In this document: positions 1-61,250 of the stretch, piece after piece | Position numbering within the stretch: position 1 is the first letter of the stretch | How the letters are laid out: every line of letters begins with the position of its first letter | Made by a program: the position numbers and the translations under genes | Assembly (NCBI GenBank): GCA_014904985.1 | Contig: MU129149.1 | Location: 21,741 to 82,990 of the forward strand | Direction of reading: 5' to 3' | Source of the DNA: Hydnum rufescens UP504 | Taxonomy: Eukaryota > Basidiomycota > Agaricomycetes > Cantharellales > Hydnaceae | DNA: 61,250 nt | Notes under the pieces: model-generated | The model's database searches: none | Seen by the model: only the letters and a program-made list of their open reading frames with translations | Told to the model about the DNA's origin: nothing

Positions 1-246
1 AGGTTGCCTTTTTGGGGCGGTTGCTTGTTTGTGGTTGTGGAGATAGGAAGCAAGATGCAGGATTCAACACCGCAAATTGCTGATACTCAAGAAGTGCCCA
101 AGCGCTGTGCGCTGCAAGCACAGTACCAATAGTACCAAGCATTGGCTAGTTTATAAATAAATACTATATAAAAAAATTGTTCCAGGAAAACCTGAAGAAG
201 GAGGATGGTATGAGTCAGGAGGTCAATTAAGGCATGGAAAGATCGC

Positions 247-546
247 TAATTACAGGTGGATTGGGCCACTTCTACGCATCCAGAAATTGCCCAAAATATG
301 AATATAGTAGTGTTAGTATTATACGCTCTACATGGGCCGATTAATATTTGGATATTTTCTGCATTTTTCATTTTTCACGCTCTCAATTCCCTAAATAGGG
401 ATACTTGAGAGGCAGAAAAATTGAAAATGCGACAATCGTCCAAATAATTAATCGCCCCATTGCTAGAGCGTATAATAACACTACTATATTCAAATTTGGG
501 CCAATTCTGATGCGTAGAAGTGGGCCCAAATCCACTCTGTATTATT
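247..546. repeat. Foldback (MITE-like) inverted repeat
   Basis: Two arms of about 130-150 bases are imperfect reverse complements of each other, roughly 249-400 and 411-546. Matching blocks include GGGCCACTTCTACGCATC on the left, which pairs with GATGCGTAGAAGTGGGCCC on the right, and the shared string ATAGTAGTGTTA..TATACGCTCTA. The centre, around 380-425, is also self-complementary. The arms differ by scattered substitutions and small indels, so this is an old insertion or duplication. No coding region or target duplication was identified. It could be a non-autonomous DNA element or an inverted duplication. Confidence 0.8.
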
Positions 547-818
547 ATTCTTGTCCTGCTCTTGATCTCTTGTCTCATTCTTCTCTCTTTCTCGTGTTTT
601 TCTCTGTTCAATTTTTCTTTTTTTTTTTTTTCATGTTTATATATGTATATTTGTTCTGTCTTTATTATTTGTTGTATGCTGTCTTTATCTGCCATGTGTC
701 GGCTCTGTGTATCTGTATATATCGTGTGTATGTATTCCTGCTCCTCTATGCAATTCTCATGTATATTGCTGTATTTTTCTGTATGACTCTATCACATTCT
801 ATACTTAGTCTATTTATA

Positions 819-958
819 CAACAGCAACAACAGCAGCAACAGCAGGCAACAGGGCATCAACAGCAGCAAAGCAGCAGCCCAACAGCGCAGCAACAGCAGC
901 AACAAGCTGGCTGCAGCTGCTGCCAGCTGCCTGCAACAGCAGCAGCAACAGTGCACGA
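819..958. repeat. CAG/CAA microsatellite
   Basis: This is an impure run of CAG and CAA triplets with a few interruptions. It would read as polyglutamine on the plus strand. No surrounding reading frame looks like a gene, so it is treated as a simple repeat directly before the hairpin-module array. Confidence 0.85.
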
Positions 959-1020
959 CCGGACGCAATGACCACGACCACACGACCACCACCCACTGAG
1001 GCGGGTGTGTGGCTTATAAG

Positions 1021-1117
1021 GTAAGTTTTGTCATCAGGTAAATACAATACCGCCAAAAGAGTAGCAGCTACTCTTTTTGCGTGCCATGAATCAATTAGTT
1101 TTTATACTAACGTGCAG
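1021..1117 (+). other. Intron-like unit with internal hairpin (best copy)
   Basis: The donor is AAG|GTAAGTT at 1021, a perfect TACTAAC branch site lies at 1105-1111, and the acceptor GTGCAG ends at 1117, giving 97 nt. The P2 hairpin sits in the middle. All three splice signals have fungal spacing. Splicing itself is inferred. Confidence 0.65.
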
Positions 1118-1722
1118 GCCTCTATTCCTCCAGATCAAAACCAAAACAACAAACGACAGGCCGGCCCAATGAGTGACCCAGGAACCACACCCACTGCGCG
1201 CGGGTGGTGGTTCTATTTAAGCGTTGAGTCTCCCCCCCTAATAGAGCAGCCCAGTGCAAAAAGAGCAGCCGAAAGCTGCTCTTTTTGCACGGCTTTTAAT
1301 TTGTAACTATATTACTATTTTGATTCTAAGGTATTGCCATAAATGAAGACCCAAGCAGACAAGGCCCGCCCACAAGAGGAGTCCCTTGGCGAACGAAGAG
1401 ATGAACCACACACCCGCTACCTGCGGGTGTAGTGCGTTCAATTAATCTATACAAGCGCATGCTAAACACACCCCCGACGACGCAAAAAGACAGCAAAAGC
1501 TGCTCTTTTTGCGCTGCTTTTAATTCTTTTAACTAATTGATTTTATTCCAGCTACAGTATTGTCACAAATGAAGACCGAAAGACACCCACGAAGCAAGCC
1601 CCCCAACGATAAACGCCCGCAGCAGGGGACCCCGAACTGACGAACGTGCCACATGAAGAGATGAACCCACGAAGAGACGAACCACCAACCCGCTTCGGCA
1701 GCGTGTGCTTGGTAATTTTAAG

Positions 1723-1825
1723 GTGAGCATATAAACCACACAAAAGAGCAGCGTACTTGCTGCCTCCTTTTTGCGTGGCTTTTCTTCTTTTTCCTTTTTA
1801 CTAACATAATTATACGTTATTTTAG
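1723..1825 (+). other. Intron-like unit with internal hairpin
   Basis: The donor is AAG|GTGAGC at 1723, P2 lies at 1739-1775, CTAAC at about 1800, and the acceptor TTATTTTAG ends at 1825. The unit is 103 nt, almost the same length as its sister units. Confidence 0.55.
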
Positions 1826-2254
1826 GTTGTCTGGAACCCACGACCCCACCCAAGCAAACACACGGAGAACGGCAACGGACACGCCAAATGAAACCCTGAG
1901 GAGGTTCAAAACCCCAACATGACGACCAAGCCCCCCGTACCAAGTACGAACCGCAGACCGCGTACAAAACCAAGGACCACACCCACTTTCGCGTGCAGGT
2001 GTGGTCTACAAGTTTTTATTTTTTATTTGATTCTATATGTAAAATGAACGCAAAAGGAGCAGCGTAAGCTGCTCCTTTGCGTCACTTTGAATTTTTTTAC
2101 TAATCGACATTCTCACTAACTAGGATCTGAACCGAGACCCGCGAAACAAAACACCCGCCCAAGTGATGACCAGCCCCCCTGTACAGAACCAAGTACACGA
2201 CCAGGGTGCAAAGGAGTACCACACACCCGCTTGGCTGGGGTGTGGTACATTCAG

Positions 2255-2352
2255 GTGAGTCCACCCAATAGAACTGTGGCTGCAAAAAGAGCAAGCAAAA
2301 GCTGCTCTTTTTGCTCAGCTTTTAATTTTTTAATTAATAACTCTTACTCTAG
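2255..2352 (+). other. Intron-like unit with internal hairpin
   Basis: The donor is CAG|GTGAGT at 2255, P2 lies at 2281-2315, and the acceptor TTACTCTAG ends at 2352, giving 98 nt. A TTAATTAATAAC stretch precedes the acceptor and may hold the branch site. Confidence 0.55.
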
Positions 2353-2839
2353 AGATACCTCACTCCATACAGAATACAAATGAAGACCCATGGGCGACCC
2401 CCGCCCGAACGATAACACGCCACAATGACACGCGCCTAACACGACGACGCGACCAAAGCAAGAGAAGGTCCTTCTGAACATCCAAAGGGGGTCTGCTGTG
2501 TGGTGCAATTAGGGAGGTACTCCACATCATACCTGCGCGAGTACGCATCAGCACACCCAGTTCATGGCATGGGTGATGATGTGTCTCTTATCAGATGAGG
2601 AACTAAGTTACAACGATTAATTACAAAGGTTCAAAGTCACCAAGGCGGCAATAAAAGTGCAGACACAATTGCTGCTCTTTTTGCATCTCAAATTTTTGAG
2701 TTGTTTAACTCAGCACAGAAGTTCATTGGTAAGATCGTGACCTGGTCCTAGGGACCAGTTGAAAATCAGCCAAACGACGAGGGCCCAACCTGCCAGGGCG
2801 CAAACAGGACCATGCCAAGCAACAATACAAGAAGGAAGA

Positions 2840-3000
2840 CCGCGACAATGCGACAAATGTGACAAACGCGACGAGCGCGACCAACGCGACCAATGCGACC
2901 AACCGCGACGAGCATGATGAGCACGACCAACGCGAGCAACACGAGCAACGCGAGCAACACGAGCAACGCGACGAGCACCGACCAACGCGACCACAACAGA
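2840..3000. repeat. Short-period CGACCAACG-type minisatellite
   Basis: This is a run of 9-base words such as CGACCAACG, CGAGCAACA and CGACAAATG inside the exon-like part of one module. All frames look open because of the repeat composition. The local open frames on either strand are explained by this and are not called as genes. Confidence 0.75.
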
Positions 3001-4046
3001 CGACAACGCGCCCGGTGAATGGCCACACGAACCCCACACCCGCTACAGCGGGTGTGTGGTTCTCTATAAGATGAGTCCCCCCCCTCTAATATATCCAGCC
3101 GCGCAAAAAGAGCAGCGAAAGCTGCTCTTTTTGCGCTGGTTTTCATTTCTCACTAATGTAAATATTTTTCTAGGTTATCCCCTGCCCTACAACCAACGAA
3201 ATGAAGAGAAGAACCACCCAACAAAGAACAAGCGGAATGGAGCCCCGCCAAACGAACCCCGACCCCCCCAAAACGACAGCCCGTGACACGAACGCGCGCC
3301 AAAACCCACATGCCAAACGAAAAGCACGCGAGTGAAGAAGGACCATCACACAAAATGACGTGGAGCCAACGAGTGGCCCCAGAACCACACACCCGCTGCG
3401 GCGGGTGTGTGGTACTTCAAGATAAGTGTTTATTGTTTATTTTTTTTATTTTTGTGGCGCAAGAAGAGCAGCGTAAGCTGCTCTTCTTGCGATGCTTTAA
3501 TATTTAACTAACCTGTTCATTTTTCTAGATATTGAACTTGAACCCCACGACACCAAACCCACGGAGCGAAACCCGCGATGCCCAACCCGCCGAACGAAGG
3601 CCGCGACGCCAAACCCGCTGAACGGAGGTCCGCGATGTCAAACCCGCTGAACAAAGGCCCGCCCCCATGAATGAAACCGTGAAACGACCGGACGACCGAC
3701 ATGAACCCGCGAACTGGGCCGCACAGGAAAATAGGGAGCCACACACCCGCTGCGGTGGGTGTGTGGTACTCTAAGATAAGCTTGTTTTCATTTTTTGTGG
3801 CGCAAGAAGAGCAGCGTAAGCTGCTCTTCTTGCGATGCTTTGATGTTTAACTAACGTCCTTATTTTCTAGATCTCGAACCCCGCACGAACCCCCGACGCC
3901 AAACCCGCGACCTGAAACCCCATGACCGAAGCCCGTGACCCGAAGCCCCGCGACCCCAAACCCACCGAACGAAACAAAACCCCGTGAACGAAACCGCGAA
4001 CGTGCGAGTACCACACCCGCTGCGGTGGGTGTGTGGTACTCTCAAG

Positions 4047-4146
4047 GTAAGTCTTTCTTTCTGGAGCTACAATCGCGCAAGAAGAGCAGCCATGGGCTGC
4101 TCTTCTTGCTCTTCACTACATTAAAGTAACACATCTTTTATTTTAG
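4047..4146 (+). other. Intron-like unit with internal hairpin
   Basis: The donor is AAG|GTAAGT at 4047, P2 lies at 4077-4109, and the acceptor TTTATTTTAG ends at 4146, giving 100 nt. In the neighbouring units near 3070, 3421 and 3775 the donor reads AAG|ATGAGT or AAG|ATAAGT, a G-to-A change at the invariant base, so those copies should not splice normally. Confidence 0.55.
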
Positions 4147-4356
4147 GTGACAAAATAGCCTCCCCCCCGAATAAGCCCCCGCGAGATGTGCGCACTGGGC
4201 CCCACCACAAATGGGCAAACGGGCCCATACAAACGTGTGAGCTAGGCCCAGGGTGATCATTTACAGTATGAATTTTCATTTTGCTACAAGTGCGCAAGAA
4301 GAGCAGCCTGTGGCTGCTCTTCTTGGGTGCATGGGTCCCCACTGGGCGAGCCTAGT

Positions 4357-4490
4357 GTATATAATAATAATCAATAAATAAATAATAAATAAATAAATAA
4401 TCCTAATGGCTAGGGGCCCCAGGGGCCCCTGGGCTGCTTGACCAGCCCCCCCGACTGAATTGCAGGGGCCCTGGGGGCCCCCCAGGTCTG
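4357..4490. repeat. AATA microsatellite followed by GGGGCCCC palindromes
   Basis: An AATA/AAT run lies at about 4357-4401. It is followed by GC-rich palindromic words (GGGGCCCCAGGGGCCCC and GGGGGCCCCCC). It forms the boundary between the hairpin-module array and the Gag-protease gene. Confidence 0.75.
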
Positions 4491-4498
4491 ATATCTAG

Positions 4499-7137
4499 TT
4501 AGAGCATATAAATGCAACCCTTGAAATATCTAGTTAGATACCGATAATTGGCTGACCAGGCTGCCGCCGACATGATAGGCAAAGTGATGTGGACTGAACG
4601 ACCTTGCCGGTCTCCGTCTTGCCAAACCTGTAAATTCATTCCCTCACCGTGCGCATACTCGATCCTCACAGAATAGGAGAATAGCCAAGGTTGGCTGAGA
4701 ATGATGTCCTTCTGCCCGATATTATCGGACATAATGAAGAAATTATGTGGGAGGGGTACTCCTCCGACCTGGATTGGAACGTCGCGACAAAGTCCAACGA
4801 GATTGACTTGGTGGCCAGAGACTCCATGAAGGATCCAGTCCTTGCCGGACGGATCCATAGGCAGCTCTAGTTTAGCTTGTGTTGACTGTACCATCATATT
4901 TAACTCACTCCCATTATCAATTAGCATGGTGCAGGCTTGCCCCATTATCATGCCTTGGATCTTTGCCGTTACCATAGCTAGGAAGGTCGGGCGGAATGAG
5001 AAGTCTGAGTCCCTTACGTTGAACACTCGGTTGTGTTCCTTTTCAAGTTGTCGCCTATAGAATTGTTCAGCCTGATCATCGGTGTCGAGTCTGCTGTCGT
5101 CCGAAGCATAATTGTTCTTGGAATCATCGGATTCGAAGGCAACTACGTTGATTTCGTGGTCCTGCGGTTTCTTAGGTGGGCGATTAATGAGTGGCTGTTT
5201 AGGTGGTCTACCAGGCTTTAGTTCAATAGGCTTAGCAGAGGAGAGTTTGGCCGGATTCTCAGGAGGAACGACCGGACTTTGATCAACTGAAGAGAAGATC
5301 GAAGGAACGTCTTTAATTTCAGCAATATGCTCTAAGCAGTTAACTGTGGCCTCAACATTGTGAGACCCGGCGGTTTCCGGTTTGACTGGAACGCGTTGCG
5401 TCTTTGTCACTACCTGGAGTCTTTTGCACAACTCAAACGACGACCCTAGAATATCACCAAGCTTGACCGTCACATCCTTGTCCATAAGGGTCTTGTATAG
5501 TGCCTCAATATCGACGTTCTCCTGGAGTTCGCTGGCAAAACGGTACGCAGGTGAGGCTCATTTCTTTCCTTGGTCAGGCTTACTCCGCACGACTACGTCC
5601 TCTAGTGCAGGATTTGTTTTAGGTCTCAGTTTCGTGATTGGAACTTCCTTATCGCCAACTACTTCCTTTTGCTTGCGAAACGAAGGTTGATCCATGGTTG
5701 CGTCCCGCATCTCCACATCCTCGTTCGGCAAAGCTGGTGTGGGTTCGGTAGTGTGTGCCTCCCTCTTCAAGATGGTGGGTACCTTTGGATTATCAACCGG
5801 TGGAGCTTGTTTAACTGGACGTTGGGGTAACTCAACGTACGCCCTATTTGGGCAGTCCGTCTTCTTTCCCTTAGGATTGTCCTTCACATATGGTTCGTTT
5901 CGCTTTGCTTCGCCATCCCCTTGCTTTCTTTCAGCCGGAAAGACTTCGTACTCGTAATTGCCAAACACGGTGAATTCCTGGTTCAGCATTTCAAAGCTCC
6001 ATAGGTGTTCCATTTCTACGTTCGAAGCATTCGCGAGCTGATCTCGAAGGATGCGCGCGACTCCTCCGTTGTCGATGTCCCCGTGAGGTAGATCGGTACC
6101 ATCAAGCTGTACAAGGCGACCCTCATTCGAGATCTTCAACACCTTCTTCGCGATAAAAGCCTTTGTCTCAGGACACTCTTTAAGTGAGTGTCCCTGTTCA
6201 CCGCACATGAAACATTTAATTGACGAGATGTTGAATTTGCCTGTGCGGCGCATGACCTTATCGGGATCGAATTGGCCTAGCGCTATGGTCAAACGTCCTA
6301 TTTTCTCCGCAAGATCGTCGATGTTTGACTTCATCGGATCGCCCTGGTCTGGGGCTTTAGTAATATCAGAAGGTTTAGTAATATTCTCTTCCTTCTTTTG
6401 CTTGTTATCAAGCTTGGACTGAAGTTTCCTGTTCTTAACCCGCCTAGTCTCGTCATCCGAGTCGTCCGTACCTGAATCGTCATCCGAGTCCATCGTGTCC
6501 GAGGACTTATCATCATCTGAGGCCACGTTCGATCCGTCGTCATCTGGAACGCGATATAGGTCTCGTTTAAGATGGAGCTTGATGGCCTGGGTGGCCTCGT
6601 TCATGGGAGGAGGATTGGTTAGATCCGTCCAGAGCTTGGAGTTCCTTAGTACATTGCCAATTTCTTCGCGAAACGACATGGGTTTGACACCCCTCCAGAA
6701 ATAGTCATACTTATCGGTTTGCGATAGAGCCTTGCGATCCTCGAGCGCTCTCGCGATAACCATGAACTCACAGATGTAATTATCGAATTTCTCAATAGAA
6801 GAAAGCTTCCTGTCCTTGCGGACGAGTTTGAGTAAATGATCTACCTTGTAATAAGGTTTCTCTTCTTCTGAAGGGTAGTAGTCCAGTAAACGGGACTTGA
6901 AAACTTCCCAATCATCATTGTAATATTCATCTAACGACTCAATAAACCTTTCGGATTTAGTATCACAGTAACGAGTAATTTGACGAATTGTTTGGGCAGG
7001 GGTAAGATGGCCGCGGTAGTGCAGAACTCATATTCTGCGAGGAAGTGTAAGATCCTTTTTCCTTTGAATCGCAGAGCGTCTCTGGAACATGGTCCAGGCA
7101 TGCGAGCAAACGTAGTAGTCGACATGTTTGTGACCAT
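4499..7137 (-). pseudogene. Stand-alone Gag-protease gene of a Ty3/gypsy-like element, broken
   Basis: The minus-strand frame starts at ATG 7137 (a Gag-like N-terminus with RFKGKR) and changes frame near 7000-7030. It then runs through a Gag core (RYCDTKSERF, DYYPSEEE, FWRGVKPMSF), an acidic linker, a CCHC zinc knuckle (CFMCGEQGHSLKEC, near 6165-6215) and a retropepsin-like domain. The active-site motif there reads LIDNGSELN, with DNG in place of the usual D-S/T-G. Two lesions are visible: the frameshift near 7010 and one in-frame TGA at 5558-5560, after which the same frame continues for 350 codons. No reverse transcriptase, RNase H or integrase follows, because the frame ends at 4499 just after the protease. 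It is either a truncated element or a member of the Gag-protease genes that occur without pol in these fungi. Confidence 0.85.
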
Positions 7138-7140
7138 GGC

Positions 7141-7887
7141 TTAAAGAATTGAATTGATTTGGATACGGATTGAGAGTTGTGACCCCCTGTAAGGACCACC
7201 AGATTTGTAAGCGGGAAACAGAGGATGAAACCAGCTACAGTCCGCGAAATGAATACGAGGACGAAGAGAGGGGATCACGGGGCCAATCTGAATGTTAAGG
7301 TCCGAGGGGAGGGAGGTCTTTGGACGGTGAAATTGTCCTGTATAGACAGAGCCTATCCAGACAATAAATGAAGGGGTTGATAAATCAGGGAATCACACTC
7401 TAGGTCCTCCTCTTGAGAGCCTATCAAAAGTGTGATTAGTGGGGGTGGAGTTTTGGAATTTACCCTGACACCAGCAGCAGTTCAACTAGCTTTTCAACTG
7501 GGGATGGGGGGAAAGACGATAGAAATTCGCATCTCCTGCACTTAATATACATCACAGAAAAATGATATGGTAACCGGCGGAAAGGTGGGATTAAGGCGAA
7601 AATGAGGAAAAAGAAATCAAGTCAAAAGCTTCAAAACTGAAGGAGATATTCAATTAACAAGTGAGAATGGGAGAATATGGCTTAACCAAGGTATTCCTCC
7701 TCTTCTACTGGACCAAATCCCTTGAGGAATGGTGGAACTGGTCGCCCTAGATGTACCCTCCATCGGGAATAGGGTGCCGGAACCATAATTGCCTTTAGTA
7801 ATCAGAAAAGTGGAGGTAAAAGTGAAATGAGCCATGAGGAGACTAAATTACAGGAGGCTGAGTTCTAATCCGCTAGTTTTTCCCTTG
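7141..7887. other. No gene recognised; upstream flank of the Gag-protease gene
   Basis: Nothing here resembles a known protein, and only short open frames are present. The stretch probably holds the leader of the Gag-protease gene, because its ATG at 7137 faces it. I could not define an LTR or primer-binding site. Confidence 0.5.
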
Positions 7888-8150
7888 GTACCATTCGATG
7901 CGGATTTTCAGCATCTTTCCAGGGTGGTCGTTTCCAACGAATCGGATCAAAACTGATGGAGTTATTTGCGAAATACTGAAGGATTGTGTGGAGCATGAGG
8001 TAAAATCGACCTGGAAGATGCAGTTCGCATCCGATAAACGCGTGTGTGGTACCGTTAGACAGGTATTGATCGTAGCTTTCTGGGCGCTGTCTTGCCGAGT
8101 CGATCCGATCAAAAATGAGGGAGATATTCACGAAATACTCCTTGAGAGCA
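7888..8150 (+). repeat. 160-bp satellite, about 1.6 monomers
   Basis: The monomer starts GTACCATTCGATGCGGATTT at 7888 and again, more diverged, as GTACCGTT at 8049, a spacing of 161. The internal words CAGCTTTCTGGGCG, GATCCGATC and ACTGACGGAG recur at 13132, 19074/19233 and 60241/60401 with spacings of 159-160. It is non-coding. Confidence 0.85.
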
Positions 8151-8546
8151 TTGGAATAGCCCCTATTCAACATGTGACAAGTCCGCGAGTCAAAGTGGGA
8201 GTTGTGTTATGTAATCCAAGGTCAAATACCGCCCTTGAGGCATTTGGATATGCCAATAGTGATACAATAGGTGGACGAAAGTAAGCAAGTTGAATTGCTT
8301 TAGCCTGGTTGAACTGGCTTGGAAATAAGTACAATTTAGATGGCCTGTTGAAGTGCCAAGGACAGACAAATAATTGTCTCATATATAGGGTGGAGGAAAA
8401 GTATAAAGGACCATGGATCCTGGGATGTGAATCCATACTATTTGATGGCCAGAGGAATAACGAGTGTGGATACGCGAGAAATACAGAAATATGGATTTGT
8501 TTGAGGAGGTAGTTGGGCCCAGATGAGGTATGTATGTAGTGGGATT
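8151..8546. other. No gene recognised between satellite and LINE
   Basis: No family is recognisable on either strand. The minus-strand frame of 168 residues at 8167-8673 matches nothing I know and overlaps the LINE frame on the other strand, so it is not called. Confidence 0.4.
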
Positions 8547-10035
8547 TTATCCCTCCAACACCGGTCTGGTACAAAGGATCAAAAACCCATGCATCGGCAC
8601 TACAGGTCGTCCAGAACAAGGCCGCATGCACCATCAGTGGTACGTTCAAGACAACACCAGTGGCAGCCCTCACAACGGTCTGCTCCCTTGTGCCAATTAG
8701 TCTCCAAATGGATTATCTGTCCAATCGTGCGGTAAATCGCTGGAATAAACTTGACGAGTGCAATCCAGTAATTTGCCGCCTCCCTATGGCAAAACGGAAT
8801 GGACAAGAGGTGTCAGACCCTCTGCCCATTTCCCCACCCCATATAAAGTCGAAGAACTGGCATGCTGATGGGCCGAATGCATATAAGCTCACACTCGATG
8901 CCGCTAAACAAGCTGAGTGCACAAGATTATGGAAAATGTCACAGCATATGATCTCCGGTATGGAGAAGATTGAGATGTTCATAGATCCTCCCTGGCACTG
9001 CTCAGAATGGGATGACAATTTAAAAGGGCACATTTCCCAAGAAATACTGCCATCAACAAAGGGGAAATCCCTCAAGAAGCAATGGGCAAAGAGGCACAAG
9101 AACGAGGCGCTCACCCGCAATCAAGATCCAAGTCAACTAGCCGTATACTCAGATGGATCTATGTTCTTCAAAGATGGGGTCCGCAAAACTGGTCTAGGGG
9201 TGGCAGCATACCACCTTGGCAAGATGGTATTCGAATCCTCCGCATCACTTGGAGAACATGTCATAGTCTATGACACAGAGATGGAAGGCATTGCAGTGGC
9301 AGCCGAACTCACTCAAGACTACATCCTATCACTCCCATCCCCTGCCTCAATCAAGCACGTTAATTTTTTCACAGACAATACGGGAGCACTGTACCGAGCC
9401 TTCAGCGCAAAGCCCGGGAAAGCACAAAACTGTTCAAGATGCTTCTGTAAGGCAGTACTTGAACTGTTGGATGCTAACAAAGACCTTATTATCCTAATGG
9501 GGTGGGCACCAGGACACCTTGGTATAATAGGCAATGAACGTGCAGATGTCCTTGCTAAGAGGGTGGCAGTGAAGTAGCAGCCACCTGGAATTTCTCTCAC
9601 TGTCCTACACAGGTAGCCTTCAGAAGAAAGAACTATTGGAGCGCTGGATACATGACTGGATTACCTCAGCCCACAACCACAACTCAGCATTCCACCTTGC
9701 CGACAAGTTCAAACCAAGCCTCCACCCAACCCCCCTGTGCAGCAACCTTGGGCGAAAGACCTTTAGCTGGGTGGTCCAATGCATGACAGGACATCGCACA
9801 TATAGGGAGCTACTATGCAAAATTCATTCCGGATGAAGAAGTCAACTGCCCCTGCGGCAAGGATCTACAGACCCGCGAACACGTCCTACAATCATGCATG
9901 CTGCACGAGGGTCACTGCCACCTACTCGGAGACACTGACCAAGACTGCAACACAGCAAAACTTCTGGGAACGATGGACAGTAACGTACACCTCGCGGCCT
10001 TTATCGAGGCCTCGGGGGCTTTTTCAAAGACATAA
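8547..10035 (+). pseudogene. 5'-truncated LINE (non-LTR retrotransposon) ORF2 C-terminus with RNase H
   Basis: The plus frame begins inside the region after the reverse transcriptase (PVWYKG, VQNKAACTISG, FKTTPVAAL). It continues into a type I RNase H domain with the expected acidic residues: VYSDGS near 9150, the E of TEMEG near 9275, FTDNTGAL near 9370 and GNERADVLAK near 9530. The frame stops with TAG at 9575-9577 and resumes in another frame (ERWIHDW, GRKTFSW, CMTGHRTYREL). After a frameshift near 9800 it ends with the zinc motif CPCG..REHVLQSC and LLGTMDS..GAFSKT, stopping at 10035. The reverse transcriptase and endonuclease are absent, as expected for 5' truncation during LINE insertion. 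At least two lesions make it inactive. Confidence 0.9.
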
Positions 10036-10508
10036 ACCCACACTATCCTAACATCTGCCCACCTCCCAAGATATATGGGTATCGCTGAAGCACTAGATAC
10101 AATATTGGGATGGAACTGTTCACCTTTCTCTCCTACCGTTTTCTCCTCCACCTCCATGACTGAAGGGACCGTCTGCCACCACTCCTATGAGTGTTCGCCC
10201 CCTGTCAGCATTTGTATGTGCGAACAACCTGGCATCCTACCAGGCGTGCTGTTTCACTTCGATTAAATCTTTATATGCCTGTCCCTTTTTAATATGTTCC
10301 CATGGCTCTCTCTGTCGTCTCACCCATCTCAGATCACACCTGCACACTGTCAAATCCACACCCCTCCGCTCACCCCCTTCACAATACTCCGATCAAAACA
10401 TTAGATTAACTCTCAGGTACTGACTTGTCATGTATTTGGACTGCTCTTGGCCCCTCGGGAGCCTACTGCGGTATATAAACTAGAATTCCTCCTCCTCCTC
10501 CTCCTCCA
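10036..10508 (+). repeat. LINE 3' untranslated region ending in a CTC repeat
   Basis: Non-coding sequence follows directly after the LINE stop and ends in CCTCCTCCTCCTCC at about 10486-10508, a simple-repeat tail of the kind some LINEs carry instead of poly-A. The LINE 3' boundary is inferred to be this tail. Confidence 0.6.
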
Positions 10509-11250
10509 AGGCTCCAATGAGTCCGAATGCGGGAGCAGCCACATCAGCAAATACTGCTTTGACTCTGGTTGTCTCGTCCACTAGGACATTTGTGCTGTTT
10601 GGGAGGGGGGACTGGGCACCTTTCTTCCCAATCCACCCACTATTTTTTTTTTGATTTTATTTTATTTGGTCACTTTGTTTCCTGGCTTTGTCAGGCGACC
10701 ACCAGACCCACCTGTGCACAGTGTCACAGTCACATTTGCTGCCCTCACGCACCGAGATTGGCGAAGCAACTGCTTTGCAATCATTCACACAACCATGCCA
10801 GTAGAAGACAAAGGATTGACCAACGACCAATGGTTACAAACTCGCACCAAGACGCGGGTGGCTCAATCAGGTGATTTTCATTTATGATAATTATCTAAGA
10901 TAGCTGACATCCATGAGTCATCACTTTCCGGAAGCAAATGTGTGACACAACTTCAACCTTGAAAGGCTCTTAGCCACAATCTTTTAAACCTAATTGGAAA
11001 CCTAAGAAATGATGAAATGGATGCTCTTAAGCAACTCTCGGTTTCCATTTCTCAATATCTCTCTTTGTTGGCAAGCTTAACCATGGTCTTTTCTGTTGAT
11101 GCCACCAATGTTTATTTTCAGGCTGGTCAGACAGTCTTAGGGGCCTTAAAAGGTATGTCATTTTGATATCTGTATAGTGCCTGATAGGCTTGTATTATGT
11201 TTGATATCAAAAAGTGATCAAAAGAGTATTTGATAGCAAAAGAGTTGGGT
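10509..11250 (+). other. Unrecognised stretch with possible exons
   Basis: There is an open plus frame at about 10690-10865 (CFAIIHTTMPVEDKG, NDQWLQTRTKTRVAQSG) followed by GTGATT. A second frame at about 10965-11150 (DEMDALKQLSVSISQYLS, YFQAGQTVLGALKG) is followed by GTATGT. No protein family was recognised and a continuous model could not be built. It may be exon remnants of a host or element gene. Confidence 0.3.
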
Positions 11251-11353
11251 TTGAGCTCAATTTGAGATCAATTTGAGATCAACTTTGGAACTTGTAGAAT
11301 TCTGCAATGCTTTACTGTAGTGCAGACGAGACATTTTAAAAAGAGAGATCCGC

Positions 11354-11457
11354 AAATGAAGACCGTGACCCCTCAAGGGAGCACCCAAATGTAACCGACC
11401 CACGACCCGGGCATATGGACCCCACCCGCGCGCGGTGTGGGGGTATATGCAGGTGCG
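11354..11457 (+). repeat. Isolated copy of the two-hairpin module exon
   Basis: AATGAAGACC, a word that opens several array exons at 1-4 kb, lies at 11355. A P1-like hairpin CCCACCCGCGCGCGGTGTGGG at about 11421-11441 is followed by GCAG|GTGCGT at 11452. The module family is therefore not confined to the array. Confidence 0.55.
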
Positions 11458-11514
11458 TTGGCCTGCATGAAATATGCCTCCCCGCTGTGTGCAACCCCAG
11501 GGGATAATATGATT

Positions 11515-11595
11515 AAGCGTAATATGTATATAATAATAGTAATAATAATTAAATAAAAAATAATAATAATAGAACAAACAAATAAATAAACAAGA
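11515..11595. repeat. TAATAA-rich microsatellite
   Basis: Low-complexity TAATAATAG/AATAAATAA sequence. It gives the tyrosine run in the overlapping minus-strand frame, so that part of the frame is not protein-coding. Confidence 0.8.
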
Positions 11596-11639
11596 AATTC
11601 TAGCACAGCCATGATGGCCGATAGAGCCAAAAAACTGAA

Positions 11640-11901
11640 ATGGAATGGCTTTATTTCGGCCGAAAGGTTTGGGGACCTCTAGGTACCAATTTTCTGCCCG
11701 AAAGGTGTACCATAAATTAGGTCCCCTATGTGACTGACCCAGCTGGAATCGGATAAATGTGCTTGCATTCTTGTGTTCATCATAGAGGCTTTCCATCACA
11801 GCAAGCTTCGATTCAAGGAGAAGGTCAAGACGTTTTCCCTTAAAATGCGACATCCTGCCTGTGGGCCCATGGCATTGCACATTGATTTGCACTCTGGCCA
11901 T
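11640..11901 (-). CDS. Possible first exon of an unknown gene
   Basis: From ATG 11901 on the minus strand the frame reads a plausible protein of about 85 residues, including MSHFKGKRLDLLLESK and SLYDEHKNASTFIRFQ. It then runs into the TAATAA microsatellite, where the frame is not credible. The FKGKR start resembles N-termini I associate with element-linked proteins of Agaricomycetes, but I cannot name a family. No matching acceptor exon was found downstream. It could equally be a decayed fragment. Confidence 0.3.
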
Positions 11902-11995
11902 TGTTCTGAGTCTGTTGATGTTTTAGTGTTCTGGTGTGGAATGTTTTGGAGCGAAAGTTTATCGATAATAAATCTCCCTGTATTAGGACCACCAG

Positions 11996-13276
11996 TTATG
12001 AAGAAGGTTAGGAGCTCCGATGACTGTCAAATCAAAATCGTTTCAGCCAGTGTGATGATAGGAGACTGTGTTTCTTTTATTCCTAAATGGGTTGGTGCTT
12101 CGATGGTTTATCACTCTGCAAGATATGTATTGTTTTATTGGCAGAATGGAAATGTGTTGGACCTAGCAATATCAATAATATTTAGATGCTTTAAAAGCTT
12201 GATTACTCTGTATGGAAAGCTTATAGAAGGCTTATAGTGGAGGATGCTATAGAAGGACTTATACGTCTGGGATGCTTCTGGAAAGCTATTATACGTAGTT
12301 CGTGTGCGTTTGTTCGGTTACGATACTTTGTGGTCCTTGTTTACGTCTCCTAGATCAAATGCGGATATCTGTGGTATAAGAATGGTCAGCGCTTGGCTTT
12401 AGTTTGGTTAGTATGCTTCATCTTCTTTCCTGACTCGTATTTCGTTATGCTACCTTTTCCTTGGATGTCCCAGCATACCTCTAACCTTAGGTTTTGCAAC
12501 TACTCCTTGCCTAGTAATTTCGCGTAGATGGGCTTCCAGTAGCTTGTCTCAACAACCTTAGGGAAGATGACTTAGCCCAGATGGCTTAGATAGACATTCT
12601 TTTGATATTAGCAGATGTAGACAGTAGTTGACAGTGGTTGATTTCCAGAGTGAGGAGATGGGTGGGAAGCAAGAAATTGCTAGCTTTATAATACTATCTG
12701 CTGTGGCTGTGCATGGACAAGAACAAAGAGTAATAAAGCTATGAGACATGAGTGATGTCATGGGGAGTCATAGTGGAGTAGAACAAAATATATAAAGAAA
12801 TGATGCATAATGCGTCATAGCTGAGTCATCTATAGATGTGATGTCATAGTGAAGCATAGTGATTCCATTCATAAAGAGAACAAAAGGATTCATAAAGGGA
12901 ATGATGTCACTAATTTGCGAGTTGTTGGAGTGGTTTGGAGCATGATGTCACTGATCTTGTGAGATGGTTTTGGGGCTCATGGGAAGCGAAAATAAAGGAC
13001 ATCTCCGGTTCTGGAGATTAATCTGAGCATAGTCAGTGGTTAAGTGTTATTGTTACTGGTTAATAAAAGGAAACAAGTGCATGTGTGGATTCGATGCAGA
13101 ACAGTAGTTTTGTATCCGTAATAAGCGTGCTTGGTATCATTCAATGCGGATTTTAACAGCTTTCTGGGCGCGGTGGTTCCGACAGATCCGGTGGAAACTG
13201 ACGGAGAAATCGTTTTTTACTGATGGGTGTTAATTCTGATAGTATATCGTTCTGTATGAGTTCAGTTTTAATCTGT
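11996..13276 (+). repeat. 1.3-kb repeat, CpG-retaining copy
   Basis: Collinear with 59219-60540 in the same orientation. It starts at GAAGAAGGTTAGGAGCTC and ends in the 160-bp satellite, whose monomer begins at 13132. The two copies share many blocks, such as GATGACTGTCAAATCAA, GGATATCTGTGG and TTGGATGTCC. This copy keeps its CpG dinucleotides where the other has TpG or CpA. No coding capacity is evident. It contains several TGAGTCAT words at 12720-12850. Confidence 0.8.
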
Positions 13277-13301
13277 NNNNNNNNNNNNNNNNNNNNNNNN
13301 N
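13277..13301. other. Assembly gap of 25 N
   Basis: Twenty-five undefined bases interrupt the satellite. The true length is unknown; a collapsed satellite array is a likely cause. Confidence 1.
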
Positions 13302-13337
13302 ATTATTGCATAAGCATTTACATGGTTAAAGGAAATA

Positions 13338-16300
13338 TTATTCTGAATCCAAATCTAGTTCTACAATTGCTTGGTCCACTGCGGCTATCAAACCAGCTTC
13401 CTCCAGCTCAAAGAACTCCCACCAGCTCACCACCCTCCGAGTCATCATCTGAACTTGCATCAAAATCATCAAGATTCCTTCTACTTTGAGAATTATGTCC
13501 GGGCATGGTGGGGTTGTAGTGGCAACTAAAGATTCTGTTTCCAATTGCACTCGGACATTAGACCGAACACCATAATGTTGATGTAGCGCCAAAGGCATTC
13601 GAACCGAGTCCCAACTTGGAGCCACCAGGAGCATGGGCACTTGGACTATGTCTTTTTCCAAGCTGTCATCCAGTCATACATTGGTGTGCCTGCAGAAGCC
13701 CAAAATATGAGACATCTTCATCCTTGGATCCCATGAAGAGGTCCATTGCAGCTGATACTCTTCATGGAACCACAGTCTGAAGGTTGCATGCTCACCCTTG
13801 CACCTCTCAAGCTCCTGCTGGCAGCTGCACCTCCTGTGAGATCAGGATACCTTCTTTGACTGAGGGATCTGCCAACCAAGGGGGCACAACTCCATCCGGG
13901 AAATCCGCAATATCGCCTCGAGAATCTTCCCATATATCTTGATCCACATCCAGCTTGTACAGGCCATCCATTGTGAGCATCGGCAGAATGTATGCATCTC
14001 TCCGAATACCTCCCCTTCCCCTAAGCGCAACCAGTTCCTTTAGCTTGCATTGTATTTCTTTACAGTAGCATCAATCCGCCGGATCGGTTTTTCACAGCTT
14101 TCTCGACATGGGCCTTTGTCTTCTGGTCCAAGATGCGACTCGAGTTGCATGGTCCAATGTGGCAAGCTCGAACTTCCTAGCCCTCAGCTTCTTCAGAAGT
14201 TGCTCACGAAGTGCACGGAGGTTCAGCTGAATATTGACCCATTTATCCTTCTTGAGCCTATTTAACTCAGATGCAGACGCACGGTCGGTTAGCCGCAGCT
14301 CATTGGTCTTCTTGTTGATCATGGTCTCCAATCGCCAGGATGGCCTCCTTCAGCAGCCTGACTTTTTCCTGCCACTCCGCCTGCACTTCATTGCTGCAGT
14401 CGTGTCATCTTGGACCAAATCATTCCCCTCAGCAATCAAATCCTTGAGATTCCCTCGCTGAGCCTCAAGGGTTGCCGTCAGAGATATGATCCGTTCCACA
14501 GCTCGGCACCTTTCGTCTGAGACTGGCGTGAAACAGGTTGGCTGTGATATTCTCGTTGGGCTTTGAACTGCTCATTAAGTAACTGGGAGAGTGGTCACCG
14601 AGCTTCATCTCTGCCTCTTCTAGGCGGTGCTGCAACCGATCAATTCGACCTTGGAGCCACTTTCCCATTCCCATGCGCTTCCCGTCATCAATGTGCTCCA
14701 CCTGGAGGTCAAGATGAAGAGACGCCGGGTGATAGCCTGTCACCCGCAACCCAGGGATAAGCCTGCGAAGCTCACTCCAAAACCGCTCACACCCTTCGCC
14801 ATCTGAGAGTCCCCAGAGCTCTGATTTGCGAGGATGATACCAGAGCTGGCATGCCATTGATGACCGTACGCATGGAAAATCGAAACCCCCCACTCCAAGA
14901 AAGGCAGCCATTCTGGCATGAATCTCCACTTTTTCAGAGTCTGGTCCATCTGACAGCCAATGTCATACAGGGCCCCAATTCTCCAGTGACTCGGTACGTG
15001 CTTCAGGACGGTCTCCAACAGTGCAAAGACATAGAACTGCTTCTCTCCTGCAGTCCACATGCTTGCAACAGCAAGTGGTATGTCATGACGGCACAGTAGA
15101 GCTATTACCCCAGTATCTTCAAAATACTGGGTTGACGCCTTGACGCGATCTTCATCTGCAGCAATAAATGACTGCCACATGCATCATAGGTCGAGTTCGG
15201 TGCATGGAGGCCTGGTTCCACTGTATCATCCTCCGGGTGACTCGTGTAATAATCAGTGCCCTCATTGGCTGTGCGTTTTGGTCCCATGCGTGCTGGCCTT
15301 GCAGGACAAGTCTCCAGGATTTTCCTTTCCCAGGACTCCAAATAGTCCCTCAACAACACGATTGTCTTGGGTGAAGTGACTGGGGGATTGCATGCCCCTG
15401 TCTCTCCCTCATGACCATGTCGTCGGTCTTCGTTGCGGATCCGCTTAAGTTGGAAATTTGCATCAATGCAAACTATGAGCTGGACTCTACAAGTTTCATT
15501 GCAGTCAGAATGACTATTATCCCAGCTTGTCACAGATAATAGCCTACTCACGGCATATTATGTGTGTCTGTATGATTTCCTCCAAACAAAGTGGGCATCG
15601 CGACCTCAAGTATTCACTGGGGCAGGTATGGTCGGCAGGAATGAAATTCGAGCAGACGTCAGGAGGCAGATCGGCAGACACATGAGTGAGAACGGTGGCA
15701 GGAGCATTAACTGAAGCATTTGCAGGAGTTGAGTTTGCAAACAGCTTCGGATCGCTCTGAACATTGACATATCCCTGCTCATGTACCGGTGTTCTCTCGT
15801 CCAACTCTGAGATCAACCCTCTCTTATCATCCTGCACAATTCGAGTAATCTCTGCCCTGACCAACCAAACAAGCACCTGATAGTGCGCAAGTGCATTCAC
15901 AAAGCGTCGCCGAAATGAATCTCCTGTTGCAAACTCATAGCCACGAGCTTTGAGGTACTCGACCAGAGTCGTGGCCAATGCTCTTTCATTGGGTGCCGTA
16001 TGAAGAAATAGGGAGGCCACAAATTCGAGCATGTTGAGACTGACTGCCAATGTGGGGAAAAGAGGTGCACATGGGAAGAAACCGCGCTCGACAAGCTGGA
16101 TGGCAGCCAGATGGCATGGACAGACCGTCAGCACAACCTCTTCCAGTCGCTCCATGGAAACGCAGAGAACCCGAAGGGTCGAGGTGCCCACATCTACATA
16201 CTGCAGGACTATGGGGCTCTTCTGCCAAGAGGTCTGAGAAGCACCCCCAAGCGACTTCATGTAGGGACGGATAAGGCTGGGTAACACCTCTCTGTTCCAT

Positions 16301-16639
16301 CTATCTGCTTGAGCAAGTTTACAAGTGCATGCTGAGATCGTTTGTCCTTCATTACTTGTATTTTACTCTGGCTCATTTCAGCTGCATATTGCACATCCAC
16401 ATGGTCCCAGCTGAAGTACTCGGAACGTGTAAGGGGAGGATCAGGAGGGAATCGAGGCAAGACCGATGTTTCGAGGGAGGGCAAAGGCGAATCGGCAATG
16501 TCTCGGGCAGATGCAGGTATAGAAGGGGCCATCATGCCCCTAGGCCTTTTGGATGGAGGGGGCTCATGCTACTACCTCGTTTGGAGGTAGTTTTTGTTTT
16601 TGGTGCGTTCGTTTCTCCCTCCTCTTCTTGGCAGGCCAT
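13338..16639 (-). pseudogene. KDZ-family DNA transposase, decayed
   Basis: The minus strand encodes a recognisable KDZ transposase in several shifted frames. In order these are an N-terminal part from ATG 16639 (MACQEEEGE), a cysteine-rich section (VCPCHLAAIQLV, GFFPCAPLFPTLAV), RSRCPLCLEE near 15590, IVCIDANFQLKRIRNEDRR near 15440, NSTYDACG, CRHDIPLAVASMW, YDIGC, FHAYGHQW, and after a frameshift near 14840 the hallmark GLSDGEGCERFWS near 14790. C-terminal helices (KKDKWVNIQLNLRALR) continue to about 13340. The D of DANFQ, the D of CRHD and the E of DGEG are the candidate DDE residues. Frameshifts near 16530, 15170 and 14840 and several stops beyond 14000 make it non-functional. No terminal inverted repeats were identified. 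Confidence 0.92.
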
Positions 16640-16729
16640 GACTGCAGCCAACATTAGTGACAGAGCACAGAAACTTGGAAATGGTAATTGATGAGCCGTA
16701 AACAAATAGGAACGAATGATAGGCGAGGT

Positions 16730-17445
16730 GGGCGTGTGGGTGAGAAAAAACTTGACAATGGATGGATGGCCGATTCACGCAAGAGACTGCACTGCATGAC
16801 TGGCAAGAATAATGGCGACTGCAGGTGAAACTGCGGTGGTGACACTACCCGATGCTTTGAGATGGTGACAGGGTAGCGAGAAAAAACTTGAAAAAAGAGC
16901 TGGTTCACACAAGAGATGGCACGGATAATGGCGACTGCAGATGAAACTGCGGTGTGACACTACCCGATGCTTTGAGGGAGGGTGACAGGATGATGTACAG
17001 GTGAGGTAACACTTGAAAAAGAGCTAGTTCGCGCAAGAGATGGCACGGATAGTGGCGACTGCAGACAGAACTGCGGTGTGACACTACCCGATGCTTTGAG
17101 AGAGGTGACGAGAGGATGTTATGGGTGAGAAAAAAGAGCTGGTTTCGGCGCAAGAGTGGGCACGGATAGTGGCAAACTGCAGTGAACTGCGGTGTGACAT
17201 ACCCGATGCTTTGAGAGAGGGTGACGAGATGGTGTATGAAAGATAAATCGAAAAAGAATGAGGGTTGCAACAGTGGACGATGGGCCGATGAAACACGCGG
17301 GTGACACTACCCAGTGAAAGGTGACAGATATGTATGGGTGAGTAATAAAGAGCCGGTTCGCGCCAAGGAGGTGGCACGAAGTGCCGACGATAACCGCGGT
17401 ACGTAGAGCTTTGAGGAAGGGTGATGAGATGATGTATGGGCGAGT
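16730..17445. repeat. Minisatellite of about 115-124 bp, five to six copies
   Basis: The word TACCCGATGCTTTGAG (GATGC part) recurs at 16851, 16966, 17090 and 17205, with decayed copies near 17308 and 17410. Each unit also has GAGCTGGTTC.CGCAAGAGATGGCACGGATA and GCGACTGCAG. It lies just upstream of the KDZ transposase start and could be its subterminal region. The long minus-strand open frames here are repeat artefacts. Confidence 0.85.
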
Positions 17446-17466
17446 AAGTGTGGTCTTAGACAGCCC

Positions 17467-19060
17467 TGCAGACTAAGGAGCCATATTGCTTTTCATCTTT
17501 TTTTCTCTTTTCAATCTTATTCAACCCAGTGGAAAGCTTCTCCACTGGAGGGCTGCACCTGGCTTATAGCTAGATTCGTCCTTTATTAACATCAAAACAA
17601 TCAGGCTGGTATAGCCAGCACAGGCAAACCAAATCTTATCTTATCTTACAACAACAACCATCTATAGAGCGGAGACCAGATTGATTACGCACGTACACCA
17701 CTGTGCGCACTCCAGCTTTATGACTAAACCTTCTTAGCTTTGCCCTAAGATGGGCATAGAACCCTACTAGACATAACACAAGCTACTGCCTAAGATGGAT
17801 CTCAGTCCCACAGAACGGGCTAATCATGGACGGAGACCTCTCCATCCCTGGTCCTCACCACCTCCATTAATTTGGTACTACGCCGAATAACATATGGTGG
17901 AGTGTGTAAGAACTTCATTGGCGGTCCCTACAGGACTGCACATGTTCAACTCCGCACCCTCATCCCTCCTTCTGTGCACGCTCCGGATGCAATATTCGTG
18001 ATTCGAACTTCACCGAAAACGTCTTTAGCCTCTGCAGCTCGAGCTCAAACACTCAAGCATTCTCCACAGATACAAATTCCTGTCAGGCCATCTGTTTTTG
18101 AACGAGCCACAAGCCGTTCACAGACGGAACTCCTTAGCCCCCTTCTCATGTTGGGTGGATACCATCAAGAAGGGTGGGTACTCGCCTAAAAAATTATGCC
18201 GAGCCTGCAAGGACTAAACATGCTTGTCTCTCATCTCAAATTATGGCGAGACTATCCGCACTTCACTTTGAACTGAAGGCAACAAGTACAGGCCATCCCG
18301 GGCATTAAAGATCATCTCCCCTGGCTCAATTGGTTACTCTATGGCTTAAATGTGGACTCGACGACCTCCCTCAAAATTGGTTGTACATGACTCGTTAGGG
18401 GGTCTGTTCACGTACAAGCTAACCGGTGCTGGCACACCCTATATGGCAGTGCAAGTCCTTCTGGGGAGGTTTACAGGAATCTCCTCATCCCATGAAACTA
18501 CTACTGTGAATGACTAGCAGGCCCAGACCGATGCGATCCGAGAAGTCCAACGCTCACACCGGATTTCACCTGAACCAGCTCCAAACTTACGGTCTCCAAG
18601 GGCGAGACATCCACCTATGGGATGCTCCAAACATATGGCTTCCTATCCAAAGGGACCAACCTTAAGCTCAAAGAACCATGCTGCCATCGAGAGGAATCTA
18701 CAGTCCTCCTAGGTATATCTCAGGACATAGACTTGGATTAAGCATCGACTGGTAAGCAAAAGGAAGTCCAAGTGGTAAGACTGTCGGAAAAGGGGGATCC
18801 TGTTGCGCCACTATGCTAGGGTTCCAGTCCTCATCAACCACGGAATTGTCACCCTCCGATGTTAAAGGACGAAACTACTAACTTCATATCTGACCTCACA
18901 AACGATTGGAACGGAACTGTTAGTTTGGAAGTATCACCGACAGTGGCATTAAAGACGTCTGCGCAAGGATCCTCGCCCAATCATAAAAATAAACGTCCGC
19001 AGGACTGCCTCGCCCGATTTTGGGGCAACATCGGGTTCCGGACGTCCCATAAGGAATGTT
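17467..19060 (+). mobile_element. Relic of the HECT-carrying LTR family (5' LTR plus 1.1 kb internal)
   Basis: Positions 17467-17891 align with the LTR at 24578-25070 (shared CCCAGTGGAAAGCTTCTCC, GGCTTATAGCTAGATTCGTCC, GACTAAACCTTCTTA). Positions 17892-19060 align with internal sequence 25071-26230 (TCTGTTTTTGAACGAGCC, CTCCTCATCCCATGAAACTA, GGATCCTCGCCCAATCATAAAA). It differs by many substitutions and one-base indels, so no long frame survives. Homology stops at CATAAGGAATGTTCTTCG, directly before a satellite. The start of the LTR is not preserved. Confidence 0.88.
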
Positions 19061-19073
19061 CTTCGCGTGCTCA

Positions 19074-19320
19074 GTACCGTTGGATGCGGATTTTTTATAT
19101 CTTCTAGGCGCGGTTGTTCCGAGAGTATTGAATGCGAACTGACGGAGGTATTCGTTTTTTACTGGAAATCCTGGATTTTAATAATAAAATTGGCCTGGAG
19201 AGTGCAGTTTTGGTCCGTTCAACTTGTGTTTGGTACCGTTCGAAAGGTGTGAATCGTAGCTTTCTAAGCGTTATATGGGCGTACCTCTCCGATCAAAACT
19301 GACGGAGTTATAAAATGAAT
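19074..19320 (+). repeat. 160-bp satellite, 1.6 monomers
   Basis: Monomers start at 19074 (GTACCGTTGGATGCGGATTT) and 19233 (GTACCGTTCGAAAGG), 159 bases apart. The second monomer resembles the second monomer at 8049 (GATCGTAGCTTTCT..CCGATCAAAA) more than the first, so dimers were probably spread as units. It separates the LTR relic from the chromovirus. Confidence 0.85.
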
Positions 19321-19424
19321 TTCGTTTCTGTGTGTAGCCGTAATTAATCTCATAATCGGTCATGTGATCGTCCAATGGCTGGAAGTTGTGTAATTTCGCT
19401 TTTTCTGATACTGGATGTTTTTAT

Positions 19425-21331
19425 CTTCCACAACGACATCCACAACAAGGAACTCCTCACGATCTTCGACACCTTTGGCGCCTGGCAAGCATATCTCGAA
19501 GGAGCCGCGCACACAGTTTCCGTCATCATGGATCACAAAAACTTGGAGTACTTCACCTCCATGAAACTCCTCACTCGTTGACAGGCGCGATGGTCAGAAT
19601 ACCTCCTCCTTCGACTACATCATCATCTATCGACCAGGACGACTGGGAGGAAAACCAGACGCCCTCACAAGATGCCCTGACGTTTATCCACCCGAACGAA
19701 ATGAGGTATATGCAACTGCGAACCCGCAAAACCTTCAAACGATCATTCGTGACGCCAAACCTCTCGACTTGGACACAGCTCTTAGCGCATACTTAAGAGC
19801 AACCCTCAATGACCACCCTCTCGACTCCGAGACGACTCTCGCACTGATTCGCGAAGGCACTCACGACAACACCATTGCAACACAAGTGTGTGAACGCATC
19901 GAGACCACCAAAGGCGACTCAACAGCCGCCCCCACCTTCTTCTCGCTCTCAGAGGACACAACATTGCTACTACACAAAGGATGCGTCTACGTCCCCGACT
20001 ATCACAACCTCCGCCTCAACATCCTTCACGCTTCGCATGACCACCTCCTTGTGGGCCACCCAGGCATTCGCAAAACCATCCACCTTATTATGCAAAAATA
20101 CTACTGGCCAGGACTAACGAAAACGGTCAAGGCATATGTACGATCTTGCGTCGTATGCGCTCGCGCAAAATCCTCGCACCACGCTGCATACGGCCCCCTC
20201 AAATTCCTCTCCATTGCTGATCGACCCTGGAACTCAATCGCAATGGACTTCATCACCGGACTCCCACCCTCCTCCTCATTCGACTCCATCCTCATTATCG
20301 TCGACCAATTCACAAAGATGGGTCTCTTCATCCCCACAGTCGCGACACTTCCCGCAGAAGGACTCGCTGACCTAGTCATCAATTGGGTCATATCCAAACA
20401 TGGTACACCTGCCAACATCGTCTCAGATTGAGGCTCACTTTTCATTTCCAACTTCTGGAAATCACTCGCGAAGAGACTCGGCATCAAACTCAACCTCTCG
20501 ACCGCATATCACCCCGAGACCAATGGCCAAACCGAGCGCCTGAACCAAATCCTCGAGCAGTACTTACGAATTTACGTCGACTACCTGCAAGACGACTGGG
20601 CACTGCTTCTCCCCCTCGCAGAGTTCGCATACAACAACGCAGAGCACTCTGCAATGAACGTAACACCCTTCTTCGCGAACAAAGGCTTTCACCCCAACCT
20701 CGAGATCAATATCGAAGCAGTGCCTTCGACCGAGGCCAACCAAGCCGCGCTCAACCTTCACGACGTACACAAGTACATTCGCGACCAACTCACGATCACA
20801 CGACAACAAAACGAACAGCAAGTAGCTGGATCGCGACCTCCTTTCCCCACCCTCAACATCGGCGATCAAGTATGGCTTGACACACGCAACATTAAAACAA
20901 AGCGACCATCGAAGAAACTGGACCACAAGAAACTCGGTCCCTTCCCAGTCACCAAGAAAGTTTCAACACATGCATATCGCCTTGGCCTCCCTCGCACCAT
21001 GAATCAAATCCACAACGTCTTCCATGTGCGACTACTTGAGCCCGCTCACCCTGATCCCTTCCCCAATCACACCCAACCATCTCCCCCACCTGTCGAAATT
21101 GACAGCGAACTTGAATACGAAATCGCAGAAATCGTCAACAGCAAGACCGATTGCCGCCATCGCGGTAACAGCTTAATCTATCGCATACAATGGTCCGGCT
21201 ACGAGCACACCAACGACGAGTTCAGCTGGCTCCCAGCAGCAGAACTCGCCAATGCTCACGAAGCAGTAATGGACTTCCATCGCACACACCCTGAAAAACC
21301 AGGACAAGAAGTACTCAACCTGGCAGTATAA
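19425..21331 (+). pseudogene. Chromovirus (Ty3/gypsy) pol 3' half: RNase H, integrase, chromodomain
   Basis: The frame enters in RNase H (NDIHNKELL, DHKNLEYFTS), meets TGA at 19579-19581 in an otherwise conserved LLTR*QARWSE context, and shifts frame. From 19769 the integrase continues with an HHCC zinc finger (H-x3-H..C-x2-C, ending RSCVVCARAK), the catalytic D in IAMDFITGLP, and the second D in NIVSD. A TGA at 20429-20431 replaces the arginine usual after that D. The third residue is the E in NGQTERLNQ near 20535. A C-terminal chromodomain (EYEIAEIVNSK, YRIQWSGYEHTNDEFSWLP) ends with the stop at 21331. The reverse transcriptase, protease and gag are missing on the 5' side, where satellite begins. 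The element is inactive as it stands. Confidence 0.93.
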
Positions 21332-21407
21332 ATCACGATAAATCGCAACACCGCGCTTTCACGCCCATACCTCTCTTCCTCTCTCCACATCCCTCTATCT
21401 CTCTTCC

Positions 21408-21761
21408 GCTCTCCACATCTCTCTATCTCTCTTCCTCTCCCCACATCTCTCTATCTCTCTTCCTCTCACCATATCTCTCCCACACATCTCGATCGCCCTG
21501 ACGTTTCTTGACTTCCTCCTCTTATTTCTTACTCTCGTCCTTTCTGTGCCCTTTTCCTTTTCCTTTTCCTTTTCCTTTTCTTCGCTCTCCACATCTCTCT
21601 ATCTCTCTTCCTCTCCCCACATCTCTCTATCTCTCTTCCTCTCACCATATCTCTCCCACACATCTCGATCGCCCTGACGTTTCTTGACTTCCTCCTCTTA
21701 TTTCTTACTCTCGTCCTTTCTGTGCCCTTTTCCTTTTCCTTTTCCTTTTCCTTTTCTTCTT
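21408..21761 (+). repeat. 177-bp direct duplication with TTTTCC tracts
   Basis: Sequence from GCTCTCCACATCTCTC at 21408 is repeated almost exactly from 21584. Each copy ends in (TTTTCC)4. It lies between the chromovirus stop and the antisense gene and is pyrimidine-rich. The minus-strand open frames here are repeat artefacts. Confidence 0.9.
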
Positions 21762-22226
21762 ACCCGTTAAAACTCCAGTTTACTCCCCTCAGACAGTCAG
21801 AAAACAAATGAAAATTTTAATTTTTTACTCGTCGTTCCCCAACTCACGCTGCTCCCTTGCGATCTCCCGCCCTGCCTCAGCATAAGCCGCGACATTCCCC
21901 CATCGCTGTCACACACCGCACGCGACACTCACCCACGACTTCGCGACAGCCAACCCCCACTCCAACTCCCGCACCCTCACCTCCTCCAGCTCCACGGCTG
22001 CGGACGCCTCCACAGCAGCCCATCGCGCAAGCACCGCGCATTGCGCCAACTCAGGCGTTGGGTCATCGGCCCACGTCTCCTCAGTGCACTTCAAGAGACT
22101 CTTGACCCGCAGAAGCAAGTCGCCTGCGGAGAGCTCAGGCGCAGCCCCAGGCACCCCCCCAGGCACTTCCTCCTCAACCCCCTCCGCAGGAGAAGGCGAA
22201 CCCTTTGACTCAGGCGATGCAACACA

Positions 22227-22911
22227 TCATCGCCTGGAAGCCCGCGAAGGCTCCTCACCGCCCTCAGCAACCCGCTTCAGGTGCCGATGACCCACCGGCA
22301 CCAGGGAACACTTCTTGTTCCGCTTCGCACACGCCTGGCAATGAAAACGAGGACCGGACACGCACAAAGGTTCCTCCCCCTTCTTACCACCGGCCACCCA
22401 TCGAGCGTGCACAGAGGAGCACCAATCGCACTAAAAAACACCAAGTCAGTGACATCGTGACTTCAAAAATCACACTCACCATCAATGATCCCTCATCCTT
22501 GCCCAACATGATAGGCACATCTTTTGATGCACCCCTCGGCACCTCCGCCATGGCTGCACGCCGAGCAGCATCCTCGGCCTCGCGCTGCGCCTCCTCTAAA
22601 GCGCGCACTGCCGCCTCTTCCTGGGCACGATGAACACCCACTTCGTTCTCAATCCGCTCGACACGCAGACGCCAAGCCGCAAGGGCCAAACCCATCTCCG
22701 GCATGAGAAGCGACACCTCGGGCATCTGACCTTGCAGATGCACCTGCCACTTTACAAAAAATCAACGCAACTCACAGAAAACAGAAAAAGTTTCATCACT
22801 TACCTCCCACTTCACCAACTCGACCTTCGCGGCCGCAACCGCCTCCTTGGTCTGGAGGATTTCCATCGCCACCTTCGTCTTAATCAAAGAGAGAATAGCT
22901 TCGTTGGCCAT
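22227..22911 (-). CDS. Antisense three-exon gene inside the chromovirus; coiled coil plus CxxC zinc motif
   Basis: Exon 1 is 22911-22804 (36 codons, MANEAILSLIKTKVAMEI..), exon 2 is 22743-22480 (88 codons, starting VHLQGQMPEVSLLMPEM) and exon 3 is 22430-22227. Donors are GAG|GTAAGT and ATG|GTGAGT, acceptors TGGCAG and TTTTTTAG, and a CTGAC branch site lies in intron 2. Both introns are phase 0, so the frame is kept exactly. Exon 2 is strongly helical with E/A/R heptads. Exon 3 carries CDWC, then CQACAKRNKKC, a likely zinc-binding pair. The frame ends at TGA 22229-22227 directly after RR and then stays open to 21909, so the TGA may be a CGA mutation and the original protein may have been about 100 residues longer. 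It lies between the pol stop and the 3' LTR on the opposite strand, so it travels with the element. Its function is unknown; DNA or RNA binding is only suggested by the cysteines. Confidence 0.65.
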
Positions 22912-23049
22912 ATCGATGATGATGGTACAGAATCAGAAACGAACATGACAAACCTGCCCTTTATAGTAACCACCATGGCAACCACCAAAACCACCAAAAA
23001 ACACCCACCTCATAAAACTCGAGTTACGCGCTTCGAGGGCTTCGCGCTC

Positions 23050-23059
23050 AAAGGGGGGG
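23050..23059 (+). other. Polypurine tract of the chromovirus
   Basis: AAAGGGGGGG lies three bases before the TGTTATG start of the 3' LTR, as expected for the plus-strand primer of a Ty3/gypsy element. Confidence 0.8.
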
Positions 23060-23062
23060 TAC

Positions 23063-23518
23063 TGTTATGAGTCGTACTTGTAACCTCGCTTACGTACGAA
23101 TAACCAAGCCAATCACGCCATCACGTGACCTTCACCCTTGCCACCATTGTGCCTTCCTCTTTCAGCAATTCCTATTATATACATCCTTCCTTTATTCAAC
23201 ACCCCTTTATCCATAAAACCCTTTTGATCTCTAATAGTATAAGTAGTTACTTGATGTACACTCGCTCTTTAGAAGATTGAGAATATATTGTCAACCGATT
23301 GAATTCCACTCTCGCAATCTCAGTTATCGCTCGTGACTCTCATCTTAAAACCTTTGCCTATTAAGTCTCAAGAAGCTGGTCTTCCTCGTACATACTCGTC
23401 TTTCGTGACTTACGTAATCCCCACATCGCGACTCCCTCGTCAATCACCTTAAGGGCATTTCCTTGTATTCGTCTCGATTACGTCATCGTATCTTTCACCT
23501 TGAGTACAACCCTTAACA
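23063..23518 (+). repeat. Chromovirus 3' LTR
   Basis: 456 bases start TGTTATGAGTC and end CCCTTAACA, giving TGTTA...TAACA inverted termini. TATTATATAC near 23172 is a TATA-like element. The sequence on its right is a Ty1/copia reverse transcriptase cut mid-domain, so the chromovirus had inserted into that copia element. The 5' LTR is not in the window. Confidence 0.85.
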
Positions 23519-24577
23519 ATAATCTAATTGCCACTGCCACTGTCCTTGATCTCAAAATGGGACAAATGGACATTAGAGGTGCATATCTAAATGGTGATCT
23601 CCAGGACACCATATACATGCATCAACCAGAAGGATACAAGGCTGGGACCAACATAGTCACCCAACTACTCCATACATTCTACAGATTCAAACAGTCCAGA
23701 TAGGAATGGAATACAAAATTCAACTCATATATCATGGGTACCTTGAAATATACCCAGTTACTGAATGATCACTGCATTTACAGAAGGCACAACAGCAAGG
23801 AATTCAACATCATTGCCATATGGGTTGATAATGTCATCTTTCTATTGACATCCAAAGCATGACTGGACACTGCTAAAAATGAAATAAAGCAGGAATTTGA
23901 GACAATGGACCAGGGGATACTGTGTTTACTCTTGGGAATCAAAATCAATAGGAACTGAGAAAGGAAATTAATTACAATTTCCCAGGGCCAATATCTCTGG
24001 AAAATCCTAGAGAGATTCAATATGACACAGAGTGGCACAGTTGCTACACCCCTACTGGTATCCATTCAATTCCATGTCACAACTGATGCAAACAAATTTG
24101 ACTGACCCAAATTATACCAAGCAGCCATCAGTTCACTTATGTACACTGCTATCAGAACCCATCCCAATATTGCTTACACAATACAATCCCTATCACAATT
24201 CTCCCATAATCCATCCAATGAACATTGGCATGCAGTCAAGCACCTATTTAGGTACCTACAAGGGACTAAGGATACAGGAATCATGTATGATCAATGCAGA
24301 GGAAGTGCCACCATAGCCATATCCATATTCTCAGATGCAGATTGGGCTTCAAATGAAATTGATCAATCTCCAGGTACACATTCTTACTCAGTGGTGGAGT
24401 GATCTCATGGACATCCAAGCAACAGTCAATTGTGGCCTTATCATCAATGGAGGTGGAATATATTGGTGCTACTCTAGCCACAAAACAAATAATATGGCTA
24501 TGGAATTTCCTCAATGCTCTCAGAGTTAGCCAAACTGGACCATCAGAATTACATATCAATAATCAATCAACAATTGC
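23519..24577 (+). pseudogene. Ty1/copia pol relic, left part (reverse transcriptase and RNase H)
   Basis: Copia signatures occur in order: QMDIRGAYLNGDL, YMHQPEGYK, WNTKFNSY, LLNDHC, the catalytic YVDD region decayed to WVDN, then the RNase H part SDADWASN, ISWTSKQQSIVALSSMEVEY, ATKQIIWLWNFLNAL. Several in-frame stops are present, mostly TGA. The left edge is cut by the chromovirus LTR. The right edge is cut inside the codons for NNQSTIA by the LTR element at 24578 and continues at 33649. The relic contains almost no CpG, unlike the elements on both sides. Confidence 0.92.
24573..24577 (+). repeat. Target-site duplication (left), ATTGC
   Basis: ATTGC directly precedes the TGTTAG start of the 5' LTR and is repeated directly after the 3' LTR. 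Confidence 0.95.
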
Positions 24578-25070
24578 TGTTAGTGGTGTCTGGAGCCCCT
24601 TAGGCCACTCAGCAGACTTACAGGCAGAGCCATAGCTCTTGCCTCCTTTCTCTCTTCTTTTTTCTCTTTTCTACTTCTTATTCAAACCCAGTGGAAAGCT
24701 TCTCCACTGGAGTTTGGTGCTGCCCTGGCTTATAGCTAGATTCGTCCTTTATTATTACATAATCAGCCTAGTAATAGCCAGCCATGGCAAAGCCCGAATC
24801 TTATCTTTTCTACGACCATCAACTGTCTGTCTCATAGAGTCGCAGACCTGTTGATTACGCACTACACACTGTGCAACTCCCAGCTTTATGACTAAACCTT
24901 CTTACTTTGCCCTAGTGGGCATAGAAACCCTGACCCTTCAGGAACTGCTAGCCTGTCGGGCTAGACGGAATGGTCTCAGTCCCACGGACTGGGCTAATCC
25001 ATTGGAACCGGAACCTCCTCCATCCTCTGGTCCCTCACCACTCCTTAATTCGGATACTACCGAATTAACA
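24578..25070 (+). repeat. 5' LTR
   Basis: Starts TGTTAGTGGTGTCTGG and ends CCGAATTAACA. It contains an ATG at 24888 that opens a frame running out of the LTR into the interior. An internal palindrome GTGGAAAGCTTCTCCAC lies near 24690. Confidence 0.95.
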
Positions 25071-28000
25071 CTGGTGGAGTGTGTAAGAACTCCATTGGTG
25101 GGTCCCTACAGGACTGCCCATGGTTCGAACTCGGCACCCTCATCCTCCTTCTGTGCACCTCCAGATGCAAATATTCGTGATTTGAATGTTCATGAAAACG
25201 TCTTTAGATCCTCTGCAGCTCGAGCTTCAACACCTCAAGGCATTCTCACAGATACAAATCTGTCAGGCCCATCTGTTTTTGAACGAGCCCACAAGCCGTT
25301 CACAGATGGAACTCTTAGCCCCCTCTCAAGTTGGGTGGATACCTCAAGAAGGGTGGCTACTCCCCTAAAAAATAATGCCGAGCCTGCAAGGCCTAAACAT
25401 GCTTGTCTCTCATCTCAATTATGCGAGACTATCCGCACTTCACTCGAATGAGGCAACAAGTACAGCCCATCCCGGGCCGTAAAGATCATCTCCACCTGGC
25501 TCAATTGGTTACTCTATGGCTTAAATGTGGACTCGACTGACCTCCTCAATTGGGTTGTACATGACTTCCGTAGGGGGTCTGTTCACTACAAGCTAGACCC
25601 GGTGCTGGCACACGCTATATGGCAGTGCAGAGTCATTCTAGGGGAAGTTGTACAGGAAATCTCCTCATCCCATGAAACTACTGCTAGTGATGACTACAGG
25701 CCCAGACCATGCGATCTCGAGAAGTCCAACCTCACAGCCAGATTTCTCACCCTGAACCGGCTCCAACTTACGGTCTCCCAGGCGAGACATCACCTTTGGG
25801 ATGCCTCAAACATACTGGCTTCCTATCCAAAGGGACCAACCTTAGCTCGAAGGAACCATGCTGCCATCAAGGGAATCTACAGTCCTCTAGGTATATCTCA
25901 GGACATAGACTTTGGATTAACTCGACTGGTAGCAAAGGAAGTCCAAGTGGCTAGACTGTCGGAAAAAGGGAATCCTGTTGCCACTATGCTCGGGGTTCCA
26001 GCCTCATCAACCACGGAATTGTCCCCCTCCGAATGTTCAAAGGACGAAACTACTAACTTCATATTGACACTCACAACGATTGGAACGGAACTGTCTAGTG
26101 TTGAGAAGTGTCACCACAGTGCATTACGAGACTCTGCGCAAGGATCCTCGCCCAATCATAAAATAACGTCGCAGGACTGCCCTCGACCCGATTTGGGCAA
26201 CATCGGGTTCCCGACATCCCATAAGGATGTATTCCAACGGAACGATTATCAGCATGCAAGCAGGCCCGTTGTACATGTCTACGCAAATTGTACTTGCAAG
26301 GGGACGAACTGTAGGCCAGGGAAAAGGATCCATTGCCCGATCGTCCTCATGAACAGTCCATACAGTGAACGAGGCCACAAACTACTTCGAGAAACGATGT
26401 TGATTGCCCTATCTGGACCTGCGATATCTATGGGAATCAAGAACCTGGCCAGGATCGCGCGTGTTGCCTCTGCCCGAAGGGACGAACACGCACCGCGAAA
26501 CCATCAGCTACAGATAGGATGGAGATACAGTGCAACACAGCCGCCTCCACGATTAGACGAAACCATGAAATCTCAGTGCAAAGAGACCGGGTCGATCAGG
26601 GCTCCTACGACTCACCGAGTGGATACTACTGCCATATTCAAGAATGACATCCTAGAGTCTAACCCGAGTGAGCTGCCTGACTCATCCAGGACCCTAAAAT
26701 CCAAGTGGATAGAGGGATCCTTGCAACCGGAGCATTCTATTGCGACTACGAGCATGGGCGAAGCCAGGAAGGGCGAGCATACGTCACGAAACGGTTCCCC
26801 GAATGTCCCAATTTGTACAGACGGTCAAGAGACGAGGGGAGGTGGCCTCATGAAGATTCAATTGAGCTCTACCGTAGCCCGGAACCGGTATGAGGACGAG
26901 CTTCAAGTCGCACTGTCTACGAGTTTCATTACATCGTCGTCTCTATGGCTGATTGAGTCCACGATGATTCCGCACAACACAGCAAGCTCGAATCCCACTA
27001 GAGACAATCGTGGTAAACGAGGCTGTGGACTACCCCAAAGGGTCGCGTTGGTTAGAGATAAAGCCTACCACCATCAAATAAACTACACTGTAGATCTGCT
27101 GGACAGCAAAACCGCCGATATTGGGTGTAACTTCTCAATGATCAGAGCAAGGAAGCCTTGGGATAGCACCCTGAAGCTCGAACTAAACGAAGACGAGCTA
27201 GTGAAGATGTTTGTGTCTGGGAAACTCGGGTTGATGGCAAGATCCACACGAGTAGAAGGTTGGGTCGTAATTGCAAGCACTATCGCTATCGGAAAACATG
27301 AACCCTATTCATCATGTTTGAGACCTGCTATGAGACCGGAAGATGAACGAGTTCGGGAATCCGACCAGAAAGTGGCTACTACGCACCTGCGACCACAAAC
27401 AGATTCATCCCATCGAAGCGGACCCCCAAACTCCAGATCATTCAGATATCCGCAACTGTCGCAGGTTGAAGCTCCTGATGACCAAGCTGTTAAACTCAAG
27501 TCTCCTGCAAATTCCACCCGAGTGGGGTGTCCTCTCAAACCAGAACGGAAGAGGGACGTAGCGAAGCTTAACCCCAAACCCGACCTCGAATTTGGGGCTC
27601 AGGACGATGAACACGACGTAGAGACTATGGATTTTAGCTTCAAAGTATCGTTCCAGTCATTAAGCTGCATCGAAAATCCTGCATACAAAGTCGGGAACCC
27701 GGAATACTTTAGGGACTGGTCCCTGCGCGCGGTATCTAAGGGACTGACAGGGCTTGAAGTCACGTCTGGGAATACTTCACCACGAACCAGATATGACCAT
27801 ACTAGACAGCCTCTGTATTGGCCAGATCCCTCTAGGGAGGCACCCCACGATGGCATTTTAGAGTTCGAGCTGGACGGGTTGTTCAATCCACCCAAACTTG
27901 GAGAACCCGGACTAGTCGTGAGACCGTCACATCCTAAGCATTCGGTTATTGTCGTAGACATGGCTATGATTAAAAGGAGCACGCCCTGCCTGCAAGCAAA

Positions 28001-29927
28001 AGGGACCGGTGACTCCCGGATCCTATGGGTGTCCGAGCTACGGACTCCGAGAGGTCCAGGACTGGACCTCCGAAATGATAAGACTGTTGGTAAGAGGTTC
28101 GGAGCCTCAACGATCCAAACAGGAAAGCCTCGTAGCGACGCTTTAAAAGGATCCGGACTACTAGCCCTGACCGAAGCACCGATTCCGCCTGTCGATTGCA
28201 GCTTGTCAGATATCATAGTAACCAAGGGAAATGAGCACTTACCGAAGAGCTCTCCCCTACAAGCAGAACGAAATGACATCACACAGTCACCCCTGCAAAC
28301 GGAACGAAATGATATCGTGTACTTGTGTTCGCGGACGAGCCTATCCCCATTGGACATGCCTCAGGTTCTAGACCTGTCGACCATTCAAAATACGGGGTTC
28401 AAGTCCCCACATAGTGTCTGGGACCCGAAAACCGTATGTAAAGACAAACCCGAGGATGATATCAAGGGGAATACTGTTTCCATGTCCGAATTCATCCGAG
28501 AACGGAGGGCAGAACCTGTCCCTCGTACCCTAGAGCAGATACCCTTAAAAAGAGACACAGACATGAAGAATCTTGAACACGTATCATCAAGTCCATCAAA
28601 TAAGCTGACAAGGGATCCGTTCCGATGTCCAGGTCGACCCGAGTCTGCGGCCAGTGAACTGACAACAAGGACCAGAGGGCACTGCCCCTCGGACACAGTA
28701 ATCCTTCCAAAACCACAGGACATGAAGGGGATCCCCAAGAACGTATCTGTTTGTCCCCGTATCGTCATAAAAGACCCTTACCGTGTAGTCTCACGGAGAC
28801 TTATGCCCCCCTGCGAAGCAGCAGGGCCAATCGTCAGAGCCAATATGACTATGGAGCCGATCGCGGGAGTCATGTTCACAAAGGACAACGAGACTGAACC
28901 CAAACCAGGAAAAGGACCCAGAGGGAACACCCCTGCACCTTCACTTCATTTCAACCTCGAGCCAATGGCGGAATTCAAACGAACCTGTAATGGCGACAGG
29001 ACCACGAGTGTCATCGTAGTCGAACAGGAGGAACCTTGTAGCAGAATTCAGAAACTCAACGGACTGTCGAATTATGTCCCTACTATGAAGTCGAAGACAA
29101 CCATAAGATGCGCGCGAAATAGGCACCCTGCTAGGGTTAGTGTCGCCGATGGTGACCAGATAACGCTGCCACCTCCACCAATGGACACGGTCCGACGAAA
29201 CAGGTTCCGGTACTCGGGCCTTGTGAGTACTCAAGAAAGCCACCTTAAATTCAGCGCAGGATGTCTTAGTTTGGCCATCCTCCAACGACGATCCTTGGAT
29301 GCCCACCGTGTCGCCAGTTCCCACAAGATAACCCTGAAGAGAAGGAAAACACTCTCCGACCTTAAGAGTACAGATCCGGACCTCTTTTGTGGCACGACCT
29401 GGATTTTGGAAAACAACCTTGCCGACCTCACCCTCAAGACCATCATTGAGCACCGTAACTCGTGTCGTGTACATGAGCCATTCGACACCTTCATGTCTGA
29501 ATTTAGTGAGCCCGTCCCAAAGAATTTCGAGCCCCTACGAACGTACGGGAATATGTTGAAGGACTCTGGCCAACAAGCTCGGATCGAGGTCTTGAATTTA
29601 CATACGAGTCATTACCAACTAAGCATTGTTACGACTAAGAACAATGGATGGTTATTACGGGGTTGCTTCCAGCAAGTGAAAGAGCACGACGCTACACGGC
29701 GACCTCCGTGGTCAAACGAGACCACGGTGCATCTGTACAACGTAACAGGACTAGTAAAAGCCGGTACGGTCAACAAAACGACTGACCGAACCATGGTCAG
29801 GATCGGTGGAGGTAGTGTCGAGTCAGCTCCTAGGAACCCCCGGGTTTCGTTCTTAATGCGCATTGGCGCTCATACCACTGGATCGGGTCAAAGCCTAGGG
29901 GTAGAGCCTGCCGTAAGGGGCCCGTAA
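24888..29927 (+). CDS. Very long frame of the LTR element with a HECT-derived C-terminal segment
   Basis: One frame runs from ATG 24888 in the LTR to the stop at 29927 with a single interruption, TGA at 25449-25451. The uninterrupted part starts after that TGA; its first ATG is 25986, giving about 1313 codons. Most of the product is unrecognised, basic and rich in S, T and R. At about 29215-29560 it matches the N-lobe to hinge of HECT E3 ligases: GCLSLAILQRRSLDA, KTLSDLKSTDPDLF, TTWILENNLADLT and EPFDTFMSEFSEP. A WW-like stretch, RYDHTRQPLYWPDP, lies near 27795. No C-lobe with catalytic cysteine follows in this frame. It is either a translated chimera or captured sequence kept open by chance since a recent capture. 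No transposition function is visible. Confidence 0.55.
25072..25089 (+). other. Putative primer-binding site
   Basis: TGGTGGAGTGTG starts one base after the 5' LTR, the usual position for a tRNA primer site ending in complement to CCA. The tRNA was not identified. Confidence 0.5.
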
Positions 29928-30036
29928 CCGTTGGAGTAGACTCGTTTGGAGGACAGACCTCCGCGATGTTCTCCAGTACGGAACGAATTGCCTTCCCTCC
30001 GAACATGGCACCTGTGCTTTAAACCCGAACATCCCA

Positions 30037-30912
30037 GTGGACCAAGACACTAAACAAATCTGTAGACTACCCCAAAGGGTCTTACCGGCTAGACATAACG
30101 TCTATCGCCGTCAAAGGAACTGGACCGTAGGTTGGCCGGGCACTCAAGACGCATTGAGCAAGTCCCAAGGAGTCTCGGCGTTAGACTATCGAGGCAGCAA
30201 AACTGTCAATAACAGGGTGTTTACATCCGCTAGACCTGAGTCCACCACGGTACTCACAGGAACCAAGCATTCTGCCATGAAATGCATAGCGCAATCACCA
30301 CGAACGGATCTGGTTCAACGGAACGAACTCCAGAGTCCAGATCACTCGGGCTATCGCAATACGGTTCATGGAAATTTCTCTAAATCAACGGGTCAGGGCC
30401 TTAGGACCCAACCATCGAGTCGTACCGAAAGTCGTGCGACCGTGCTTACTGTGGACCCGAAGTCAGATCCCATAACAGGACACCCCTCGAGCCTTGCCAC
30501 AGTCAGAGACCAAAAATGTTATTGGAATAGGTCCCAAGACGCGATATCTATGACCCTGTCAGAGTTCAGAACAACATCCTGGAAGACTTCTCGACGAACC
30601 AACGGTAGTAATGCTACACAGCCGCCTCCGCGACTGCACAGGTCTGCAGATTACCAGGAAAATGAGATGAACGACGAGATCTTCCCGTGGTTCTGGCAGG
30701 TCATTCGAAGCAGACTGTCGAACGTGAACCTCGATTGCTGTCATTCACCACCGAGACGTCACGAACATTTGCCATCAGGAACCGTGATAAATCGTCTAAG
30801 AAGTCACGAAAGGGGACAGGAAGTAACACCCGACAGTTATCCAGCCCATCTACTGCTGAAAAATTCAGGTCTCGTACAAGTCCAACACTGTGGAACGTAC
30901 AAGGAGACCTAG
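30037..30912 (+). pseudogene. Second HECT-derived segment of the LTR element
   Basis: This open frame repeats parts of the first one: ICRLPQRVLPARHNVY parallels GCGLPQRVALVRDKAY near 27025, and ATQPPPRLHRSADY parallels ATQPPPRLDETM near 26540. Near 30660-30850 it carries a HECT C-lobe fragment, NEMNDEIFPWFWQVIRS. Here the codon after VI is CGA (arginine), where the third copy has TGA. No start context or complete domain is present, so it is treated as a broken internal duplicate. Confidence 0.6.
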
Positions 30913-33161
30913 GATTGGCTCCCTGGGACGAAAAGGTCAAATTTGGACTAGCAGCTTTGACCACAGCCCCAAATTCGCCTGAAGACCATAGCCTGTCGAA
31001 TACCCACACGGCCAAGAAAAATGAGGACTTGTCACGGAGTCCCCATTTACAAACAGAACGGAGTGACGCCGCGCAGCCACCTCTGCAAACGGAACGGAGT
31101 GATATCACGTACTTACATACACGGATAGAGCCCGTCATCCGAAGCCCGAAGGGGCTAACCTCCATCAACATGCCTAAAGGAAGCACGAGTGGAAAGGATC
31201 CTTATCGCACAGCCTCGTGGAGTTTTATGCTCCTACATGGAGCAGTAGAGCCAGTCGGAGCCAGTACAACTACTGAAATGATCGCGAAAATCTCATTCAC
31301 GAATGGCAACGAGGTCAAGGAGCCTCGACGTGACATGGCTGAGCCGACCAGAGCTCCTACGGTTCACGGAGTGGGCATTAGTACTATTTTCGGGAACAGT
31401 ACCCTAGAGTCTGAACCGAACGGGTTGTCCAACCCATTCCAGACCACGGAGCCCGAGTTAATAGAAAGATCCTCACGATCTAAACATTTTGTTGTGACTA
31501 GGAACATTGTTGTAGTCAGAAAAGGCGAACATATGACGCAAAACGACTCCCCAGACTCAAGCTTCACCACGAAAAGGGAAGAGGAACGAAATTACGGATT
31601 ATCCCTAGGGCCCACTACGGTTCCCACGTACAGTCACGAAGGGAATCACAGCCCAATATACTGGGGTAGTACAGCATACTCACGAGCATACACGGAGCCA
31701 TGCATAAAATCGACATGGGAAATTGAGTCTTCCTGTAATATGCGTCGAGGCCCAGAACCGGGACCTACAGCGAAAGGACCAAGGGTCAAAGAGAGAATCC
31801 GATCTGAAGAAAGGACTGCACTCTCCGACCTCGAGCGTATGAGTACAAACCTCTTTCATGATACGACCTGGATTTTGGAAAATGACATTACCAATCTCGT
31901 CTTCAGGACCGTCATCAAGTACCGTATCTCATGCTGCGCCTATGAACCATTCGACACCTACATGTCTGGATTTAGCGAACTTATTAATGCCTTTGACAAG
32001 CACGAGTTCAAACTCCCCATTGGTGACATGTCTGATATCGATGTCGACGACTGGACGGAGTTCATAGATTGCCGGGACTATGAAATGGACAACGAAATCA
32101 CTCAGTGGTTTTGGCAGGTGATTTGAAACTGGCCCACCGAATGTAAATCCTGGCTACTGCAGTCTGCCATGTGGGCGTCGCGAACATTTGTCATCGGAAA
32201 ACTTGATGGATCTTCTGAAAATACACCCGAACCAGTGCCTGATAGCCTTCAGCTGTTGGTACTTGATCGGATCCGTGCTGAGGGATGGTCAAAACTCTGT
32301 CGAGGGATCCAAACTGAAATTCTGTCGTACCCCTATTGGACAGTTCCAACTAGGGGTGAGGAATATGACGATACACTGGTCCAAAACTTACCGTGGCGAT
32401 CCTTCCCGAACGACGAGATGATGCAGCAGAGCCACCTTCGATCCAATACCAGGGATACCGAGCCCTCATGGTTGCACAAGACCCAGTCGAGTATCGTCAC
32501 AGTCGGGGAGAACGAGTACCCACTACAGTACTGTAACAGGACGCGGACTCCACATGACTACAAGATGATGTCATGGAACTACCCCCGATCCAATACCAAC
32601 GGTGTTAGACTCTTGCGGTCGTGCAAAACTCAGACGTATACCATCACAGTCGAGGAGGACAGATACTTGTCACGGAACTGTTATTCACGAACGGAACGGG
32701 GAAACAGGGTGACGCCACCACTTCACATGGATAAACCCTGGTTCCCGAACCCCAGGGGCATTCGAAGTATGATACACGGCGAGAGGTCCTTTCTCAGGGG
32801 TTGGCCTATACGATCCCGTGTGGGAAAGGTGCAACCCCCAAGATTCTCGCCCGAACATTCGGACGTCCTGGACAACATGAAGAGGTTGCCTAAAAAGGAA
32901 GTCGAAGGATGCGACAATGCCGCGCAATATTCTTATCGGGATGGAAGGAACGGATCTCAGGTCGTGCGATTCCAAACTAATTCCATGATGGAGACAGTTC
33001 CCCATCGCTCGAGGAGGGGCCCTGCCATTGTGTGGGATGCCAAGGTCCATAGAAAGAACGATTCAGAGTCATCAAACCCGGACCCAGGAAGGGACCTTTT
33101 ACAAATCACTTCTGGAAGGAAATACCCTTTCATGGCCGAAGGGACTGGGGGGCTGTGTTAG
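30687..33161 (+). pseudogene. Third HECT-derived segment with C-lobe, broken by TGA
   Basis: The frame 30687-32126 ends in a HECT block: ALSDLERMSTNLF, TTWILENDITNLVF, EPFDTYMSGFSELI, then FKLPIGDMSDIDVDDWTEF and YEMDNEITQWFWQVI. A TGA at 32124-32126 follows, and the same frame resumes NWPTECKSWLLQ..SRTFVIGKLDGS. It stays open as 32169-33161 up to the LTR. In HECT enzymes this part should lead to VNGFKDLQGS and a catalytic cysteine in HTCFNRLDLP; neither is recognisable, so ligase activity is not expected. Segments LQTERSDITYLH and KDPYRTASWSF repeat LQTERNDIVYLC and KDPYRVVSRRL of the first frame, showing an internal duplication. Confidence 0.75.
33137..33155 (+). other. Purine-rich tract before the 3' LTR
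   Basis: GAAGGGACTGGGGGG immediately precedes the TGTTAG of the 3' LTR, the expected place of a plus-strand priming tract. Confidence 0.6.
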
Positions 33162-33648
33162 TGGTGTCTGGAGCCCCTTAGGCCACTCAGCAGACTTACA
33201 GGCAGAGCCATAGCTCTTGCCTCCTTTCTCTCTTCTTTTTTCTCTTTTCTACTTCTTATTCAAACCCAGTGGAAAGCTTCTCCACTGGAGTTTGGTGCTG
33301 CCCTGGCTTATAGCTAGATTCGTCCTTTATTATTACATAATCAGCCTAGTAATAGCCAGCCATGGCAAAGCCCGAATCTTATCTTTTCTACGACCATCAA
33401 CTGTCCATCTCATAGAGTCGCGGACCTGTTGATTACGCACTACACACTGTGCGACTCCCAGCTTTATGACTAAACCTTCTTACTTTGCCCTAGTGGGCAT
33501 AGAAACCCTGACCCTTCAGGAACTGCTAGCCTGTCGGGCTAGACGGAATGGTCTCAGTCCCACGGACTGGGCTAATCCATTGGAACCGGAACCTCCTCCA
33601 TCCTCTGGTCCCTCACCACTCCTTAATTCGGATACTACCGAATTAACA
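33156..33648 (+). repeat. 3' LTR
   Basis: 493 bases, the same length as the 5' LTR. Visible differences are TG/CA at one dinucleotide and two CA/CG positions around 33403-33455. Confidence 0.95.
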
Positions 33649-33760
33649 ATTGCACTTATGGGAAACCTGCAATTTCATGCATGATCCAAACATATCAATG
33701 TCCAAGGAAATTATCCAGAAACATTCCAGAAACATCAGAGGTGCAGCTAACATAGCCAGC
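33649..33760 (+). pseudogene. Ty1/copia pol relic, right part, with target duplication ATTGC at 33649-33653
   Basis: After the LTR element the copia RNase H frame resumes exactly: the duplicated ATTGC completes TIAL, followed by GNLQFHA, a TGA where copia elements have arginine, and SKHINVQ. Joined conceptually with the left part at 24577 it forms one RNase H C-terminus. The copia 3' LTR should follow but its borders are not clear. Confidence 0.88.
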
Positions 33761-34129
33761 ACAGTCAGCATAGTCAGCAGAGCATGGAGTATGGACTCCA
33801 GAGTATAGCTTTTTTGTATATAGATACCAAGCACTTTGCTTGACTACAATTAAGTGTTCTAACTAAAAGACTTTCACTCTTAACAACATTCACCATAACC
33901 TACATTAGATGTATCACTTATAACTCATACCTCATATAGTTCCTGCCTCATTAGGTAATATACAAGTAGTTGTCTATCCCATCTTGGGCAACACTGAGTT
34001 CCCACCTCATTAAGATCTAGGCAGCATTAGACACCAGTAGACACACAGTAAGGATGATAGACACCTCTAAGGCTCCAGAAAATATCTTATTAGACATGCC
34101 TAAATTAGACCTGTAACACTCTCCAGCTG
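33761..34129. other. CpG-poor flank, probably copia 3' end
   Basis: No gene is seen. The stretch is AT-rich, almost CpG-free and directly downstream of copia coding sequence, so it probably holds the copia 3' untranslated region and LTR. Confidence 0.4.
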
Positions 34130-34320
34130 GTGAACAAACCCTCCTGGGCAGTGCCTGCAGCAGGCTATTTTAGACATGTCTATATAGTGAACTTGGAAAA
34201 AAATCCCTGAAAATAGTTCTCAGGCATGCCCTAGACATGCCTATGCTGAGAACACCTCTTAGGTGGTTTACAAATGCAAACTCAAACTACCTAAGAGGTA
34301 CTGTTTTGACGGTGCATTAG
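34130..34320 (-). repeat. Repeat with ACCTCTTAGGT inverted pair
   Basis: The minus strand reads CACCTAATGCACCGTC..ACAGTACCTCTTAGGT..ACCACCTAAGAGGTG, matching 59046-59215 on the plus strand (CACCTAATGCACCCTC..GTACCTCTTAGGTGG..GACCTAAGAGGTGG). The shared ACCTCTTAGGT/ACCTAAGAGGT pair can form a hairpin. Probably an LTR or terminal part of an old element. Confidence 0.65.
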
Positions 34321-34505
34321 GTGCCACAGTGACAGGTAATTCAAGTAGAGACCACATATCAGTGGTACTGACATGTTCTTAGAGGCACAGGCACCAGATT
34401 TAGCAGGCAGTCAGATGCAAGTGAAAATGACGTAAGCACGATGAGTCCTCTCAATTGCGATGGGTACAGGGTCTTCGTAGGGGACGTAAATCAAGATATC
34501 AATCA

Positions 34506-37050
34506 TCAGACTCCCGCAGCTTCCACCTGGAAGAGTTCCTTCCTCTCCTGAGAGCTCTTGTCCTCTTCGTCATCGTCGACGATGATTAAGGTCGGCACTG
34601 GTCCCTTGAACCAGTGTACACCGCCATACTTGGGAAAGAAATACCAAAGGAGCGAACCCAACAATACCCCGCCAAGTACAACTACCGCTTTATACAACAA
34701 AATGTCAAAAGAAGCCACATCGTGCGCAGTATCACTGTACGCACAATAGTTCATTTGCGATGCGTTGGTCTGGGGAGTGCTCGGGAACATGAAGGTCACG
34801 CTGATGAACGACATGAACGAGACAGAAATAACCGCCACAGGAAGCCCCTAGGAAACATCGTCAGGGTAAAGTTTAATCGTATGGTCACCAGAATCGCTAG
34901 TTACCCAGTCTTCCGAGGTAGAATGGGCCAGGCTGAAAATTGTTGGTGGACCTAAACGCGAAGCGAGCAACGATTGGAATCGAGTACTGTGGGCAAGTTC
35001 AGATGGTTATCTAAAAGACGAAACTATAATACGTACGGCAACGTACAACCCCACGACGGAAACCTATCACAGCAGGAGGATGTCAGGAGTGCTTTTGATA
35101 TCACAGTCTAGGATAAGGGGAGAAGTCCACAGAAAACATAGCGCCGATAGCAGCCGGACCTGCAAAAGCCAATAATCCCAGCAGGGCAGTACATGTCGCT
35201 GTAAACCACACAGCTAGACAGACATGTTGACAAGGCAAACTCAGAGACGATGAGAAACAACTTAACTGTTCACAGGTGTACCGGTGTACGAGTTCATGCG
35301 GTACAAGTAGCTTGAAAATGGAAGCGCGCCATCTCGTGAGAATGCGAAAGACTGCCGCGACGCTGCAAGAAGCTAGTGAAAAATGAAGAAATCGGCCATG
35401 GATGGAAATGCGTAGCCAAACAAGCCACAAGATATCTTCCCACCGTACTGCTGCCCATCATGTATTGTGCAATCACAACGAAAGCCCACAGTGCGATAGT
35501 CCCCCTCTGACCCAAAGAGTTGAAGAGGATCACAGCCATCGGCTGGCCGATTGGATCGTTCACGATGGCATTTATATTTGTGCCCATGAAGAAAGATAGG
35601 ACAACCATGATAGCAGTGCCCAATATACCGCCGATGGCAGTGGATCCAACGATTGCCCATGGGACAGCGGTTGCGGCGTTCGTTCTGAGCAATCCCGAAT
35701 CCATTTATGAACAAATGGGCAAGGGAAAACGGAAAAATGGGGGCATACGCTTCCTCACTGATGTGTACACTCGAATCGAAAGAGCCTAAATCAACATGTG
35801 ACACAATGATTCAACTCGAGTCCCACCCGTCAAGAACCCACAAGCGGAAAAACATACAGATGGTCCACACCGGGGATAAGAACGAAAGGATAAATGCGTA
35901 TCCATTAGGCCAGCCATTCACTATCGTGAGAGTTCAGCCTTGGATGGGTTGAGCGAAAATGAAAGCCCACAGTTCGTAAAGTTCCCCAGTGCGCACGAGG
36001 CACTATTGTGGAACTCCTTCGGTGTCGCTACAGGGATGGCAATAATCACAGCCAGACAAAGTCTTAACGACGGTCTCATATCAGGCATGAATAATCCAAG
36101 GAAGTGAAACTAGCACATGACGGACGCGATGTTAACTGCAACATAAACATTCTGGAGTCGAGCCAAAAACGCTGTCCCCAGACTAGAAAGAATCAATGTC
36201 AGCTATCGTCGGGTGCCCTACTTGGCACAGAAGAAGTAATACACACCTGCAAAGGAGAGCGTGCGAAAACACGACAGCAACATACACGGCGCTGTTTGGC
36301 CACGAAGTCAGATTGGAGACAGAAACGGAACTACACAGAAGACCCACAAAGTTTGTCCGTTCGTAGGAGTAAATGATTGACCGGGCGACCCTATAGTCGC
36401 CGCCGCCATAATTTGCACCGCTGCACCCCAATCAATTGAGGCGACGCCGGATATAAGTCCGATGGTATTCGCATCTAAAGGTTAGTGAGGATTAGGCCAT
36501 GGATTCCATGGAATAGAGTGGGGAATGAAAACGCACATCCGACAACCCACGCAAGCACATTCTTGTATCGCGGAGAAGAGAGTGTGTGGGTCCAAAAATA
36601 GAGCTGGAGGCGAGAAGGTTGATATGTATGAAAGGAAGAGGGAGAAAGAACGTACACCGCCGGACGTTGGTGCTGCACTTGCGAGCTCGGCCATGCTGAT
36701 GCCAATGCACACTAGGAATAGTGAGGCGACGAACCAACCCCAAACCATAGCGCTGGGGCCTCCATTTCTGGGTCGGTCGAGATAAGCAAAAGGAATGATA
36801 CGATAGAAAAAAGCAATGGAGCTCACGGTACGGCATATATCAAGACGGACGCAATCGAAGGGAACACCCCGATGATCGAAAAAGATACCGCAAACAGCTC
36901 GAAGGGGGAGAAAGCGCGTTTAAACTCTTGCTTGTAGCCAAGTCCTGCGAGAATCTCTTCGTCTGGGGACAAGAAAATGACCTTTTTCCGGTCCAGGCGC
37001 TCGGGAGCATCGTTTCCTGTTAATCCTGCAGCACCAGACACGGGGGTCAT
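34506..37050 (-). CDS. APC-family amino-acid permease, copy A (intact, many introns)
   Basis: The start is ATG 37050 and the stop 34506-34508. The exons can be followed through about thirteen short introns with the frame kept: DEEILAGLGYKQEFKRAFSP, SIASVLIYAVP|NGGPSAMVWGW, MAELASAAPTSGG|LYFWTHTLSSPRY, NTIGLISGVASIDWG, VFSHALLCSLG, ALCLAVIIAIPVATPKEF, NGWPNGYAFILSFLSP, SFDSSVHISEEA, AATAVPWAIVGS, FMGTNINAIVNDPIGQPMAV, SRQSFAFSRDGALPFSSYLY, AFAGPAAIGAMFS, YSIPIVARFAFRS, and the C-terminus SLLWYFFPKYGGVHWFKGP. These are typical of fungal APC transporters of the GABA/choline/amino-acid permease type with about twelve membrane helices. It would act as a secondary uptake carrier in the plasma membrane or vacuole. 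The substrate cannot be read from the sequence. The last exon ends in an acidic cytosolic tail. No stop or frameshift was found. Confidence 0.9.
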
Positions 37051-37493
37051 ACTGGAAGTCGAGACGACTGAAATCAGCGGATCAGTGGGACGGCAAAGAT
37101 CAAGCGTGATTAGGTAAAGCGTGGAGAGATTCGCTATTGAGTAGTGAAGAAAGGCTACAGCAATATCATGAGGATTACCTTATCGCCACGCGGTGTCCTC
37201 CTGTAATTTCTCTCGGATAATCGTAATCGAAGCGTAGGCAGCACAATCGGGAGTCGTCGTAGAAGATAATCGCGATGAAGCCCGGAGTATGCATGGTAGA
37301 AGGAATACTTGCACTTGTACTTGAAAGGGCATACACCTCATGTGCAAAATCGGGACACTGGAAAGCCCAATTTAGTTGTCGAAAAAATTTTTGAGCGGTC
37401 TGATCTCAGAAGCCTATTTTCAGCAGAGGGCTGTTCGATCTACACGATTCAAGGCCCGTTTTAGGTTTGGGGCAAAATCCGATCCGCGTAGAT

Positions 37494-37499
37494 CACGTG
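37494..37499. promoter_or_regulatory. CACGTG box upstream of permease A
   Basis: CACGTG, the core site of bHLH-type regulators, lies about 450 bases upstream of the permease ATG. It is kept in copy C at 49111-49116 but reads CACGCG in copy B near 44370. Function is inferred. Confidence 0.4.
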
Positions 37500-37638
37500 G
37501 TGGGGAAAAAAATTGAGCCGGCGTTTGACTGAAGCTGCGAGACAGTGAAAATGCACTGGACCCTTGCTAGCCCGCTAAGCAACGTGTTCGAACAAAGTCT
37601 ATCGCGGATTTGACAAATAGACCCTCTTAAATCTATTC

Positions 37639-37671
37639 AAGCAGACGTCACGCTCCGTGTGACATCTGCTT
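37639..37671. repeat. Perfect-arm hairpin
   Basis: AAGCAGACGTCAC is followed by a short GCTCC loop and GTGTGACATCTGCTT, an inverted repeat of about 14 bases per arm with one mismatch. It lies between the permease promoter and kinase A and is absent from units B and C. TGACGTC in the left arm is a CRE-like site. Confidence 0.55.
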
Positions 37672-37969
37672 AGACTAGATGTCACAGTCGCCCGAAGTCG
37701 CTATCCCCGACCTCTGGAAGGGGGATCTGGACACGAGTCTACAACACCCACTTCTGAAGCCTTGGTGCTAGCTGCAAGGTTCCCGGGTCTCGTCGCGACA
37801 ACGGCCAAACTCCTGGAGGTCTGCTTCCGCCATTGGACCGAGTCAATTCAGATATTCAATTTCCCCTCGTTCCTGATGAACAGAGGGATAGGGCTGGGTC
37901 GTAGTTTTTAATGCCCACTCAACGCCGTTTGTCAAGGGTGTCTCGAGTTAATTCTGATAAAACATCTCC

Positions 37970-39116
37970 TACCCTAGGAGACTTGAAACCGCTGACTCGG
38001 ATCGATGAAGACCTTAAGTACCGAAAAGAAATCCCTGTGGACCAATTCATTGATCCTATGCTTTTATTACTCCATTGGGAATCGCATCGACGACGGGACC
38101 CTGAAGAAGTTATGTGATGCGAAGGACACCAGGAGCTTCTGGAGCAATATTACCCCCAGGCGGGCCAAGAGACCACTCGGTATCAACCATTCGCAAACTT
38201 GGAAAACCATTTCTTAGACTATCAAAAGCCGTCGGGTCTGACATTCTGTCTAAATAATCTAATGCTCATCCATGGCTCAGTTTTAACAAGCACCTCTCAT
38301 TCACTTCTGCCACATCCCACGGATACGACAGCGAAACCGCGGAATTTCAGACAGGATCCATCTCAAATGAAGGCTCCAGGAAGCGGGCAGCGGGTGGGCC
38401 GCCGTCTAGGTAACCCAAGCTAAGAACCCTGATTGAACGGCGGACCATACGGACGAGTGATGACAGAGTGGCTCCTACGCTCTTGAAATGCTGTCCCATG
38501 GGCGGTATCGTAGTCACGTCATTGACATTACGGTCCAAAACACAAGGATGCGCCTGTGGTTCTACAATCGAGTGGGGACTATCAAGTCGTCCCGCCCCCC
38601 ATCTTCTACCACGACTCTAACACACCGCGAGCCGTCACCGAACCTTTGACCGGAACTAACATTAAATTTCACAATCGGGCAATCGTGGCTCTGAAAGACA
38701 TCGTCTACTGGCAGTACGCCCTCATTGGACGAGGCACCTGTGCCATCAGGGGCGAGACTAAGGATGCCCTGACTGGGAAAGACCTTATAGTCAAGATCAG
38801 TTGGCCCCCGCAATGGAGGCGAAATGAAGCCAATTTTCTACAGGCAGCTCTTGAGTATGCCTTGAAGCAAATTGACGAGCCTATACTGGGCCACATCCCA
38901 CAAGTACTGCTTCATCGAGGCTCTTATTCCAAAGCCGATGGCCCGCGGAGAAAATGGGTATTTGAGGATGACGATCATCGGGTCCTGCGCGTCATCGTCA
39001 TACACAGTTATTTCCCGATGAGCAAACTACACACATCATCCGAAGTGACTCAAGTGATGATTGACGTGGTTAAACGCAAGGATTTTTCTCCGATCCTGTC
39101 ATGGCCTTCCATGTAA
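37970..39116 (+). pseudogene. FunK1-type fungal protein kinase, copy A, truncated
   Basis: The N-terminal part reads DEDLKYRKEIPVDQFID in one frame and continues shifted (GNRIDDGTLKKLCDAKD). After several shifts 38556-39116 encodes the kinase N-lobe: YALIGRGTCAIRGE as glycine-loop region, DLIVKISWPPQWRRNEANFL with the lysine in VKISW, GHIPQVLLHRGSY and LRVIVIHSY. This layout is that of the FunK1 kinases expanded in Agaricomycetes. The sequence ends before a recognisable HRD loop or DFG, and the section with SSAF..MSA present in copy B is deleted at about 38590. At least three frame changes make it a pseudogene. Confidence 0.8.
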
Positions 39117-39132
39117 CCATTAACACCTTCCC

Positions 39133-39790
39133 CTAGGCCACCGCACTCTTCACGACGGTCCCAGAATCCTTCACCGGAATATCAGCATGAATAATATCCT
39201 GTCCTCTTGCGGGAAGGATAGCCCGGTGATCGGTATCCCTATCGATTTCGACTTGGCGGTATTCATCACCGTTGATGTCCAAGATATAAGCCTTCATCTC
39301 GATCGTCGGTTTCGCACAGGCACATTGCCGCTCATGGCTATCAACCTCATGGGACAGGCAAGATAGACTGGGTACGACATGACTTCGAGTCGTTCCTCTG
39401 AGTGAGATTGTATGGTACACTTCCCGTTATCAGGAAGGAATCGAAACGGCCACTCCCTTTCCATCTTTGGCTAAAAGTTGCCATGCCAAGGCTCACTAAA
39501 GAGACGTTGTATTTGTTGAAAAAGTCTGACATGTACGCACCGATCACAACATTTCGACAGACTCGTACGCCAAGTGAATTCTCTCCTTGTATGTTCCATT
39601 ATCTCTATTCAGTCGCACGTATGGATCGGAAGACAGACGTCAGAGGTTTTTGATGTGGGGACCCTAGGCAATTGTGTAACTTACCAAACTTTCTTTTGCA
39701 TTCTGGAAGAGGGTGAATGATGTAACTATCAATGTTAGTCTTTGCTTCTCCAAACTCTAACACGCACTTCTGAGATTGAGGGGCCCTCAT
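39133..39790 (-). CDS. Unrecognised minus-strand gene fragment
   Basis: From about 39790 leftwards one frame reads SQKCVLEFGEAKTNIDSY and PLPECKRKFG, followed by GTAAGT. A downstream frame, 39420-39133, reads MKAYILDINGDEYRQVEIDR and IIHADIPVKDSGTVVKSAVA and then stops. The regular acidic/basic pattern of the second piece looks like real coding sequence. I do not recognise a family and could not join the pieces. It is present only in unit A. Confidence 0.35.
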
Positions 39791-40565
39791 CTAGTATTTA
39801 TTGATTATGGGGCTAGAATTCTTTATCACATTAAAGTCGACATCACGTTCACCCACAGGGGGGCGATCCGTACAAGAGTACGCGGCAAGCGGAGGGAGAA
39901 TCATTATAGAGGTATTATTGCGATCTTACTCCCCAGCGTGCACAGTATCAGTCACTAATGTCAATGATCTCTCCCCTGCCGAATATCCTCGTCGAGATAT
40001 CCGTGGGCTCCGGCTTCACTGAAGTAACCTTCGCTCGTCTCTTTGCAGCAAGCTTAGCCTAAGGTGTAATATTAATGCCTTGAGTCCCATGAGAGAGTCT
40101 AGGAGGAAGTCCAATGAACGGGCATTACGTACTTTCAACCGAGTGAACGCGGTGGCCTCCTCCTCATCTGTCCAAGTGCTGGCGTCATCATCGGTCTCTT
40201 CCCTCTATCGTTTTACAGTTGCATTCCCTGTGGCTGGCTTTATGGCTGGAGGTGGCGAGGGAGGCCTGGGAATGATTTCACGAGCGATCAGAAGCTCTGA
40301 AAAAGAGGTCATGCGTGACCAACCCCATTAGGGAGCCAGCTCAAACTTCTAACTTTTCGGGGCGTAGTGAAATATCATATCTAAAAAAAAACAGTATCAA
40401 CTGGATTCTTCTAGTGACCATCAATCAAGAACCTCACCCAGGGACGGCGTGTTGGGGATAACTTCTACGAAATGTAATGCCTTAGGTTTCGACATGCCCA
40501 ATTCGGCACCCAAGCTGCTATATGTAAGTCGGTATTCCAAGGAACGCAAGATGTTCCGACAATGC
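39791..40565. other. No gene recognised between fragments of unit A
   Basis: Short open frames only. The plus frame at 40080-40331 (serine-rich, MSPMRESRRKSNERALRTF) has no recognisable domain and no splice partners I could identify. Confidence 0.35.
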
Positions 40566-41239
40566 TTACGAGATTACATGTCCTCCGCCCTTTTTTGACC
40601 GTTCATTGGAGGCGGGTGGAGCGATTGCCCCTTGCGAAACAACGGGAGGCAGCCAACAGAAATCGGATGCGACCCTGCGGACGTGATCGAGGTGAAGGCG
40701 TATAGTTCCCAGGGATTTAATCTGGTCCTCTGAGAGTTGGGGATTATCGCTCTCTACGAAAGGCACTGAATGTCCCTAAAATCCCGCCATCACACGGGCA
40801 AAGATATACCTAAAAGCTTTAACTTGGAAAAACAAAGCCTAAGACGCCAAATTAAACATTTACAATGCCGCACTGGATCACCGTATACTCACTGCCTTTC
40901 GTTACCTCCTGTTGTTATACGATCAATAGTCCATTATCCAGGAGATACGGTGTAGTCCCCTGCAGACTCTTCGCTCCCATCAAAATATTTTTTCATATTC
41001 AGCAGTCCCACAGGAAGGCCGGGAGCTGATTCGGGCCCCACGCGTATTGCGAACGCCTGACATTGTGGTACTAGTCTGGAGCTCATTCCTGGACACGCGA
41101 AAACACATCATACCTTGCCTTCTCCTGACGCCACTCAAGAAGTGACCTCACTTCCCTTCGCGACGACACAATATTCTGAGAGATATTGACCCTCGCAGGA
41201 TATATGGAACTGGAAACCAGTACCGGGAGCGCGAACCAT
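40566..41239 (-). pseudogene. DUF7918-type gene, copy A, broken
   Basis: From ATG 41239 the minus strand reads MVRAPGTGFQFHISCEGQYL, SEYCVVAKGSEVTS, then TGA where copy B has tryptophan (CWVPS). A donor-like AAG|GTATGA follows, then ESAPGLPVG..NMKKYFDGSEES in a further exon. The C-terminal part is SLGTIRLHLDHV and NERSKKGGGHVIS. The GTI...ERSKKAGxH ending and the short beta-rich N-terminus are those I associate with DUF7918 proteins of basidiomycetes, whose role is unknown. Several stops are present. It is tail-to-tail with kinase A. Confidence 0.65.
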
Positions 41240-41415
41240 GATGGTCTGGCGCCACGACGTTGAGCCAGATCCGTGGATTTTACCGAACGCATCAATCCTG
41301 ACTGGAAGATTTAGCAGGCAGTCGGATGCAATTGAAAATGCCTAAGGTAAGGATATTCCTCTCCATTGTAACGTGTACGAACTCTTCATAGGGGACGTAA
41401 ATCAATCATCAATCA

Positions 41416-43955
41416 TCAGACATCCGTAACTTCTGCCTTAAAGACATCCTTCTTCTCCTGAGAGCTCTGGTCCTCCCCTTCGTCGTCGACGATGACTATG
41501 GTCGGGACTGGTCCCTTGAACCAGTATACACCACCATATTTGGGAAAGAAATACCAAAGGAGCGAACCCAACAACACCCCGCCTATAACAACCACCGCTG
41601 TATATAACAAGATGTTAAAAGAAGGCCTACATCGTGCACACTATTTGGGGTACTATCGGTGCACGCACAATAGTTCATATCTGATGCATTGGTCTGAGGA
41701 GTGGTAGGAAATAGGAACGCCACGCTGATGAATGACATGAACGAGACAGCAATAATCGCCACAGGAAGGCCCTAGGAAACATTGTCAAGCTAAATTAATC
41801 GTATGGTTATGGGAATCCTAATTACCCATCGTCCGACGTGGAATGGGCCGGGTTGGAAATTGTTGGTGGACCTAAACGCGAAGCGAGCAACGATTGGAAT
41901 CGAGTACTGTGGGCGAGTTCAGATGATTATCTTAAAGAAGAAATTGTGGGTACATACGGCAACGTACAACCCCACCACCGAAACCTATCAAACGAGGAGT
42001 ACGTCAGGGGCACCCGTGATCTCCCAGTAGAGGACAAGGAGAGAAGGTCACAGAGAAGATAGCACCGATGGCAGCCGGACCTGCAAAAGCCAATAATCCC
42101 AACAGGGCTGCACATGTCGCTGTAAACCACACGGCTACACCGACATGTTGATAAGGCAAACTGAAAGAAGATGAGAAACAACTTAACTGTTCACAGGTGT
42201 ACCGGTGTACGAGTTCATGCGGTACAAGTAGCGTGAAAAGGGAAGCGCGCCATCCCGTGAGAATGCGAAAGACTGCCGAGACGCTGCAAGAAGCTAGTAA
42301 AAAATGAATGGCCGCAGGCGTGAATAAAAATGCGTAGGCAAACGAGCTGCAGGAGATTCCCCCACTATATTGCTCCCCACCAGGTATTGCGCAATTACAA
42401 CGAAGGCCCACAGTGCGATAGTTCCCCTCTGACCCAGAGAGTTAAAGAGGATCGCAGCCATCGGCTGGTTGATTGGATTATTCACAATGGCATTTATATT
42501 TGTGCCCATGAAGAACGATAGGATGACCAAGATAAAGGTGCCTAATATACCGCTGATACTGATGGCCCCAACGATTGCCCATGGGACAGCGATTGCGGCA
42601 TTCGTTCTGTACAATTCCGAACCCATATAAGAACAAAAGGGTGAAGGGAAATGGGAAAGCGGGGGCATACGCTTCCTCACTAATGTGTACACTGGAATCG
42701 AAGCCACCTATATCCACATGTGACACAATGGTTTAACTCGAATCCCACCCATCAAGAACCCAGTCAGAAAAGACGCACAGATGGTCCACACCGGTGATAA
42801 GAACGAAAGGATAAAAGCATATCCATTGGGCCAGCCATTCACTATTGTGAGAGTTCAGCCTTGCAGGAGTTGAATGAAAATAAAAGCTCACAGTTTGTAA
42901 AATTGCCCAGTGCGTACGAGGCACTATTGTGGAACTCCTTCGGCGTCGCTACAGGGACGGCAATAATCACGGCCAGACAAAGTCTTAATGGTGGTCCCAT
43001 GTCAGGTATGGGTGATCTCAGGAGAACTAGCACGCGACGGACGTGAGGTTAAGCACAACATAAACATTCTGTAGTCGGGCCAAAACCGTTGTCCCGATAC
43101 TAGAATCGGTGTCAGCTATCGTCGGGCGCCGTACTTGGCACAGAACAGTTACTATGCACCTGCAAATCAGAGCGTGCGAAAACACGATAGCAACATACAC
43201 GGCGCTTTTCGCCACTGAAGTCAGATTGGTGACGGAAAGAAAACTACACAGAAGACCCACTAAGTTTGTCCATTTGTAGGAGTAAATGATTGACCGCGCG
43301 ACCCTATAGTCGCGGCAGCCATAATTTGTCGCGCTGCACCCCAATCAGTTGAAGCAACTCCGGATATAAGTCCGATGGTATTCGCATCTAAAAATTAATG
43401 AGCATTAGGCCATTAATCCCATGGAATAGAGGGGGGAGTGACAACGCACATCCGACAACCCACGCAAGCACATTCTTATATTGCGGAGAAGAGAGTGTGT
43501 GGGTCCAAAAATAGAGCTATACGAGAGAAGGTCGATAAGTACGAAAGGAAGAGGGGGAAAGGACATACCCCGCCAGATGTTGGTGCTGCACTTCCCAGCT
43601 CGGCCATGCTGATGCCAATGCACAAGATGAATAATGAGGCAACGAACCAACCCCAAACCATAGCACTGGGGCCTCCATTCCTGGGGCCACGTGAGATAAG
43701 TAAAAGGAATGATAAGGCGGAACAGGGTGATGGAGCTCACGGCACGGCATATATCAAGACAGATGCAATCGAAGGGAACACCCCGATGCTCGAAAAACAG
43801 AGCCCAAACAGCTCGAAGGCGGAGAAGGCGCGTTTAAATTCTTGCTTGTAGCCAAGTTTTGCGAGAATCCTTTCGTCGGGGGACAAGAAAATGAATTTTT
43901 TCCGGCCAAGGCGCTTGGGACCATTGTTTCTTGTTAATCCTGTAGCACCAGACAT
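41416..43955 (-). CDS. APC-family amino-acid permease, copy B (probably intact)
   Basis: The start is ATG 43955 (MSGATGLTRNNG) and the stop 41416-41418 after KKDVFKAEVTDV. The same exon order as copy A is visible: DERILAKLGYKQEFKRAFSA, SVLIYAVP, NGGPSAMVWGWFVASLF (exact frame from the 43476-43661 region), ASALCLAV-like exon ending ALGNFTNC, SFDSSVHISEEA near 42700, AAIAVPWAIVGAISISGI, FMGTNINAIVNNPINQPMAA, AFAGPAAIGAIFS and GSLLWYFFPKYGGVYWFKGP. Donor and acceptor sites correspond to those of copy A. I saw no stop inside the exons I checked, but did not verify every junction. Its closeness to A suggests a paralogue with the same type of substrate; expression cannot be judged. Confidence 0.82.
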
Positions 43956-44740
43956 GGGGGTTGCAGTGGCAGTTGAGGCTACCGGAATGAGCGGATCAGC
44001 GGGACGGCGAAGATCAAGATTAGGTAAAGCGTGGAGAGATTCGATATTAAGTGGGAAGTATGATGAGTATCACCTTACCGCAGACGCATGCCCAACTATG
44101 ATTTCACCTGGATAATTGCAATCGAAGCCTAGGCAGCACAATCGGGAATTGTTGTAGAGGATAATCATGACGCAGCCCAGAGCACGGTAGAAGGGATACC
44201 TGCGCTTGAAAGGCATACTTCGCCTGAGAATCAGAATGCCATTTGAGAAAATTTTTGGAGCGGTCTGATCCCAAAAGCCCGTTTTTTCCGCCTGTTTTCA
44301 GATGGGCTGTTCGATCCAAACAATTCATGCTCATTTGGAGACCTGGGGCAATGTCCGATTTATATAGATCACGCGGAGTTGGTAGAATATGACTAAGTGA
44401 GCCGGCGTTTGCCGGCTGAAGCCTCGACTCTAAAGTCGGGTGTCGCCGGGGTCGTTGTGAGAGACTGTCGCATACAGTACAGAAAATGCGGTGGAAGATT
44501 GCTAGTTATTGGGGTTAGAAGTGCGGATACGGGCGTTTCCCTGGTGGAAGGACCGATACAATAATCTTGTATCTTGTATATTGAACGAATGGGGCGGAAG
44601 AAGGAGCGGGAAGTCCCCTATTACATAACTATACATAAACATTCAATATATTCCCTGAACAAAGGGATGGCGCTGGGTCGCGGCCTCTCCTCAATGTCCA
44701 TTGCCAAGGGTGTCTCATTAATTCTGATGAAACGTCTCAT
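43956..44740. other. Shared upstream region of permease B and kinase B
   Basis: Alignable with 37051-37900 and free of genes. The CACGTG box of copies A and C is CACGCG here, while GGGCTGTTCGAT and GAGCCGGCGTTTGCC remain. Confidence 0.5.
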
Positions 44741-44752
44741 ACCCTATGAGAC

Positions 44753-45640
44753 TTGAAATCGCTGATTGATGAAGACCTTAAATATCGAAACGAGATCACT
44801 GTGGACCAATTCATCAATTATATGCTCTCCAACTGCATCGGGGATCGCATCGGCGACGCAACCCTGAAGAAGTTATATAAAGCAAAGGACACTAGGGAGC
44901 TCCTGGAGCAATATTGCTCTCAGGCGGGCCAAGAGATCACCCGGTACCAGCCTATTCGCAAACTTGGCAAACCATTCTTAAACTATCGGAAACCGTCGGG
45001 CCCGACATTCTGTCGCAACGATCTAACGCTGATCCTAGGCTCAGTTGCAGAGCGCAAACCGGAGGTCATTCTCGTTTCTGCGAACAGCGCTCAGCTCGAT
45101 CATGGCACAGAGCACTCTAGAGGCCCCCAAGTAGGCTTTTATTGGGATGATGTATGTTGCTCGGTTGAGTTCAAGGTCAAAGTAAAAGACGCCGAGAGGG
45201 GGGGAGAGGCTCTCACGAGTGCCTCTCAATCGCTTTCTGCCACATCCCACGGATACGACAGCGAAACCGCGCAATTACAGACAGGATCCGTTTCAACAGA
45301 AGGTTACGCGAAGCGAGTGGCTCCCTTGCTGGGCAACCCCAAGCAAAGAAACCTGATCAAACGGCGGACCATACCGACGAGCGACGACAGAGTGCCTCCT
45401 ACGCGCTTGAAATGCTGTCCCACGGGCGGTACCGTAGCCACGTCACAAATATTAAGACCCAAAACACAAGGCTGCACCTGTGGTTCTACGATCGAGTGGG
45501 AATTATCAAGTCCTCGGCTTTTTGTAATACCGACTTGGCCCTCTTCGGCAGAGTAATGTCTGCAATGGCCTCGCTCCCCCCTTGTGGATGGGGCTTCCAT
45601 GATTTTATCCGGTGCGACAGGTTGACGCGAGTCAGCGCGC
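44753..45640 (+). pseudogene. FunK1-type kinase, copy B, N-terminal half only
   Basis: One open frame of about 267 codons encodes the regulatory N-terminal half: IDEDLKYRNEITVDQFINY, DRIGDATLKKLYKAKDTREL, TFCRNDLTLILGS, ERKPEVILVSA and FYWDDVCCSVEFKVKVKD. The next frame then gives LWFYDRVGIIKSSAF and LFGRVMSAMASLPPCGWGF. The ATP-binding and catalytic lobes are missing because unit B is deleted from here into the 3' part of the DUF7918-type gene. The ORF lacks a clear ATG at its start, so an upstream exon is likely. It cannot be an active kinase. Confidence 0.8.
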
Positions 45641-45669
45641 TGCCCGCCGGTGCTCGCCACTCAGAATGC

Positions 45670-46053
45670 CACACTGGATCATCGTATACCCACTGCCTTT
45701 GGATGCCTCCTTCTGTTGTTACACAGCCGATAACGAGCGACTCAAATACGACGCCTTTCGCGGCACGCTCTTTGCTCCCATCGAAATAGATTTCGAAACG
45801 TAGCATTCTCCTGGGAGGGTTCGGAGCTGATTCGGAGCCCCCAGATACTTTGAACACCGGAGATAGTGCCGCAAATCTGGAGTTCATTCCAATACGAAAC
45901 GTCAGAATGTGTGACAACACAGCATACCTTGCCTTCTTGTGATGGCACCCAACAGGTGCCCTTATTCCCCTCCTCAACGACGGAGTATTCCGGGAGAGGT
46001 TCACCCTCACAGAATACACGGAACTGAAAAACAGTACCGTGAGCACAAACCAT
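45670..46053 (-). pseudogene. DUF7918-type gene, copy B, 3'-truncated
   Basis: From ATG 46053 the first exon reads MVCAHGTVFQFRVFCEGEPL, PEYSVVEEGNKGTCWVPSQEGK and ends at a donor AAG|GTATGC. An acceptor CTCCAG near 45880 leads to a second part, ESAPNPPRRMLRFEIYFDGS, corresponding to copy A. The GTI...ERSKK ending of copy A is missing, because the unit-B deletion joins this gene tail-to-tail with kinase B near 45660. The domain assignment rests on the first exon and on similarity to copy A. Confidence 0.6.
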
Positions 46054-46212
46054 GATGGTCTGCCATGTGCCAGCCGCGTGGATTTGTAATCCAGTTCCTC
46101 TTGATCGTGATTACCAGATTTAAGAAGTCAGATGCAATTGAGAAAGCGCACGATGGCCCTCCCAATTGGAATGCGTACAAGCTCTTCGTAGGGCACGTAA
46201 ATCCGGAAGAAA

Positions 46213-48735
46213 TCAATCATCAGTCCACAACTTCCGCCTTGAAGGGTCCTTCTTCTCCTTCTGCGAGGTCTGGTCCTCTCCTTCGTCGTCGACGATGACT
46301 ATGGTCGGCACGGGTCCCTTGAACCAGTGCACACCGCCGTATTTGGGGAAGAAATACCAAAGGAGCGAACCCAGCAATACGCCGTCCGTTACAACTATCG
46401 CTGTGTATAACAAGATGTCAAAAGGAGGAACATATCATGCGCACTATGGGTGTACGCACAATAGTTCATGTGATGCATTGGTCAGGGGAGTGGAAGGGAA
46501 TAGCAAGGCCACACTGATGAATGACATGAATAAGGCAGCAATAATCGCTGCAGGGAGCCCCTAGGGAACATTGTCAGGTTAAATTGACCGTAGAGTTATG
46601 AGAATTCCTAATTATCCAGCTTCCGAGGTAGAATGGACCAGAGTGAAAATTGTTCGTGGGCCCAAACGCGGATCGAGCCACGATTGGAGTGGAGTACTGT
46701 GTGCAAGTTCAGATGATTAGCTAAAAGAAGAAACTATAAGTACATACGGCAACGTACAACCCCACCACGGAAACCTATCAAAGCAGGAGCACATCAGCGG
46801 TGTGTCTGATATAACAGTCTAGGATGAGGGGAGAAGCCCACAGAAAAGATGGCACCGGTAGCAGCCGGACCCGCAAAAGCCAATAATCCCAACTGGACAG
46901 CACATGTCGCTATAAACCACAAAGTTAGACAGACATGTTGACAAGGCAAACTCAAACACGATCAGAAACAAGCTAACTGTTCACAAGTGTACCAGTGTAC
47001 GAGTTCATCGAGTACAAGTAGCGTGAAAAGGGAAGGGCGCCATCTCGTGAGAATGCGAAAGGCTGCCCTGACACTGCAAGAAGCTAGTAAAAAATGAAGA
47101 AATCGGCCATGGATCGAAATGTGTAGCGTACCCAAACGAGCCCCAAGAGATTCCCCCACCGTACTGTCCCCCATCATGGATTGTTATTGTGCAACCGCAA
47201 CGAAGGTCCACAGTGCGAAAGGTCCCCTCTGACCCAGGGAATTGAAGAGGACGGCTGGCCAATTGGATCATTCGCGATAGCGTTCATATCGGTGCCTATG
47301 GAGAACGATATGACGATCAAAATAGCGGTGCCTCACATACCGCTAATGCCGGTGGCCCCAACAATTGCCCATGGGATCGCGGTTGCTGCATTCGTTCTGT
47401 GCCATTACAAACCCATATAAGAAGAAAAAGTTCAATGGAAACCGAGAAAATTGGGGCACACACTTCCTCACTAATGTCTACACTCGAATCGAAGGTGCAT
47501 ATATCCACGTGACACAATGGTTTGACTCGATTCCCACTCGTCAAGAGCCCATAAGCGGAAAAAACACACAAATGGTCCACACCGATGATAAGAACGAAAG
47601 GATAAAACCATATCCGTTGGGCCAGCCATTCGCTATTATCAGAGTTCAGCCTTGCACCTAGTTGAACGAAAATGAAAGCCCACAGTTCATAAAATTGCCC
47701 AGTGTGTACGAGACACTATTGTGGAACTCCTTTGGTGTCGCGACAGGGATGGCAATAATCACGGAAAGACAGTCTTAACGACGGTCTCACGTCAGATATG
47801 AATAATCTAAGGGAAGCTGGCACATGACGGACGCTATGTTAAACGCAACATAATCATTCTGTAGTCGGGCCAGTCGGGCCAAAACCGTTGTCCCTAGACT
47901 AGAATCAATGTCAGCCATCGTCAGGTGTCCTGGCACAGAAAAGATAATACGCACCTGCAAAGCAGAGCGTGCGAAAACACGACAGCAACATACACGGTGC
48001 TTTTTCGCCAGCGAAGTCAGATTGGAGACAGGAAGAAAACTACACAGAGACTCACAAAGTTTAATTTGTCCATTTGTAGGAGTAAATGATTGACCTATAG
48101 TCGCCGCCATAGTTCGCAATGCTGCACCCCAATCAATTGAGGCGACTCCGGATACGGATCTGATGGTATTCGCATCTAAAGATTAGTGAGGATTAGGTCA
48201 TCGACTCCATGGGGAGTGAACACGCACATCCGACAACCCACGGGGGCACATTCTTCTATCGCGGAGAAGAGAGCGTATGCCTTCAAAAAAAATAGAGCTG
48301 TACGCAAGAAGGTCGATATGTACGAAAGGAAGAGAGGGAAAGAACGTAACACGCCAGATGTTGGTGTTTGCAGTTGCCAGCTCGGCCATACTGATGGCAA
48401 TGCACAATATGGATAATGAGGCGACGAACCAACCCCAAACCATAGCACTGGGCCCTCCATTCCTGGGTGGCGCGAGATAAAGAAATGAAATGGGAAGGTA
48501 GGAAACGATGATAGAGCCCACGGCACGGCATAATCAAGGCAGACGCAACCGCAGGAAACAGCCGGATGATCGAAAAAGATATCCCAAACACCTCGAAGGC
48601 GGAGAAGACGCATTTAAACTCTTGCTTGTAGCCAGGTTTTGCGAGAATCTCTTCGTCTAGGGACAAGAAAACGACTTTTTGCCGAGCAAGGGGCTTGGGA
48701 CCATGGTTTCTTGTTAATCTTGCAGTACCAGACAT
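46213..48735 (-). pseudogene. APC-family amino-acid permease, copy C, broken
   Basis: From ATG 48735 (MSGTARLTRNHG) the exons follow copies A and B, but lesions are visible. In exon 1 one base is lost, turning VLIYAVP into LIMPCRG out of frame. Near 47770 the exon that should read LCLAVII has lost bases (ACTGTCTTTCCGTG). Near 46615 the donor GGTAACT/GGTAATT of the other copies is GATAATT. The C-terminal exon shifts frame after EDQTSQKEKKD. Remaining recognisable parts are NGGPSAMVWGWFVASLSIL, VYRSSF-like transmembrane stretches and SLLWYFFPKYGGVHWFKGP. The order and spacing are otherwise those of an APC permease gene. Confidence 0.85.
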
Positions 48736-49110
48736 GGGGGGTTATAGTAGAAGTCGAGATGGCCGAAATGAGCGGGTCACCGGGACGGCAAAGATCAAGC
48801 ATGTTTAGGTAAATCGTGGAGATGCGATAATTGGGTAGGGACGAAAGGGTACAGCAATATCATGAGTATTACCTCATCGCGGACGCAGTGTCTTCCTGTG
48901 GTTCCTGTGGAAGAATTGTAATCGAAGCGTAGGCAGCGCAATTGGGTGTCGTCGTAGAAGATAATCACGATGAAACCCAGAGTAGGGTAGAAGGAATACC
49001 TGCACTTGGACTTGAAAGGGCATACTTCATGTGCAAAATCAGGACCTTCCGCTCGTTTTCAGAGGGGCTGTTCGATGCCAACAATTCAAGACCCGTTTTG
49101 CCACGTAGGT

Positions 49111-49116
49111 CACGTG
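49111..49116. promoter_or_regulatory. CACGTG box upstream of permease C
   Basis: The same position relative to the gene as the box at 37494, in the context GGTCACGTGATG. It remains although the gene is broken. Confidence 0.35.
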
Positions 49117-49220
49117 ATGTGGGAAATCGAGCCAGCGTTTACCAACTGAAGCTGCGAGACAGTGAAAATGCTAGCGAGTGTGTTTTGTTTGCTTGCTGTC
49201 TATCCTAAGGGTGTCTCACT

Positions 49221-49696
49221 AGCAGATGTGTGTGGGAGACTGCGGAGCAGTTGCTCCGTCGGCCTCGGTGCGTGCACCGACATATGTTCAAGTGAGGTCA
49301 CTTCAGATGGGGTGACTCCGTACGTTATTTAATCTGGGCTCTAGAGTCATCCCGGAGCTGTTAAAGATTAGCCTTGACATCTATTGGCCTAGCTGCACTC
49401 TATTTTCATTTGTGAGCCTTGATCCTGCGGTGTGTGGCCGTCCAACCTACCCTCACCCACCAGGCGGCATATTGATATTCCCACTCAGTGGTATATTTAC
49501 TCTGCGCAACAGCGAGGTTATCGTGTCCTTTCCCTCTCAATGACACTTTTTCTGACATTATGCCCATGTCAGCTCGACTTCTAGTATCAGGAAGGGACAA
49601 GCCAACTCTTCCCCGAAGAATGGTGCGTTAGCATCTCATACATCCCTTAGCACCCTTGTTTTCCCTCCTTTACTCTTGCACTCGCTCCCTTTTTAG
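49221..49696. other. Intergenic stretch with two small palindromes
   Basis: GGAGCAGTTGCTCC lies at 49244-49257 and TCGGTGCGTGCACCGA at 49265-49280, side by side just right of the amplification boundary. No gene was recognised. A possible short exon MPMSARLLVSGRDKPTLPRR ends at GTGCGT near 49623 and could belong to the following gene. Confidence 0.4.
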
Positions 49697-50664
49697 GGAC
49701 GCATACATTGCGCCCATTCCCGAGGTCGAGCGAGGTGAGGGTAGAGGCATACCATAAGCGACTAACTTCATCAGATAAGGTTATCAAGTTTAATGAAGTT
49801 TACTGCTGCGCATGCATGGTCTCGATGGGAGTACGTATTTTATTTCTTAGACGGTCCTTACTGTGGTGCCAATACGGCCTTTGGTTAGGATGGCCACGTC
49901 AAGATTACACGTCAATCAGGGATCTTTTCAATGTGTTGAAAAGGACGATTGGGCAATGTAAGGGCTTTGTTTCTTCTCCTGGATCGGATCCCTCTTCCTC
50001 GCAAGCAATGGATTGTGGATTTTTTACTGCCCCTGTTCGCTTTGTGGACGTGACCTGACTCGCACCACGAATAGAGCTTTCGCGGTAATACAGAATCATT
50101 GCTTTATCAATGAGGTATGTCTGAATGAATTGGAAACCCGCCACTGCGTGTTAACTGTGATCTGCATAGGGATTCATGCGCCAATGGCAGCTATTAGAAA
50201 AGCAGTCCATAGACACGATGTCAGTCGTCAATTGTAACAAATATTGGCTTCCCTTAAGATATCTAATCTATTTAGTCGTCATGTCCCGACTATTGTTGTC
50301 CAAGGCGTGTCTATTGTGAACAAATAACCGTGGAGAACGGCGATGCTGGTTCTTTCCTCATGAAGGGAGATATGGTGTATGCCATCCTTTGGATCCTTAA
50401 CCCATACGCACGTACTCATATCTTTATCCTCGTGCCGTTTTTGCCTGTCTAGGTTGTCTGTCCTGTGAGTCCCAACCCCTTCCACGAGAAACACCTTTCT
50501 CAGCGTCTCATCCACTTCACCGTCATCCCCTACAGGTTAAATCTGCCTATGATTTGAAGAAAGCTTGGCCCGAAATAACGCTCCATTTTACGCACGCAGG
50601 GCATTCCGCCCACGAACCTGAGACGGAGAAACTCTTGGTTGAGGGACGTCTTGCCTTCCCCTAG
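49697..50664 (+). pseudogene. Prolyl iminopeptidase (S33 alpha/beta hydrolase) remnant
   Basis: After an acceptor CCCTTTTTAG at 49696 the exons read DAYIAPIPEVERG, AYHKRLTSSDKV, AWSRWE near 49817, RAFAVIQNHCFINE, GGFMRQWQLLEKQSIDTM, RHVPTIVVQG and finally VKSAYDLKKAWPEITLHFTH, AGHSAHEPETEKLLVEG, ending at TAG 50664. These are the middle and C-terminal parts of prolyl iminopeptidases, with the catalytic histidine expected in AGHS. Several parts are joined by plausible introns (INE|GTATGT..CATAG|GGF), but VEA-YHK and the region 49830-50030 are out of frame. The N-terminal half with the GGSWGS nucleophile elbow is not seen. A cytosolic enzyme cleaving N-terminal proline if complete; here it is judged broken. 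Confidence 0.75.
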
Positions 50665-52135
50665 CCCTCATTCTCGTGTTCTATACTGACGTCGAATGTA
50701 TTGGTTTTAACAGGCCGCAGACCAGCTCAAGTATCTTTGAGCATGTTAGCGCCTGAAATCCCCCAGGCGATTTTTGCACCTCGTGATTCTCTAGCATCGC
50801 GTTCAACGACTTTCCGTTGATAGTCATGCATCCAGTCTCCTTTGTCTCCGCCCCTGTTGTACTGAAAGAAAATGATTTTAACAATTTGGATTCAAATGCC
50901 TGCTACAAGAGTGAAGGGTACGCAAAAGGAGCGGAGACAGCCAGAAAACGAAAAGGGACCAGTCCCAATTATCAACCACAACGTTAATGGATACATGGAC
51001 AGAGGTGCCGAGACAACACATGGACTCGCTTTTTAGTCTTGATGAAGTCTGGTACCGTTTGAAGATTCTCGATATCTCCGCCAACAAAACCTTGCGAATC
51101 GTGGCGAACGAGTCGCTGGTTATATATCATCAGAGGCGAGATCTTGGTCAATATCGTGTCAAGTGGGATGGTCGTCAGAGGTTCCCTATCGCACGCATTG
51201 GAATCAAATAACGAGATTGGGCTTCGGGGAAGCGCAGGGGGGCACACAGTGAGGTTGACGCCGAATACTGCGTTGATGAAGAAGAATTTCCCACTCCTGA
51301 CTGCGAACGTTCTCTAGATCTGGTTCATTGAGGTTCATTGGCATAAAGCGCCTTGAAAGGATGCATGCCTCACGTGGTCCACAAAGAGCACCTCGAACCT
51401 AACAACGCCAGTTGAGCACTGACAGAAGTACGGATGACGAACGTGGCGCACCTAGAATCCCCTAGCTGACTATTGGTAATGGGCGTGAGCGGGGAGGAGT
51501 CCCAGGATGCATTGGCTATACTGATGGTTGAACTGTTGCGGTCTCGCTCGAAGTTTTACTGCCTGGATAAGTGGAATCCACAGTATAAGAGCTGGTTTCA
51601 CGATCTGGAGTAGGAACGGGTTGTCGCCAATGGGGGAACGTGAAAAACGGCCTTATTGGCTCACAAATGGAGTACATCGCTGAGGTTGCGTTCTCATTCA
51701 CGTGAATGGAAGCTCTGCCTGAATGACGCACCATCTTCACGTGATTGATTCGCGCTTCACCGTGGGAGGGTCGACCGCGTCTCTCTCCCATAGCCGTTGT
51801 CTAGTATGCCGATTAGGACGTGTTTGGCCAGCTCCATCCTAAGACTCACTTTGTTGTCTGGTGTGATCTGGAACGAGGGACTCAAGAGGATCAGATCTAG
51901 GGTCTACCGAATTTCACATAGAGAAAGGGGACCCGATAACAATATCTTCCTCTCTTGGAATCTGAGAAGCCTCCGGTGCCAGATCAGGCATGGCGCCAGT
52001 CCGTGCTTCTCGGACAGAAGCTAGTCAAGTTGACATAACCGGGAAGCTCCTGTTGACTGGCATTTGACAATTTGTAGCATTTACCTGCATACACCCACGC
52101 CCTTTCTCTAGCTCTCCTCCTGTGATCCTTCAGCA
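50665..52135. other. Unresolved stretch between peptidase remnant and GTPase gene
   Basis: On the minus strand, exon-like pieces read DREPLTTIPLDTILTKISPL (about 51190-51130), VVDNWDWSLFVFWLS (about 51010) and TINGKSLNAMLENHE|V near 50800 with nearby GTGCAA and TTTCAG signals. They could be the end of one gene, but I cannot name it or join it. The minus frame at 51516-51791 is unrecognised. The last 100 bases, pyrimidine-rich up to CCTTCAGCA, are the likely leader of the GTPase gene. Confidence 0.35.
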
Positions 52136-53433
52136 ATGTGGAAATATATTCGCAAGCTTTTTAAAGGCGACAGCGATAAGCGCTTTAGGGTCCTCATACT
52201 TGGACCGGCGAACGCAGGAAAGACCACTCTACTCGAGCGACTAACGGACAGCCCTGCCGGCGCGGCCATAGTGACCCGCAACGGAAAACGTGTAATCACT
52301 GTAGATGTTCGAACTCAGTAGAGCTGCTGGTCTAATTCATCCCTTTATCCCAGGTCAAGGAGGTCCCCAAAGGATACGATCAAGTAAGCGCCATCCTAGC
52401 AAAGGTGCACTGCGGTTGCTCGATGCTTTCACCACATCTAGCGAGGGATCCATAATATCGACGACGAAATCACTTACGCATCGGGCCCGGCATTCGTTTT
52501 CCACGACTCTGGTGGTTTCGAGGCGGGAGGGGTCGAGGAGCTCGAGGCCGTCTGGAAATTTATTCGAAAGCGCTCGTTAGCTTCGCCTTTGAAGCAGCTG
52601 CATGCGATTTGGTGCGTTCACCCATGCAGTTCACACGTCGTCTTACTGTGACTCACCAATTGCTACAGGCTCTGTATTCCAACAGATAATGACAGGCCCT
52701 TCGGATTCTTGCAATCAGGCTTTTTCTCCGAATCCACAGCATCAGGTGCGTCCCATCAGTGGCGGCATTCGACACTATCCGTTACGCACTGGTCCATATA
52801 TCCGTTCAGTGCCTGTTATTGGAATTTTCACCATGTTGGATGGAAGAAGGACGAAAGTGGAGATTGAGGTTCTAGGCCCTGCTCCCCGCCCATCCGATTT
52901 CCGCGATCGTGCCCAGGAGGTGGATCAGAAAGTAGCTGAATTTGTCAATGGACTCGAGACACAATTTCGGAATGAGCGGTACCCACCTGCTGGTTTCATC
53001 GGGGTTGGAAGTATGTATACTCTATCCAAGCAGCAATTTTGGCACTTAAATCTATGGCCTAAAGACATGCATGAAGTTAGCATGCAGAGCATAGTATTGT
53101 GTTACCGACTTCTTCTACTCACTATGGATGCTCTTCCCTATGAGACCCGGAGATCATTACTTAGGCTCACGGTTTGGAAAAGAAACCGCCGAATTCATAC
53201 CATGTCTGTTTTAAAGCGGTGAGTTTGGATGTCCAACAAATTGACGGTGGCTCATGCCTGTGTTTATCTCATAGTGTCCTTCATGCTGGAACTGAAGGTC
53301 CTGTCTCAAGCTGTATTGATGAGATGATGGTACAATTTGACTATGTTCAGGGAGCATTGTGGCTAGAACCCAACAACCTGTGCAAGATGAAGAATCAGAG
53401 TTACATGCAGACAAGGGTTTCAGGATTCTTATG
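52136..53433 (+). CDS. P-loop GTPase-family gene, 5' exons
   Basis: Exons: 52136-52291, 52354-52383, 52442-52611, 52669-52745, 52810-53010, 53095-53218 and, less certain, 53275-53433. All junctions keep frame. Exon 1 has the P-loop GPANAGKTTLL (residues about 25-35). Exon 3 has the G3 region HDSGGFEAGGVEELEAVWKF. Exon 4 reads CIPTDNDRPFGF. Exon 5 has the G4-like position IFTMLDGRRTK, where TKxD is usual, then FVNGLETQFRNERYPPAGF. Exon 6 reads DALPYETRRSLLRL..SVLKR. This is the cytosolic or membrane-attached GTPase family widespread in Agaricomycetes; its role is not established. The altered G4 motif (TMLD) may weaken guanine specificity. Exon 7 ends TTATG|GTGAGTG, directly at the first unit of the triplet array, so the natural C-terminus is either encoded in that array or lost. 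Confidence 0.85.
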
Positions 53434-56400
53434 GTGAGTGAATATATCCCTTGCACAACATTTAAGGTACTGATTGTATCATGGGGGGTATAACTGTGGC
53501 AACTGATTCTGACAATATGACACATAATTTACTCATTGGATGGTGTTGACAACATAGGAGGTATGGCTGGAGGTGTTCACTTTTGGTGCACAATCATTGG
53601 CTTACATGTCTCTTTATGACACTATCAATGTAGTTGGTCAGTCTGGATCTTGAATACATGGTCACTGACTGATATAATTTTTGCTGCCATTGGGAACACA
53701 GTATGTGAGTCCAGATCTCCCCCAATTCCATGTATAGTCATTCCCTGATACAGCTTCTGGTGGAATCCACAACACAGGGGGTGAGTTTATGTCTCTGTTA
53801 GTTGATATGAGGTGGCTGTATATCTTTTGGTGGCATGGATAACATAGCATGTGAGCATGGATCTCCCACCATTAGATCCATACTGTCACCAGCTGATATC
53901 TCCCTTGGTGACATCAACCATGTAGGAGGTAAGACTGCACCTGTCATAGTTTCATATGTGGTCACTAGCTGATAGAACATTTGGTGGCATGAACATAGGC
54001 TGTGGGTTGGATTTCCCCACCATTCAATGTGTTATGGCTGACTCATACATCTTTTCCATGGCATAAACAACATAGCTTGTATGTCCAGATGTCTTGGAAT
54101 TTGATGCATGGTCACTGACCGATAAATATTTTATTGACATTCACACTGTAGTATGTAAGTGTGGATTCAGCATGAGATCCATGGTTGATACATCATTATG
54201 TGCAATGGATAAAATAGGAGGTCAGTCCATATCTCCCAGCTTTCATTGGTGATTGTTGGTGAATGCATTATTTGGTGACATGGATAATGTAGTATGTAAG
54301 TAGGAATTTCCTATAAGTTAGCACCTGGTCACTGGTTGATCCATCATCTGATGGCATGCACAATGTAGAAAGTAAGCTTGGATCTCTTACAATTAGATGT
54401 GTTTGGGCAGGCTGATATCTCTTTGTCTGTCATGGACAATGCAGGGAGTAAGTTCAGATCTCACAATCTGATGCATGGGTCCTCATTGGTACATTATTTG
54501 GCATTGACACCACAGCCTGTAAGTTTGGATATCTCTGAATTCGTTGAGTGTGGTCACCTGGCTAATACATTTTTGGATAACACTGATAATATAGGAGGTA
54601 AGTCTGGATCTCCTCTGCCTTGATGCACTATCACTGGCTGACACATCACTGGATGACATCAATAACCAAGAATGTGGGCTGTCTTTCAATTTTGTGCTTG
54701 ATCATTGGCTGATCCATCTTCTGGTGGCACTGACAACATAGAAGGTAAATCTGAATTTCTGACTATTCAATCTATTGTTGTTGGCTAATGTATCTTTTGG
54801 TGATGTTGACAATGGAGGCTGTATGTTTGGTTCTTTTCCAATGAAATGTACAGGTGCAGACTGATATTTCTTGGTCTGAATGGACAATGCAGGGAGTAGG
54901 GCTGGATCTCACAATTTAATGCATGGTCACTCTCTGATACATTGTTTGTTCCCATTGACAATGTAGCATGTAAGTTCAGATCTCTGCTAATGAATCACTG
55001 GCCAAAATATTCTTTGGTGACATTGATAATGTAGCATGTAGGTTCTGCTGCCACTTTGATGCACAATCACTGGCTGATACATTCTGGGTGAACTTGACAA
55101 TATAGGAGGTGAGCCTGGCTCACTTTTGACTCAGTGTGTGGTGACTTGCTGATCTCACCAATGGCATCAACAATGTAGCTGGTGGGCCCAGGAATTCTCA
55201 CAATTTGATGCAGGATTGCTGCCTGATTCATCATCTGGTTGCATTGCCAATGTAGGAAGTGAGTGACCCCCCCCCCCACCACTTTATGTATAGGTGTTGG
55301 CTGATACATTGCCTGGTGGTATCACAAATGTAGGTTGTATGTTGAGATCTCTTGCAATTGAATGTGAGGTCATTGACTGATACACTGTTTGGTGGCATGG
55401 ACAATGTAAGATGGTGAGGTTGTATCTACCACTATTCATTGAGTGGCCCTCAGTTGTTATACTTGTGTGGCCTTAACACCATAGTATGTAAGTCCACATC
55501 TCAGTCTGATTCATGCATGGGGTCTGCCTGATTCAGTGGTTGGTGGCTTCTGCAAACAAGAGGGTAGGTCTGGATACTTGAATTCCATATGTTGCTGTGA
55601 GCTGATGTATCATTTCATGGTTTTGATAACACAGAGGGTAAGATGGGATCCCTGAGAATTTGTGGCAAGGTGCTGATTGGTTGGTCAACCTGAACACTGT
55701 AGGATGTAAGTGCATATCACCCACCTGGTCATGAGTTGATACATCTTTGGGTGGCATTGAAAATGTAGGAAGTAAGTGTCTGAATGTCTGAGAATTTGAC
55801 ACATTATCCCTTGCTGATTCATCATTTGGTGGCATCAACAACATAGATTGTAAGTGTGGATGTCATAGAATTGAATGTATTATCCCTTGCTGACTCATCA
55901 TTTGATGCCATTGACCACATAGCGAGTAAGTATGGATGTCATAGAATTCAATGAATTGTCCCTTGCTGATTCATCATTTGGTGCCATTGACCACATAGCA
56001 AGTAAGTGTGGATGTCATAGAATTCAATGGATTGTCCCATGCTGATTCATCACTTGGTGCCATTGACCACATAGGGTGTAAGTGTGGATGTCATAGAATT
56101 CAATGAATTGTCCCTTGCTGATTCATCATTTGGTGCCATTCACCACATAGACTGTAAGTGTGGATGTCATAGAATTCAATGGATTGTCCCTTGCTGATTC
56201 ATCATTTGGTGCCATTGACCACATAGCATGTAAGTGTGGATGTGATAGAATTCAATGGATTGTCCCTTGCTGATTCATCATTTGGTGCCATTGACCACAT
56301 AGTATGTAAGTATGGGTGTGATAGAATTCAATGGATTGTCCCTTGCTGATTCATTTGGTGCCATTGACCACATAGGAAGTAAGTGTGGATGTCATAGAAT

Positions 56401-57890
56401 TCAATGGATTTTCCCTTGCTGATTTATCATTTGGTGCCATTGACCACATAGGAAGTGAGTGTGGATGTCATAGAATTCAATGGATTTTCCCTTTCTGATT
56501 TATCATTTGGTGCCATTGACCACATAGGGTGTAAGTGTGGATGTCATAGAATTCAATGGATTGTCCCATGCTGATTCATCATTTGGTGCCATTCACCACA
56601 TAGACTGTAAGTGTGGATGTGATAGAATTCAATGGATTGTCCCTTGCTGATTCATCATTTGGTGCCATTGACCACATAGCGTGTAAGTGTGGATGTCATA
56701 GAGTTCAATGGATTGTCCCTTGCTGATTCATCATTTGGTGCCATTGACCACATAGCTTGTAAGTGTGGATGTCATAGAGTTCAATGGATTGTCCCTTGCT
56801 AATTCATCATTTGGTGCCATTGACCACATAGCTTGTAAGTGTGGATGTGATAGAATCCAATGGATTGTCCCTTGCTAATTCATCATTTGGTGCCATTGAC
56901 CACATAGCATGTAAGTGTGGATGTGATAGAATTCAATGGACTGTCCCTTGCTGATTCATCATTTGGTGCCATTAACCACATAGGTTGTAAGTGTGGATGT
57001 GATAGAATTCAATGGATTGTCCCTTGCTGATTCATCATTGGGTGCCATTGACCACATAGCAAGTAAGTGTGGACATCATAGAATTCAATGGATTGTCCCT
57101 TGCTGATTCATCATTGGGTGCCATTGACCACATAGGCTGTAAGTGTGGACATCATAGAATTCAATGGATTGTCCCTTACTGATTCATCATTTGGTGCCAT
57201 TGACCACATAGCAAGTAAGTGTGGATGTCATAGAATTCAATGGATTGTCCCTTGCTGATTCATCATTTGGTGCCATTGACCACATAGGCTGTAAGTGTGG
57301 ATGTCACAGAATTCCATGGATTTCCCCTTGTTGATTCATCATTGGTGCCATTGACCACATAGCATGTAAGTGTGGATGTCATAGAATTCAATGGATTGTT
57401 CCTTACTGATTCATCTTTTGGTGATATTGACAACACAGGTTGTAAGTCCAGATCTCTTAGAATTTGATGCATCTTCTCCCCCAATTCATCTTTTCATTTC
57501 ATTGACAATGTAGCAAGTGAGTCTGAATGTCTTGGAATTCAATACATCATCCCTTGCTGATTTCCTTTTTTCATGATAATGCAGCCTGTAAGTCCAGATG
57601 TCTCAGAATTCTATTCACCCTGACTTGATCATGTCCCACTTGGTGGTTTTGTCCTGTAGGAGGTCAGTCCACATCTCCAGCTCTTGGATTTCTGATCTCT
57701 GGACAATCTCTTATTTCACTACATCTACAATATAGGATGTATGTCCCCCTCTTACTTTTCTGTGTATGGTCCTGCTCATACACATCTCACTGACATTCAC
57801 AATGTTAGCTGGTGAGTTCATAAATTTATACAATGGGATAATATCCTATTTTTTGGCTCCACTCCTTATACTTGGATTCATTACAGGATA
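53434..57890 (+). repeat. Array of 58 intron-like units separated by exactly three bases
   Basis: Each unit starts with a donor (mostly GTAAGT, also GTGAGT, GTATGT, GTCAGT), has a CTGAT, CTGAC or CTAAT branch-like site 25-30 bases before its end, and ends in ACATAG, AATGTAG or CACAG. Then come three bases and the next donor. Donor starts include 53561, 53637, 53705, 53781, 53851, 53929, 54002, 54079, 54155, 54221, 54296, 54372, 54448, 54519, 54598, 54674, 54745, 54821, 54896, 54970, 55038, 55109, 55182, 55259, 55337, 55414, 55488, 55564, 55638, 55706, 55772, 55850, then every 76 bases from 55926 (one 73) to 57291, then 57366, 57442, 57517, 57588, 57663, 57739, 57812. The triplet is the three bases before each position. 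A last acceptor at 57886 is followed by six bases, GATAAT, and GTAAGT. Four acceptors read AAG or GAG. The left units are diverged; the 55.9-57.3 kb core is nearly identical except for the triplets. None of the 58 triplets is a stop. Confidence 0.9.
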
Positions 57891-58041
57891 ATGTAAGTTA
57901 CATCTAATGTGCCAAAGCCAAATGATTCTGTGTAATTGTGGTCCCATCATTGCTCCCCTGTTATCTGGTAAATATTGTCAAGCCTCACCTCCATCCTTGT
58001 CTTTATCTCCCCCAAATTTTATTAGGTGCTCAAATAATCAG

Positions 58042-58098
58042 GCAGTGAAGGCCTGTGTGCCCTTCCTCAAACTATTGGTTGGTTTAGGTTTTCATTGA
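58042..58098 (+). other. Candidate terminal exon after the triplet array
   Basis: An acceptor AATAATCAG ends at 58041, and the following frame reads AVKACVPFLKLLVGLGFH and stops with TGA at 58098. If the triplets are read as codons and GATAAT as two more, this exon follows in frame (phase 0). No other support exists; an alternative acceptor TTTATTAG lies at about 58025. Confidence 0.3.
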
Positions 58099-59045
58099 TT
58101 TCCCCCTCCAGGATGTCTAAGCAACCATTCCAGCATCACCTGCCTATTCCATCACACCCAAATCTTCAATATCTGGCATTTATTTGTTGTCAGGGTTGTG
58201 ACTAATTCTAATTGTGGAAGAGATTGCTGATCTTGGTTTGTCAACCCAGTGGTCATCCTTTGGATTCGGAGGGGGAGGAATGCTGATTCACCTGATGCAC
58301 CTGAAATAGAGCACACCACTAACTTGGTCCAGGCTCAAATCAGGAGTGACTTTGTGGATCATAGAGATTTTCAAGCACTAGACTCATATGTTACTGCAGA
58401 CAGACTGGCAAGGATCATTGATGACTACACACCAATGTAATGTGTGTAGAATACATGTATCAAGTCAAGAGATATCCTCCAATGTCATCAGTTGTCAATC
58501 CTTATCTCTGATGGGCTGATCCACTCAGAGGTGGAGGTCAGTCTCAATGGATCACATGCAATGCCCATGCACCATGGACCCACAATCTCTGTACCTTGGC
58601 AGGACCTATATCGACATATACACCAAAGGACTTCTTCCAGTCCCACTATTGGAAGTAATCAAGATGCAGTACATTGTTTTAAACTTTTTCAATTTTCAGG
58701 GGGTGTGCCAATTTATCTTGGAAATTTAATGACTGAGAGCAAGAGGGAAAGCTATCCTAAAATTCCTACATTGATGCAATGGTGTGACTTGTATTTTCTT
58801 ACACCATATTCACCCTGGATTCCATTGAGGCCATGTCTGTGATCAAGAGTTTGAGTCATTGTGGAAGTCCAACCATGGTCATGAGGCCCAACTGTACATA
58901 GGGTTGTTTAAACAACATCCACTTGTCAAGCCATCCCAGTAGTGGATTGATCTCAACAATCACACCCTTTGGAAATAATCTCATAGCACAGTGAGGACAT
59001 TGGATCTTCCTCATTGCACTCAGTTTCTGTCACACATTCAAACAC
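58099..59045. other. CpG-free stretch, one short open frame
   Basis: The plus frame 58249-58440 reads DSPDAPEIEHTTNLVQAQI and DYVTADRLARIIDDYTPM-like sequence and ends with TAA. An acceptor CAACCCAG precedes it, so it may be a last exon, but I recognise no family. The rest holds no gene that I can support. Confidence 0.3.
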
Positions 59046-59215
59046 CTAATGCACCCTCAAAAAGGTACCTCTTAGGTGGGTTCTGGTTGCATTGGGATAT
59101 GACCTAAGAGGTGGTTTTTATATAGGCACATCTAAGCAGTGTCTAAAGGTGTTCAGAAGATGAAAATTTTTTAAGTTCCTATAATAGGTGTGCCTATCTG
59201 TGCCCACTGCAGGTG
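59046..59215 (+). repeat. Repeat with ACCTCTTAGGT inverted pair, second copy
   Basis: Matches the minus strand of 34130-34320. Here it directly precedes the 1.3-kb repeat. Confidence 0.65.
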
Positions 59216-59218
59216 CTG

Positions 59219-60540
59219 CTATAGAAGAAGGGTTGGGAGCTCTGATGACTGTCAAATCAAGATCTGGTTCAGCCAGTGTGTAGATGGGAGACTGTATTTC
59301 TGTTGTTATTTGTTGAGTTGGTTCACTTCAATGGTTGATCACTCTCTGCAAGATGTGTATGGTGTTCAGTGGAGAATAGGATGTGATATGGACCCCCTGT
59401 AGTCAATGATATATTGTCTGGGATGCCTGTAGAAAGGCTTATATGTTGTTCATGTTGTGTTGGCTTATTTACTGATATTTGTGTGTTCTTGTTTACATCC
59501 TCCTGGTCAAAATGTGGATATCTGTGGATTCTAGACTGGTGAGTGCTTGGTTAGTCTTGTTAGTATGTTTCTTTCCTTCTTTCTTCAGAACCTGACTCAT
59601 ATTTTGTTATGCTTACTTTTCCTTGGATGTCCAGCAACTCTAACCTTAGGTCCTGCAACTATCCTTGGCTTTAGTGATTTGTGTAGAGGGCTTCCAGTGG
59701 CTTTGTGTCAACAACCTTGAAGATGACTTAGCTCCAGATGGCTTTAGATAGACTGTTCTTCAGAGGTAAGCAGAAAAGTTGACAGTGGTTGATAGTGATG
59801 ATTTCCAGAGTGAGGAGATTATGGGGGGATACAAGAAAATCTACCAGCTTTTATACCTTTCTGAAGGTGGCTGTGTTTAAAGAAAATGACTGCCTCATAG
59901 GTGAGTCATATGTGAGTCATTCATAAAGTGGTTGCCAGATGGGCAAGTCATTCATAAGTGGTTGCAAAGTAGGTGAGTCATTCATAAAGAGAACAAAAGA
60001 AATCATAGGAGTGGTGATGTCACCAATTTGCTGAGCATGTGGAGTGATAGGAGCATGAGGTCACTGATCTTGTGGAGCATCCTGGGAAGTGAAATTAGAG
60101 GATATCTCTGGGTTTTGGAGATTAATATGAGCATAGTCCAATGGTTAAGGTGTTTTTGTTATTGGTTGATAATGGGAACAAGTGCATGGGGTGGGATTTG
60201 ATGCAGAGACAGAAGTTTTGATCCATTCTTGGCATTCTCAGTACCATTTGATGCCTATTTTTAACAGCTTTCTGGGTGTGGTAATTCTGAGTAGATCCAG
60301 TGTGAACTGATGGAGAAATTTGCAAAATACTGGTGGGTGTTGGTTTTGATAGTAATATTGATCTGGAGAGTGCAGTTTTGATCTGTTCTTGGTATGCTCA
60401 GTACCATTCAATGCAGACTTTCAACAGCTTTCTGGGAGTGGTGGTTCTGAGCAGATTTGATGTGAACGGATGGAGAAATTTGCTAAATACTGGAAAATTT
60501 GGATTTGGATAGTAAAACCTGGAGAGTGCAGTTTTGGTCC
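59219..60540 (+). repeat. 1.3-kb repeat, CpG-depleted copy
   Basis: Collinear with 11996-13276. Aligned CpG sites have become TpG or CpA, for example TTCGATGG to TTCAATGG, TATTTCGTTATGC to TATTTTGTTATGC, and TTTACGTC to TTTACATC. It ends in the 160-bp satellite, as the other copy does. Short words GTGAGTCATTCATAAAG repeat at 59890-59990. Confidence 0.8.
60241..60510 (+). repeat. 160-bp satellite, 1.7 monomers, CpG-depleted
   Basis: Monomers start at 60241 (GTACCATTTGATGCC) and 60401 (GTACCATTCAATGCAG), exactly 160 bases apart. Both contain AACAGCTTTCTGGG and GGAGAAATTTGC. CpG positions of the 7.9-kb and 13.1-kb copies are TpG or CpA here. Confidence 0.85.
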
Positions 60541-61250
60541 ATTGTGGAAGGAATAACTGTCTAGTATCTGAAAATGCAAGTTTGGAAGTGCTCTGACCTC
60601 AGACCTTGATCAATGATCTGTTGGAGTGTTTAGGACAACCTTATTTTGCTACTGCCCAAAGATATCAAGGAAACTCAGTTGAAATGACTCCATTCAACAA
60701 ACAAAATAAAAAGTTTTCTACATGTTAAAAAAATGCTTATGTAACCAAGATTTGTAATCAAAAACCTGGACTCTAAAAGTATGACTAAGCAATTTGTATG
60801 ACTAAGCAAAAGATATGACTCAGCATGATTTAGTCATCCAAATGTCCCACAACTGCACCAAACATCACACAGACTTTGATGCAGAAAAGTACACAGACAT
60901 CCAAAAATGCATATAAGGAATCAAGTTTTGTAGTTTTAGGTAGCTTTTAGATAAGACTCCCCTTGAAATAAAGTAGTTACAGACAAGAAATTCAAGTGGC
61001 CCAGTGACTGAAAGGCATACTCAGACCAACAATGAGAAGTTGTAGATAGTTGTAGGACCCTCAGTGTAGGTGTTGCTAGATGTCTAAGCCCTGAATCATA
61101 TGATAATAAGTTCAAGCCCATAAAAGTTTCAAATCAGAAATAGTGTCAGGGCCATGCTGCAACGAGGGCACCAAACAAATGTAAACACAAATAATTCCGG
61201 CTAAGTCCGGTGTAAGTCTGGCTAAGTCTGCAAGAATCCGGGCAAGAATG
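60541..61250. other. No gene recognised; CpG-poor tail of the window
   Basis: AT-rich with short repeats of ATGACTAAGC at 60779-60830 and GGCTAAGTCCGG-type words at 61195-61240. CpG returns only in the last 100 bases, which may mark a further repeat starting at the window edge. Confidence 0.4.

Follow-up and report, generated by a model that had tools for sequence, protein, structure and literature searches.

To judge from the sequence, the region described here very probably forms the 3' portion of a GTPase gene of Hydnum type, whose protein tail is predicted to be spelled at one codon per exon. The window, the whole stretch of 61,250 nucleotides of Hydnum rufescens UP504 that was analysed, contains 72 AG-NNN-GT in 53,400-58,500, and 58 of these make up a single chain (53,556-57,811) from the AG at 53,556 to the AG at 57,807, with exactly three bases at each junction. 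The initial annotation, which had reported 58 such junctions at 53561-57812 and units varying between 66 and 79 bases in the diverged parts, is borne out by this: all 58 were recovered as one chain, and the junction-to-junction steps were measured to be 66-79 bases. AG and GT define the chain, and their constancy is hence built in and not a result. On the plus strand, the putative array opens with an intron of 124 nt (53434..53557), its donor GTGAGT directly 3' of ATG, and continues with 58 consecutive 3-nt exons (53558..57811) separated by 57 introns of 63-76 nt, 28 of them 73 nt. With an intron of 75 nt after triplet 58 (57812..57886, plus strand) the total is 59 introns. The next exon would be six bases, GATAAT (Asp-Asn; 57887..57892, plus strand), followed by GTAAGT, so the rule of three bases ends there and the rule of multiples of three is kept. 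If left unspliced, the 6-nt exon reads through as DNVSYI and then meets an in-frame stop.

In a scan over several exon lengths, the longest chain at exon length 3 was the one of 58, as compared to a best of 4 upstream of 53,400, a best of 4 on the minus strand, and never more than 5 when the region was simulated 500 times by a first-order Markov model. At exon lengths 7, 1 and 9 there were chains of 29 and 14, all within the same array, and we read them as inner matches to GTAAGT. A profile of the unit gave no clear copy within the window outside the array (best E = 0.1). The array has an old, diverged part (53561..55768, plus strand) of 30 introns with a mean identity of 57%, and a young, homogeneous part (55850..57438, plus strand) of 21 near-identical introns with dissimilar codons between them. 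No unit drops out of the chain despite a flank mismatch of 0.55 on average at the 30 old junctions. From alignment gap counts, about 6.7 indels would be expected in the triplets of the old half, a figure that is a rough guide only.

The gene upstream of the array (52136..53433, plus strand) has eight ordinary exons (52136-52291, 52354-52383, 52442-52611, 52669-52745, 52810-53010, 53065-53218, 53275-53297 and 53351-53433) and 298 codons, and the joining was checked against the H. rufescens paralogs P0001 and P0002. Among the matches listed, its closest relatives are H. rufescens paralogs, P0001 being 93% identical over 298 aa. Pfam found only GTPase-type families in the spliced protein, with Arf (PF00025) at 22.6 bits barely above the cut-off of 22.3. 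GPANAGKT, presumably the P-loop, is present. At what we take to be the guanine-specificity motif the protein has FTMLD where the paralogs have FTKLD, and from this difference the copy in the window may be losing its function. When the last intron of the gene (53,298-53,350) is joined as in P0001, the protein ends with ...KGFRILM on a codon boundary. The array had been said to begin at the donor of the last clear GTPase exon, and the donor at 53,434 does lie directly after exon 53351-53433; it is in phase 0, which makes the triplets in-frame codons.

The triplets begin GAG TTG TAT GGG CAT GAG GCT CTT TAT GAG TAT AAA (codons 1-12, ELYGHEALYEYK) and end with CTG, and all 58 together read, free of stops in phase 0, ELYGHEALYEYKGPENKAGHHELEVMYRRDEIRQGTHYEEGTRLLHVQAQAHVQPEDL. 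As proof of coding this is weak; a stop-free run of 58 triplets is expected at 2.8% by base composition, 15% of column shuffles are likewise stop-free, and so is the phase-2 reading of the triplets. That reading was rejected, as it rested on a joining that ignored intron 53,298-53,350. Against the tails of the transcript-like proteins described below, the phase-2 peptide scores 14-20 and the phase-0 peptide 57-65. The third base of the triplets is never C (0/58), as compared to 78 of the 298 GTPase codons (P = 2e-8), which is expected if this base doubles as position -1 of a donor.

The introns carry ordinary splice signals. All 59 are GT..AG, 57 of them by the definition of the chain, and GTRAGT donors are found in 38 of them (12/31 in the old part) and TAG or CAG acceptors in 55. 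A CTRAY-like branch site at a normal distance had been noted at every unit; by measurement CTRAY is present in 50/59 introns, where shuffled interiors give a mean of 9 and a maximum of 18, and among the 54 introns with any YTRAY the site is most often located 29 nt from the intron end (35/54). Donor, branch site and acceptor thus stand at ordinary spacing, as in U2-type introns, and the 58 phase-0 units, each of 3 nt, have the size and the kept frame expected of microexons, at most 30 nt between splice sites. The number of introns with an in-frame stop, lower than the 45 seen in shuffles, was dropped as evidence, since near-identical introns count as one.

Related proteins give strong support for a joining of the triplets. 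We scanned 124 proteins, 120 of the 271 matches from one search and four from another, and 17 among the matches listed continue past F[RKW]ILM. Eight of these lie on short JGI contigs, and seven of the eight have ELYG directly after ...FRILM. P0030 (contig of 936 nt) continues with ELYGLEDLYEYK..., 33 codons in all, and then VSPDPY. P0045 and P0121 (1186 and 931 nt) have ELYGCENDYEYK..., 35 codons, and then end. P0122 (1456 nt) has 11 codons before intron-like residues, P0123 (1641 nt) stops after nine, and P0034 and P0124 (1543 and 1045 nt) have four each. The relatives thus carry the first residues in order, and the triplets are in the phase of the GTPase, which upholds the earlier proposal that some sixty exons of 3 nt, or else a series of recursive splice sites, lie here. 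Codons 1-12 were matched by P0030, P0045, P0121, P0122 and P0123, and the ungapped identity to the window codons is 10/12 for P0030, 9/12 for P0045, 8/11 for P0122 and 6/9 for P0123, values reached by 0, 0, 0 and 1 of 100,000 shuffles each. Local alignment of the whole tail is less clear cut than this position-by-position test, 65 as compared to a maximum of 54 with shuffled window peptides, and 57 as compared to 46. A search with the tail alone matched only P0121, P0045 and P0122.

After four joined codons, P0034 and P0124 best match intron number 4 of the 59 (scores 48 and 46, next best 28 and 27). P0122, with 11 joined codons, best matches intron 11 (41, next 35), and P0123, with nine, intron 9, but here there are six residues only (22, next 20). 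Six peptides from retained introns were compared in this way, and for two of them, the one that follows 33 codons in P0030 and the one that follows none in P0023, the best match is not the intron of the same number. P0122 and P0045 are identical over codons 1-11, after which P0122 enters the intron and P0045 continues, as expected of partly and fully spliced RNA from near-identical genes. Seven of the eight JGI proteins cross two to six of the ordinary GTPase intron positions free of gaps (P0124 covers none; a small gap is seen at position 7 in P0023 and P0030). By contrast, P0031, P0032, P0037 and P0038, further JGI/ENA members of the family, do show gaps at the ordinary intron positions, which means that the database holds unspliced family sequence too. 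The JGI-contig proteins were probably read from spliced RNA of related genes. That contigs of 931-1186 nt could not accommodate 33-35 introns was set aside as an argument, since it takes the presence of those introns in the relatives for granted.

Past codon 12 the match to the window drops, to 3/21 in P0030 and 1/23 in P0045, and it is because the relatives hardly agree beyond this point that we call the main reading very probable and not more. Introns are evidenced in the relatives only after codons 4, 9, 11 and perhaps 33. Codons 13-58 probably follow the pattern of codons 1-12, their exon status being predicted from the window alone. In the predicted structure of P0030 the mean pLDDT is 68.5, and tail residues 192-219 are below 50.

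Gene prediction seems to miss such tails: ELYG is found in none of the nine H. rufescens NCBI models that, among the matches listed, run past the last GTPase exon. Five of the nine read into the first array intron, P0002, P0003 and P0014 among them, and the other four (P0001, P0013, P0016, P0036) bear pieces that resemble array introns. By eye, P0014 differs within the first intron as if frame-shifted, which suggests that 53434..53557 is non-coding. The lack of ELYG in the models would also fit a gene where the triplets are spliced only occasionally, and where the array is usually excised whole as a single long intron, or translation stops inside the first intron kept, the joined codons being mostly noise. 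Six of the eight JGI proteins do end in residues of an unremoved intron, and five of the six extend over ordinary introns, which are gone from them. However, seven of the eight hold the codons from number 1 with no visible skip, two reach 35 codons with the same final residue, and codons 1-12 are similar between paralogs. We find occasional splicing unlikely, and return to the reading of the triplets as regular exons.

The two splice sites of a 3-nt exon cannot be bound at once, and we propose that the introns are removed by a ratchet. Removal of intron 1 would join its codon to the GTPase exon, and the joined codon would then supply positions -3 to -1, on the exon side, of the next donor. The next intron would then be removed, and one codon gained per round. 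As every unit is three bases, the frame would survive if one were skipped, whereas retention of an intron would in most cases close or shift it (31 of the 59 contain an in-frame stop). Selection would maintain the splice sites and the length of the exons, and for codons 1-12 at least the residues as well. That the partly spliced proteins stop at the intron of the matching number fits a stepwise removal, with its direction unproven. The joined codons run unbroken for 4, 4, 9, 11 and 33 positions up to the first intron that is kept, which speaks against a removal without any fixed order. This is no proof of a 5'-to-3' order, since a frame always closes near the first intron kept and the order downstream is hidden. 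In potato invertase it is the intron downstream of a 9-nt exon that is removed first (PMC4674806). It is quite conceivable, although we lean the other way, that the introns leave in no fixed order and not by a 5'-to-3' ratchet.

The array probably grew by tandem duplication of a unit of one intron plus one codon. In the young part, for which the introns after triplets 32-52 were taken (n=21) and where Tandem Repeats Finder (TRF) gives a period of 76 at 55803-57447, the unit varies most at its triplet, with a mismatch of 0.61 as compared to 0.08 in the flanks. A tree of the 21 introns requires 8.3-8.7 changes at each triplet site and 0.59 at each intron site, as would be seen if the codons had changed fast by strong diversifying selection after a recent duplication of introns together with codons. 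But triplet distance is unrelated to flank distance over 20 junctions (Mantel r -0.04, with 7066 of 10000 permutations as high; r 0.10 and 1157 of 10000 without two length-shifted junctions). Furthermore, 54% of the triplet sites differ between pairs with at most 2/80 flank differences (26 pairs, 18 junctions), which is an extreme rate to ask of selection. Diversifying selection is therefore possible but rather improbable, and the alternative set against it is that the codons are old and stand between homogenised introns. By eye, the blocks GGT-ACT and CAA-GCT look duplicated together with their codons. Only tentatively would we regard the array as an architecture of its own kind, 58 one-codon exons and a ratchet of 59 steps, with introns copied or homogenised base-exactly between fixed codons, as by reverse splicing.

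The same spacing in unrelated repeats had been named as an observation that would speak against the array, and it was found, but the resemblance is superficial only. Forty-three stretches in bacterial genomes fit the pattern, and copies from six of them, all cyanobacterial loci, share one repeat with TAGGGAGTAAGT, which we take to be CRISPR. This could suggest that the array is a non-coding tandem repeat with AG-NNN-GT in its unit by chance. However, the triplet is GGA in all the copies from these six loci and variable here, and the first codons of the array appear in proteins of relatives, so we consider a chance repeat very improbable. A CRISPR-like array was rejected on the copies from the same six stretches, as they share one cyanobacterial repeat unrelated to the array. 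The period of 76 nt with a variable triplet also resembles tRNA-like units, but ARAGORN found none in the window. Viral contigs gave no match to the chain pattern, to a specific intron pattern or to P0001.

Debates on the limits of exon size, on exon as opposed to intron definition and on splicing order usually draw on just one or two tiny exons. The array, if real, would offer a ladder of up to 59 similar splicing problems within a single transcript, of which steps 4, 9, 11 and 33 are likely represented by natural intermediates. The young block would be a direct test of intron multiplication, since its near-identical introns and unrelated codons are the opposite of normal gene evolution.

No array of this kind was known to the initial annotation, and none made of 3-nt exons was found in the one literature collection searched. 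In the excerpts it provides, papers on the H. rufescens genome and its introns gave nothing on such an array, those on runs of microexons gave only work on RPS24, and those on 3-nt exons gave no array. Within this literature, the predicted run of one-codon exons is longer than any found described. The systems that come closest are compared here as the excerpts describe them. Schistosome MEG genes are similar in having many very short exons, 10-20 per gene, mostly 15 bp and mostly multiples of three, with a minimum of 6 bp in the text and 3-81 in the abstract, introns of up to about 5 kb and a secreted product (PMC10526429); here there are 58 exons, all of 3 nt, between tandem introns of 63-76 nt in the tail of a GTPase. 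Aphid bicycle genes have long rows of small internal exons in one phase, mostly phase 2, and megacycle more than 100 microexons for about 2000 aa (PMC9168663), which implies a mean exon longer than one codon, whereas the exons here are all phase 0 and of 3 nt, with introns that form a tandem repeat. Single exons of 3 nt or less occur in Drosophila hth (one of 3 nt, PMC7392893), in the fungal lipS of Dactylellina (two of 3 nt, PMC5639578) and in Arabidopsis APC11 (one of 1 nt, with one-after-another removal of the flanking introns proposed, PMC4674806), one or two per gene as compared to 58 in a row.

The proposed ratchet resembles recursive splicing, in that a donor is regenerated at the junction for the next round. 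At ratchet points, as the excerpts have it, acceptor and donor are juxtaposed and no exon is left (PMC8605326), while each of the 58 junctions has three bases separating its AG from its GT, and one codon would stay per round. Introner-like elements of fungi are introns multiplied in one genome (PMC4457414, in excerpt); the copies here, known from the window alone, are in tandem and within one gene. The polyubiquitin gene UBC is similar in that its splice sites recur with a tandem repeat, tandem dual-specific sites giving products that vary in their number of units (PMC10809524, in excerpt). There a ubiquitin monomer is what repeats, and a single AGGT acts as donor and acceptor alike, whereas the unit here is an intron plus one codon, with donor and acceptor separate.

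The array downstream of the GTPase gene appears in a listing of AG-NNN-GT matches as a single chain of 58 junctions at 53,556–57,811. The gap from acceptor to donor is exactly three bases at all 58 junctions, and the unit steps are 66–79 bases, in full agreement with the initial annotation, which had claimed 58 consecutive units with an exact three-base spacing. The longest chain upstream of the array in the window is 4, and 500 first-order Markov simulations of the array region gave chains of at most 5, as compared to the real 58. There are 59 introns in total, including the first (124 nt) and one after triplet 58 (75 nt). A CTRAY branch site is present in 50 of them (mean of 9 for shuffled interiors), most commonly 29 nt from the intron end, and 55 of the 59 have a TAG or CAG acceptor. 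In the older half, the diverged earlier part of the array, the mean identity among 30 introns is 57%, and the AG/GT chain is still unbroken.

The GTPase gene has eight ordinary exons with 298 codons intact. The nearest relatives of its product are Hydnum rufescens UP504 (Cantharellales) G-domain proteins, 29 among the 120 listed of 271 matches, and the paralog gene model P0001 shows 93% identity to it, which makes Hydnum the likely source of the window. At about 52,830–52,841 the window copy reads FTMLD, where the paralogs have FTKLD. The lysine of this motif contacts guanine, and with its replacement this copy may have changed or be in decay. The donor at 53,434 directly follows ...KGFRILM in phase 0, as the paralogs show, and the array starts at the donor of the last GTPase exon, as had been proposed. 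Phase 2 was rejected for this donor, since it overlooks an intron at 53,298–53,350 that is present according to the paralogs. In phase 0 the 58 triplets, read as predicted one-codon exons, are whole codons with no stop (ELYGHEALYEYKGPENKAGHHELEVMYRRDEIRQGTHYEEGTRLLHVQAQAHVQPEDL), which taken alone is weak evidence; after triplet 58 and its intron, a 6-base exon (DN) is predicted. The third triplet base is C in 0 of 58, as compared to 78 of 298 GTPase codons (P = 2e-8), which fits a base with a second role as the final exon base in front of a donor.

We scanned 124 listed proteins, including the 120 listed of 271 matches, and 17 continue beyond the last GTPase exon: nine H. rufescens gene models and eight proteins from short JGI contigs (931–1641 nt). 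The triplet peptide is absent from all nine models; partly by eye, five of them (P0002–P0005 and P0014) run into the first array intron and four (P0001, P0013, P0016 and P0036) have stretches resembling array introns. ELYG follows the last GTPase exon in seven of the eight JGI-contig proteins. P0034 and P0124 have these 4 codons, then VSLxLxVNVRLL...; P0123 has 9 (ELYGCEKYY), then VSVDSI; P0122 has 11 (ELYGCENDYEY), then VGWGYLW...; P0030 has 33 (ELYGLEDLYEYKTPQAHNLENENEEQHQLETVY), then VSPDPY; and P0045 and P0121 have 35 (ELYGCENDYEYKASDNLDHEKAEHDALEDSRYHID) and then end. P0023 has intron residues straight after the GTPase exon, with zero codons joined. Codons 1–11 are identical in P0122 and P0045, and are followed by intron residues in the former and by further codons in the latter. 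Seven of the eight run gap-free across the positions of two to six ordinary GTPase introns, with small gaps at GTPase intron 7 in P0023 and P0030, and P0124 covers no ordinary intron position. Since ordinary introns are mostly crossed gap-free, the JGI-contig proteins look like spliced RNA and were presumably read from it. The JGI or ENA relatives P0031, P0032, P0037 and P0038 are gapped at ordinary GTPase introns, so unspliced sequence is in the database too.

The tail start is similar among the relatives (ELYG.E..YEYK) and the remainder differs; in the predicted structure of P0030, pLDDT stays under 50 for tail residues 192–219. Compared codon by codon, the start of the tail is identical to the window at 10 of 12 in P0030, 9 of 12 in P0045, 8 of 11 in P0122 and 6 of 9 in P0123, equalled by at most 1 of 100,000 shuffles. 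Over the full stretch P0030 matches 13 of 33 window codons (0 of 100,000 shuffles) and P0045 10 of 35 (12 of 100,000), and beyond codon 12 the agreement drops to 3 of 21 and 1 of 23. The residues after the last joined codon were compared with all 59 window introns, numbered from the array start. The best match is intron 4 for P0034 and P0124 with 4 codons (48 vs 28 and 46 vs 27 for the next best), intron 11 for P0122 with 11 (41 vs 35) and intron 9 for P0123 with 9 (22 vs 20, six residues only). The short peptides of P0030 (33 codons) and P0023 (0) fit introns of other numbers better. With the similar P0034 and P0124 counted as one, three separate agreements between codon number and intron number among 59 introns are unlikely to have arisen by chance.

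A 3-nt exon is too small for the 3' and 5' splice site complexes at once, given the size of the spliceosome, and as there is no room for both we propose sequential splicing. Every round would join one codon and regenerate a donor, with the newly joined codon as its exonic end. The unbroken prefixes of 4, 4, 9, 11 and 33 codons are consistent with such a process. A reading frame shows the first retained intron only, and the 5'-to-3' direction is therefore one that we infer.

The array presumably grew by duplication of an 'intron plus codon' unit, which would explain the fixed spacing and phase. The young block (55850–57438) is unusual in that the 21 introns after triplets 32–52 are nearly identical and the codons between them unrelated. 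On the tree of these introns, the introns require 0.59 changes per site and the adjoining codons 8.3–8.7. Flank columns adjacent to the triplet have zero mismatch at 20 junctions, as compared to 0.44–0.73 in the triplet columns. Codon distance and flank distance are unrelated (Mantel r -0.04; 0.10 without two length-shifted junctions), and in 26 junction pairs whose flanks differ at no more than 2 of 80 positions, 54% of the codon sites are still different. An explanation can be that introns were homogenised around old codons held by selection, that intron copies with exact boundaries were inserted, or that the codons diversified very fast. In P0013 and P0016, codons 7–9 (NDY) or 8–9 (DY) are by eye contiguous before an intron-9-like donor, which suggests that some paralogs have them in a single exon of 9 or 6 bases. 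Introns may thus be gained and lost at these codon boundaries among the paralogs. At 53219–53245, where one of the ordinary introns of the GTPase gene begins, the sequence (GTGAGTTTGGATGTC) has a weak likeness to the array unit (E = 0.1), and the array introns may derive from this intron.

The sequence after the array (57893–61250) is low in GC, with tandem repeats at 59915–59989 and 60214–60543. By eye, ORFs at 4499–6763 (-) and 8660–9577 (+) hold LTR retroelement gag/protease-like and RNase H-like pieces, with a zinc knuckle, CMCGEQGHSLKEC, and a CT-rich 176-base unit lies at 21402–21759 in two copies with 99% identity.

The AG-NNN-GT chain pattern is also fitted by cyanobacterial repeats (loci L003, L004, L005, L022, L027 and L036), with GGA as the triplet in the copies printed. 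No earlier description of a single-codon exon array was found in the literature searched. Known examples of such tiny exons are a single one of 3 nt in Drosophila hth, a pair of that size in a Dactylellina gene, and one of 1 nt in Arabidopsis. A 2024 paper states that functional microexons had not previously been described in filamentous fungi (PMC11121469); the word 'microexon' was already used in 2005, in a study of P450 genes from Phanerochaete (PMC1184071). Long rows of small exons are described for the schistosome MEG and the aphid bicycle and megacycle genes, and we have filed the array among the microexon genes.
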